Position numbers and translations under genes: made by a program. A stretch of DNA of 63,313 nucleotides, taken from Ectocarpus siliculosus. Taxonomy: Eukaryota > Sar > Phaeophyceae > Ectocarpales > Ectocarpaceae. Each line of letters opens with the position of its first letter. The stretch's first letter is position 1. The notes under the pieces were generated by a model that was given only the letters and a program-made list of their open reading frames with translations, had not been told where the DNA came from and ran no database searches. Positions 1 through 63,313 of this stretch are shown in pieces. The stretch spans positions 60,325 to 123,637 of the forward strand of contig FN648514.1 in assembly GCA_000310025.1 (NCBI GenBank). Direction: 5' to 3'.

Positions 1-29
1 TAAGGCCCGGGCCCCTTGAGGTTGCGCGC

Positions 30-62
30 GGGGGGGGGGGGGGGGGGGGGTTACCCCTAACC
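30..62. repeat. Poly-G tract followed by telomere-like bases
   Basis: A run of about 21 G is followed directly by a short TTACCCCTAACCCC-like stretch. It lies in intron 2 of the minus-strand PPWD1-like gene. The long homopolymer could mark an assembly edge. No coding potential is seen. Confidence 0.6.
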
Positions 63-200
63 CCCCGGGAGCTCCTGGCTCCAAGCAAATCTACCGAGAA
101 AGTTGAGGAGCACGTGTTGTTGTTTTCGTGATGAGCTTGTTGGATCCTATTATAAGAGTGACAAAAAAAAAGAAACGAAAAAAAGACGCTGGCTCTTCAC

Positions 201-1453
201 CGCTAGGTCGTGGATTGGCTCGAGGTGCGAGTGGTAGTGCTTGACGAACTCCACCCCTTCCGGCATCTTCTTCCAGAACTTGATGTGCCCGTCCAGGCTG
301 GCCGTGACCAGAAAGTCGGTGCCGCAGGGGGTCATGAGGGCGTGGCTTACCACGTCCCGGTGCATGTAGCTGCGCTCGTACATCGGCGCCGCGGGCAGGG
401 CTTCGAGGTACACCTGCTTGGACGTCACATTGTGGGAGAGCAATCGCATCGGTAGGTACAAGCAGGGCGGGCGCTTCGGTCTATACATGTTCGGTGTGGG
501 AGAGCAATCGCATCGGTAGGTACGAACGAGGTGGGGTTTTCCGCCCAACGCGATGGTGGTACCCTACGGCAGATGGTATTCTACGGCAGATGGGAAGGAA
601 GGTACACCTGCTTCGACGTCACATTTTGGGAGAGCAATCGCGTGAAAGGTACAGACAAGGTGGGGCTTGCCGTCCAAATGGGCGGTGGGACCCTACGGCA
701 TATGGCGAGGCAGGCACATGGTTGGCGTCACACTGTAAGCGAGCAGGCATGTTGAAGGGAACGCGTAACTGCACACACCTTTTGAGACGGAAATCATTTC
801 ATTGGACAACCGCTTCGGTCGGCCGATCCTACCGTAACTAAGGAAACACACACACATATTATCTTTAGAAATGCTTCCTCAGGAGCCCTGAGACTAGCGT
901 CTAATCTCTGGCTAGCCGGTTGGCGCGGTCGATGCCAATGCCCCCCCTTCGATCAAGATACGGATAGGAACGATCGGTCCTGTGGGAACAATGCTCAGTC
1001 CTCTCGAGGACGCGTGGTCAACGGTCTAACAGCTAAGGCGCGAAAAACATGAGTACACCCCATCTTTGTACACGATTTTTTAGCCGCCCTGAGACTGATG
1101 TCTCTTCACCCGTCAGCCGGTTAGCGCGGTCGATGCGAAAGACCCCCCTCCCCCCTGCACCGATCCATCCTATTCGAGGTCAACAGTCTAACGACTACGG
1201 CGTGCGTTTACACGAGTACACCCCCCCCCCCGTCCACCTTTTCGTGGGCCAGCTTCCGCTTCTTCTTCTGCTTCACGGGGGCCGGTGCCGGCGGCCCTGC
1301 CTCCCCGTCCGTGTCCGAGTCCTCCCCTAGCTGCCCAGGCGCCGCAGGCTGAGGCCCGGCTTCGTCATCGGAAGAGGATTCCGACTCTTCCGGCTCCTGC
1401 TGCGCTTTCTTTCGCTTAGCGATGCTGGCCTCGTCATCGCCTGGCTTGGCCAT
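201..1453 (-). CDS. PPWD1: Peptidylprolyl isomerase with WD40 repeats (PPWD1-like), N-terminal exons, partial
   Basis: This is the 5' part of a minus-strand gene. PPWD1 family members are nuclear, spliceosome-associated proteins with N-terminal WD40 repeats and a C-terminal cyclophilin domain. Exon 1 is 1238-1453 (72 codons): an acidic, Ser/Glu-rich N-terminus followed by a basic KQKKKRK patch. Exon 2 is 201-413 (71 codons). It carries the family hallmark [11 protein letters not shown] followed by a first WD40 blade that includes [13 protein letters not shown] and GVEFVKH. Donor at 1237 (AAG|GTGGAC) and acceptor at 414 (CAG|GTGTAC) join in phase 0 to give HEK-VYLEALP, which fits the family. 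The next donor is GCG|GTGAAG at 200. Remaining WD40 blades and the cyclophilin domain lie left of the window. The start ATG at 1453 is the only Met before the conserved block. The family call is firm; exact exon ends are inferred by eye. Confidence 0.88.
401..660 (-). repeat. Duplicated 3' splice-site region of PPWD1-like exon 2
   Basis: The segment 401-459 covers the first codons of exon 2, its CAG acceptor and the upstream intron. It recurs at about 598-655, including the CAG and the GTGTACCT exon start. A shorter intron-only copy (GTGGGAGAGCAATCGCATCG) lies at 495-514, and a fainter one at about 707-745. These are serial local duplications inside intron 1. Confidence 0.75.
880..1232. repeat. 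Dispersed intronic repeat pieces
   Basis: Two diverged copies of a CCCTGAGACT...GCCGGTT...GCGCGGTCGATGC sequence (about 886-945 and 1086-1145) lie in intron 1 of the PPWD1-like gene. They are inverted relatives of the CGACCGC..ACCGGCTG..CCAATGA repeats at 5305-5780 and 16728. A GGTCAAC-GTCTAAC-GAGTACACCCC element at about 1015-1065 and 1176-1232 recurs at 7510-7566, just before an exon of the permease gene. Confidence 0.55.
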
Positions 1454-3562
1454 GTTTTTGGCTTATTCCCCGCTTGGCTCTCTCACTGCGGGCAAGGGTG
1501 GATGATATTTCAAGGGCGGTTGTGCGTTGGTTTGGGGTACGACGAGATGCGGAAGCAAGGATGCGGTGTTGTGGTTAAGTTACGACAGAGACGTATAGGG
1601 GATGATTTTTCAACCCGCTGTATTACTCGTTGGCCTGCTTTCGTGAAGGAATTCGGTTGAACCATAATACAAAATGCCCGCCTTCGCCTGGCTTCGCCAT
1701 GATAAGTTGCCGCTTGGCGCAGGCCAAGTTGGCTTACTTTCGAGGGTGGTTGTGAGGTGTCTTTGGGTTACGACGAGATAGGGAAGGGGGGCGCTGACGG
1801 TATTGCAAGAAAGTTACACGGACATGGTTCTAACCTGGTGTGTTGTTGGTCTACTAATTTCGTGGAGGTACTCTGTTGAACGGCTCAAGAAAACGGTAGT
1901 ATCTCAGACAAGAACGTTGGTGGTACGGGAAGATGCACGCTAAACACATCAAAGCCGACGTTGCGAGTAGTATCTGCTGTTGCGTCGCTAGAAATGCTGA
2001 ATTGTGACATGCTCTCGCTGAGACACAGGAAGCGACAGACCATCAGTAACCCGCCCTGGTATATCTGTGGGGAGTCGCACACAGCAGACACCACCGAGGC
2101 GATCTGGTGGTGAAGGTGTCCCGACGCGCCCTAAAAATGATGGTGTGCGCTGTGGAGATCGTGAATGACGCAAGGCACCATTCCTCTTCAGTGGTTGCAT
2201 GGTACACTAATTGACAGCAGCATGTATGTGTTGAGTTTTGGGTCTAAACGGCGTGTGAGTTATCGATTCATCACACTGGTGACCGAAGAGACTATGGGGA
2301 CGAAACATATCTACCACCCGCTTTACACAGAGTACCGCACACAGCAGGTGAAACTGATGATACCACAAGGGGCGTGGTATCTAACGTCATGTACTGCAGC
2401 CCGATACAAAGAGAAGAAGGCGACGTCTCTCTCCCAGCACAGAACTTAGTTCAAGGGCGCTTATGTCCTGGGCATTGCCATCACGGACTGATGCCTGTTG
2501 TACTTCTATAGCTGCCTTTCGTGATTTTCAAGATCGCTACTATTTACAACCTCTTCACGTTGCCTCGAAACAACGCGGCTGGGGCATGGTGTCGGGAGCA
2601 TCTGCTGCTGCCATTTATTTGCCCACGAAAGGTCAGACCCCATATGGTCATAATTCAGCAGTAGAAGTGAGTGTCACAAGCATCGACCGGGATGAAACAA
2701 CTGAAATCTGGAGCTCGCCTACGGCTGTATATCCTGGTTATCCCCTGCACTGGCTGTGCTGGAAGACTGATACTCATGATGCCTGAGATATGTAGTATTA
2801 TAGACACTTGCTGTTGTACAGCAGTACCCATGTGAAGCAGCAGCTGCAGTTGTTAGAACATCCAGTTTCTCAAGGGGCTAAGGGCCATTTCCCAGCAGCT
2901 CGATTGCGTAAGAGAGAGGCACACAGAGAACATCAACACTGCAAGGTGTCTACACTTCTGAGCGCCAACGTTGACCCAGGGCCAACAAACACGTCTCCGA
3001 AGCCAGCAGCGGCTGGCACGTTGGACGGAGTGCGTTGCGCAGCAGGGGGTGACCTATTCCGTATCAGGCTACGACAAACGAATTATCGGTGCCTCGGGAA
3101 CCAACCACGGCCACCCCGGGCCAGGCAGCTATTAACACAAATAACTCTGTTTGCACGCACCTGACTTGCGCCTTGGATAAGTTGGTTGCCGGCGCTACAC
3201 TCTGTCGGTGTACCCAGCCAGTACGCTGAGAGCGCGGCTGATCCTGTGAAAGCGGCACCGGAAAATCATTGCATGTACCCACTTCCGAGGAACCGCATAA
3301 TGCACGCCCCCCCGGACGTTGGTTGCGTTGGTTGCAAGCGGGCGTATCACTACACTCAGGCGCAGCAGACCACCGTCCTCCTCAGCTGCAGACTCGGAGG
3401 GACGCTCTTGATCAGGTAAACATTGAGTTTCCCGCTGCGGTCAGAGACAGAAAGTGGCTGCATTGGACGGGATATATCGCTGCTTCCAGGCTGCTGTTCC
3501 AAGACCAGTGACACATGATTATCCCCCCTGTTCTTCATCACGACTAATAAAAAGGCCTGCCA

Positions 3563-3563
<1 letters not shown>

Positions 3564-3605
<42 letters not shown>

Positions 3606-3606
3606 G
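3564..3606. repeat. (GTT)n microsatellite
   Basis: About 14 uninterrupted TTG/GTT units in the divergent intergenic region. Poly-Leu or poly-Gln open frames over it are by-products of the repeat. Confidence 0.95.
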
Positions 3607-3855
3607 CAGTTGACGTTGATATCGTTGTCGAGGTACTTGTGTCCTGCTCTTGGTGTTGCTGGTGCCTACGCCTGCTAGGTTCGTTTTCCTCACAAATCTT
3701 TGAAAGTGGGTCTGAATATCGCATCTTCGGGCCACATGAGAAACGTTGGTACAATATCGACAAAGCAGGATGTTGTACAGCATATCCCTGGTACGGCGGA
3801 CAGCGCCACGTTTGAGCTGGCTTGATCGTAGCAGCTGTTGCATTGCTCAGGATGC

Positions 3856-3857
<2 letters not shown>

Positions 3858-3923
<66 letters not shown>

Positions 3924-3945
3924 GTCTCTCTCTCTCTCTCTCTCT
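3858..3945. repeat. (CT)n microsatellite
   Basis: About 44 CT dinucleotides with two TG interruptions. Ser-Leu open frames across it are repeat artefacts. Confidence 0.95.
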
Positions 3946-4179
3946 GTTTTCTCTATTGTTCATCACCAAATGCTGATACTGCGATGTACTTGCCCAGCAC
4001 CGAGAACCCTCCGACTTCCGAGGTGAAGTTATCTGTAGTCCCTTGGTAGTCCGTTGGTGCACCGGAACGGACCGTTGAAACGTGGTGCGAATAGTAACAG
4101 TCTACCCTTTGGTCTACCCGTAGATAGCGCCCGCTAGTTTAGCGACCGATGTACCTATAGGTTTCGCCAAGGTTGGGGT

Positions 4180-4467
4180 CCGTACGTGCAGTTCCTCTTG
4201 TGGGATACAAATGACCGCTATATACATGGGTGGTAGTTCACGGTTTCTAGGTTGACCGGCTCACAGACGGTGCTCAAATTCAAACAGCTGTCCTCAAGAT
4301 ATCACACCGCCTGGACCGATTTTCCGTACGTGCAGTTCCTCTTGTGGGCTGCAAATGACCGCTTTATAGGTATTAGTGGAGGGTTTCTTAGTTGACCGGG
4401 CTGCTCACAGGCGGTGCTCAATTCAAACAGCTGTCTCAAGATATCGGACCGCCTGGACCGGTTGTTC
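4180..4467. repeat. Tandem duplication, 144-bp unit
   Basis: Two adjacent diverged copies (about 4180-4323 and 4324-4467) share CCGTACGTGCAGTTCCTCTT, an AATGACCGCT block, a GGTTGACCGG block, and TCAAACAGCTGTC with CGCCTGGACCG. The first copy's CCGTACGTGCAG starts at 4180 and the second's at 4324. Confidence 0.85.
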
Positions 4468-4978
4468 TCAGCTCGACTGTACACGCCACGACGAAGAGGA
4501 CATACGTATACCTCCTGGATTAAGTCAGACTATACGTTTTCGGAGAGCTCCCGACGAGACGGTTGGAATGCCGCCATTGTGGGCACCGCTACTCGTTGCT
4601 GCTGCTGCTGCTGCGGAGTAGCAAAACTTCGAGAATCGGCCCAGGGTGTGTGTGATATTTCCGCGTCACCTACACGGCGGTGGTACCCCGACGACTTTGC
4701 TGTGCTCCATAATTCGATGCGTTCACGGGCGTACGCTTCACGGTTCAGGTTCAAGTTCTTGTTCGGTTACCATCATCTAGCTAGGCCAATATACAGCGGT
4801 TAGTCTAGGATCCACGCAGGTGATAATAATTAGAATTTAGAGCAGGATCCGCCGCAGACCTGCGTCTTGCTTCTCGTCAACGCCTCCAGACTTACTCGCG
4901 GGCCTTTCCTCTCTCGTGTGTGCACCACAGCAGGGGCTCCGTCGATCGACCTGCTGTTTCCTCTCTCCGACAAGGAGA

Positions 4979-7811
4979 ATGGAACCGGCAGGCGGCGAGT
5001 CACCAGCACGTGCCGCTTCGGGAGCGCCGACCAGGGGGAGCGAGAACGATGCCTTGCTCGGATGGGGAAGCGGCGGCAACGCCAGCAACACGATGATTCC
5101 TAGCACCGTGGGGAGGGGGAGGGGCAAGGGCAGCAGCAAGCTGAAGGGGGGCTCCGGCGACCGCGGCGGGACGACCGCTTACACGGAGGGACCGCTAGGG
5201 TCTGGCGCTAGGTCTAGGATGGCTTCCTACGACTCGGCGACTACTCTTGGCCTACCGAGGTAGGCTTTGGTATTTGCGTGTGTTGTGTGTGTTTTTTTAT
5301 TATTGGCATCGACCGCGCTAACCGGCTGGCCAATGAAAAGACGTCAGTCTTAGTGCGGTCTAAAAAAAAAAAACACTGTATCTGCCATGAACTGGGACCC
5401 CGTGAGGGTGAGGGGGCAATCGGGGAGGCTAAACTATCCTCCGGACCAAAGACAGAAACGGTAGCAACAGAAGAAATGTTGTGTGCGCGTGTTCTGCATG
5501 GTTCGTTCCTGTCGGGCTGGCCAATGGAAGGACGGTCCCGCAAATGGCGTGGTTCGTTCCTGCCTGGCTGGCCAATGAAATGACGCCAGTCTGTGTGCGT
5601 TTGTTTTGTTCTGTTGGCATCGTTAACCCAGTCGACTGACCCAATGAAATGACGCCAGTCTGTGTGCGATCGTTAATCTCGTCGGCCGGCAAATGAAATG
5701 ACTGTGGTCTGTGTGTTTGTTTTGTTCTAAGGGGTAAAGTCCACTCCAAACAGCTGACCAATGAAATGACGCCAGTCACAGTGTATTTGGTCCCATTGTT
5801 CTCGCACGCTTACCCCGCTGAAAATGAAACGATTCGAGTCTCATTTCGGCTATAACCAGAAGAGTTGCTAAAAAGCCATAATCTGGGACGCGGTCCGGCC
5901 GGGTCGCGGGGGAGGTTACGCTTTCCGGACGCGGAGGCAGGTGGAGACAAATTCATGTGTGCACCGAGGCTTGTACTTCCTACTCGTGTCATTTCGTCAG
6001 CGTCCGTCGTCGTAACACTTGCTGGTACCGTCTCTCGCAAACCTTTCCCGCCTCACGGACCGATGCTATCGGCATCTCCCCGATGCTGCTGTCTGCTGTG
6101 CCTGCTGTGTCTGTGTCTACGGCACCGCGTATCTATCTAGGCGTGTGTCGAGCCGGGTCCGACTGGAATCGTGGGAATTCCCTGGATGGGGGAGCCACTT
6201 TACCATGAACCCACCGCCTGGGCTCGCCCTGTCGAACCCTAGCAAGGACAACGGGTGAGGCTTAGTGAAAGTAAATCATTGTTTGTGACACACAGAGATG
6301 ATCGTTGTGTTTTACTTGTAGTGTGGTTCGCCTCATCCTTCGTGATGCTAGAAATGTGTACCATGTTGTACCCCTCTTGGGGTAGTTGGGTCGGGACCAC
6401 GGAAGGCGTTTGCGTCAGTTGGACCAGTACCAATGTTGGAAGGTACTGGGTAGAGAGACCGGAACAACTTTAATGTGAAGACAACAACAACAACAACAAC
6501 AAAAATCTGTTCGGGCGCCAGGCTACACCTTCCGGCACGTCTTTGACGCTCCAGCCGGTGGCGGTTTGGTAGTCATTTAGATGTGATAGATCAGCCTTTC
6601 GCGCTGCTCGATATAATCAATGGGGTCTCTGTGTGTTCGACATAATTGGCAGCATGACGAACTCACCACAAGACCCATCTTGCTGTGCTGCGCTTGACTT
6701 GCGACAAGCATTGTCCTACAACAAACTCCCGCTGTGTGCTACTGTCTGCGCGGTGTTCGCCTCTATTGGAAACCCCGCCGGCGCTTTCTGCCACCGCTTT
6801 GACGTTTTTTTATGCCACGTGTCTTGGCAGGGGCCACGAGAAGCTGGGAGAGTGGTACGCGACGGCAATAAGCGGAAACGACATCCTCTCGAGGTGAAGC
6901 CCAACGCGGGTGCTGTAGATCATTCCCGTGCAGATGATTTTCGGTCTCGCTTGCTGAATGATTCCCATTTGACCTGTAGTTCCGCTCTCCTGAACGAAAC
7001 ACGTGTTTAGAGCGTCTTAATGACCATTGTGAACGAGCTCTTTTTCGTGCCAGGAAGAAACAAGAAAATGGGGGAAACCCTAAATGCATCTGTATCTGCT
7101 TTCATAGCCAGACGAGATACCTTTTTTAAGCCTCGTGTTGGGCGTTATTTTTTTTCATTCATTTTGGAGACGGTTTAATTAGCAGCATTGCACTTGCGCG
7201 GGGTCGAGAACCCTCACTTCGCGCAAAAGGGATAATCGCACCACGTTGTGTTAAGTTGGTCAAGCACCCTCGAGGCAGTTACACAGTGCTTACAACTGTC
7301 TCTGGAAGTGAAAGCACCAGAAAATAAATTAAGTCATACGGAGCTGTCATCCGTACGCAAGGAAGTCAGCACAAGTTGCCGAACACCCTTAGCAGGATGC
7401 AGGGTACCCTCCATGCGACTCGCCGAATACCTCACGGCGCTTCGCGCTTGGTGATGTAAGAGCCTGGTCCGGTGAAAACCCGGCGTGCTCCGTCCCGGCT
7501 TTGTAGGGATGCGAGGTCAATGGTCTAACGTCTACGGCATGCCCGACTATGAGTACACCCCCCCCTTCCGTCCCCTGTCCTCCAGTGTGCTGTACGTGAC
7601 TGGCCTGGTGACCGGATTCGCTGGCTGGTTATCCCCGGTGTGCCTGCTCATGGTCGCGGGGATCCTCTACCTCTACAGGCAAGCAAAGGCGCAAGTAGCT
7701 CTCTCTCTGTCAACCTGTTTGTTGTAGTGATACCAGGTTCTCTTTTCTCAAGCTCTGTCGCCAACGGGGGTCCCGAAGTAGCAACGTTCGGTGCTCCCTC
7801 GCTCATCTGAG

Positions 7812-7850
<39 letters not shown>

Positions 7851-10800
7851 TTCTTGTCGACATCGCCGGCATTGTCGTGGTTGTCGTTGTTGCTGTTCGT
7901 TGTTTGTTGTCGTTGTTGCTGTTGGCGTTGTGGTCGGTTCTGGTGTTGTTGCTCCCAGCCGAAGGCCTTCTTGCGCCCGTTCGACCACCATGCGGCGGTA
8001 CCGATCACACGTTAGCCAACACCCAACACCTCATCAGTGGGACTCACGCTGTATCGGGAGGGCAGAGCAGCAGTGAGAGCGTAAGCCGTGGTCGACACGC
8101 TCTCATGTTTTTGTTTTCAAGGGTGCACGAAGAAACATTTCTTGCACGCCTAGATGCCTTCAGAGGGCCTGGAGGAGGGTACTCTAGAACCAAGTGAAAA
8201 TGTAGATTCAGCTTTTTTAACCTTGCTCGAAAGTACTGCTGTGGCGTTGACTTTCGTTTCACTCTGCGTTGTGTACGTTTTTTTTTTCATTCTTTTGAAC
8301 GCGTGTTTCGTGCTTGCTTGTGTTTTTCGGCAGGTTTATCTACGGCGAAGCAATCTCCGCGTTGCCGATGAACGGCGGCGCGTACAACGTGCTGATCAAC
8401 ACGACCAGCAAGCCGGTGGCATCCTTCGCCGCTTGCCTTGCCGTCATCTCGTACATCGCCACCGGGGTCGTCTCCGCCGCAACCGCCGTCTCCTACCTAC
8501 AGGTACGTACATGCCCGTCTTGACTGGCGCTGGAAAAACTCAACATGGCGCAGAGTTATTTCTCGAGCGGGTAGTCTTTCTTTGTTTTGTAAGTGTTGTT
8601 GTTTTTGTTGCTGTTAGGGTTGTTGTTGTTGTTGTTGTCTTCACATTATCTACCGTTCCGGTCTTCGCTCAGTACCTCCTAACGTCCGTACTGGTCCACC
8701 ATATATTTTCGAAAAGGGCTATAGCGCCGATCAAGGATTCCGCGTTTCAATCAATAGCCACGGCCTTTTCTCCGATGTGACTAAGTACGCCTTCAACGAA
8801 TATTGAGAACGCCAACGGCTCCATCACGGGTACTCTCGGGCCCCAACTCACCGGTACACAGGGCCACCTGTTCCATGGTATGGACGACGATGCGGGTACG
8901 AACGGTGTCTTGCCGGGTAACCGCAATGACACCAATGCCCGTGTCGTTTGAGATACCGTGGTTTCTTTGCATAAATGGGAACGTCGTATTTGGTGACCCC
9001 GAGGTTGCGGCTAGTTGTGCTTCCACCCCTTTCGGATTGAGCGTTGGTGGTTGCGGAGTACCCACTATTGCACCTAGTTCGTGTAAAAGGCTTGGTGATG
9101 GCAGAAAAGGGGAGTGATGTGTAATCAGAACCCGCCACCGCCGAAGAAGCTGGGACTCGAGAATTTCAGGGCAGAAAATTTTGAAAATTCGGAAGTTGAC
9201 GTACGAGCAGGGCAGTAAGGCCTAAAATGAACGAACCAAACCTACAGTACGTCGATCATTGTGGGTGATACCTCACAGAGTAAATGAGAAACGAGTCTGC
9301 GGCAATTGGGTCTTAGGTGTCGCCACTTGCATTTCGCTACGTAATTGTGCCGCCTCCTTTTGTTATGTCGCCGACGACGACGACGTTGCCCTTCCTCCTG
9401 TTGGTGGTCGTGGTGCTGCTGAAGCGGTCGCTGATCGTGGTGACGGGTACATGTGACGATGTTGCCGCTCCCACTGCCGTTGCCGCTGCTGCTGCTGTCG
9501 CTATCGCTGTTGTTGCTGCCTCTGCTGTCGCTGCTGACGTTGTTGTTGTTCTTGCGGTTTTTGCCGCTTCTGTCGCTGCTGACGTTGCTGTCGCTGCTGT
9601 CGCTGCTGTCGCTGCTGTCGCTGCTGTCGCTGCTGCGGCTGATGCTGCTGTTGCCGTTGCTTCTCCTGCTGCTGTTGCCTCTGCTGCTGATGCTGCTGAT
9701 ACTGTTGCCTCTGGTGGTGGTGGTGGTGGTGGTGCTTTCATTGACGGCTGTGTTGCCTGTTCATGACTCTACGCCGGCGACGTTCGTGCCGCGATGCAGA
9801 CGCTGATACCAGCGGCCGGGTTGATGACATGCACCATCGGCCTTCTGTTTTTCTTCGCCTGCCTCATGACCATGGGTGAGAACGAAAGATCTGAATCATT
9901 TGGAGGCACCGGTGACACACCAGAAGAATATTTCCTGTATCATACCAATAATGCGAACAGGACAAGGCGAAAATGTTGCCGAAAGTTGCTACTGCCACTG
10001 ATACCGCAACTGCTGCTGCTGCTGCTGCTGTTGCTGCCTCCCCTGTAATCGGTTGCACGTACCAGGTATCTCCGAGTCGGCGGGCGTAGCGTTAGGAATG
10101 TTCGTCGTACACGTGTTTACACTAACGGCGGTGTGTGTCTTGTCGGCGTGTTACGCCTTCTACAACGTCACCATCCTCAAGGAAAACCTGCAACAGGTGC
10201 TTTTGGCCGCCTGTTGGTTGTTGTTGTTTTTGGTGTCGTCGTCTTGGATTTTCTTGTTTCGATGTTGCCGTTGTTTTCGAAACGGCCCTTGGGTGCCTGT
10301 ACGGTAACACCCGCCCCTCGACGACCTTGCATCAAAGTTGCACTACTAAGCAGTTAGCGTTGTGTGTGATGCTGCTATGTTTGGTGTCCTTTTTGTTCAA
10401 TGGTGGAGGGAAAGCACTCCAAGCGGGGGCAGGTGCTTCTCACACCGGCAGTCTTCCCTTCCACGGTACTACTCTTAGCCCCATGCCATTTGCTACCTGG
10501 TCGTCAGTGAACGTTGTGCTTGTTTCTGTTGCTGCTGCTCTGATGTCTTCGACCCCGTTTAGTATCGGGCAAGACGCACTCTCCAAGCTTTATCGCATTG
10601 TGCTCGAATCTGGTACCGTTTTCCAACCTGAACGCGATTCCTTCTGGAAACGCACTCAGGATTTCCCCGCGGTGACGGTGGGCGGCACGGTGGTGGAAGG
10701 GACCTGGGTAACCGCAATATTGTTCGGGGTCTCCAGTGCCATGCTTGGCGTGTCGGGATTCGAGTCGTCCTCGCAGTTCGTTGAAGAGCAGGCCAAGGGC

Positions 10801-13800
10801 GTCTTCGTCAAGACCCTTCGTAACATGCAGGTGTCTTGCGGTCTGTGAGCGGAGGGTCCGTGGGTTTGGGGCGCCTGTGGGTACTCCGGTCTAACACGTG
10901 CAGATTGGTGGCGATTTGTGTTTGTTGGGTTTATCTTGAGCGCTATGCATCATGAATGATCATCGCTGTTTTTTCGAAGTTTGGGTATCCCTTCAGGTTC
11001 GACTCAACATCCAGGGTTTTCTCCCTAACGAGAGACGTGTGACGTACAGGTACGGCTACGATAATAGAAGTACCGACATAAGAGGAAGTACGAGTGAATA
11101 TCGTTTGTGACGGCCATGACGAATACATGGCTTGTACTCCGTACGGTTTTAGAAATGGCTTGATAAATGAGTCCAGTTTTGGCTTGTCCAACCCTCGCTT
11201 TGATTTCTGTTTGCCGCCACTGTAGGCGGTATGATGTGCACCTGGCGTTGTGCGCGAAGACATTGGCGGTTCAGAGCGGACATTTCTGCGGTTATTTGGG
11301 ATTTTCATGTGGAGATGGAAGATCCACGGGTGTGGTTGTTGTGCTTAGTTTGTTGCAAGAAAACTCACGAGATATGGCGTGCGACTTCGCGCTACTTGTC
11401 GTCGCCGTCAAACTCGCACAATAACATTGAATTCTACCACGAGTACAAGTCACATCACGATAGCAATTTCACCGTACTACGACGTTTGAGTTCACTGAGG
11501 CCAAGGCCTTGTTTCGTGTTGGAACAAGAACAATATTATCGAATCGGGCACAACTTCGACATGTGTTTTTTGTGCTCTACGCGCTTGCTTTTCTTTTCTT
11601 GGACATGCTGCCTGCCGTCGCCGGCGCTCGTGGTCCCAGTGGGGTGTTGCCGTCTTCAATCCCGCCATCTGCCTTCTGAGCTTGTGCGTATTGCCTATGG
11701 AGGAGATCATCGAGTACAAGGTGAGACTTTCTCGCGCGTATACCCGGCTCCGCGAAATTCCTCAGGGACAACTGACACATTTGTTTTCTCGCCATGTGCG
11801 TGTAGGGAAGTTTGTCCTGAAAGAGGTGAGGGTGGGCTGTCTTTGAGGGTGAGGATCGTTGAGTGATGATCGTTGGTGTCGGTGACCGTTGAGGATGATG
11901 ATCGCTGGCGTCGAGGATTGTTGAGCATCGTTGGTCGTAAGGATCGTTGAGGGTGAGGATCGTTGGCGCCGAGGATCTTCGCGTCGTCGAGGGTGAGGAC
12001 CGTTCGTGTCGAAGATCGCTGGCCTCGAGGGTTGTTGAGGGTGAGGATCGTTGACGTCGATGATCATGGGCGTCGAGGATCGTTGGGAGTGAGCATCGTT
12101 GGCGCCAAAGCAGCGTTGACGTCGAGGATCGTTGAACATCGTTGGGCATCGTTCACGTCGAGGATCTTCAGGAAAGTTGCGTATCATTGAGAGTGAGTAT
12201 CGTTGACGCGGAGCATCGTTACCGTCGAGGGTCGCTGAGCAACGTTGAGCATAGTTGCGCACCGTCGGGGGTGAGGATCGTTGCTGTCGAGAATCGTGGG
12301 TGTGACCGTCGTTGACGTCGAGAATCGTTGGCGTCGATGATCGTTGACGGTGAGGATCGTTGGCTTCTATGATGGCTTCAAGGTGATGATCGTTGGGGTC
12401 GATGATCGTTGAGGGCGAGGCGAAGATCGTTGGCGTTGAGGATCTTTGGGGGTGAGGATAGTTAAGGGTGAGCACCGTTGGGGGTGAGGATCGTTGACGC
12501 GAAACATCATTGACGTCGATGATCGTTGAGCATCATTGAGCACCATTGAGCATCGTTGAGAGTGAGGGCCGTTGACGTCGAGGATCGTTGACGTCGAGTG
12601 TGAGGATCATTGAGCATGAGGATCGTTGAAGCCAAGGACCGTTGGCGTCGAGGATCGTCGAGGGTGAGCATCGTTGAGGATCGCTAAGGGCAAGGGTCGG
12701 TGAGCGTGACGATCGTTGAGGGTGAGGCCGAGCATTGGTGCAGAGCATCGCTGACAGTGAGCATCGTTGACGTGAGGCATAGTTGGCGTCGAGACTCGTT
12801 GCTCGTGAGGATAGTTGACGCCTAGAAAAGACGGCGTCGAGGATTGTTGAGCGTGAGGATCATTAACGCCTTACATAGTTGACGCCGAGGATCGCTGAAG
12901 TCGACGATGGTTGAGGCTGAGCATCGATGACTTCGAATATCATGGAGGGCGAAGGATCGTTGGCGTCGAAGATCGTTGGTCGTAAGGATCTTTGAGGGTG
13001 AGGATCATTGAGCGTGAGGGATGTTGAGGGGGAGTATTGTTGATGATCATTGGGCGTGGGCATCGTTGGGCGTCACTGAAAGTGTGGATTGAGCGTGACA
13101 ATCGTTGAAGGTGAGCATCGTTCACGTTGAGGATCGTTGCTCGTGAGGATCGTTGAGCATTAGCATCGTTGGCGTCGAAGATCATTGGTCGTAAGGATCG
13201 TTGAGGGTGAGCGTGGTCGAGGATCGTTGAAACTGAGCATGGTTGAGGATCGTTGAGCGTGACAACGAGTCGACACCGAGCATCGTTGGGGGTGAAGATT
13301 GTTGATGCGAAGCATCGTTGACGCCGAGGATCGTTGACCGCGAGGATCATTGAAGTCGAGAATCGTTGAGGGTGACGATCGTTGACGTCGAGCATCGGTG
13401 ACGACGAGCATCGTTCAGCGTCATTCAGCATCGTTCGAGCATCGCTGACAGTTAGCATGGTTGACGTGAAGCATAGTTGACGTCGAGGATCGTTGCTCGT
13501 GAGGATCGATGACTTCGAAGATCGTAGAGAGTCAGGATCGTTTAAACCAAGCATCATTGACGTCGAGGATCNNNNNNNNNNNNNNNNNNNNNNNNNNNNN
13601 NNNNNNNNNNNNNNNNNNNNNNNNNNNNNNNNNNNNNNNNNNNNNNNNNNNNNNNNNNNNNNNNNNNNNNNATCGTTGATGCCGAGCATTGGTCGGGGTG
13701 AGGATCGTTGACCCTAAGCATCGGTCGGGAGTATCTTTGAGCGTAAGCATCGTTGACGGCGAGGATCGTTGAGCACAAGGATCGTTGAGGGTGAGGATCG

Positions 13801-16800
13801 TTAAGGATGGTTGAGGGCGAGATCGTTGACGCCGAGCATCGTGGACGGCGAGGATCGTTGAACGTGAATTATCGTTGACACCGAGGATAGTTGAGGGTGA
13901 GCATCGTTGACGCCGAGAATAGTTGGTGTCTAGGATCGTCGAGCGTGAGGGTCATTGACGCCGGGATCGTTAACAATGAAGATCGTTGACGTTGAAGATC
14001 GTTAGGGGGGAAGATCTTTGAAGTCGGCCATCGTTGAGCGTGAGTATCGTTAGCGCGGAGGATCGTTGGTGTCAATGATGGTTGAGCGTGAAGATCGTTA
14101 CGGATCAGGATCAGTGACGCCGAGTATCGCTGGGGATCAATTAGCATCGTTGAGCATCGCCGACAGTGAGCATCGTTGACGTGGAGCATAGTTGGCGTCA
14201 AGGATCGTTGAGGGTGGGCATCGTTGAGAGTCAGGATAGTTGGAGATGAGGCTCGTTGACGGAAAGCGTCGTTGGCGTCGATGGACGTTGGGCATTGTTG
14301 AGCATCGTTGATCATCATTGAGGGTGAGGATCTTTGACGCTGAAGAACGTTGACGACAACGACCGTTGAGGGTCTTTCCAGTTGGAGTCGAGGCCCTTTG
14401 AGCGTGTGGATCATTGACGACAACGATTGTTGGGACTGAGGATTGTTGTGAATGAGGACCGTTGAGTATCGTTGACAGCGAGCATCGTTAACTCGGAGCA
14501 TCGTTGGCTTCAAGGATGGTTGACAACCATCGTTGAGGGTGAGGATCGTGGACGATAAGGATCGTTGAGAGTGAGGATCATTGATGCTGAGGATTGTTGA
14601 GGATTGTTGAGGATTGTTGACGTCGAGGATAGTTGAGCGTCGTTGAGAGCTAGCATTGTTGACGTCAACGACCATTCACCTTTGTGGAGTATCGTTGAGC
14701 ATGGTCAAGAGCGAGCATTGTTGACGAAGGACATCTTTGACGCCGAGGATCGTTGAGGGTGGGCATCGTTGACGTCGAGGATCATCCAGCAAGGCTGTCC
14801 ATCCTTGAGCACCGTTGACGAGGAGTATGGCTGGCGTCGAGGATGTGCAAGGATAAGGATCGTTGACTGCAAGGGTCGTTGAGAGTGAAGATCGTTGACA
14901 TCGAGGATCGTTGGCGTCGAGAGTCGTTGAGGGTGGGGATCGCTGGCGTCGAGGATCGTCGAGGATGAGGATAGTTGACGCCGAGCCTGCTGGCACGAAG
15001 TGTGTGGCGAATTGTTCTGTATTGAACCTTCGCCGTCCTCACTTTCAAGATGAGGTGTAGGTTTTACGACGTGAGCCTTCGACCCCTCAGCAAGTGTTGC
15101 TGCATCAAGTCTTTGCTCATACACTAGTGCAATAACCCTGTGCCTGAAACAGACGCCCAAGCCTCCATTAAAAGTTGAGGTTCTCCAGTGCTGGCGCTAT
15201 CTTGAGTCCCGCCTACCGTCTCTGACGAGACGCTGCTCTTCCTATCCTACAAAGGTCACCCCCCTCCCTCTTGGGTCTATCTCTCTTGAGGGGTCTTTCC
15301 CGCACCCCAACCCCATCTTCCGTACCGCACACGTCTACCGTGTCAGCACATCATGATGGTAATCATGGCCATTCGGGTCCGGTACTGGGCCTATCCCCAT
15401 CCTGTGTGTGGCGCGCCTGTTATGTACAAGCGCGCAAATATCGAAGTCCCTTGCGGTACTTGACGCAGGGTCATGCCTGCCGAATGTAAAACGTTTGGTT
15501 AACCGGATACCCAAACAAAATCATGGCACGTTCGGTTTGGCACAGCAAATTCAAGGATGATGACGAGCTTCTGGTTCATCTCTTGTGAGGACTATGTTCT
15601 AGACCGACGGAAACTCGGCATATCGCTCCGTCCCTTCGAGGCTCGTCTCTCCACCGGTGTCCCTCGTCCGTACTGCCCTTGCCCGCCGTTTCAGCACTCC
15701 ATGTTGGCAGTCATGACGAAGCGGGTCGGGTACTGGGCCTGTCCCCTGTTCGATCTGTCCTATTTATTCACCGATCTCCCCCCCACCGCCTTCTCCGTAC
15801 CAATGCCGTTGCCGGCCTTTTCAGCACTCCATGTTGGCGATCATGGCCAAGCGGGTCGGGTACTGGGCCGGCGGGTGCCTCGGCTTACCTACCCCGGGGT
15901 TGGACCTCGGCGAGATATTCGCGTTTTGGGTGTCGCTTGACGCCTTCGTCGTGCTGTCGGGGGCCGTGTTGACGGCGTACGTGGGCATCAGCGGTCTGCT
16001 AGCGAGGATGGCCAAGGACCGCTGCCTTCCGCAGTTCATGCTCAGGAAGGTCGGTTGTGTTTGTTGCTGCTGGCTTTTGCATGCGAGACACTTTCACGGT
16101 CACGGAGGCTATCCGTTCGTTCGACCAGATACAACTTAAGGGCTACATCTAACTGACACCACATGGTATGGGAAAATGCACACACGCAAGCAAGATTGCG
16201 CGTGATTTTCCTACATACGATCCCGGCCAAACGACGCATGATAGGTAGGGTAGGCTTCCCCCCCCCCCCCCCCCCCCTCTCTTTTCTGTTTTCACTGCTT
16301 ATTTTCGTGGGACACGTGAGACCACCAGGTTGTAGGTGAGCCAACCCAGACGTGATGCGGCATCACAACATTCGTCTGTCTTCATGTGCGGTGCAACTGC
16401 ATTCGTCTGTCTTCATGTGCCGCACAACTACATTCGTCTCTGTTCATGTTGCTGTAACGTATCTTCCGGTTTCATCCCTCGCGTGCGTGTCTTTGTGAAC
16501 CTTGTGATACGACCGGGCTGTTGTGCATTCTCGCGCTTGTATTTCGCATCCGCCGCCCCAGAACAAGTGGAGAGGGACGTACCACTACACTATCTTCGGA
16601 TTCTTCTTGCTGGCTACAAGTCAAGTCATCATCCTGCAGGTAACCCTTACCCTAACCTTAACCCTAGAGTACATAGACAACGTAGAGCACGTTTGCGATA
16701 GCAAAGGTGAGTGTGTTTTGTTAGTTGCGTCGACCGCTAACCGGCTGACCAATGAGTGCAGGCGTCAGTAATTTTCAGTGATTTCGTCTCACGTATCTAG

Positions 16801-19800
16801 AGGCCAGTCTACATGGAAAGTGCGTGTGTGCTTTTCCCCCCTCTAAGCTGCTAGTTTTGATGATCACTCCGGTTGCCAGCTAATATGTTTCATTGGGGAT
16901 TAAATTCCGACGCGGGATGACGCCCCGTTGCGGAATGACGTCCCGGCGCAGAGTGACCAATGGAAAACGAAGTACCTTTACGGAATGACGATTCTTCGCG
17001 AAATGCATCACTGGTGTAGAGCTACGTCCGGTTGGATTTTCAAATCTCTAAACGGTATTGGGTGCGATCGGAGGTTTGCAGCCCTCGTGGTATCATCCCG
17101 CGGCAACCTCCCGGCAACTCCCCTTCTCGACTTTGCTCAATCCTCTTTGTCAGCTAGAGTACCTTATGCTGACAGCACTAGAGTGAGGTAAGAACCACCA
17201 CCGCGCAATGATTGGCTCCTTCTTGATGTGTGCCTGGCGGAGGTATCCATCGTCAATTGCTCCTTTCTACAGGTGTCTCCCCTAGCGGCTCGGTTGAGAT
17301 GCTCATTTCGCCGACAATTTTGTTTATCAGCAATACGTCGTGTGCTCGTTTTTGTTGGTGTCTTCACACAAACTACCGTGCCGGGTTCGGTCCGCTACCT
17401 CATCTACCCAAGCGTACTTATGTTCCGTAACTGTCGTAGCCTTGAAAGGCTTCCACGCACGGTTAATGTTACGACTAGCTTTTGAAAACGTGACCCTCGC
17501 CAGCAACAACAGCATCTGAAGGTGTCAATGTTCACCGTACCTGCTATTTTGAGCACGACCAAGCGTCAAAACCACAAGTTCATCAAAGCATACGTGCTGC
17601 TGTTGTTCCGATCGCTCCTTCCACCCAGGGGGACATCACGACCTTGTCAGGCGTGTACACGTTTTCATTCTTGGGGGTGATGACCCTTTTTTCCGTCGGC
17701 ACGATCCTGCTCAAGTTCAAGAGGCCCTCGCTCCCGCGAGAGGTCACGGTCAGCTACGCTACCACCCTCGTCGGGATTACCTGCGTGAGTCCGGTACTGC
17801 TCATTGTTGTCGTCGTTTTTTTCTCCAGCTTTCCCGGAGCGGTATGTATTCATTTTCTGGATTCACTCTTTCCGTTTTTTGCGATCGAGAGCCGAAACAG
17901 TGTCGTGGTGGCAGAGGCGGTATTTCTGTACAAAAAACTTACATTTTCTTCAAATGTCGAGCAGCAATGGACGCGGGGGCAATGGGGCCAATGTTGCGTT
18001 GTCAGAGGCCGTCTTTGTATTGGTTTCTTTGTGCCTGTTCGCGAAAATGACCGCCATTTCAACCACCCTTCATGTGTTTTTTTCCGTCTATATAACGGTC
18101 GTGCAATGTTGGGCATTTCTCCGGCACCACCTTGTAACTGCCGATTTCATTCAATTGAATCCCGTCTCTTGTTTCCGTTGTCAACATGAACAAACAGGTG
18201 ATAACTCCCTTCGTTGGGAACATGCTGAGCGAGCCCGAATAATCAATCCCTTCTTTTGTCTTCGTTTTTGCCATGAACAAACAGGTGATTACCGCATTCG
18301 TTGGGAACATGCTAAGCAAGCCCGAGGTGGTGTCGTGGTTCCTGATCTACTTCATGGCGGTGGGGTTCGTAGTTGTCCTGGTTTTCCTTCGGGTGCGGCT
18401 GCTCAAGATCTTGCTCAAGTTCGCGCACCCCGTCTGCTGCGGTGGGAGGACTTTTTTTTTTTTTTTCAATCTCAATGTCGGTTGCCAAGACGTTTTTTCT
18501 ATTCTTCGGTATTCATTTTGTTTTCTTGTTCTTCGAAGGTACGTCTATATTGCCTCTTGACGTTTATGCAACGTTCGTTCGGCTACGTATCCTTCGAGGC
18601 GGGAAGTTCAACGGACAAGTGTGAAATTGTTGAAGTGTCTTGTGTACATTTCGTCCTACTGTTCGTGTGAGAACTGTCGCGATTTTTGTTCTTTATCACC
18701 AACATTTGAGCCTTTTCTTCTTAATCTTTTTTTTTTTCGCAATCGCGGGCGCTCACTGTATTGGACATGCCCCCCCCCCCCTCCTTCCTGTTGTTGTTTG
18801 GGGCATGCCTCACTGATGGTGCGGATCAGACGGCGTCACGTCGAGCATAAAAGACCAGCTTCACGAGCTTCAAGACGAGCCGTTCGTGTTCTTTTGCAAG
18901 CAACCAGATACGTACGTCATTAACAAGGCTATTCTATATGTCAGGTGAGGACGAAAGCCAGGTATGGTAGATTGTTGGATACCCTTCTTTCTGGCGGCAT
19001 GTGACGGTGCTTGGTGCAAATACCTCCGCGCCATCCTCGATCCCGTTGTTGTTGTTTTCTTCACGTTCAGAACCGTTCCGGTCTCTCTATCCAGTAACTT
19101 CATCTGTCCGTACTGATCAATCACTTGACCGAGCGATACGCGTGGTCACAGGCTAACTTACCTAGTGTAGGAATACCAAAGAAAGTATTTTCCGTGCATG
19201 ACGATAAGGTAACGCCCCACAAGTTTTATCCTAGCAGCAACACTCCTGAAAACAGTTTCACGGCCGACGTGTTTTGGGTTTCCCCACCACTAGGTGGATA
19301 GTTCCTGCCGTTGTGTCATGGATATACCGTTTTTTTCCGCCATTCCCCCGTGTGTGATTCCCTTGGCGGTTACACGAAATGGCGGGGGCCCCGTGGAGTA
19401 ATTCAGAGGGGGGGTATCATCATGTTGTGTTGACCCGTGTGGCTTCTTTAAAGTACTGCTGTTCACTCATGGTGTGGGTTTGTACAAATGCTGAAGCTCT
19501 TCTGCTACCCACAGGGTTGGTCTGATGCATCGACCATTTCCTCCGCAGTGAACCGGGGGGTTATATATGTCTTACGACGTGTCTTCGGAGTTGCCGTCAA
19601 ATTAGTTTCGTGGATGACATAGACCCCTGCTCGTGAACAAGGGCAGATATTGAAACGAAAACACATTGGCACGTTTGGTACCAGCCGTATGCTGTCGTTG
19701 TCGACGCACAGTGCCTTGCATTTTATGCCACCCCTTTGGAAACACGGCTCGGCTATTCAAGCCTCGCCACCTCCAAACGAAAAGGGAAGGGGTTAGCGTA

Positions 19801-21910
19801 GATGGCATGACACAAGATACCACATCCCTTGGGCCGTTTTTCAAACTTCGATCACTCCACAGCAAAGAAATGTGGCGGCGCCGAAATGGCGCCGTTTCGA
19901 CGGTCTCGTCGAGATCTTTCCGAAAACGTATAATTTGATTTTGGCATCTTGTGTTGTCACCTGTGGTAGAGAGGAATGTAGCAGCGGCAGCAGCAGCGAC
20001 CCCGACTGGCGTGGAGGAGCTGGGTAGACCCCCTCCAGGTGTGTTTGGTAGGTGCAAAGCAATGCAAGCATTGAAGCTGTTTCAATGCTTGCTTGCTTCC
20101 CATCCATCCAGCACACCTGTAGAAGGTCTGTTGCCACATCCGACACGCCAATCGGTGCCGTTCCCGTTGCCGGAGCTCACGCTCTCTCGGCCCCTCCCCT
20201 TCCCCTTCGGAGGTGGTGGGACGTGGTGTAGTGTGGCCTGTTGTTTCGTTGGAGGTGGTGTAGCAACGGACAAGGCACCGTGCGTTGAGGACAACGGCGG
20301 TCTTTTTTTTCCCGTCAAGCGTTCGTAGACAAGGCAGTATAAGGTGCCATGGGAACACGTCAACCCGGCATTCGATATGCGTTGTTGTAAGGGCCGCAAG
20401 GGAAATCGAAACTTGATGAAGGAAGAGTATGGTTGCTCTGTTTTGAAATCTGATTGCTTGTTGATACGGGTTACCTCGTGATCAGCACGATTCTTTTTTT
20501 AGCCTTGGTAGACCGCATGGGGTTCGACTTATTCTGAATGTTGGTGCCCAACAAGAGAAGAAGCAAGTCCTTGCTTGTTTGTCTTATCTGATGCAAAGTA
20601 TTCTACACGACGTTGTTGTTCTCGATGCCCGTGCTTGGTGACCTGCAGGGACAACGAGCACACAAATAGGCTGATCGTGGTGCACTGCTCCAACGATGTC
20701 GAAGGAGCGACGATCAAGACGCTATCCAAGCACATCGAAATGTTCGACACCATGTACCCGAAGATCAAGATCAGCTTGTTGACGGTGACCGGTAGCTTCA
20801 GCCCCGGAACCATAGACTGGTTATCCCAGTGAGTGTGCCCCACATTTTTCGTTCGAATTTTCTCATCTTTCTGTGTTGTTTTTTGCTCTTTTCGATTCTG
20901 AATCTATTTCGTCTCTCCTCATGAAATAGTAGGCGACTAGTTGGGCAGAGCGTCGAAAACGTTTCGCAACCATGTTGTTCCGAACTGATAATGACACAAC
21001 AGGGTTAATACAAAACCGCTTCATTATTGTGAAGTTCCGACCGGAGAATGACGGTTCAGATTTCAAACGAAATGGCCTCGCTACTTCTGCTAATTCCCAC
21101 CTGGCCATGATGCAATAGGTTTCACACGAAATCACTTCATGACTGCTGTAAAGTTTCGACCTGATGCCTGATGAACCAGCTTCACACACACAAGTTTGAG
21201 CCGGCTTTTCAACCGAACAACCAACTTATCCTTCGCACTGCCCTGCCGTTTTTCGCGATTCCTTTGTTTGTTCCGGTTTTCGGATGTCTCGTGTTGGGAT
21301 GCTCTTGTTGGTGCTCCTACGATGATGGACTGCAGAGAGCTCGGGGTCCTCAAGGTAGGCCTGGCATGTTGGCAGCGAGAGGATGGATGCCGCCCTTTGG
21401 CAGTCCCCATCAAGTCCAATAGCGGGCGAATCCACACCTTGTTGGTTGCATACGTTTTCCACGAGCCAGGGGTCATGCACGGCGGACGTGCCTCGTCTTT
21501 TGCCAACAGCGTCCACCTCATTCTGTTGTCTTTCGGGCGCTTCTCGACCAGGGGCTCCACAATATCTTTGGAATTTATTGTGCGCCAGCTGGTCAACAGC
21601 TTGCACAGCAGTACACTCTGCGCTACGCATGGTCGTGTTGGTTGTCGATTATTTTGTATGTGAATCACAACCCTACGTGTCGTGCGAGCACACAGCACAC
21701 GACCTACCAGCGCTCTGGCAAGAGAAGCAATATCGACACAACCGTTTATCATGCCCCCCCCCCTAAGTATTGTGAAGTGGTCTCAGCTGCCCTGTAACCG
21801 ATCTCTCTCTGTGTCTGTGGCTGCAGAACAAGTTCTTCATCACGTGCCTGGACTCGGTCTTCAAGTACAAGATTCAGGAGCTCGGAGGTGTGCGTGTCAT
21901 CACGCACTGA
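4979..21910 (+). CDS. APC-superfamily amino-acid/polyamine permease, 17 exons
   Basis: A predicted plasma- or endomembrane transporter of about 730 residues. Exons: 4979-5259, 6141-6254, 6831-6893, 7586-7678, 8334-8502, 9800-9875, 10066-10196, 10660-10830, 11640-11720, 15825-16049, 16562-16639, 17629-17784, 18285-18441, 18830-18944, 20649-20828, 21336-21354, 21827-21910. All phases agree and the total is 2193 nt. Residues 1-130 are hydrophilic, a cytosolic N-tail. From about 140 the multi-spanning permease follows, with ATAISGNDIL, YGEAISALPMNGGAYN and NTTSK in the early helices, GVSGFESSSQFVEEQ near 350, and the LSGAVLTAYVG and RMAKDRCLPQF block near 440-465. Residues about 600-730 form a soluble tail, with INKAILYVRDNE, LIVVHC and a terminal GGVRVITH, that resembles a small alpha/beta domain. 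Substrate cannot be told. The ATG at 4979 is chosen; an in-frame ATG at 4916 is the alternative. The first exon is the least certain. Confidence 0.85.
5305..5780. repeat. Clustered ~45-bp dispersed repeat
   Basis: In intron 1 of the permease gene, at least five diverged copies of a module contain GCTGACCAATGAAATGACGC or close variants, often followed by CAGTCTGTGTGCG. Copies start near 5310, 5515, 5562, 5635, 5685 and 5750. Single relatives occur at about 16728-16765 and, inverted, at 886-945 and 1086-1145. Confidence 0.75.
7196..7338 (+). repeat. Dispersed inverted repeat, copy 1 (coding-like tail)
   Basis: About 143 bp that recurs in inverted orientation at 22549-22690 with roughly 85-90% identity by eye. 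On the plus strand it reads IIAPRCVKLVKHPRG... and ends in ...SGSESTRK followed by TAA. The other copy reads an equivalent peptide with the same stop. It lies inside permease intron 3, so it is probably a fragment of a mobile or multicopy gene rather than an exon. Confidence 0.7.
7679..8333 (+). other. GC-AG intron (permease intron 4)
   Basis: Exon 4 ends CTCTACAG and the intron begins GCAAGC, a GC-type donor. The acceptor is TTTTTCGGCAG at 8333. Joining in phase 2 gives LYLYR-FIYGEAISALP, the expected permease sequence, so the non-canonical donor appears real. The intron also holds a (GTT)n tract. Confidence 0.75.
7811..7850. repeat. (GTT)n microsatellite
   Basis: About 13 GTT units in permease intron 4, followed by imperfect GTT/GCT-rich sequence to about 7935. 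Confidence 0.95.
9465..9735. repeat. Trinucleotide and 9-bp repeat (GCTGCTGTC)n
   Basis: Imperfect GCT/GTT/GTC trinucleotides across permease intron 5, with a clean 9-bp period (TGTCGCTGC) at about 9572-9637 and a (GGT)n end near 9713-9733. Ala/Val-rich and Leu-rich open frames over it are repeat artefacts. Confidence 0.9.
11830..14995. repeat. Degenerate 16-bp minisatellite array filling permease intron 9
   Basis: About 3.2 kb of diverged copies of a 16-bp unit, consensus near GAGGATCGTTGAGGGT or GAGGATCGTTGACGTC: an 11-base core (GAGGATCGTTG) plus 5 variable bases. Because 16 is not a multiple of 3, a stop-free unit gives long open frames with a 16-residue period on the minus strand (NDPxxQRSSxxTIL-like). 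These look like repeat by-products. The array lies between permease exons 9 (ends 11720) and 10 (starts 15825) and includes an assembly gap. Confidence 0.92.
13572..13671. other. Assembly gap (100 N)
   Basis: Exactly 100 N inside the 16-bp repeat array, the conventional size for a gap of unknown length. The true array and intron 9 may be longer. Confidence 0.98.
15330..15885 (+). repeat. Serial copies of the 3' splice site and start of permease exon 10
   Basis: Three copies of a pyrimidine tract-CAG-CAYYMCATG...GGTACTGGGCC block. They have CAG ends near 15343 (GTCAG|CACATCATG), 15692 (TTTCAG|CACTCCATG) and 15824 (TTTTCAG|CACTCC, the real exon). Each copy holds about 60 bp of exon. The first two then diverge into non-coding sequence, so only the last continues into the conserved permease frame. 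Confidence 0.85.
16258..16277. repeat. Poly-C tract
   Basis: About 20 consecutive C in permease intron 10. Confidence 0.9.
16640..16673. repeat. Interstitial telomere-like repeat at an intron start
   Basis: Immediately after permease exon 11 the intron reads GTAACCCTTACCCTAACCTT followed by AACCCTAGAG. These are imperfect CCCTAA units, and the first of them supplies the donor GTAACC. Confidence 0.75.
18166..18240 (+). repeat. Copy of the 3' splice site and start of permease exon 13
   Basis: ACATGAACAAACAG|GTGAT, then TTCGTTGGGAACATGCTRAGC, occurs at about 18184-18237 and again at 18272-18325. The second is the true exon 13 (starts 18285). The first copy reaches GAATAA, an in-frame stop, after about 16 codons. 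Confidence 0.85.
21336..21354 (+). other. 19-nt microexon of the permease gene
   Basis: Bounded by GACTGCAG and GTAGGC. It supplies one base to complete CA|A (Gln) and then six codons, ELGVLK, joining DWLSQ of exon 15 to NKFFITCLDS of exon 17. Without it the flanking exons are out of phase. Confidence 0.7.
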
Positions 21911-24900
21911 CTTTGTGACTTTGGCTTTACTTCGGAGTTGGCGGTGCTGCCCCTCGAAGGGACGGCGCCCCGTTAGGTCGTTTCTCTGCCGTTCGCGACG
22001 GGCGGGACCTTTAACGTATGAATGTGCGCCACAATCTCTACGCACGTGCTCTCGGGGTGGTGGGGTCTGTACGATTACGGGGGCTCTCGGCCTATCCGTT
22101 TGGGTTGGGACAACTTTGGTGGTAAGGTGCCTCTTGCATCTGCCAAGGCTTGTGGGTAATGCCTCAATGAACGAGTGGGGATTAACTCAGGGAGTCACTG
22201 TCAGCGACGATGAACAAGGCAACTGTGGCAGTGAAATGCGTTGGACCGACTCAAGGCTTTCGCATTTCTTGTGTCCTTCTTTCGCCGTAGCCATGCCCAA
22301 TTACGTCAATCGTTCTGTGGCCCGTGAGACTCCCGCAGCACCCGCTGTGCCTACACCGCCGGTGCTGCTGAGCCCCCCACATGACACGTGTCACGTTATC
22401 ACACCTCGTGAGTTTTAGACACCACCTCGGTATCATCCCCCCTGTAGGTTGAGTCGTGTGGGCGCACTTCCTCTCACGGGTGACCTTATCAAACCCCATT
22501 TTTATCCCATGACTTCTAAGTGTCGTGTAACGGATGACAGCTGCGCATGATTTAACTTATTTTCTGGTGCTTTCACTTGCAGAGGCAGTTGTAAGCACTG
22601 GGTAACTGCCTCGAGGGTGCTTGACCAATTCAACACAACCTGGCGCGATTATCTCCTTTGCGCCGAGTGAGCGTGCTCGACCCTGCACAACATAATCTAC
22701 TCGACCACCATTCATGGTTACCGCAAAAAAAAAAACAAGAGGAAAAAAACAACAAAGCGGTAACCTGGATGTCGAGCTCACGAAGTGATCGGCTTGTTTT
22801 ACAACGTCGCTGCCAAGCGACGAAAACCCAACCCCTATGGCAAACACGGGGGGGGGGGCGAAACACCGGGGGAATATTTTGTCGGGGATGAAGTATTTCC
22901 GAGACAGACTAGTTGCAGAATTGTGTTGCCGTTACGGAAGGTCCATCTTCGATCTCATTGAAGATAGAGTATCTGCATAGATAGATGCATACGACTTCCC
23001 CAGGGCGGGCTAATGTAGTGGAGAGCAACTCGTGTATGAGCGCTGTATGAGCATGACATGGATATTTTGTACTTTCGTTGGTTGCTGTGACTAGGATATT
23101 ATCTATGTAGGATTCCAACCCCCGTCCTCACTCTCGATTTGTGAGCGAGCGCGGAACGCGGGCCTCACTATGTATGTACAGTATGTACATTGAAATGCAA
23201 CAAGGGCCATGACAAAATGGGGTATACCCCGAGTGTTTGGGCACGAAATGGGGTATGCTATTTTTCGATGTGGGGCGCAACGCCTGACGCCAGGTAGGCG
23301 CCTCTAAACCGCTAGCGCCTTAGCCCCATGCGCCAGGTCCTTACAACGCCCAACTTTACTGATTTTCGTTTTCACCCACAGGAACAGGGTCAACTAGGGC
23401 CTGAAAGAGGGGAGCTTGTTGGAGGACCCCGTGTTGTTCATGATCTTGGGTTATAACCTTTGTGATAGGTGTACCCTGGCAATGGCCACTGTGTAGTAAC
23501 AGCAGTGTCCAGAGGCTCACAGCGGGACTGTAAAGTACCGGTACACTTGTGTTGCAGACTAGATGATATGGTTGTATTGGCGCTTAGTTGGCCGAAAGGT
23601 CAGAAAAGAGAAAGGAGAAGAAGAAAGAGAGAGAGATCGAGAAGATGGAAGAAGTGAGCGAGTGGGGGCGAGCACCACGGGGGCGAGCCATCCACCGTCA
23701 TCACGGAAAAAGGAAACACACACGGGCTAGACTATTGCACCGTAACGATCACGGCAATAGACGGTCACTCCGACCTATGGCAACGTTACCAGAATATCCG
23801 ATAATAGGACACTATGGTCCGATGTACCGTTAGAATGTATAACCCGTAGGTAGGTGTGTACAATGATCCGACTACTGAATCAACATTCCGAAGACTATTT
23901 CGGTAATACTCCTTAGGTGAATACCTACTTACTGTTGTTTACAGCACTACAAACTCTCATGAATGGCATTGAGTATTCCAATACTCCCCCGCAATGGAAG
24001 TCATACAAAGAAACGACATGCCAATTGAATTCGAAGAAATGTTCTCAACGAAAAAAGAATAACACAAGGAAATGATTCAATTTACGATCGATACAGCGTT
24101 CTCTGCTGTGTATGCTTTTCAATTCGAAACACAGTAAGATTCTTACTGCGTTTGCCAAGAGAAAACTCCAATAGTTAACAAGAGGAATTCCAAGAGAGAT
24201 ACACAACAACGGGTACATATCTTTGAACGGGGAGGCCTTGGTGTATGGCTGTTCCGAGGTTAATTCCAAAAGATGACGTGTACGTCGGAACTCCGTCCAG
24301 TGTGCGCACACTTTGCTGCTTGCTGCCACACATATATATGTACTACGCTGCAGCAGTATACAGCAGTATACAGCAATAAATACGTTGGAGAGAGAGGCCA
24401 ACTTGGAGAGACGGGAGACTTTCATGACTGCTACGCTGCTGTCAGCGAATTAGACGATGTAGGATGAATACGCACGCCTGCCTGTGTTGAGACGTCGTAT
24501 GTGGTTGGGATGTGTTTCAAGAGAGAGGCAGAGCGACACTACGCAGCGAGGACATGCTATTCTCCCTCACTCTCCGGCTGGGCAGACAGCTAGCTGGCTG
24601 AAATATCGCATGCATGCACGATGAACCAGAGGATGATGAGCACATCAACAGACAACTACGGCTCGCTGTCAACACAAAGCACAAACACCAGACACGCAAA
24701 CCCTAGCCACTCATGCGCCAGTTATTCAACCATACACCTTTCAGGAGGACACTCTCACGGTCGATGGTTATGATGTATGCCTTATGTCACCAAGCGGAGA
24801 AAATCCTTTCGAAAGAAAAAACACACCACAACCGATTCTTGAGCGACGACAGCAGAAGATCGATGCATAACTGGATGAGAGATTCATGAAGCTATGCATA
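21911..24900. other. Intergenic, no supported gene
   Basis: 3' flank of the permease gene, then mixed-composition DNA. It contains an inverted dispersed repeat at 22549-22690 and a GA-rich patch near 23600-23650. Short open frames, such as minus 22909-23118, could not be tied to a family. Confidence 0.45.
22549..22690 (-). repeat. Dispersed inverted repeat, copy 2 (coding-like tail)
   Basis: Reverse-complement partner of 7196-7338. Read on the minus strand it encodes EIIAPGCVELVKHPRG... and ends ...SASESTRK then TAA, so the peptide and stop are kept between copies while some bases differ. Confidence 0.7.
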
Positions 24901-25226
24901 ACTATACATATGAATACTTGCGTGTGTGCGCGGTGTCAAAGCTCTGGGGGTGCGGGTCAGGTTTTGTGTCCGTCCTCGGCCGTTCTTTGCGTCTGACCGA
25001 GATTGCCAGCTGCGAATCCCTGGAGGGAGCGGATGATGGGCGGAGCTGTTGGGTTTTTCAAGACGAGGGTTGCGGTGTTCTTTGCTGTCTGTGCTGATGT
25101 GCTGTAGTGGTTGGCTGTAGAAGAGGGTGTTGTATGCATAGACGAGGAGTGATGCATCATCTGTGATATATCTCAAGCAGGAGGACGGAGAGGTGGAACA
25201 GCCTCCGAGGTAGAGACACGCAGGCT

Positions 25227-25554
25227 ATCTATGTAGCAAGCTTGCACGGTGGTAGGTGTTCGAGTGGTAGCAGTCGGTGTCCCTGCGGTTGTTTCGTGCG
25301 AGCTATCATCCCTCCCTTCCGTCATGACCGCACGTACAAAAAGCGAAAGATCCATCCTGAATATATTTGAAATCGGGCCAACACACCCCTATCTGTGTAG
25401 CAAGCTTGCACGGTGGTAGGTGTTCGAGTGGTAGCAGTCGGTGTCCCTACGGTTGTTTCGTGCGAGCTATCATCCCTCCCTTCCGTCATGACCGCACGTA
25501 CAAAAAGCTAAAGATCCATCCTGAATATATTTGAAATCGGGCCAACACACCCCT
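25227..25554. repeat. Tandem duplication, 164-bp unit
   Basis: Two nearly identical adjacent copies (25227-25390 and 25391-25554). They run from TATCT-TGTAGCAAGCTTGC to AAATCGGGCCAACACACCCC and differ by only a few substitutions, so the duplication is recent. Confidence 0.92.
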
Positions 25555-27485
25555 CTGAATATTTATTCGGGAACAAAGATCCAGCCGGAAATTCCCGACC
25601 CATTGTTCTGGAATCTCCGCGCGGTATTTTAAACTCGAATTCTCGGGGATCCCGACAATCCAGTCATATAATCCAGGAATCTCGAGTGAGTTTGAAATAT
25701 GTCAGAAGAGAACCTACAGCAGCAGCAGCATCCCTGGCGACAGCGTTGCCGCCCGGACACTACTCCGGAGTACGCTGTCACTGTTGTCCACACCTCCTCG
25801 GGTACGCAGCGGAAGCTTATTCTCTCATCGTTATATTGATGACACAAGAAGAGAGTCGGGATTTATTCGCGAAAAATGTTATTATTCTGTTCTTCTTGCG
25901 GGGTGGAATTTCCGGCTGTGGCAGCTTGCGGCGTGACGGAAGGGTCTCTCTGTTTTCCTGTTGTTGTTCTCTGTGCTTCTTTTTTTGTTCATCCGCGTGC
26001 GCTCCAAAGTGATTCGATAAACCGGAGAGAGAGAAGTAGACGCACAGATACACACGTACGAACTAATACATTATTTTTCCTTGACAATACACAAAACAGC
26101 TGTGGTGATGAGAAGCTACAGCTATAGACTATATAGCTCCTCGTCCGTGGTGAAGACGGCTTTCCAACTGCTGGAAGCAATGTGTGGATTTTCTTGCGGG
26201 GGATGGACTCTCCGGCTATATATGGCAGCTTGCGTGCAGAACAACAACAGAAGAACAACGGGCGCCGCAAGCAATGACGCTGCGCAAATGATTTTTGGTA
26301 CATACATGTACTCCATCGAATGTTTGTTTTGTATGTATTTAATACTCCCGTGTATGCTTATATATTCCGACGTCTTCGAGATAGACTGGCTAGATGTGGT
26401 CCTTCTGGCTTTCCGATCACACGACGTCTGTCGCTCTGTCCTCCGCTGCACACCTTTATTTGCGGCTCTCCTGTCACACGAGGCAATAGGTCTGACCCTT
26501 TGTCGCTTCCCTCTCTGCCTGTCTGGATCTGTCTACGCTGAGAGGGCTCCATTTTGGGTCTTCTCGGTCTCTCTCCCAGTGCTCCATTGATTTCCTCGTT
26601 TCCATCTGTTCCTCGATGTTGTTTTCTTGCGTTCACCGTTTCTCTCTCATGTCTCATCATTGCGTCTGGCTCGTTCATCACACCCGGCTCGGTCGTACGG
26701 AACCTTTCTCCCTTTCACACACGTCACATTACGTCGTGCCGCCAGTATCTCTCCCCTCTTACACAAAAACAGCAGTCTTTCTCATGTCCCACACCGCAGC
26801 AGTATGTATGTAGAGCTTTTTAACATGCAGGTTCATATTTCCCGCTTTCATTTTTTGAAAAATGTTCATTCCGTTTTCCCGCTATTTCTCGCTCGCTCGA
26901 GGAAGGAACGATTTTGGGCGCTTTCCTCTGCTCGCCATCCACCACAACAAATACATCTCATCGTTTAACTACGCCTCTCACGGGCTTTAGGACAGTCTCT
27001 CTCTCTTTCGGGCAGCCAGTAGTCTGCTCTTTGACACGCCGGACTTTAACATGCTTCAAAATACACGCGTTCGTCTCCCTGGGATCTCGCATGTACGCGC
27101 CGAACATGCAATGCATGTCTACAAGAATTAATTTGATCTCTCTCCGGGATCTTTTCAGGGCTGGCTTTGTTTATCTCCGTTTATCACATGCATGCAAACA
27201 ACCCCAAGCATATTCATTAGAACGTTCACGGGAATCTCACGGCCACGGAATGCCACAAACGAAGCCCCGTCCAACAAACGCCGACTAACATCGTGCATCA
27301 AACAACAAGTAACATTCGTCTTGCGGTATGCTTCTCTCAGCGTGGCGGCGTAAGCCACCAAAAATCCTTGTACATGTATGTACCTCCTTTTTTCTTCCTT
27401 CATTGCAAGGGGCCCCGTTCAAGATCTGTTCAATATCTGTTCGGTTGAACCGCATTTTTTATCGACGTGATTGGCAACTCGTCAA
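25555..27485. other. AT-richer intergenic DNA, no supported gene
   Basis: Contains two diverged short blocks with TTCTTGCGGGG...TCCGGCT..GGCAGCTTGCG at about 25890-25935 and 26190-26235. Otherwise it holds short frames without domains or convincing splice sites. Confidence 0.4.
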
Positions 27486-28713
27486 ATGCGCGGCACGCAC
27501 ACCTACCTTCCCTCGCAGCCCTCCCTCTACCCTCAACGCTATCCGCGAGAGCCTCTGCTTCCGGGCCTGCTGCTGTTGGCTGTCGCGTGGCTGCTCCTCC
27601 TCCGGCTTCCTCGCCGGTCATTATTATTGGTTGTGGTGAGCCGCGTTGCTGGCAGTTTGGTCCCGATGTCGTGCAGCTGGATTAACTCGTGATGACAGAA
27701 GAGACGCGTGTTACCCCCTCTTGTTGCCGTTGCTGTTGCTGAAGTGGCGTGCTCCTCACAACTCGAACAGCTTGTTTGCCGACGGGAAGCCGGCCGGCTT
27801 GCGTTCACAGGTTTTGCTGTACGCCCGCCTTTGTTTTGGAGTTCGCACGCTGACCACGGTTGCCTCGTCTGAATTTCCAATCGATGGACGCAAGACGCGA
27901 AAGTGCACCGTGGGCCGCAGCTGGTGGTTGCGGCGAGCTGTAGAATGTTGCGTCACAAACATCAGCTACACTGCCTGGTTTCCAGCCGTATCCGGAGAAA
28001 AGGAAGGTCGCAATCAGGCTTCGACTTTTCCCCCTTTCCCCTTGGTGTTTGTTTTCAGAAGGCGAAAGCTCTACTTAACGGCTACCACCGTTGCTCAAAC
28101 GTTTTTCGCAAGAAAACGACGAGACGGGCGCGCCAATTTTTGTAATGAAATATCTTATCTCGCCACGTGACTAACTGAAAGCGCAGGAGAACAGCAGCAG
28201 CTGCTAGAGGCAAATATCGTGATTGCTCCCATGTAAGTACGTCAATCGTTTGATTGGCTTCCGAAGGTTCGTTCGCACATTGTGCGAATCTGATATGATA
28301 TCAGAGGTCAAGGGTCTGTCGAGACGCGATGGTCGTGAACAAGTCCCAAGCACTACAATGAAAAATTGTGTTGTCTCCTGTACGATGAAAACTATTAATA
28401 GTCTGTCTGGTACCAGGTCTGTACTGCTGCTGCTGCTGTAAACCACAGTCAGCGATCAGAAAAACAAGAGATGCGTACACGAACGAGACAAATAACAATG
28501 TCACCGTTGTGTGACGAGTGCGCAGAGTGAGCACTGCAGCGGTGAGTCTGCGTGACCGACTTGATGTGTCAGTCAGAGAGTTCAGAAAAAATGGTATGTT
28601 GTTGTCGTCGTCACATTAAACTCGCGTCAGTTGCTAATCCCAAAATCTAGCAAAGACGCTATTGTAACTTTTTATTTTTTTGGTTGTTGCGGGCAGGAAA
28701 CAGAGCGGACCCG
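27486..28713 (+). CDS. Possible membrane-anchored protein, 5' exons only
   Basis: A tentative exon chain. 27486-27635 starts with ATG and encodes a Pro-rich head then a strongly hydrophobic stretch (LLPGLLLLAVAWLLLL) and RRSLLLVV, ending at a good donor (GTG|GTGAGC). Next is 28059-28089 after TTTGTTTTCAG, then 28187-28232 (frame EQQQLLEANIVIAPM) ending at GTAAGT, then 28697-28713. Phases agree (0, 1, 2, 1), but the donor at 28090 (GTTGCT) is weak and the last exon is only 17 nt. If real, it would be a type II or signal-anchored protein. I do not recognise a family and could not find the 3' exons. It may be chance. Confidence 0.25.
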
Positions 28714-30189
28714 GTAGGCGGGTGCGCGCTTTGTCTGCCATAATCTTATTTGTCCGTCGGTAGTTACCGACGTAGATGCAAAAAGAACTCAAAGGCTAGT
28801 GCAGAAGCGTTGCGGCAACTTAAATACCATTCCTGGTACCTGTACCAGTGCCATTCTCCGTACTGCTACTACTCCGGAAACATTGCGGGAACCGTTCCTA
28901 CGTTCCTGGAATGTTCCGGGAAATTTACCTTCGTACAAAAATGGCCCGCATGCTTTGAAAACACGCAAAGAACCGTTGTGCGGTCTGAAACATGCATGGT
29001 AAACGGTTGTGAACGCTCCTTTGACAACCAGTCTTGACTACATACTTGGTGTGTGCAAGTCCTATCAGTAAAATACCGAAGTATGCCGCATTTCTTCTAC
29101 TTGAGCAAAGTATAGAAATCGGGACGTTAAAATACTGCTCTACGAAATCGCTACAGAAATGCAGAGTCAAGACAGTTCGTGATGTTTACAGTGGTCCTGA
29201 ATATTGAAATTCAACACTCCTCCTCGATTGTGGGAGTGAAGTCAATCTCGAATGAACACATTATTAAAATTCCAATGCATGCAGCGTAATCCAACTGCTT
29301 CCTGAGTGCGCATACTGAAATTCAAAGAATTTGCTGCAGCGTATTCTTACTGCTGCTTACATGTGCAATTCGGAAAAATCAATTAGCGTTGTCCGTTGAG
29401 GCATAGTAGAACCTCATGCTACCATTCACAAAAAAAAACAGTCGTGATTCGACCAATTCCCGTTTGTTCAGGGAATGTTATTACAAGTTGTATGGATCAT
29501 CAACATTCACAGTGTGCCCATTACATACATGCACACATTCATGCATTCAATCAATCAACTTTTTTGTTCAAGTGGTTGTCTTGCAAACCATTTTCTTGTC
29601 ACAAGAAAGCGTAAACAATGAACAAAGTACGCATGCAACCAACTCTACAAGAAATCAAGTTTACGGTCAAGCGAAAAAATTCAGACTCAGTTAATCTGTC
29701 GTCGATTCTTGACATAGTTTGGGTTTACAGGCTTGTCTCGTACAACTGGGGTGCGCGAGGCGATGATTTCACGGAGCCCCTCGGAATAATCAGAGTTGAA
29801 GCCTGGGTTAGCTGCAAGCATTTCGGTCATGATCCAGCATTGTGTCAAGAAAGTCTAGACGCTATTCTTCATTACTTCTGCCATGTCTTCTTCGTATGCT
29901 AGTGAACGTAGTGAGTCCATGAAGGAGAGTACAGTTGGGAAAGTGTACGTCACCAACGTTCAAGCGTTGCAAAAAGTCGTGCGTGGCGAAAAACTCGACT
30001 TGGCTTCGACTTGGGAACCAAAAACACGATACGACTGAAACATCCCCAGTTCTGCTCTCTAGTAAGACTGTTTAGTTGTACAAGCACTAGCAAGCTCTCA
30101 CCTTGGAGGGCTTGGTCGGCATCCAGTCCGAGTCGCTGTCCGTCGCTGACGACTCATCACTCGAAGAGAACATGTTGTCTATGTACCTC
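28714..30189. other. Unassigned DNA with scattered exon-like pieces
   Basis: No firm gene. On the minus strand, 30102-30173 starts with ATG, encodes MFSSSDESSATDSDSDW and ends at an AAG|GTGAGA donor. No downstream exon could be chosen with confidence, so it is only a lead. Confidence 0.3.
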
Positions 30190-30429
30190 CATCACGCTGC
30201 TCGGCAGGGTGATGTTGCCGTTCATGAATCGAATATTCGTCTGTATGTACGTGTGCTCCATAATTTGCTGAGTGAAATTCTGCACGAAAAATCTTCGTTC
30301 TGCGGAAGAACGTTTTTACACATGATGCTGTGTCGCATACGTTGCTCTCGTTTACCGAGATTGCCCTATAATTCTCTTTACCCTTGTCCGATTTGTCCCG
30401 TAGTGCTTTCTTTGATTCCTCGTGGCGTG

Positions 30430-30980
30430 TGCCGTGGGATTGACTTAGTTCGAGAAGCCTGATGAATGTGGCTTTCGGTAGATTTTTTGTGAGACAGTCG
30501 GCATACATGGTTTCCGTAGGTGAGTACGTCAATTTCACCATGTCTTCCTCGGCTAGGAATAGAGATGATATGAACGATTTCCGGAGCTCTAGGTGCTTTG
30601 TGCGAACCTGATACCATTGGATTTCCGATGGACGCTAAAGCTCCTGTGTTGTCGTTTGAAATCGTTATTGTCTGAAACCGATTGACACCTAGTTCATGCA
30701 GCAGACCCCGAATGTTCATTGCCTCCTTAGCCCTAAGCGTCATGGCCATGAGTTCTGACTCGAGGGTCGGCAATGCTGCAACGCTTTGTAGCGATGATAT
30801 CCATGAAATGGTTGCGTTTGCCAGCACAAACATGTAACCTGAAGTGCTTCGTCGCGCAACAGATTCAGCTGCAAAACTAGCATCGGCATAACCCAACTTG
30901 AAGTCACTGCTGTGTTTGTACACAATATCCAGAGTAGGACGTGACTTCAGATGGCGGAGACGGTGCTTAGCACGAGTCAA
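30430..30980 (-). pseudogene. Ty1/copia-type RNase H fragment, frameshifted
   Basis: The minus strand encodes the RNase H end of a copia polyprotein. In order: RLRHLKSRPTLDIVYK, LGYADASFA, RRSTSGYMFVL, ISWISSLQSVAALPTLESEL, MNIRGLLHELG, SNDNTGALA. The conserved acidic residues of the family (D in YADAS, E in TLESEL, D in SNDNTG) are present. Near 30530-30545 the frame changes: the following LTYSPTETMYADCLTKNL, the usual copia end with an ADxLTK motif, continues in another frame. No reverse transcriptase, integrase or flanking LTRs were found, so this is a dead, truncated element. Confidence 0.85.
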
Positions 30981-31029
30981 GTGAATCTTCGATAGTGTGC
31001 TAGTGAAACAGGCGGCCCTACCACAGAAC

Positions 31030-32570
31030 TAACAACAAATGTTGGTTGTTTTGTCCTGGCAGATACTGACAAATCCAAATCATATTCATGGATTCTACTG
31101 GATAGTGAGAATCGCTCGAATGCGATAACCGCGGGAAGCACTGTTTATGCTAGGAACACGCCCACACCCACGGCCGCCATTCACGTCTGATGTGTTTGGT
31201 TGTCGGCATAATATATCCGCGTGAATCGCCCACTGCGACAACCCTGGTAGCACTGTCCAAAACCAAGCCTACAAACCATGGTCGTCAATCACAAATTCAT
31301 GTGATTCGCCCTGGCAATGTTGACAACATCTTATGATTGCCGAGACTGTCGAATTTGTGCGAATGCGCTGGCCGCAGTAGACATCGTTTTGCAACCGGCG
31401 CTCCATCACCACCTTTATATGACTGGGACACGTAAGATTGGGTGGTCTAAGCAGATACTGGCAACCAAGTTCTGATCGACATGCCTGCGGGAATCACACG
31501 AATGCAACGACCGCGGTAGGCAACATCGTTGAAACAACTACCACACCACCGCCGACCACAATTGATGTGTCTGGTCCTGGCAGACACTGACCGCGTACAA
31601 TATGTATGGATGGCAAGACTGCGTGGATCGTCACAAAGCGACCATCGCAGTTGGCAGCGCTTTGGAAACCGAACGCTCCCACCCTATCTGCAAAGCACTG
31701 TAGACGTGTTTAGTTCCGTCGTCTCCTTAGATTTTATTCCTCTTGATGCATTCATGGCTGCGTGAACCGTGCAAAGCGACATCTGTGATAGGCCGCAAAC
31801 TTCATGACCACGAAGCACGAGTAACATGTGTGGTCCCCGCAAAAAATGGGCTGCGTGCACGGCACGATGGGACACTCTGGTACGTAGTGCTGCGGGAAAA
31901 CAAGCCTACAAACCACGGTCGCCAACCACGGTCCCGCCAGAAATATATCTGCGTGAATCGTCCACTGCGACAACCCTGTTAGTTAGCACTGGTCAATACC
32001 AAGCCGACCGACCAGGACCGTCAAACACGATTGATGCGTCCGGTGCCGGCATAGAAAAATCTGCGTGAATCTGCGACAATTCTCGTACGTAGCACTGTTC
32101 CAAGTCAAGCTCACCGACCACAGCCGCCAGACACGAGTCATGTGTTCGGTCCCAGCAGAAACTGATCTGCGTGAATCGCCCAATGCGACGAGACCCTGGT
32201 AGATCACCATTTTCAGAAACAACAAGCTACCAACCACGGTCGCCAAACACGATTTATGTGCTTGGTTCCGGCATGAACAAATCTGCATGAATCGTCCGAT
32301 GCGACAACCATGATGTTCCAAAATGAAGTTCACCAGCCACGGCCGCCGAATAAAATTGACGTGTTTGGTCCCGGTATACGCAAAACTGCGAGAATCGCCC
32401 CATGCGGCAACCCTCGTAAAATCGTCCCATGCCACAACCTTGGTAGGTCACACTGTACAAAATGAAGCTCACCAGCTACGGCCGCCAAACACGATTGATG
32501 TGTTTGGTCCCGGCATAACCTGATCTGCAAGAACCGCCCCATGCGACAACCCAGGGTAGGTTGCTACAAT
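31030..32570. repeat. Degenerate tandem repeat, period about 105-140 bp
   Basis: About ten diverged units share CACGATTGATGTGTTTGGTC, a CCGGCA box, CTGCGTGAATCGCCC and ATGCGACAACCCTGGTAG. GTGTTTGGT-like boxes occur near 31190, 31556, 31828, 31930, 32036, 32140, 32256, 32361 and 32500. Spacing is regular after about 31820. No unit has a kept frame. Confidence 0.8.
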
Positions 32571-32959
32571 GGACCACGAGTGACAACATCAAACATCGAC
32601 ATCCCTTGTCGGGGACAACAAAATTTGAAAGGTTTGTCACGATGTCAAAGCAGTAGAGTTTGAACGTTCCTTTCGACCTCCCTTGTCAAGGACAACACTT
32701 TTTTTTGTACGGTTCTGTCGATATCTGTTGTAAAACCGTAGTAGATTCGCGAAGGTTCCTATTGATATGAATTGTGCATAGCAACAGACTTTCAACGGTT
32801 CTCTCGGAAGCCATTGCCGATGGGTTCATGACATGTCATCGATAAATACATCGTTTACTGCAATAGATTCTTGAGCGGGCTACCGATATAGATGTTGAAA
32901 CAGTCGACATCGAGGGCAATCTTCCCTCAAGGTCGCAAAGGTTATCCACTTGCACGAGG
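32571..32959. other. AT-rich spacer, nothing recognised
   Basis: Contains diverged short repeats of GTTCCTTTCGACCTCCCTTG and TCAAGGACAACA type near 32595-32695. No supported gene. Confidence 0.4.
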
Positions 32960-33854
32960 ACATGTTCGAAGGCTTCTTCTAATGCTGCCAGCATCGTCTA
33001 CCGGAAGGAAGTCCTCGAAGTCTGTTGTTGCCGACGATGTTTATCGTAGTTTGCAGGGATGCGCACCTGGCCGCGGCTGTTGGCGAAGCATCGCTAGCCC
33101 GTCTCGCAGTCTTTTGTCGAGGGCGCTGATGCGGGCTTGGCTGGCACCGGGCGTGGCCCCTTTCCATACTAATTTGACTTGGTCGCAGTGAGGATTCCCA
33201 CGAGCTCCGTGGGCAGGCGGTCAACAGCCTACCGGTCGTCGCCCGGCGTAGCCAACTCCCGAATGTCGATGTTGGCGATGTCGTTGATAACTCCGAGGTT
33301 GTTCTTCGTTGTCCCCGCCTTGTCGTGCATCAGGAATTTCGCTCTCTGCAGGGTCAGCCCAGTGGCCACCGGCTAGGTCGCTGTGATGATCCACCGCCAG
33401 GAGTTTGCCGTGTTGGCCCAAGCCCTGGCTGCTCCCTTTCGTTTGAATTGGCGCGTTGTGGATGTCAGCCCAGTCGCGGGAACCTCCCGCGGCGGTGGGG
33501 GTTGGCATGTCGGTAACGATCACGTCCGTCTCGGCGGCGTCGTCGGTCACAGTCGATGTCCGCTTTTCACTGGTTGTTGGGGCCCTCCAGGCTGGCGACC
33601 ATGCCCTCGATGTCTGCCAACCGCTGGCGAAGCTGCCCGTAGTTGTCGAAGGTGCGTGGTGGCATGTGCGCGGTAGGCTGGGGCGCTCCTCGTCCGCCAC
33701 GCGCACCACGCACACCGTGTCCCCCTCGGCCCCGTCCCCGTGCCCGCGACCGTGTGCCTGACCGTCTGGCTACCGCAGTGCACGAGGTGGACCGACTAGT
33801 AGACTGCCCCCCCCGTGCGGTCTCCCGCCCCCGGCCGTTGTTCCGTGTTTGCAT
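32960..33854 (-). pseudogene. Degraded Arg/Gly-rich ORF, possibly retroelement gag
   Basis: Minus frame 33854-33567 starts at ATG and encodes an RG-rich head (SRARGRGRGGHGVRGARGG) followed by a short coiled-coil-like stretch, QLRQRLADIEGMVASLEG, then a stop. Downstream, coding-like segments continue in other frames, such as KNNLGVINDIANIDIRELAT at about 33310-33250 and ARISALDKRLRDGLAMLRQQ at about 33145-33085, interrupted by stops and shifts. RG-rich, coiled-coil ORFs occur in retroelement gag proteins. The copia RNase H on the same strand lies downstream at 30.4-31.0 kb, so both could be ends of one decayed element. This is inference. Confidence 0.4.
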
Positions 33855-34098
33855 GACTATTTATTTATTTCTTTGTCTTCAATCAGCGCTCACAGCACTA
33901 TTTAGTGCCGTTTGCTCCATCCCGTGGTCATACAGAAGAGCCCCTCTCTACCCTCCCCTCCTGCGGTACTTTGCCTTCGATTTTTAATGCGAGAAGAGGT
34001 CAACACTCTCTTCCCTCTGTGTACACACGAACTAGCGCTAGCCACTAGGCCAGAAGCGGAAGCGAGAGAAAAACTCACTTTGCAAGAAAAGCTCGCTT

Positions 34099-34170
34099 AC
34101 GCCAGGAGTCGAACCTCTGACCTGACCTCTAGAAGGTTTCGAGGATACCAACTAGACCACCGGGGCGACC
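34099..34170 (-). other. tRNA-like element with pol III A and B boxes
   Basis: The minus strand has a consensus A box, TGGTCTAGTTGG (34148-34159), and a consensus B box, GGTTCGACTCC (34105-34115), at tRNA spacing. The 5' end GGTCGCCCCGG does not pair with the 3' side, and the anticodon and T stems contain mismatches. It is therefore a tRNA pseudogene or the head of a tRNA-derived SINE rather than a working tRNA. A second A-box-like TGGCCTAGTGGC follows about 60 bp downstream on the same strand. Confidence 0.5.
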
Positions 34171-34943
34171 ATATGGCCATCTGAATATGTTTTTTCGAAG
34201 CGTCAGCGACGGCCGGCCCATCACGGGAATGTTTGATTGGGACATTCAAACATGCGCTGCGTGCATTGCCTTAATTAAGGCAACAATCGCCGCAGGTGGA
34301 GCCCGGTTGGAAAACGCACTAGATACGTAGTTGGTACAGGCAACAGATCGACTCATTACTTGCTCCGGTTGTTGACTTCGGATGATGCACGCAGAAACAC
34401 TGAACAATAAAATGTCATTGTTGCCGTCGCCTGTACCAACCACATCAGTAGCAACAGTGGTTGGCAGCCGCGGTATGGGGAGCGCTGGTTGGAAACCGCT
34501 CCACCCGCTGCGGTTGTTGCCCTCGGGCGATCCCTTTTTTTTTACGAACAAACCGAGTTCTCGATTTTGCACGGAGGTGCGTCCCACGTAGAATGGGGGC
34601 ATGCGGAAAAATATGTTTGCGTGTGTGTGTGTCGTACTGGCATTCTTAAATCGACATTCTGCCTTTTGCTCATAAGTACTGCCGGCCGACGATCAATCAA
34701 TGTGCAGAGCTTTGCCAAGAGAGGAAAACGTTCGCATGTAGAGCAGCAACAGAACATCCTGTTTTCGATCACGAAGAACGTCTATACTGAAGAAAAATCT
34801 CTCATTAGGTTTGTCCATGGATGCAGCACTCCGGCATGCCCCACCCTTCCCCGGCCATTCTATGACAGCTACTAAGCAGAAGCCCGAACCATGTTGTATA
34901 TTACCATGTAGACTGATCCTGTACGCACAGTAGCCCTAACATT

Positions 34944-35582
34944 ATGATTGTCTCACCGTACGCTCGCACGAACATGAACAGATACCGGACGAAAATAATG
35001 CAGATGGCAAGGTTGTTGCAAGGCTGGGTCTTGTTTGTGACCGTCTACAGCTTCGGGCGATCGACATCCTCAAGCACGGAAATTCCCGATTCGTCTGATG
35101 ACATCATATGTCCCGTCCAGGCTTTCGTATGTCAAGGAAGCACGGCCTGCAACGAGTGTCTCGAATTAATTGGCGACCTGCAGAGCACCACAATTAGCAC
35201 CACGACAACCGAGGACTGCGACAAAGTCTTCGAGTTCGTGTGCGAGGTTCTCGACGACATCGGGTGTGATCTAAGCGACGCGTTCTTGCTCGACTTAGCG
35301 AATTGCGTGGCAGAAGAGGGGCTTGGTTGTGCCGATTTCGACACATGCGACCCGTACATCGGGACGATTCCTCCTACTGCGGAAGTTACACCGGCTCCGG
35401 TATCCGATGAAACTCCGACACCTACTGCCGCTGGTACCCCCTTCCCTTCCGTATCTAATAGGTCGCTTCAGCCTGTTGTTGACACCAACAATGATAGCTC
35501 CGGGCGCACCGCATGGTGTCCTAGCGTTTGGGGGGCCGCCGTGGCAGTAGCCGTGTGCTATGTGTGCTATGTTGTGATCTAG
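34944..35582 (+). CDS. Secreted Cys-rich orphan protein with hydrophobic C-tail
   Basis: A single-exon open frame of 212 codons. Residues about 20-38 (MARLLQGWVLFVTVYSFG) look like a signal peptide or anchor. Residues about 55-135 form a Cys-rich domain with about ten Cys (DIICPVQAFVCQGSTACNEC, then CDKVFEFVCEVLDDIGCDL, NCVAEEGLGCADFDTCDPY). A Thr/Pro-rich linker follows at about 140-170. The C-terminus (WGAAVAVAVCYVCYVVI) is hydrophobic, as in a GPI signal or membrane anchor. This suggests a cell-surface protein. I recognise no family; the even Cys number and helical spacing recall saposin-like folds, but this is weak. The frame continues past the TAG at 35580-35582 into another open stretch. 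Confidence 0.65.
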   Translation: MIVSPYARTNMNRYRTKIMQMARLLQGWVLFVTVYSFGRSTSSSTEIPDSSDDIICPVQAFVCQGSTACNECLELIGDLQSTTISTTTTEDCDKVFEFVCEVLDDIGCDLSDAFLLDLANCVAEEGLGCADFDTCDPYIGTIPPTAEVTPAPVSDETPTPTAAGTPFPSVSNRSLQPVVDTNNDSSGRTAWCPSVWGAAVAVAVCYVCYVVI

Positions 35583-35693
35583 ATGGGGATGATGACTATT
35601 GGGAACGCGTTGCGAGGGTGGCTGTTGTTTCTCGGGGCGAAACTCGCGTGGTGGTTCGTAGGCCAGCGTCTAGGCGTCACGATGCTCTTCACA
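35583..35693 (+). CDS. Exon-like hydrophobic segment with canonical donor
   Basis: It begins with ATG directly after the TAG of the preceding frame, in the same frame, and encodes MGMMTIGNALRGWLLFLGAK, LAWWFVGQRL and GVTMLFT, ending at ACA|GTGAGT. It could be the first exon of the orphan membrane-protein gene downstream, or a read-through or decayed tail of the upstream gene. No certain next exon was found; 36060-36160 after TCGCTTTTCAG is a candidate but does not match in phase. Confidence 0.35.
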
Positions 35694-36924
35694 GTGAGTC
35701 TTCGCTGTACAAAGCCCGGGCTCAAGCTTGACTGTGCCCAGGGAGCTTGGTTTTTTGTTTTGATGCCCTAGACTATCCATCAACGATAAAGCGAAAAGCT
35801 ATATATATGCGGCCGGAGAGAGGAGCCCCTGGGGTGCGCACTTGGAACGAGTGGCGAACTGCTTGCGTACGTGGTAGGTTTGTGGAGTACAACTTTTCGC
35901 AGTACAAAAGCGGCCTGCACCCTTGTGTGTTTCGCAAGACTCGAGGCTTGTAGGGGCTGCCTACAACCGAGGCATAGTTCTTACTTTGGCCGGATTTCCC
36001 GGAGAACTTGGGTTTCCTCTGTTTTTCTTCCTGATGAACTTTCGTTTTTCGCTTTTCAGGCAAAACATTCACTATATCATGAAAGAAACACTGCAAAGCT
36101 TCGAAGGCGATGTCGTTGAGCCCACTACAGGCGGCATTGTTTCGGAGGTTCCCGTGGGCAAGTAGGTGGAAACGTCCCACTTCTTTTTTGACGCGGCATG
36201 GGGATGAGATGGGAAGGTGGGGGCCCAATATTCGGAACGGATGAGAGAAAGACTTGTCGGCTCTTGATGGAACGGATCTGAGAAAAGGCACAAAAAATGT
36301 CGGAAAACGATCTGGCAAAACGTTGCGAAGCTGAAGACGAGGCGTTTGAAACTTGGGGGATCGTTCTTATTCTTCTTATTCTTCCCTCCACATTTTTTTA
36401 TTGTTTCATTTGAATTTTCTTCCTGCCACATCTGTGTTTTTCGCATAAGCACACGTTGAAACCTTGGGTCACATCGAATATGGGGTATGTGCGGAAGTAC
36501 TGTCGCGGGTGCCGCTTTTTTGTGGAAAAATCAAAGAAATAGGCTGCGTTGAGCCGCGGTTTTGGACCTCTCTTGGTAACACAACACTTCTTCTGCTTCT
36601 CAGCGGGGGGCTACTTGGTTGTGAGCCACGTGCATGCGATAGTCAACTCTCAAGTTTCGTGTCACGTCAACCCTGGCTCTTGCTACAGTTGAACAGCTAG
36701 CTCTCGTTTGGTGTACCACGACCCACTTTGCTTCGGCCGTAAGGACCGCAACAAGCGTGTGTACATCCACCAGCAACCAGTTAACCCCATCATTCTCTAT
36801 ACACGAACGAACACGTGGCTTGAAATCCACAACACAGCAATACTTCGACGCTATGCGTCACCTTCAACCGTTCCTCCTTGTTCTTCCCCCTTGCCAGTCT
36901 CCAATGCGACGCAATAATTTGGCG

Positions 36925-37350
36925 AGGTCACGATGACCGGTCATGACGCGTCATTACGCGGTGTACGTGACCACTCATGACGTTACGTCGTGACGCGTCA
37001 TGACCGGTCATGACGCGTGGTACAGCGACATAGGCCTATCCACTGCACAGCGACCAAGCTTGGGGTGTGGGTTAGGGTTAGGGGTTAGGGCTGGGTTAGG
37101 CTTACACCTTAGGCCAATAGCGCCGTGTGTAGCCTGGTGGTGAGTCATTACCTCCAAAGTCATCAACAGTCATGACAAGTCATGATCGACGGCAATCGGT
37201 CCTGATCAGGCATGACCGGCCATGATCGGTCATGATAACCTGTTCATGACTTCGGTCATGACCGGTGACAGGTCATGACCCGTCATGCCCGGTCGTGAAC
37301 ACATCACGATGACCGGCCATGGCCGGTCGTGATCGGTATGACCTCGCCCA
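36925..37350. repeat. Cluster of palindromic TCATGACCGGTCATGA-type repeats
   Basis: More than fifteen copies of short units built from TCATGAC, CCGGTCATGA and TGACCGGCCATGA occur in about 425 bp, many self-complementary (for example CATGACCGGTCATG). A telomere-like stretch, GGGTTAGGGTTAGGGGTTAG (about 37071-37090), and a GGGTTAGG follow-up interrupt the cluster. Confidence 0.85.
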
Positions 37351-37789
37351 ATAATGCGACCTTCTGTCTCGACATAACTTATTATTATCTTTTCTTGCCT
37401 GTGGACAACAAGGTTCTTGAAAAATCACTGCGTTTCAGTATCCACCCTCCTTGAGCAGTCAATCATCGGCGGGAACGTGGAACGAAAACTTTCTCCACCC
37501 TTCCCAACCCCTGTTCCGTCAGGCTGTCCTTTTCCACGCCATTCCGCGACTGTTACCTACACTCGCGACACTTCTCTGTCTGTAGCAGCACGATTGCGGC
37601 CGCAAACACTCCTCGGTGAGACCTGCTAGACCTATCATACCCTAGGGGCGTGTGGGGCGCGATGTTCGGCACTGCTGTGTGCCTCTATATTTGTCTGCCG
37701 CGACGAATCAAGCCGACCAAGTAGACAACAATCACTTTCAAACCCCGTAAACTACCTGTATGTCTATGTGCTCTATTTTGCATTCTCAG

Positions 37790-40176
37790 GGTTTCTTCTC
37801 GCCTCTCCGGCAATGTTTGCGGCGGCAATGTTTGCGGCAGCTCCTTCTCCTCCCGCGCAGACGCCCGAGGCTCGGGCTCTCAGGTGAGATCGTAAACATT
37901 GCTCATCTACGAGGCGCGTTATCTACTCCTCACTGTTGTGCGATCATTTAATCAATTCCTTCACCATCGGTCGGTGGGCTATAAGGGCCACAGCTCTGCG
38001 AACTCAAGTAACTTCTCCCACACCATCGATGCTCTGTCAATTTGCCAGTGAACTGGGGAAAAATGCCATACTCATGCTCGCGATTTGCGGGAACCTCGCT
38101 TGGACGGCCCTGTACGTCAACTCGGATAGTCAAGCGGCGGCGATTTTTCCCTTGCTGCTCGGCTTGGCCCTTCTCCGAGGGCGCTCGGACGAGTCTAGGT
38201 TCGCCACTACGTCCTTATCGCGCTACATCGCTTTTGCGTGGGGTGTAACATTTGCCGTGGGGGTTGTCGTGTGCATTTTGCTGGCGCGAGCTGTTGAAGG
38301 GATCGCGTTAGATGTCCAGGTGGCTGCATCAAATGGCGAGGTGAGCCCAATCAAGCTTGCTGTGTGTGGGGTGCCTACAACATTTTGATTGCAACAGCAG
38401 CAGTAGGCCCAGCAGATAATGCCATATCTGCCACGCCATGTTCAGGTCAGGTCGGTGTGATGTGAACACTCGTCGCGCCTCTTCACGCCGACAATTTGCA
38501 CCGCTTTCAAACTAGTAGGTCGGTGCTCCATGACGGCTGTACGGGGTATCACGAATGGATTTAAAATTGTGACAATATTGCCCCCCGGCGCTCCCCCTGG
38601 CCAGCGGCAGATTGGGGTGGAATGCGACGCAGCGACGAAAGATCTATTCGTCTGGATTTCTAATATAGGCGTTGTTCTGGAGGAGCGAATAAGGAAGGTT
38701 GAACGCCATCCACCAGGACCAAAATTCTCTGTTGACAGTTTTATATTTTCCGGCCAAAAAAACATTTTCATCTTTTCACCACCCCCTTGGAACGTCCGAC
38801 CCTTGATCGGAGGACACGTTCCGCCATGGCGCCGACGTAGTATGGTGTAGGAGAAAGAGGGGATGGTGAAACCGGTTTCGGTGAAAACCGATTTTGCAAT
38901 TTTTCTGGAAAATAAGCTACTGTACTTTGAGCTGAGGAAATTTCCTTGCCAACCACTTCGCATACTGGGGTCACTGAACAATGATACCTGCCAGGTGATC
39001 GGGGCCGGATTCTGTGGCAGTCTCACTTGCGAACTTCCGCCGATGCGGTTTGTCAAGGCCTCCGGCGTGGCAACGCAGTATGTGTTTTGCAATACTACGA
39101 GCATTGGCGCGGTGGAGTGTGAAGCAGAGGCTCCCGCTTTGCAGGGCATTTTTCTGGAGGCTGAGTTCAGTGGGGCACCAGCCTCTGAGAACAACCAAGT
39201 TTCTCGCATCACAAACCTTGTCTTCGAGATGCGTGATCTCGGGAATATCGTGCAGCGCAGGCTAGACGAGACCATGTGCCCGGACGCGTTCTCGTTTGGG
39301 TATTGGAGATATGGACTTCTGGCGTGGGATGTTTGGCATGTGCGGTGTGATGGCTGGGTTCTACACGCGTTGGTTGCGGCGGGAACGATAGAAGTGGGGC
39401 GGGAGAGTTCTGCCTCTCAGGGGGTCACGTGCGGTTCGTATCAACGTACGGATATCGACCACGTCTTGGGCCAACGCGGCATTAAGGGCGTGTGGGCGTT
39501 GACGGGAGAGTCCATTAGCGCGATAGACGACGGTCTGACTCTGCTCTTTGTCGGGATTGGCTTGGGTGGTGTTGAGCCCGTTATCCAAGCTATTCGAGAT
39601 CTTGGCGTACAGCCCGAAGCTGGGGAGGTTTTGGACACCTTGCTGGTGATCCGGAACGACGGGTCCAACGGGACCATTTTAAACGGAACAGAGAGATCGT
39701 GCTTTGTTGACGGCGGCGGGGATTCCATTACGATTGACGAGGCGAACAATCAAGACGTGGTAGCGGCAGTCCAAACGTCGACAACCGAATACTTCGAAGA
39801 GGTGTTTTCCTTTTCCACTTTCACATGGGTGACCGAGACGAACGAAGTTAACAGGGGGTTCACCGTTGTAGACCGTCGGGATGGTGGATCCATAGTGCTC
39901 GCGTGGGTGTCCGTCGCCGTCTTGGGCGTGTCTGGCCTGCTGTTTGTCTCGCTTGTTTGCCTAACGTATTTCATGTACGCCAAAAATAGTCTGCTCTTCC
40001 CCGTGAATTTTTTCAAGACGTGCCCATATGACCATTTGGATGCGCTCATGACTGTATCGGCTAACCTGGCCATCATTTCGGGAAGTGGAGGGGCAGCTGT
40101 TGCTGCGACCGTAGCTTTGCTTCTGGCAGTTGCGCACGGTATAATGCTGCTGCTCTACCTGTTGCATGCAGTGTAG
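37790..40176 (+). CDS. Orphan multi-spanning membrane protein, with an in-frame TAG
   Basis: Exons: 37790-37883 (after CATTCTCAG; an Ala/Pro-rich segment with MFAAAMFAAAPSPPAQTPEA), 38049-38340 (after TTGCCAG; three hydrophobic segments NAILMLAICGNLAWTALYV, AAIFPLLLGLALL and YIAFAWGVTFAVGVVVCILL), and 38611-40176 (after CCAGCGGCAG). Junction phases agree (2, then 0). The last exon encodes a large, probably extracellular, Cys-containing domain of about 400 residues, then helices SIVLAWVSVAVLGVSGLLF and a second at the C-terminus (AAVAATVALLLAVAHGIMLL). An in-frame TAG at 38848-38850 interrupts this exon; the same frame resumes at once and stays open to 40176. Either the gene is broken, a short intron was missed, or the 3' part is translated from ATG 38863. 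No family is recognised. Upstream exons are missing. Confidence 0.5.
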
Positions 40177-40489
40177 CTCCGACATGTTTGTAGCGAGAAA
40201 GCTGCATAGTAAAACGAACGGTGGTGTGCCATTCATTCGTAGTGGTTTCTTTCGTCCAAAAAGTGCCACATTATTCACGGCTTCTCTTCCGGGTGTCATA
40301 CATAGGGAAGAAAATGTTTTCACCTGTTAGACTAGGTTTCGGTTACAGCAGTGCAGGATCTTTGTTTGTTTTAGGTCACTTTGATTAAGCTTAGCTCATT
40401 GGGGTCGTCGATGTAAACCAATAGCTTAGCGGTTGAAGAAACACATTTAATGTGTATAGATCAACGCTGAAGTCGTTTCATTTTTTCAG

Positions 40490-40678
40490 AGGGTATTCAG
40501 GGAGAACTTTCACACCGTGTCGGGCCAAGAAATGTGCCTCCTATATGTTCATTCCTTGAGACTGCGGGAGTTCTTGCGCGTTGTTTGGATTTTGGTTTGG
40601 TCGAACGGACTGTCACCGAGCATGTTGCCGGGGTTTTTTATGTACAGGATTCGCGGACACCATGGTTTCAGGACCTGA
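40490..40678 (+). CDS. Exon-like C-terminal segment
   Basis: After a strong acceptor (CATTTTTTCAG) a 62-codon frame, with RVFRENFHTVSGQEMCLLYV then LRLREFLRVVWILVW, runs to TGA. A weak donor (GCA|GTGTAG) two codons before the upstream stop at 40176 would join in phase 0, making this an alternative cytosolic tail of the orphan membrane protein. It may also be chance. Confidence 0.3.
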   Translation, partial: RVFRENFHTVSGQEMCLLYVHSLRLREFLRVVWILVWSNGLSPSMLPGFFMYRIRGHHGFRT

Positions 40679-40956
40679 GGACGTGAGTAGGCGCAGCCAG
40701 TGTGGTCTGTCTCACCGTCTTCGGGGTGTTGGCTGGCAAGGAAGATGTCGACTCTCGTGTATGGGGGGTGTTCTTGGGCTTGGCCATACTGCTCTTCGTG
40801 GTGGAGTTTGATGTAATTGCCTAAGTGCACGAGAAAATTTGCTTCAGAGTGGAGGCGGCGAATTCTGGAAATGGACCCGGGGTGATGGAAATGCATAGTG
40901 GTAGGCTTCCATCGCATGGTTGACCCGTTGAGCGCATTCCATTAGTATTTTTGTGC

Positions 40957-41950
40957 GAACGACCGCTGCATCCGACCCTATTTCGTTTCCAAAAGTTCAG
41001 TTTGGTCTTGCTGCTGCTGCCATGGTTAGGTTCCCTGCTTTCACTACGAGGATCTGACGATCGATGCATCCGACCCTGGTTCGAAACAAAGAGGGCTTTC
41101 CCTCGACGAAACACCCCCCAACAAAAAAAAAAATCCGGGACAAAGGTGGCTCTCCGCGGCTGTAATGTTGTTTTCGGAAGAAACCAGGGCTCTCCGCGGC
41201 TCCACTTTTTCCGAAACAAAGGGGGCTGGCTCTGGTTGGCTCTAGTTTTGTTCGAAAGAAAGAGGGCTCCCCTCGGGTCTCAAAGGTTAAGTTTGCTGCC
41301 AATATTTGGCTCGCTGCTATCAATCGGGGGATCCCACGATTGATAAACCGTTGCTCTCAATCCTGATCGAACGACCGGTGCATCCGACCCTACCTATTTC
41401 GCTTCCCAAAAAAGTTTCAGTTTGCTCTAGTTGCTGCTGCCATTGTTTGGTTCGCTGCTATGTATATCAATCCGAGGATCTGACGATCGATGCATCCGAC
41501 CCTGGTTCGAAACAAAGAGGGCTTTCCCTCGACGAAACGCCCCCCACAAAAAATGTTTTCCGGGACAGGGGTGGCTCTCCGCGGCTGTGATGTGATTTTT
41601 CGAAAGAACCAGGGCTCTCCGCGGCTCCCATCATTTTTTCCGAACAAAGGGGGCTCTGGTCGGCTCTAGTTTTTTTCGAAAGAAAGAGGGCTCCCCTCGG
41701 GTCTCAAAGGTTAAGTTTGCTGCCAATGTTTGGTTCGCTGCTATCAATCCGAGGATTTCACGATTGATCAATAGTTGCTCTCAATCCAGGATCCGACGAT
41801 TGATCAACAGTTGCTCTCAATCCGCTGCATCCGACCCTACCTACTAATTCGCTTCCAACAGTTTGCTCTATTGTTTCTGAAATTACTGTTCGGCCTGCTA
41901 TCTCTTGTGCTCTCAATCCGAGCATCCGACCCTCGATGCATCCAACCCAA
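40957..41950. repeat. Tandem duplication, ~412-bp unit, 2.3 copies
   Basis: Copy 1 about 40957-41368, copy 2 about 41369-41825, then a partial third. Shared landmarks are GCATCCGACCCTA, TGCTGCTGCCATGGTT/TTGTTT, GAGGATCTGACGATCGATGC, ACAAAGAGGGCTTTCCCTCG, GGTGGCTCTCCGCGGCTGT and GGCTCCCCTCGGGTCTCAAA. Copies differ by small indels. No coding frame is kept between copies. Confidence 0.9.
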
Positions 41951-42462
41951 TGTCTGCGTGTGTAGACAACACGACAGCTTCAGGAATCCTGCGGGTTTCA
42001 TGGCACGTAGCCATCTGTGTGAGGAGTGAGGAGCACCAGTGGTAACGAAGATGCTATGGGATACCATCGACATTATATTTTGATCATATTCACGTCTTGT
42101 CTCAGTGGAACGCAGTAGCAACAGCGGCATCGCTCACTTGCTGTGTTGGCTGCAGTCATTATATCTTCCAGAAAAAGAAGCCCCGCCCCCCACCCCCGTC
42201 CCGTCCATAAAATTGCCCGCTCTCTCTCGCTCGCTCTCTTTCCCTCTCTCTCTTTCGGTTCGAGTTTGCTGCTGTGCCTGCGTGCCTGCTGTGATGCGGC
42301 GCGTTATTGAGAATTTTTGCAAAACAAGGCGTTTCTCGGGGGGGGTAGAACAACAATCTCACAGTCCCATGGGCCAAGCTTGGCCAAGCCGTCAAGTCAG
42401 CAGCAGCAGCTCAGGCGAGGAAGCCGTAGAATAGCAACAGCAGCAGCAGAAGCGGCGCCACG

Positions 42463-42464
<2 letters not shown>

Positions 42465-42518
<54 letters not shown>
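42465..42518. repeat. (GA)n microsatellite
   Basis: About 26 GA units shortly upstream of the transposon's left end. Confidence 0.95.
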
Positions 42519-42519
<1 letters not shown>

Positions 42520-42722
42520 TCAGAGAGAGACATCCACGCCGGGTGAGTGCCTGTATAAAGGGTAATATTTATAATTATAGTTTGCCTTTGCCGATGATAC
42601 TGCTGTAATCCCACTCCGCTCGCCAGGCACCCGCACTGCCCGGAAATGGGGTTCTCGAGCACTCCACGTGGTTTGTACACACGTTGATTTGTTTTGCAGG
42701 CGCGTATACCGTAGGTTGCATA

Positions 42723-43160
42723 AGATACCACACCCGTGTGATAACATTTTCGGGAGGACGAAAGTTATCACACGGGTGTGGTATTCTGTAGGGGGTGTGA
42801 TATCTTATGTCACCCGTGTGATAAAGTGTACTCACAGAGTCTCACCAACAGGGGGTGTGATAACAAGGGGGTGTGATAACAAGGGAGTGTGATACCGTCG
42901 CCCGTGTGATGAAGCGCGCTCACAGGACCCGGCTTACAGGGGGTGTGAAAACAAGGGGGTGTGATAACTTCGCCCGTGTGGTGATACTCGCTCACAGGAC
43001 CCGGCCTGACGGGGGGGTGATAATGTCGCCCGTGTGGTTGCAGTGCGCCCACAAGACCCTACCTACGGGGGTGTGATAATAATGTCGCTCGAGTGATGCG
43101 GTGCGCTTACAGGAGGCACCCACGTACAAAGGGCGTCAAGGGGTGTAAAACAGGTGTGAT
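42723..43160. repeat. Left subterminal repeats of the transposon
   Basis: At least ten GGTGTGATAAC/GTTATCACACC motifs alternate with GCTCACAGGACCCGGC-type boxes at 42830-43110, giving a rough 70-75 bp spacing. Related motifs occur inside the right end. They probably act as protein-binding sites. Confidence 0.75.
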
Positions 43161-43544
43161 AGCTAGGATGGCTCACACCACTCCATCACGTACATGCTTT
43201 CCCACGTGCATCTTCGCAGTATCCTTTGGATATTCTTCGCATAGGTACACAACGAAGACGTAGAACCGATACCTCATAGCGGTTGTGCCGGTGTTGTGTG
43301 CGACAAAACGACAGCACACAGGCACCTGGACGACGCAACCACTTGCAAGACTTGCGTTCACCACTCAAGCTGGAACCACATAGGACGCAAGCAAGTGCCA
43401 GCTACATATCAACCAAAGCTAGAAACCATGAGGACAAGCGACTACCGAAACATATGAAACCCAGGACAAATTGGCTCGAATAGCAGCTTTGGTTGACTTG
43501 ACCATGGCATGCAACTACGGTAGGTAGATACCAGACAAGACACC

Positions 43545-46500
43545 TCAGTCTATGCAAATAACGTCCGCCCCCGGCAAGTCTGCCATGACCTCAACCTCCG
43601 AGTCATCGTTGCCTTCGCCATCTCCCGAGCTGTCATCGTCGTCGATTTCCAACACCTCCAACAAGTCGGCCATCGTCTCCCCCTCCTCCGATGGGCCAGC
43701 CTCCTCCACGCCGGCATCGGCCGCGTCGCCGTCTGCACGAAGTGGTTTCCCTTGGGCGTCGGATTTTTTTGAGCTCCTTGTTGGCCCACGCCTCGTCCTC
43801 AGATCCATCGAAGGCAAGGGTCATGCCAGCCTTCCTCCAGCTCGAACGGATGCTCTCAGGGTCCACTTCATCCCACGCTTTCTTCACCCACTGCGCGAGC
43901 AATCCCCTCGATGGGGGATCCGGGTAGCCGCGGTCGTTGCGCACGGCGTCGGTGGAGGCCATGTGGTCATCGTAGAGCCTGGACATGTTGGACTTGAACA
44001 GCTTGTTGATAAGTCCATCGCAAGGCTGGATCTTGGGCGTTAGGCCTCCGGGGACAAAAAACAGCTTCGTGTTGGACTTGTCCATCGCTTCCTTGCACAG
44101 GGATGTCTTGTGCACGGTGTAATCGTCCCACGATAGCAACGTGTCCGGCTGACGGTAGTTGCCCAGGACCCCCTCGCGACCCGGGCGCCGGTTTCACACT
44201 TGGGGGAGCCAAACATCCCTGAAGACGCGCTGCGTGTGCCACGCCTTGTCGTCCACGGCGTACACAACGCTCTGAGGGTATACTATCCCCTTCTTGTCCT
44301 TGCCCACCTTGAACTCTCGTTCGATGCTGTTGGCAGCGGGGGTTTTGCCCGGCGCCGTAGGCTTACCCTTGAAGATGAGCAGCGCCGGGAGTTTGCCGCC
44401 CTTCATGTTTGCTGCAAGCACGGCAGTGATCCGCAACTTTTCCTTTCCACCGGTTTTGATGGCCACCTCTTTCTGACCGGTGTGCTGCGAACGACAAAAA
44501 TAAAAAGCAATAAGCAATAGAGAAAGCAGAGGCGACGAAAAAAGTCGATTTTGTAGATGAGAATGACAGCTCTTCACGCACAAAGCAACGTATGGGTTTT
44601 GCAGTACAGCGATGATGGATGCGAATGGTAAGAAACTTCTAACCCGGCATAAGCGCAATACCAACGTCGTCTAGCCTTACTGGCTGGACACTGAGTACGT
44701 ACGGCAAGAAATATTGCATCACAATGCCCACTGTTTGCACGGAATGCCAAGAAACGACCAGACAGGCACATGACTCGAAGCAACACTATTGAACTCACCG
44801 CCACGGTCGACGTGCCAGCGGGCTCCATCCACACAGCAGTTTCATCCATGCTGTAGCTCTGCTCCTCCTTGAACAACAGAGGTGGCTTCGAAGGCGCATT
44901 GCTCGTTGCCCCCCCCATGCTCCGTCCTCCCCCACCGTCGATTCCTCCGTGACGAAGCGCCCTCCATTCCTTGACGGCTTTCATGGCAATCGCAGGCCAC
45001 CCGGAAGGGAGTTTCTGGCCTTGCCTGGTAACCGCCCGGAATGACAACCGGTTCTTCCTAAGGAACATCCTGCACCAGTGAGTCTGCTTGTCGCGGTACT
45101 TTCTACTGCCCCCCAGGTCGTTCGCTGCAGGCCTCGGGCCGAACCAAAGCGAGTTGAGCGATACCACCTTGTTCTTGATCATCCTTGTAGAGACGCGGGC
45201 AGAGGTGGCTTCCGAACGAACATCGTTGATCCAGTCGAGAAGTTCGAGCTCGGCCTCAGCGTTTGACCTAACCCTCCCCGTTCTGAACGACTTCACGCTC
45301 CGGGCTTTCTTCTTGCGTTTGGCCCCGAGCTGGTCTGCCTGTTCCAGCTGCTTCTCGTACTTTGTTCTGTCTTTTATCCACGCAGAGAGTATGATCTTCT
45401 CGGGAATCCCAAGCACTCGTTGCGCATACGACACACCGATGGTTCCATTAGGCCCCTGCGCCCCCGGGCTTGCATGGTCGCGTACTTAATGGCGTTTACT
45501 TTGAATTCCAAATCGTACCGCTTGAGTTTCTGGCCACCACCAAACTTAATGGGGAAGTTTGGTGGCTCCAATTCCAGCGGCTCTCTTTTCCTCTTTCCCT
45601 TGCCCTTGCCCTCGGCCGGCGTGCCGTCGAGACGCCCACCGAAACCATCTGTCCACTCCTCTGACTCTCCAGGAAACATGGCGTCGCCGACGGGCGCCGC
45701 TGCGGCTGCTGTCGTCGGTGCTTCAGGCAGGTGCACGTTCCTGAAAAGCGCATGAGTTCGAGGAAGCAACACAACATGTAGCATACGTGTCGTTAAGTGC
45801 AGTATCTGTAACAATGCGCTCGCTCCAACGACCATCAGGCAAACGTACCAAAAATACGATGGCTAGCGGATAGCTCTGACAACGGCCACCAGGTTGAGAG
45901 TCATGTCGTCCACGCTTGCAAGGTACAGAGGGTGAGCAGCTGACAGCACCTATTTCGTATCTCACACAAACAGGCACGAACTGCTGTCGAGGTTATGTTT
46001 ACATATTTGCACGTGTTGGGTACGGGTTTCGCAGTCTTCCTACCGAAACATCACAAACACAAAAAACGGTATGCGGAAACGTGTCGTGTGTGTGAAAAAA
46101 ACTATCCAGTAAACATTTCGCCCACACCACAATATATGAACTACATGTAAATGTAGTGTGTACATGCCAATGTACAGTGAGGCGAGCGCGACAACACGAC
46201 GTCAAAATCACATTATTTTTTCGATCTGGTTATCGATCAGGCAATCAGGCGTGGCATGTTCTTTGGTTTGCTTGAGCCATGAGAATCCTCACAAACACCC
46301 ATGTGCTGCAAACTGCAAGACGCTCTGCGCACACCTTATTTTGATGTAGACGTCGCCAGACTTCGCATGCCTGCCGCAAAACTCCGGCATATCCTTCCCT
46401 GGCTCTGCCCACAAGGGCTTGTTGGTGCACGATGGTTCTCCGCAGCGCGGTGCTGCTGCAGGGTTCTCAGCAGTAGCCGCGCTCAGGGTGTTGGTGGTTG

Positions 46501-46846
46501 GCGGGAGAGCTGCCTTTTCGGGTGTGGGTGTGGGTGCTGCGGGGTTCTCAGCAGTAGGTTCTGCTTCGCAGGTTTCAGCGGCACCCGCGGTGGCAGGCGC
46601 AGCCGGTGCTGTGGGAGTCTCAGTAGCAGTAGATTCTATTGAGCGGGCCTCAGCAGTACGTGCGGTGTCATGTGCGGCTGCTGAGGGAGTCGTCCGAGCA
46701 GCCCCACGTTCCCCCGGGGCGGGTGGAAAGAAGGACGCTATGGAGCGTGGGGCCGCCGCTGGAGTCTTACCCACTGCAGTCTGAGCCGCGGGGCTTTCAG
46801 CAGGGTTGCTAACTGCACCACCCCCCACGACATTGTCCGCCTCCAT
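43545..46846 (-). pseudogene. Transposase: EsV-1-7 motif + CENP-B HTH + DDE (pogo-like), broken
   Basis: Exons on the minus strand: 46846-46335, 45740-44799, 44484-43545, about 798 codons. Exon 1: a low-complexity Ala/Pro/Thr-rich head (residues 1-130), then C135, C140, C157, H160 in C-X4-C-X16-C-X2-H spacing (RCGEPSC...EFCGRHAKSGD), the EsV-1-7 pattern. Exon 2: an acidic/basic linker, a psq-type HTH ([18 protein letters not shown], then [17 protein letters not shown]) and a CENP-B-type HTH ending [18 protein letters not shown], then the first DDE Asp in [12 protein letters not shown]. Exon 3: HTGQKEVAIKTGGKEKLRIT, the second Asp in LLSWDDYTVHKT and the third in KIQPCDGLINKLFK, then an acidic tail. 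Splice phases agree (2, then 0). Lesions: a frameshift near 45451-45467 (G-rich run), TGA at 44194-44196, and a frameshift in the A7 run at 43764-43770. Role: cut-and-paste transposition. Confidence 0.85.
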
Positions 46847-47089
46847 GGCTCTTGCGAGCAGGTGGTGTGGTCGTGATCTCTGTCCTCACGTTGTCACACC
46901 GTGTGATAAGCAGGGGCTCCGTCGATTTAATGCGGCCCAACTTCAGGGGGTGTGGTATCTTATGTCACCGTGTGATAAAGTGACGTTTTTTGGGGGGCTG
47001 AAAAAAATAGCACACGGGTGTGGTATTGTGTACGTTTCCTGAGGGGGTGTGGTATCTAATGAAAGTGTGATATCTTATGCAACCTACGG

Positions 47090-48600
47090 TAGCGTGCGGC
47101 GTTTTGCGCAGCTGTTCGTGCAGCAGATCCGAGCAGCAGATCCGAGCAGCTGGTGCATAGCGGAAGAACCCCCCCCCCCCCCCCCCTCCTGTATGTATCT
47201 CGTTACCAGGGCACATGCCCGGCCCCGAATAGTACCACGCTGTGTTTTGGTATGATGCGCTTGCCCCTGAACGTACCCAGTTTAATATTTTAGGTTTTGG
47301 GGGAATGACGGGAGTTCGGCGCAGCCGTGTACGTTGTGCCCTTTTTTCGTGCAGCAAATCCGAGCAGCCCCGCCCAAAGTCTAAACCTTGTGGTGTGTAT
47401 CTCGCGAAGATCTGCCGAAATGTTCATCAAACCTTGCCATCTAAAAGTGTGCGCCTTTTTCCTTTTTGAAAAAATTAGGTCGATCCGATAACCTCGTTTA
47501 GAGGAAAAATCGAACTCGATCAGCAAAATGCATTTGCAGTCAATGCAACTCGGCCAGCACCAAGTAGGTGCGACCAGATTGAGTACTTGTGGTCAACACG
47601 GATTAATCGTACAAGTGGCATGATGAGTAGATCACGTCATCAAACCAGGCATCGCAAACTACACAGGGGGGGGGCAGGGGGGGTCGCAAGGCTCGAATGT
47701 CGTTCCGTTCTGCATACGTTCCAAAACCTTCTTCTGATAAACAGGCACCGACAAACGGCAAGAAAAGTCGACAAAACTGGCGAGAAGCTGAAACAGCCGT
47801 GCCGAGCCCCGTCGTGCCAAAGCGAGTGTATCGTGAAAACACTTCGCCACACATGGCACCAAATTAAACCAGAGTGCCTGTAATCTCAAATGAACGTATA
47901 TGACAGGCAGGCACCAACACTCACACTGCCTTCTGTTTGCTTGGCGGCCACGCCACCCGTGCGACAAGTTTCCGGACTTGAGCTATTTACAGATACACGC
48001 GATTTTGGCACTACCGCCGCGACAATGATCACAGGCATAAAATCTCGCCAAATGCTCCGACCGACCCCATTTTTTTTCAAAACTGCTGTATGGGTCAGGC
48101 GCACACTCATGCAAGGTTTCGGGGCTATGCAAGCAGATGGCGATGAGTTAAACACACCGATGTTTTGACCCCGGGCGAACTATACTGAAATGCCTATCAT
48201 AAATATATACAGCAGGAAAAACACCGCAAAACCTCGTCAACTTTGTGTTGACTGCGTGAGAAATGAGTTGGATGTGACGGCGGGTTAGTAATGAAGTCAT
48301 ATCCACTGGTACGATTAGCGCATGGAAGCCGTCCGAGATTGAAGCGTTGTGGAGTGCATGGAGGATGAGAGAGAAACAAACTCGTGTGCTGTGGTTGCGT
48401 TGACGAAAAGAGCGGTGAGAGTACCTACCAACGTTAGCAATTCGTGATTATTCGCATGCGCGTTAGGTATTGAAAAAAAGTACCCAACAGAATCAACGCT
48501 CCCTGACATGCGTTTCCTTTGGTAGTGGTGTGGGTTGGGGGCGAGACGCGCAAGGCACAGGTAGCATGCTCACGGGAAGCCCCAGATAATACACACCCGG
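47090..48600. other. Spacer right of the transposon, no supported gene
   Basis: Holds a poly-C tract (about 47169-47186), a G-rich tract near 47666-47680, and duplicated TGCAGCAGATCCGAGCAGC-type boxes near 47120-47140 and 47352-47370. The 5' exons of the Cys-rich gene could lie here, but no signal peptide or ATG exon could be identified. Confidence 0.4.
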
Positions 48601-48718
48601 TATGTCCTCGACGTGGAACGTGGAAGGTTGATGCAATACTCCTTGGTGTCGTACACCGACTGCGTGCGTGCACGTATGTGTGTCTGTTCCGTCGTCGTTC
48701 CGGGTGGCTTGTCATGTC

Positions 48719-48817
48719 CTGGCAATGACCATGTTACCCTAGCTGATTCTAAGCAATGTATGCTCTACATCGGCATACCAACACCATGTGATTCAACTAC
48801 ATGCTGCGAGGAAGCAG
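48719..48817 (+). pseudogene. Cys-rich repeat exon, copy 0 (diverged, acceptor lost)
   Basis: A relative of the 108-nt exon with the ending CDSTTCCEEAG and a donor (GCAG|GTAGGA at 48818). The usual CTGCAG|AGATATGTG start is replaced by CTGGCAATGACC, removing the acceptor and the first two Cys. The middle (DSKQCMLYIGIPTP) is longer and different. It is probably a relic, unless another acceptor is used. Confidence 0.5.
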
Positions 48818-50188
48818 GTAGGACCGTGGGTGGTGGAACTCTCCCGAGTGAGATCTGTCATGCGACGCAACGTAAGCATACGGGCGCAGGCAGTATGGGT
48901 TTTGCTGATCGCGAGAGGGGGGGGAGAATCGCGCTCAAGTCGGCGACACAGATTTCCCGCAAACACCAGAATCCTCGTGAAACACTCGTGCAGACACACC
49001 AGCATATCACAATAGTCGGTGATGTACAAGCCGGGCTACGATGACGCCACTCCAATGACAGCATGCAACACCGCACTGCGCCAAACTCTTTCGGTATTGT
49101 ACAACATTGGAATAGATGTTTGAATACTGGTTTGGCTGTTCCACGTTAGCCGGTATCAATCGACCACGAATACCAGCGGAAAGTCTTGACGCGAGACGAA
49201 CATCACCTCACATTGGGGACTGCCAGACCATTGTTTATTTTGCCGGCCACAGTTGGGGCAATCGGTGGTATGTTTAACCTCCCGCCAAAGTCGCTTTCAC
49301 GATAGAAATCTCAATCTTTGAACTTGGCAAATTCCTCAAATCTTCAACCTTGTTAGCGTGACAAGCATCCACTGGAATGCAAAACCTTCACCATCTTTTC
49401 CCGTGTTGTCGTCGATGCTGACCGAGATAACCGGTCTGTCCTCGGCGGGAGACGTCCACATGTATGTACGTGCGACAGTAAGCGATCGAATCATCACCCG
49501 TCGCAAATCATGGATAATCTCTCGACTTCGTCACTCCCCTTGCGACCGTGGAGGGGAGGTACATCTGTAGCCCAGGTATTTGTGAATCATGGAAACATCG
49601 GCCTTGCGAAGCGCGAACCCAACGGGTACGCCTGTGAAATTTCTGTACCCTTCTGGGTTTGGTTATGGCCCACTCTTCGTTTGTTTGTGCCTACGGCTAC
49701 ATGAACGCTCGTAGTCCATGCGAATACAAGGTACTTCTGTGTAGTGTGTGTATGTCTGAAAACAATGATTGAAACACCAGCTTTACGGAGCACGAACCGC
49801 ACGGATACCACTCTAAAATTCATGTATCTGTTTGGTTTGGTTATGGCCCGCTCTTTGTTTGTACCTAGGGCTCCATGAACCCTCGTAATCCATGAGAGTA
49901 CAAGGTGCCCACGAAATGACCAATATCATCAACGCCACTGACCTACCTTTCCTTCCATATACTGTGGGTGGGGAGTTTGGCGCAAAAGTCACACCTAGCG
50001 TGCTCACGGCAAGACCCCATATATTTTTGATACCCGGTTTGAAACCAAACGCTGCATGAACCAATGAACGGGCTACACTCGACGTGGACGGTTGTTGTTG
50101 CAATGATCCTTGGTGTCAGACACAGAAATGCGTGCACGAATGTGTGTTTGTTCCGTCGTGGTTCCCGGTGGTTTGTCGTGTCCTGCAG

Positions 50189-50296
50189 AGATATGTGAAG
50201 AGTGGGATGGAGAATGCCCGGATGGCCATGTTACCCTAGCCGATGATACTTTCTGTTGGGGCCTATGTGATGAAAGTACTTGCTGCGAGAAGGCAG
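50189..50296 (+). CDS. Cys-rich repeat exon, copy 2
   Basis: 108 nt, phase 1-1, acceptor CTGCAG at 50188, donor GTAAGA at 50297. The frame is intact with all six Cys. Identical at the protein level to the copy at 60933-61040. Confidence 0.65.
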
Positions 50297-53200
50297 GTAA
50301 GACCGTGCGTGGTGGAACTCTCGGTGGTGAGCTCCGTTATGCGACGCAGCGTGACAAATTCGGGCGCAGTAGGTTTTCCGCTGATCGCGAGAGGGAGGGG
50401 GCGGGCGGAAACGCGCTGAATTCGGCGACACAGATTTTCCGCAAACACCAGGACCCGCGTGCATCCCAACGGCATCGCGATAGTCGGAGATGTATACGTC
50501 AGGCCTTGAAGACGTCACTCCCCTGGCGAAAGGGCAATTAAGTATTACTGCGCGACAACCCTTAAGGTATTGCGGAATGTCGAGATTCTGTGTAGTGCGT
50601 GTATGTCTGAAAACAATAATTGAAACATTATTTTTTCTTTACGAAGAACGAACCGCACGGATACGACTCTGAAATTCATGTGTCTGTTTGGTTTGGTTAT
50701 GGCTCTCCGGTTGTGTCTACAGGGCTCCATGAACGCTCTTAGTCCGCGAGACTAGAAGGTGCCCACGAAATGACCAAAATATGATCAACGCCACCCTGAC
50801 CTGCCTTTCCTACAATATTGCTGTGGGTGGAGTGTGGCGCGCAAGGCACACCTAGCGTGCTCACGGCAAGACCCCATATATTTGTAACACCCGGTTTGAA
50901 ACCAAACGCAGCATGTACTAGTGAACGGGCCGCACTCGAAGTGGACGATTGTTGTTGCAATGATCCTTGGTGTCAGACACAGAAATGCGTGCACGAATGT
51001 GTGTCTGTTCCGTCGTGGTTCCGGGTGGTTTGTCGTGTCCTGCAGAGATATGTGAAGAGTGGGATGGAGAATGCCCGGATGGCCATGTTACCCTACCCGA
51101 TGATACTTTCTGTTGGGGCCTATGTGATGAAAGTACTTGCTGCGAGAAAGCAGGTAAGACCGTGCGTGGTTGAACTCTCGCGAGTGAGCTCCGTTATGCG
51201 ACGCAGCGTTACAAATTCGGGCGCAGTAGGTTTTCCGCTGATCGCGAGAGGGAGGGGCGGGCGGAAACGCGCTGAATTCGGCGACACAGATTTTCCGCAA
51301 ACACCAGGACCCGCGTGCATCCCAACGGCATCCCGATAGTCGGGGATGTATACGTCAGGCCTTGAAGACGTCACTCCCCTGGCGAAAGGGCAATTAAGTA
51401 TTACTGCGCGACAACCCTTAAGGTATTGCAGAATGTCGAGATTCTGTGTAGTGGGTGTATGTCTGAAAACAATAATTGAAACTTTGTGTTAGCTTTACAA
51501 AGCACGAACCGCACGGATACGACTCTGAAATTCATGCGTCTGTTTGGTTTGGTTATGGCCCACTCTATGCTTGTACCTAGGGCTCCATGAACGCTCTTAG
51601 TCCGCGAGACTAGAAGGTGCCCACGAAATGACCAAAACATTATCAACGCCACCCTGACCTGCCTTTCCTACAATATTGCTGTGGGTGGAGTGTGGCGCGC
51701 AAGGCACACCTAGCGTGCTCACGGCAAGACCCCATATATTTATGACACCCGGTTTGAAACCAAACGCAGCATGTACCAGTGAGCGGGCTACACTCGACGT
51801 GGACGGCTGTTGTTGCAATGATCCTTGGTGGCAGACACAGAAATGCGTGCACGAATGTGTGTCTGTTCCGTCGTGGTTCCCGGTGGTTTGTCGTGTCCTG
51901 CAGAGATATGTGAAGAATGGGATGGAGAATGCCCGGATGATCATGTTACCCTACGCCGATGATACTTTCTGTTGGGGCCTATGTGATGAAAGTACTTGCT
52001 GCGAGAAAGCAGGTAAGACCGTGCGTGGTGGAACTCTCGGTGGTGAGCTCCGTTATGCGACGCAGCGTTACAAGTTCGGGCGCAGTAGGTTTTCCGCTGA
52101 TCGCGAGAGGGAGGGGGCGGGCGGAAACGCGCTGAATTCGGCGACACAGATTTTCCGCAAACACCAGGATCCGCGTGCATCCCAACGGCATCCCGATAGT
52201 CGGAGATGTATACGTCAGGCTTTGAAGACGTCACTCCCCTGGCGAAAGGGCAATTAAGTATTACTGCGCGACAACCCTTAAGGTATTGCGGAATGTCGAG
52301 ATTCTGTGTAGTGCATGTAGTCTATGTCTGAAAACAATGATTGAAACATATATTAGCTTTACAAAGCACGAACCGCACGGATACGACTCTGAAATTCATG
52401 CGTCTGTTTGGTTTGGTTATGGCCCACTCTATGCTTGTACCTAGGGCTCCATGAACGCTCGTAATCCATGAGAGTACAAGGTGCCCACGAAATGACCAAA
52501 ACATTATCAACGCCACCCTGACCTGCCTTTCCTACAATATTGCTGTGGGTGGAGTGTGGCGCGCAAGGCACACCTAGCGTGCTCACGGCAAGACCCCATA
52601 TATTTGACACCCGGTTTGAAACCAAACGCAGCATGAACCAATGAACGGGCTACACTCGACGTGGACGGTTGTTGTTGCAATGATTCTTGGTGTCAGACAC
52701 AGAAATGCGTGCACGAATGTGTGTCTGTTCCGTCGTGGTTCCCGGTGGTTTGTCGTGTCCTGCAGAGATATGTGAAGAGTGGGATGGAGAATGCCCGGAT
52801 GGCCATGTTACCCTACCCGATGATACTTTCTGTTGGGGCCTATGTGATGAAAGTACTTGCTGCGAGAAAGCAGGTAAGACCGTGCGTGGTTGAACTCTCG
52901 CGAGTGAGCTCCGTTATGCGACGCAGCGTTACAAATTCGGGCGCAGTAGGTTTTCCGCTGATCGCGAGAGGGAGGGGCGGGCGGAAACGCGCTGAATTCG
53001 GCGACACAGATTTTCCGCAAACACCAGGACCCGCGTGCATCCCAACGGCATCCCGATAGTCGGGGATGTATACGTCAGGCCTTGAAGACGTCACTCCCCT
53101 GGCGAAAGGGCAATTAAGTATTACTGCGCGACAACCCTTAAGGTATTGCAGAATGTCGAGATTCTGTGTAGTGGGTGTATGTCTGAAAACAATAATTGAA

Positions 53201-56200
53201 ACTTTGTGTTAGCTTTACAAAGCACGAACCGCACGGATACGACTCTGAAATTCATGCGTCTGTTTGGTTTGGTTATGGCCCACTCTATGCTTGTACCTAG
53301 GGCTCCATGAACGCTCTTAGTCCGCGAGACTAGAAGGTGCCCACGAAATGACCAAAACATTATCAACGCCACCCTGACCTGCCTTTCCTACAATATTGCT
53401 GTGGGTGGAGTGTGGCGCGCAAGGCACACCTAGCGTGCTCACGGCAAGACCCCATATATTTATGACACCCGGTTTGAAACCAAACGCAGCATGTACCAGT
53501 GAGCGGGCTACACTCGACGTGGACGGCTGTTGTTGCAATGATCCTTGGTGGCAGACACAGAAATGCGTGCACGAATGTGTGTCTGTTCCGTCGTGGTTCC
53601 CGGTGGTTTGTCGTGTCCTGCAGAGATATGTGAAGAATGGGATGGAGAATGCCCGGATGATCATGTTACCCTAGCCGATGATACTTTCTGTTGGGGCCTA
53701 TGTGATGAAAGTACTTGCTGCGAGAAAGCAGGTAAGACCGTGCGTGGTGGAACTCTCGCGAGTGAGCTCCGTTATGCGACGCAGCGTCACAAGTTCGGGC
53801 GCAGTAGGTTTTCCGCTGATCGCGAGAGGGAGGGGGCGGGCGGAAACGCGCTGAATTCGGCGACACAGATTTTCCGCAAACACCAGGATCCCCGTGCATC
53901 CCAATGTGATCCCATGTAGTCGGGGATGTGGACGTCAGGCTTTGAAGACGTCACTCCCCTGGCGAAAGGGCACATGAATATTTCTGCGCGACAACCCTTA
54001 AGGTATTGCAGAATGTCGGGATGGGCATTTGTCTTGATACTGGTCTGGCTGTACCACGTAAGCCGATATTCTTCGGCCACGCACATCTGCCGACAGTCTC
54101 GACACGAGACAAATATCATGGCACATTTGGAACCGCCAGGCTAAAGGAGATCCGTCCCTTGTGTGCTTCAGGCCAAGGCTGAGCAGTCGGTGGTATGTTG
54201 ATCTCTCCCCCGAACTGGCTTTCACGGTCGAGATTTTTGAGCTTAGCCAATGGAGTTGGATCTTCAAACATGTTGGCGCAACAAGGCGCAACACGCATGC
54301 GCCGGTATGCAAAGACTTGACTATCGTTGCCAGTGTTGTCTTCGATTTTGGCATTGAAAAATGGTATGTTCTCACCTCCGAGAAACATGTCCGCATGTAC
54401 GTGCGACCGGAAGTGGTTGAGATGGATATTATTTCGACTTTATAACTCCCGTTTCGAACGGGGCTTACATGTAGGTCTGTACATATATAGTGCATGATTC
54501 ATGTGTGCAGAATCACAGAAACATACGACTGTTGTGGATTTTACGTAACCATTTTGTTTAGTTTTGACCCACTCTTCGTTTGTGCCTAGGGCTCCATGAA
54601 CGCTTGTAGTCCATGAGAATACAAGGTACTTCTGCTGTGTAGTATGTGTATGTCTGAAAACAACAACGGAAACATCAGCTTTACGAAGCGCGAACCGCAC
54701 GGATACGACTCTGAAATTCATGTATCCGTTTGGTTTAGTTATGGCCCGCTCTTGGGTTGTGTGTACCTTATGGAGGGCTCCATGAACGCTCTACGTCCAC
54801 GAGACTAGAAGATGCCTACGAAATGACCAATGTGATCAACGCCACCCTGACCTCCTTTCCTACAGTATTGCTGTGGGAGTGTGGCGCGCAAGGCACACTT
54901 AGCATGCTCACGGCAAGACCCCATATATTTGACACCCGGTTTTTCGGCCAAACGCAGCATGTACCAATGAACGACCTGTACTCGACGTGGGCGGTTGTTG
55001 TTGCAATGATCCTTGGTGTCGTATACCGATTGCGTGCACGAATGTGTGTCTGTTCCGTCGTCGTTCCGGGTGGTTTGTCATGTCCTGCAGAGATATGTGA
55101 AGAATGGGATGGAGAATGCCCGGATGACCATGTTGCCCTGCCTGATGATACGTTCTGTTGGGGTCTTTGTGATGAAAGTACTTGTTGCGAGGAAGAAGGT
55201 AAGACCGTGCGTGGTGGAACTCTCGCGAGTGAGCTCCGTTATGCGACGCAGCGTTACAAGTTCGGGTGCAGTAGGTTTTCCGCTGATCCCGAGGGGGGGG
55301 GTTGGAAACGGGCTGACGTCGGTGACACAGATTTTCCGCGAACATCAGAATCCTCGTGAAACACTCATGTACACATGCATCCCAATTGTCGGGGATGTAC
55401 AAGTCAGGCTTTGAAGACGTCACTCCCTTGGCGAAAGGGCACATTTGTAATACTGTGCGACAGCTCTCTAAGTATAGCAGAATGTCGGGATAGATGTTTG
55501 GACATTGGTCCGTTCTGTTCCACGTGAGCCGATATTCTTCGGCCGCTCATATCAGCCAAAAGGCTTTTGATACACGAGACAAATACAACCGTCACATTGT
55601 GAACTGTCAGACTATCCGAACATCTTTGTATACTCCCGGTCGAAGCTGAGCAGTCGGTGTTATGTTGAACTCTCCTGGGAAATCGCTTTCACGTTCGAGA
55701 TCGGTGAGCTTGGCATATGACTTGGACTTCAAACATTTTAGCGTAGCAAGCATGTGCTGGTATGCAACACCTTCCACCATCGTTGCCAATGTTGTCTTCG
55801 ACGTTAGCCGGATCTGGTGTTTGCCGTAGGTGAGATTCGTCTGTACATGTACGTGGTACAGGAAGCTGTAAATCTTGCCCGCGTCAATCATCACGGATTA
55901 TTTCTCGACGTCGTCACTCCTTTAATAAACTTGGCGTGGAGGTACATGCGCCATGTGTTTGAGTCGTGTTTTCGAGTTAAAGACTCACCAATAACATGGA
56001 AACATGAGCCTTACGAAGTGCGAATCACACGCAACTTATTGTGTCCATTTGAGGTTTCGATCTACCTTCAGTGTGCATCAAGGGCGCCGGCAACGCTTGT
56101 GGTCCATGAGAAAACGAGGTACAACCAATAATGACCTATGTGATCAACACCGCCTGCCTTGCCTTTCCTAAATCCCACTGCCTATCCCGGCCCCGGCCCA

Positions 56201-58314
56201 GGTAAGAACGTTCGCACATACATTTGGTCATGTGTCGACCCTGTAGACCGCCTGACCACGTTCGTGGGTTGGTCGTATGAGCTCGTGGTATGTGCGGAAA
56301 GTACATACTACTGTAGATTATTGGTTTGCGGCCTTTACTTCGTGATCTTACTTGTTGGCGACAGCCCGCCGATCGGATGGGTGATGCACAGAGTGATAGG
56401 GCACCTATACCACGCGTTCACTCCATTTCCCATCTTGTCACTTCCCGAGTTTAGATCATGGTGTCACTCATCCCGCGTCTCCCTGACGTGTCAGACGCAG
56501 CGGTCGCTCATTGTCAGCACCGGCGAGCCAGACGAAGAGAGGCATCGCGACCCGCAATGTAACGAGACCTGGAAAACTGACGGAGCTTACCGAGCCACGG
56601 TTTTATATTGGCCCTACTTTTCGACTCCCTAATGCCCACCATTCCCTACCGCGATTGTTTGGTAGAAAACGATCGCCCTATAGTTCGATTAGAAGTACAT
56701 CTAAAGAAAACCGGCACCAAATACTGCACATCTCGGACAGAAAAATAGGTTATGCCTCGAACGCCTGGGAACGGTACTGTAAGCGCCGTTTGAGCATGTT
56801 TCAGGCATGACGACACGCGAAGGAATGCCTGCGAGTTGGCATGGACTACAGTAATACGTTTGTTTTTCTGGAGTCTCCACCCTTCCTCCCTACCAGCCCA
56901 CCTTTTTCGCTTTCAACACGCCGATAACGTTGAACTAGCGGGTTCACGCTAGCAGCAGAAAGAAAATCCAGTTGCATCATCCACCGGTCATTGGAGGATG
57001 CTGTGTTGGGTATCAGCATCATGTGGTGAAGTGTGGAGTTCAACACTCCGCATAAACCACTATGGGTGCTTGTGAACAAGCTTCCCTCACGCCCATGCCA
57101 AAAAGGCACGGGCGTGAATGACTGTATGTCGGCCATCTTCAATTTTACATAGAATGTGGTGACTAACCTATTGGCAACATTCTTCCTAAGAGCTCCGTAA
57201 ACAGTCGATGGGTGCGTGTCTCATCCCTTCGTCCGAGATATGCATGAAGAACTTGCACAAGATTTTTCCAAATTGATATCTGCCCCCACTTTGAGTCGGA
57301 TCCGCGTTCAGCTTGTGCTACAACCAACTGCGCCTCTTTCGCTCTCAAATGGACTTCTACCTAAACGCAGATGATGACGACTCGAAGGACGACGATATGT
57401 GGGGCGACCCCCACATGAGAGGACTCCGTGGCCAGAGAATCGACTGGTATGGGGTAGACGGTGGTTGGTACTCCCTTATCAAGGACGACAATGCCAATCT
57501 CAACATCAACATTCGCGTCACCGCTCCTCTGCCTGACGAGTTCCCCAACCGCCAGCTGATGACCGGCCTGATGGTTCTATCGGAGGGGCACTCTCTTGTC
57601 ATCGAGGTCGCAAACCCTTACACCATCGAGACGGACGGCTGTCCCGAGAGCGTCTCGCCCTGCCTCGCCAATGGCGGACTGCGCACCTACGTCGACGGCC
57701 AGGAAGCAGATGAGCTCCTTCGATTCTCCAGGCACGTACCGGTTGGAGACGGTGCCATCACTGTGTCGGCATCAAACCTTCCGGTGGAGTGCCGCCAGTT
57801 CGGCGGTGACAAGATATGGTCCCACATGTACAAGGACATAATCGACGGTAGGCGTCGGCTGCTCGGTGGTGAGAGCCTCGAAGAGTGGATCTTGAGGTAC
57901 GACCAGAGCATGACGGCGCGCCGCTGGTGCGCCAAGTACATCGCCGACAACGACCTCGCCGACCTGCAATCCACCCACGCCGTCTTCAAGATCGAGACGT
58001 CCACAGTCACGGTGCGCCTCAACGCTGGCGTCAACTACCAAGGACAAGGTGCTCTGGACTGGGATGGACGCGTCCTTCCTGACCTCGAGTTCTGGCAGAT
58101 GGACGTCGGGATGGACGGACTGGACGTTGAGAACCCCGTGTTGTCCGGCCTCCTCGGTGAAACGGCCCGCCCGACGTACGAAGAGAATGGGAAAGAGGTT
58201 ATGGCAGGGTTCGACGCGTTCCGTGGCACGGTTGAGGACTACCGCGTGTCCAGCGCTCTGGGCGTCCACTTTCCCCTTCTCGACAAAAAGGAAAAGGAGG
58301 AGGGCCAGGAGTAG
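50189..58314 (+). CDS. Cys-rich repeat protein with GDPH/vWFD-like C-terminal domain, 5' end unknown
   Basis: A proposed gene assembled from symmetric phase 1-1 exons of 108 nt (50189-50296, 51046-51153, 51904-52012, 52766-52873, 53624-53731, 55091-55198) and a last exon, 57371-58314. Each small exon encodes one 36-residue unit (EICEEWDGECPDGHVTLADD, then TFCWGLCDESTCCEKA). It has six Cys ending in a C-X4-CC pattern, as in disulfide-rich extracellular repeats. Each donor is G|GTAAGA and each acceptor CTGCAG|AG. The last exon starts in the same phase (CGCAG|AT), so any number of units can be spliced without changing frame. The third copy listed has one extra base and would break the frame if included. 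The product is probably secreted, a wall or matrix protein. Signal-peptide exons were not found. Joining all copies into one gene is inference from phase and order. Confidence 0.6.
51046..51153 (+). CDS. Cys-rich repeat exon, copy 3
   Basis: 108 nt, phase 1-1, frame intact. It differs from copy 2 by ADD to PDD at the centre (GTTACCCTACCCGATG). The following intron has TGCGTGGTTGAACTC, shared only with copy 5. Confidence 0.65.
51904..52012 (+). pseudogene. Cys-rich repeat exon, copy 4 (one-base insertion)
   Basis: 109 nt rather than 108: CCCTACGCCGATG in place of CCCTAGCCGATG adds one base, shifting the frame mid-exon. Splice sites are intact, so inclusion would frameshift the transcript. It could be a sequencing error or a decaying unit. 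Confidence 0.65.
52766..52873 (+). CDS. Cys-rich repeat exon, copy 5
   Basis: 108 nt, phase 1-1, intact; nearly identical to copy 3 at an offset of 1720 bp, including flanking intron bases. Confidence 0.65.
53624..53731 (+). CDS. Cys-rich repeat exon, copy 6
   Basis: 108 nt, phase 1-1, intact, with CPDDHVTLADD. It is followed by a longer intron type containing an extra ~600-bp segment (54000-54600) absent from copies 2-5. Confidence 0.65.
55091..55198 (+). CDS. Cys-rich repeat exon, copy 7
   Basis: 108 nt, phase 1-1, intact, with CPDDHVALPDD and a CCEEE end; donor GAAG|GTAAGA at 55199. It is more diverged than copies 2-6 and nearest to the terminal exon among intact copies. Confidence 0.65.
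57088..57118. other. Perfect-loop hairpin
   Basis: CACGCCCATGCC-AAAAA-GGCACGGGCGTG forms a 12-bp stem with one mismatch and a 5-base loop, in the intron before the terminal exon. Function unknown; possibly part of a small mobile element. Confidence 0.55.
57371..58314 (+). CDS. Terminal exon with GDPH/vWFD-like domain
   Basis: It encodes about 314 residues after the acceptor AACGCAG (57370), entering in phase 1 (G|AT = Asp) and ending at TAG 58312-58314. An acidic start (DDDDSKDDDMWGDPHM) leads into RGLRGQRIDWYGVDGGWYSL and NINIRVTAPLP, a pattern of the von Willebrand factor D-like fold (GDPH then a GQ..D..G..W Y core). Next come LVIEVANPYTIETDGC and a region with paired Cys. The C-terminal third is Asp/Glu-rich, ending in KKEKEEGQE. 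Composition and GC content are clearly coding, unlike the surrounding introns. Family precedent places such domains in secreted proteins. The exact stramenopile subfamily was not identified. Confidence 0.8.
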
Positions 58315-60639
58315 AATCCTGCTTGGTGTACACGGCGGTCGGCATGTATACGTGTGATCTGATTTTTTGGGAGTTCTGGAGTCCCCCGTACCTTGGGCTC
58401 TCATGAGCTCCCTCTACGTTTACTAAATACTACATGCACAAGTAGATACGGATCTACGGAAACCTGGTTTCGTGGATCATGTTGGTATCGTATATGTTTG
58501 CGTTATTATTTCTCTCGTGTAGCGTACGAGCAGCAGCAGCATTCTTGCCGCCCTGCGACCAAGAATAATGAGGGGGGGAGTGTTGTGCCATGATTTTGGT
58601 AGCTGCACGAGACGTTTTCATTTCTTGCTTGCTGTAGTGCCCTGATGACGGGATTGTGATCAGATGCACTACATAGTAATTGTCTGTTGTGTTCGGGTTG
58701 ATATTTGTATCTTTAGCCGTTTATTAACCTTTGTTGTCGGCATCCGCAACTATCGAGTTGACCTGGGAAGCTGGTATGTTGCCGGTTTATGAGTTTGCAG
58801 GTTTTACTTTCCTGCAACACTTTGGCAGAACGCTCAAGCTTCAGGGACAGGTGTTTGGGTAACGAGACCGCTGCTGGCGAGTGCGTTACGATAACCCCAA
58901 CTGGGAGGAGATGACGCGGCAAGAGATGGAACGCTGTATACACTGAAGGCCGTCGCGACGCAGCAGAGGCCAGTAAGGGGGGGAAGCTATGAATTGTCCC
59001 TCGTGATCGGAGGAGCATAGGTGTGGAGGTGATACCCCGTATTCCACGCACTGTAGCTTGGCTCCGTTTGCTGTTCGTGTGAATGTATTATATCCGAATC
59101 GGGCGAGTGTTCGGTTTGTCGCTTGGACTTTTTTGTGCAGGTTGGTGCGCGTTGTCTTGTCACCGCGGAAACGAATGAAGTGAACAAAGCCGGTCAGTGA
59201 GTTCGAGGTGTTGACATCCAATACACCCACGTTCGGTACATCCTGCTGCCGCAGTTGCGTGCGCCAGCCACCGCCATGCCCAACCCCAATACAACTGGCA
59301 TCGCGCTCTTGTCGACGCCAGTTTCAAATGGGATTGGGTAGTGTGGGATGCACCCGACCAATGCAGCAGGTGCCGAATATGAATGTTATCTTTGTCAATT
59401 CTCAACCTCTCTTGAACTCAGATTGATTTGCCCGTTTCGTTCACTTGCGTGGTATGCGACACCGACAACCATAAGGAAAGTACCCAACATGCCCAGGAAT
59501 TTCAACAACTTTTAATTCCAAAACTGAAAAGTACATCCCGGCATCTCTCCGTGGATCCAGTATACGCCGGATCCTGTCTGCTCGTGGATCCTGGCGACCC
59601 GTAGATCCTGGGCTGCTAGCCGGATTTCATGTGAACCGCAGATCTACCTGCCAAATAAGGGTATCCAAACTCCGGAACACACGATAGCATACGACACTAC
59701 AAAAACCCTAGGTACTAAATCTGCGAATGACTAAATAAAACAGATTCATTATTACGCTCGGTATACAGCCTCAGCGGCACCATTGAAGACGAACAACAAT
59801 GAGCGCGGAAGCAAATCATCGCAATCAAGTCAACAAAAATATCAGAGACGGTGAAAAGGCAGGGGCTGAAAGCAACTGGAGAACAGGCGCAAGCCGAGAA
59901 ACAAGGGCTGAGAGCGAACACGTTTGGGTCACGTTGTGTTCCAGGATTTCAGATGGAATGGAAACCCTCGTGGCATGGAGTGCGGCAAATGAGCACGGAA
60001 ATTGATTACCGCTGAAGGTTGAAGTTTTGATTTTGCGGGTCGGTTCGGTGTGGCACCGAGGAGATCTACGAATAAGTCATAGAAGGAGAAAATAATTTCT
60101 CGAAAACTAACAGGAGCTTTCGCACGAAACTTGAGGAGGAAGGAGAAGCACGTCTTCGAACCAACTCAAAAATCTGTCGTTGCCATCTCGAGAACATCGA
60201 CCGAAAAAAAAAAAAATCAGAGAAGACCCCGGAGATCGCCAACTCTAAAACGAAGTAAGCACGGAAAAGCGGCCTATCTGGGTCTAGAACCTGGGGTCAG
60301 AATCGAAATAGGTTCGAGACCTTACGCTAGAGACTACAGCCCTAGGAGGGCTTCAGAATACAGTATTCTTACAGCTCCATGCCACAAGAAAGAGCGAACC
60401 CTCAAATGGGGGCGTAGCAGGCCTAGCCCAAGCGTCTTTAGGTTGGATGGGTGCATGTCCTACCACCTAGCTTCCGGGTGCAAGGTTTTTCACAACACTA
60501 CTGCTGCCGCCTCCATGCTCAGAGACCAATAATAAAAACCCGAAAGGCCGCCATGCATCATCCACGTCCAACGGTCAACCGTGCTTGCTGGGAATAAACA
60601 CACACACACGATCCTGGGCTCACCCACCCAACACGCCGT
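58315..60639. other. Intergenic, no supported gene
   Basis: 3' flank of the GDPH gene, then mixed DNA. GGATCC-rich palindromic pieces (GTGGATCC, CGGATCCTG) cluster at about 59545-59610. A frame at 60131-60532 is Lys/Arg-rich without domains. The right edge at 60640 is the sharp left border of duplicated block B. Confidence 0.45.
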
Positions 60640-63313
60640 GAGTACAAGGTGCCCACGAAATGACCAATATCATCAACGCCACTGACCTACCTTTCCTTCC
60701 ATATACTGTGGGTGGGGAGTTTGGCGCAAAAGTCACACCTAGCGTGCTCACGGCAAGACCCCATATATTTTTGATACCCGGTTTGAAACCAAACGCTGCA
60801 TGAACCAATGAACGGGCTACACTCGACGTGGACGGTTGTTGTTGCAATGATCCTTGGTGTCAGACACAGAAATGCGTGCACGAATGTGTGTTTGTTCCGT
60901 CGTGGTTCCCGGTGGTTTGTCGTGTCCTGCAGAGATATGTGAAGAGTGGGATGGAGAATGCCCGGATGGCCATGTTACCCTAGCCGATGATACTTTCTGT
61001 TGGGGCCTATGTGATGAAAGTACTTGCTGCGAGAAGGCAGGTAAGACCGTGCGTGGTGGAACTCTCGGTGGTGAGCTCCGTTATGCGACGCAGCGTGACA
61101 AATTCGGGCGCAGTAGGTTTTCCGCTGATCGCGAGAGGGAGGGGGCGGGCGGAAACGCGCTGAATTCGGCGACACAGATTTTCCGCAAACACCAGGACCC
61201 GCGTGCATCCCAACGGCATCGCGATAGTCGGAGATGTATACGTCAGGCCTTGAAGACGTCACTCCCCTGGCGAAAGGGCAATTAAGTATTACTGCGCGAC
61301 AACCCTTAAGGTATTGCGGAATGTCGAGATTCTGTGTAGTGCGTGTATGTCTGAAAACAATAATTGAAACATTATTTTTTCTTTACGAAGAACGAACCGC
61401 ACGGATACGACTCTGAAATTCATGTGTCTGTTTGGTTTGGTTATGGCTCTCCGGTTGTGTCTACAGGGCTCCATGAACGCTCTTAGTCCGCGAGACTAGA
61501 AGGTGCCCACGAAATGACCAAAATATGATCAACGCCACCCTGACCTGCCTTTCCTACAATATTGCTGTGGGTGGAGTGTGGCTCGCAAGGCACACCTAGC
61601 GTGCTCACGGCAAGACCCCATATATTTGTAACACCCGGTTTGAAACCAAACGCAGCATGTACTAGTGAACGGGCCGCACTCGTAGTGGAAGATTGTTGTT
61701 GCAATGATCCTTGGTGTCAGACACAGAAATGCGTCCACGAATTCATGTGTCTGTTCCGTCGTGGTTCTCGGTGGTTTGTCGTGTCCTGCAGAGATATGTG
61801 AAGAGTGGGATGGAGAATGCCCGGATGGCCATGTTACCCTACCCGATGATACTTTCTGTTGGGGCCTATGTGATGAAAGTACTTGCTGCGAGAAAGCAGG
61901 TAAGACCGTGCGTGGTGGAACTCTCGCGAGTGAGCTCCGTTATGCGACGCAGCGTTACAAGTTCGGGCGCAGTAGGTTTTCCGCTGATCACGAGAGGGAG
62001 GGGGCGGGCGGAAACGCGCTGAATTCGGCGACACAGATTTTCCGCAAACACCAGGACCCGCGTGCATCCCAACGGCATCCCGATAGTCGGGGATGTATAC
62101 GTCAGGCCTTGAAGACGTCACTCCCCTGGCGAAAGGGCAATTAAGTATTACTGCGCGACAACCCTTAAGGTATTGCGGAATGTCGAGATTCTGTGTAGTG
62201 GGTGTATGTCTGAAAACAATAATTGAAACTTTGTATTAGCTTTACAAAGCACGAACCGCACGGATACGACTCTGAAACTCATGTGTCTGTTTGGTTTGGT
62301 TATGGCCCACTCTATGCTTGTACCTAGGGCTCCATGAACGCTCTTAGTCCGCGAGACTAGAAGGTGCCCACGAAATGACCAAAACATTATCAACGCCACC
62401 CTGACCTGCCTTTCCTACAATATTGCTGTGGGTGGAGTGTGGCGCGCAAGGCACACCTAGCGTGCTCACGGCAAGACCCCATATATTTATGACACCCGGT
62501 TTGAAACCAAACGCAGCATGTACCAGTGAGCGGGCTACACTCGACGTGGACGGCTGTTGTTGCAATGATCCTTGGTGGCAGACACAGAAATGCGTGCACG
62601 AATGTGTGTCTGTTCCGTCGTGGTTTCCGGTGGTTTGTCGTGTCCTGCAGAGATATGTGAAGAATGGGATGGAGAATGCCCGGATGATCATGTTACCCTA
62701 GCCGATGATACTTTCTGTTGGGGCCTATGTGATGAAAGTACTTGCTGCGAGAAAGCAGGTAAGACCGTGCGTGGTGGAACTCTCGCGAGTGAGCTCCGTT
62801 ATGCGACGCAGCGTCACAAGTTCGGGCGCAGTAGGTTTTCCGCTGATCGCGAGAGGGAGGGGGCGGGCGGAAACGCGCTGAATTCGGCGACACAGATTTT
62901 CCGCAAACACCAGGATCCCCGTGCATCCCAATGTGATCCCATGTAGTCGGGGATGTGGACGTCAGGCTTTGAAGACGTCACTCCCCTGGCGAAAGGGCAC
63001 ATGAATATTTCTGCGCGACAACCCTTAAGGTATTGCAGAATGTCGGGATGGGCATTTGTCTTGATACTGGTCTGGCTGTACCACGTAAGCCGATATTCTT
63101 CGGCCACGCACATCTGCCGACAGTCTCGACACGAGACAAATATCATGGCACATTTGGAACCGCCAGGCTAAAGGAGATCCGTCCCTTGTGTGCTTCAGGC
63201 CAAGGCTGAGCAGTCGGTGGTATGTTGATCTCTCCCCCGAACTGGCTTTCACGGTCGAGATTTTTGAGCTTAGCCAATGGAGTTGGATCTTCAAACATGT
63301 TGGCGCAACAAGG
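60640..63313 (+). repeat. Block B of the segmental duplication: three exon units
   Basis: Matches block A from 49896 at an offset of 10744 bp at its left part and 9027 bp at its right part. The 1717-bp difference equals two 859-bp units, so block B has three units where block A has five. Homology begins abruptly at GAGTACAAGGTGCCCACGAA (60640) and continues to the end of the window. Confidence 0.92.
60933..62758 (+). CDS. Second Cys-rich repeat gene, internal exons (partial)
   Basis: Three intact symmetric 108-nt exons: 60933-61040 (equals copy 2), 61792-61899 (copy 3/5-like, PDD) and 62651-62758 (equals copy 6). All have CTGCAG acceptors and G|GTAAG donors in phase 1. A matching GDPH exon would be expected beyond the right edge. 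Whether this is a separate paralogue, an unfinished duplication or an assembly duplicate cannot be decided here. Confidence 0.55.

Follow-up and report, generated by a model that had tools for sequence, protein, structure and literature searches.

A decayed pogo-type transposon of Ectocarpus siliculosus with an EsV-1-7 motif in the first exon of its predicted transposase gene

The EsV-1-7 or IMMEDIATE UPRIGHT family occurs in brown algae and in the phaeovirus EsV-1, and one of its proteins, IMM, controls brown-algal development; in the available passages of PMC7457493 and PMC12993054 the family is hypothesised to consist of zinc-finger transcription factors. No biochemical test of the EsV-1-7 motif was found in the literature passages available. 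A transposase with this domain has been described from Ectocarpus in PMC12477816 (Genome Biol 2025;26:320), the available part of which reports TcMar-2_Ec32, a 4.4-kb autonomous element with an N-terminal EsV-1-7 domain on its transposase, and TcMar-N1_Ec32, its 217-bp MITE partner. The fusion is thus already known from that text, and a literature search recognised no other publication on it. Among pogo elements more widely, DD35D is given for Passer and Fot/Fot-like elements in the accessible part of PMC7386202.

The locus described here lies in a stretch of 63,313 nucleotides of the E. siliculosus genome (the window, G000:C93:60325-123637), and the genome searched comprises 189 Mb in 492 contigs. 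The reading preferred, at a probability of roughly 0.8 for the explanation as a whole, is that of a decayed TcMar-2_Ec32 copy with a three-exon transposase, in which EsV-1-7 was captured once and serves as an N-terminal accessory module. The features, in window coordinates, are these:

42707..47091, minus strand: pogo-type DNA transposon (TIRs; alignment of 19 near-full-length copies; published description)
42707..42733, plus strand: TIR on the transposase 3' side, TA + CCGTAGGTTGCATAAGATACCACAC (inverted-repeat search, copy alignment)
42729..43170, no strand assigned: subterminal GTGTGATA/GTGTGGTA boxes on the 3' side, candidate transposase binding sites (direct repeat families D1-D9)
43545..44484, minus strand: exon 3, rest of the DDE_1 core (DD35D) and acidic C-terminus (PF03184)
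44485..44798, minus strand: predicted intron 2, GT...AG (GT/AG in 19 of 19 copies)
44799..45740, minus strand: exon 2, where the HTH DNA-binding region is expected, with the first catalytic Asp; the window copy has a frameshift (copy comparison)
45741..46334, minus strand: predicted intron 1, GT...AG (GT/AG in 19 of 19 copies)
46335..46846, minus strand: exon 1, 170 codons + 2 nt (frame open in the window; all 19 copies read GT after 46335)
46343..46444, minus strand: EsV-1-7 motif CGEPSCTNKPLWAEPGKDMPEFCGRHAKSGDVYI (PF19114)
46727..46747, minus strand: weak PIP-box-like motif RSIASFF in exon 1 (sequence reading; putative function)
46899..47084, no strand assigned: subterminal boxes on the 5' side (direct repeats, box count)
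47065..47091, minus strand: TIR on the transposase 5' side (inverted-repeat search, copy alignment)

The element measures 4381 bp between the TA dinucleotides, or 4385 bp with both TAs. Its two TIRs (42707-42733 and 47065-47091), 27 nt long and 96% identical, enclose exon 1, which upholds the view of the initial annotation that this exon lies inside the inverted repeats and travels with the element. The arrangement TA-CCGTAGG...CCTACGG-TA is found at both ends in 17 of the 19 copies as extracted, L014 and L022 being the exceptions as cut; TIRs flanked by TA are expected of a pogo element, the TA duplication here being read from the ends of the extracted copies. With up to two mismatches, a 21-mer of the TIR occurs 554 times genome-wide (269 + 285), whereas the reversed control gives 0. 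The genome also has short elements with both ends, and the three that were read (L067, 221 bp including the TAs, that is 217; L068, 222 bp; L069, 230 bp) are MITEs whose similarity to the autonomous element is confined to its ends, the outermost 24-30 bases, and to parts of the box repeats. By comparison with the pogo superfamily, the transposase would cut at the CCGTAGG ends and insert at TA, the DD35D core doing the cutting, and the HTH region would recognise the terminal repeat, given that the MITEs have in common with the element no more than an end of about 24-30 bp.

The subterminal boxes cluster at the two ends of the element: copy L013 has 18 of them, all close to one end or the other (0.175 expected from mononucleotide shuffles), and four lie in the 58.9 kb of the window outside the element. 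Three loci of a sister clade, considered below, have seven boxes (L060, one internal), three (L059, one internal) and none (L066). Two of these three loci have boxes and no motif, which makes the boxes an improbable target for EsV-1-7.

Beside the 3' end of the window element, 637 bases of flank (42070-42706) are 100% identical to the flank of copy L010 (G000:C33:173078-173714). In the genome search this stretch was found whole only in C93 and C33; on the 5' side the flanks cease to match precisely at the TIR, and the elements themselves are about 0.5% apart. Such a shared flank could have arisen by partial segmental duplication or by a mis-join of the assembly at the repeat.

Exon 1 of the transposase gene encodes an Ala/Pro/Thr-rich linker, with the EsV-1-7 motif near the 3' end of the exon. 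In all 19 copies GT follows 46335 at the donor and AG precedes 45740 at the acceptor, and the junction is in frame. The initial annotation had exon 1 joined in frame to an exon with helix-turn-helices and a DDE core; the junction stands, but an open frame into the DDE core is not present in the window copy. Here exon 2 has an early frameshift, the joined frame reaching its first stop at codon 293, and exon 3, 940 nt long as against 936 in the open copies, contains a stop codon at 44194-44196 (ORF end 44194), the DDE_1 profile (PF03184) matching at 43633-44139 with 36.8 bits and at 44194-44664 with 21.0 bits, just under the cut-off of 22. The copy in the window is a pseudogene; in L009 and L010, close relatives of it, exon 2 is broken as well. 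The three-exon frame is open from start to stop in four of the 19 copies (L011, L012, L013 and L015; exons of 512-518, 883-943 and 936 nt). When the exons of L013 are joined, the predicted protein of 796 aa has both EsV-1-7 (32.9 bits) and DDE_1 (68.2 bits) above their cut-offs, so intact copies have motif and core in one frame. As in pogo elements, this DDE_1 core has a DDxD triad, consisting of three catalytic Asp with 35 residues separating the last two (DD35D). Of the other domains named in the initial annotation, the CENP-B-type HTH (HTH_Tnp_Tc5) reaches 15.5 bits in joined L013 and at most 21.5 bits in related Ectocarpus proteins, below the cut-off of 22.2, and a psq HTH had no Pfam match in the window ORFs, joined L013 or the related proteins. 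A search of solved structures with the transposase and with the motif gave no credible match (best E 0.32 and 0.51).

Exon 1 might instead encode a separate EsV-1-7 protein, regulatory or accessory, in an element with two ORFs, the transposase having an ATG of its own within intron 1 or exon 2. Read through the donor, exon 1 stops 15 codons further on, giving a 185-aa ORF; the four open copies have an in-frame ATG upstream of the exon 2 acceptor, and a second ATG is found at MFPGES, the start of the annotated relative P0001, one of the seven best protein relatives (P0001-P0007, annotated in Ectocarpus sp. CCAP 1310/34). The invariant GT/AG sites of the 19 copies nonetheless argue for splicing, as do two of these relatives, the sister gene models P0004 and P0006, which join an exon-1-like N-terminus to the transposase, and PMC12477816, which in the part available calls EsV-1-7 an N-terminal domain of the transposase. 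Two separate ORFs are thus unlikely, and the spliced three-exon transposase is the layout retained below.

The EsV-1-7 motif of the transposon is real and belongs to the PF19114 family. On the ORF at 46289-46846 (minus strand), PF19114 (EsV_1_7_cys) scores 35.6 bits (E 8.2e-9) against a Pfam gathering cut-off of 25 bits, far above chance, and a second HMM, made from 94 EsV-1-7 motifs of the same genome, also detects it (28.3 bits, E 3.4e-7). The exact C-X4-C-X16-C-X2-H spacing on which the initial annotation had based its assignment is present at 46367-46444 (minus strand), the sole such spacing in the six frames of the window. A motif of four fixed residues is weak by itself, and exon 1 is rich in Ala, Pro and Thr, as a chance spacing in low-complexity sequence would have it; the profile match, however, spans positions 1-34 of 35, 20 mononucleotide shuffles of the window gave a mean of 0.1 such spacings, and the motif is kept in 13 of the 19 copies. 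The probability of a chance origin is negligible, and it was ruled out on the profile match together with the shuffle comparison. Tandem repeats, typical but not obligatory in host EsV-1-7 genes, are absent from the transposon, which has one stretch.

The initial annotation suggested searching the genome for other TIR-bounded copies with the exon, and 19 near-full-length copies, the window copy included, were aligned and keep exon 1. Two internal deletion derivatives (L027, L028), one copy that is largely N (L063) and the diverged L061, L064 and L065 stand outside these counts. Mean pairwise divergence is 1.74%, the closest pair differing by 0.23%, and this low divergence indicates that the family moved recently. 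By region, divergence is 1.19% in the motif, 2.16% in exon 1, 1.64% in intron 1 and 1.16% in exon 3. The four ligand residues are in one frame in 13 copies, including L017, L025 and L026, where other lesions nevertheless break exon 1, and one of the four open copies, L015, has lost the motif His. Measured against L064 (C43), an older relative, dN and dS are 0.24 and 0.64 in the motif and 0.46 and 0.93 in the linker, which suggests a mild signal of constraint on the motif from a contrast of 38 codons with one degenerate relative, in which the linker ratio is also below 1. Five copies (L016, L018, L021, L023 and L024) are inserted at different sites and have in common two deletions of one base each, within the motif and directly behind it. 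The motif is accordingly not required in cis: either this sub-lineage moved in trans or the motif is dispensable.

Older traces of exon 1 are also found. Fragments 84-87% identical to it lie in L028 (C10:2325754) and at C30:3211729, C30:481539 and C62:109691; all four end at query 444-446, inside the EsV-1-7 motif, and in L028 this end is the junction with the 3' part of the element, which suggests an older non-autonomous deletion family. In L061 and L065, relatives that are diverged or deleted, exon 1 was not found by tblastn.

When the genome was searched with the C-terminal DDE piece, 58 matches were obtained, with a sister clade mostly 71-74% identical. This pogo clade, present in the same genome and, as P0002-P0007, in Ectocarpus CCAP 1310/34, has an exon layout similar to that of the window transposon; in L059 and L060 exon 2 is 50-54% and exon 3 about 68% identical to it. 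Unlike the window transposon, the sister clade yielded no EsV-1-7 motif wherever it was read, in three loci (L059, L060 and L066, from a clade with further loci at C76, C6, C1 and C75, which were left out) and in two proteins: the HMM from the genome's motifs gave no row at E<=10 in the three loci, and PF19114 had no match in exon 1 of L059, L060, P0004 or P0006. One further protein of the neighbourhood, the EukProt gene model P0008, has a Noc2-like region fused to sister-clade transposase sequence and is probably a gene-model artefact of a nested insertion.

That the three sister loci read are without the motif points to one gain, and a single gain after the split from the sister clade is the simplest reading. 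The common ancestor could also have had the motif, with the sister clade losing it later. Such a loss would agree with the small sample, three loci of the sister clade and two of its proteins that have an exon 1, and with L064, in which a degenerate EsV-1-7 motif (21.6 bits, below the cut-off, one ligand Cys replaced) means that the motif is not brand new. It agrees less well with the lack of any row at E<=10 in the sister loci, with the chance-level row (5.1 bits, E 6.2) in the more distant L062, and with a search, scoring 150 of 388 candidates, that found no motif in the vicinity of the other sister loci. Ancestral presence is on balance unlikely. The domain capture suggested by the initial annotation is upheld as a probable acquisition, given the sister loci and P0004 and P0006 without the motif, although its donor is not visible. 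As for L064 itself (C43:269500-275300), the locus is TIR-bounded, with an interior unlike the transposase and an ORF that by eye resembles part of a retroelement.

Exon 1 carries a second short motif, which resembles a PIP box. It reads RSIASFF or RSIASYF in the window family, and the similar ITSFF is present in exon 1 of L059, L060 and P0004 despite the diverged linker; the site is not kept in P0006 (IASCF) or L064 (PTSPFF). A PIP box usually starts with Gln, a first residue that the exon-1 motif is without. The pogo transposase has a PIP box according to the available part of PMC4103810, and by that analogy a contact with PCNA through RSIASFF is possible.

Where the motif came from was examined against the host family. 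A search of the genome for EsV-1-7 gave 880 candidates, the best 150 of which were scored and all exceeded the cut-off, and from 30 loci among these top matches a set of 94 motifs was taken that is biased towards the consensus, 37 of 131 motif strings having been dropped as not fitting C....C...P.[FY]. To these 94 the transposon motif is on average 37% and at most 44% identical. Among themselves the host motifs average 65% identity, and 85% with the nearest neighbour, and even the most divergent of them averages 46% to the remainder. In an unfiltered search, with 150 of its 388 candidates scored, identity outside the transposon family was about 32-52%, the closer matches being family copies, deletion derivatives and L064. 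By sequence comparison, no host donor is apparent among the 94 motifs. Two scans of viral contigs gave no pattern match and 18 pattern matches respectively, none of the latter confirmed as an EsV-1-7 locus. Fusions of EsV-1-7 and transposase were sought in a protein database, with nine hits among 7998 candidates scored, none with PF19114, and further such searches gave no candidate and six candidates, none at E<=10.

The initial annotation had also raised the idea that the EsV-1-7 family owes its spread to the element, and the transposon and the large host family do occur in the same genome. This idea found no support: the motif is a distant single repeat, host genes can have tandem arrays (as in L030), and the best 150 host matches score 65-81 bits against about 33-36 for the transposon. 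With no motif more than 44% identical among the 94, seeding or spread of the host family by the transposon is very improbable, and the element was rejected as source on the motif's divergence.

Returning to the single capture, EsV-1-7 would have been acquired by the ancestor of the sub-family after its split from the sister clade, and would serve neither catalysis nor basic end recognition. The motif may be an accessory, probably zinc-binding, N-terminal module that adds DNA or chromatin contacts; such a binding or tethering role is the one favoured, tentatively and at a little under even odds. The narrower proposal that a captured host (or viral) module steers or tethers the transposase to the chromatin sites of EsV-1-7 developmental regulators is distinctly unlikely, but, if true, insertions would be a readable map of EsV-1-7 binding. 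The motif-bearing transposase and the sister transposases, seemingly without motif, form a natural domain-swap pair, and a comparison of the two in binding, excision and choice of insertion site would reveal the function of the EsV-1-7 motif directly.

Compared with the described systems, the window element matches TcMar-2_Ec32 in length (4385 bp with TAs), N-terminal EsV-1-7 and architecture, as far as the accessible part of PMC12477816 goes; the window holds one decayed copy, and the match is one of description. TcMar-N1_Ec32 appears to be matched in the same way by L067, which without its TAs has the published length, and by the slightly longer L068 and L069, with shared ends. With Fot/Fot-like elements and Passer, as presented in the available text of PMC7386202, the element has in common the DDE_1 core, DD35D and the TA target, and differs from them in its extra N-terminal EsV-1-7 and its subterminal box arrays; N-terminal HTHs are expected in those groups, whereas here HTH_psq was not detected and HTH_Tnp_Tc5 stayed below its cut-off. 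With the EsV-1-7/IMM family the transposon shares PF19114 and the C-X4-C-X16-C-X2-H pattern, as seen in the genome's motifs, but it has one diverged repeat fused to a transposase where L030 has a tandem array. What goes beyond the account in the available part of PMC12477816 is the contrast with the sister clade, the sub-lineage whose motif is broken and the absence of a close donor in the host.
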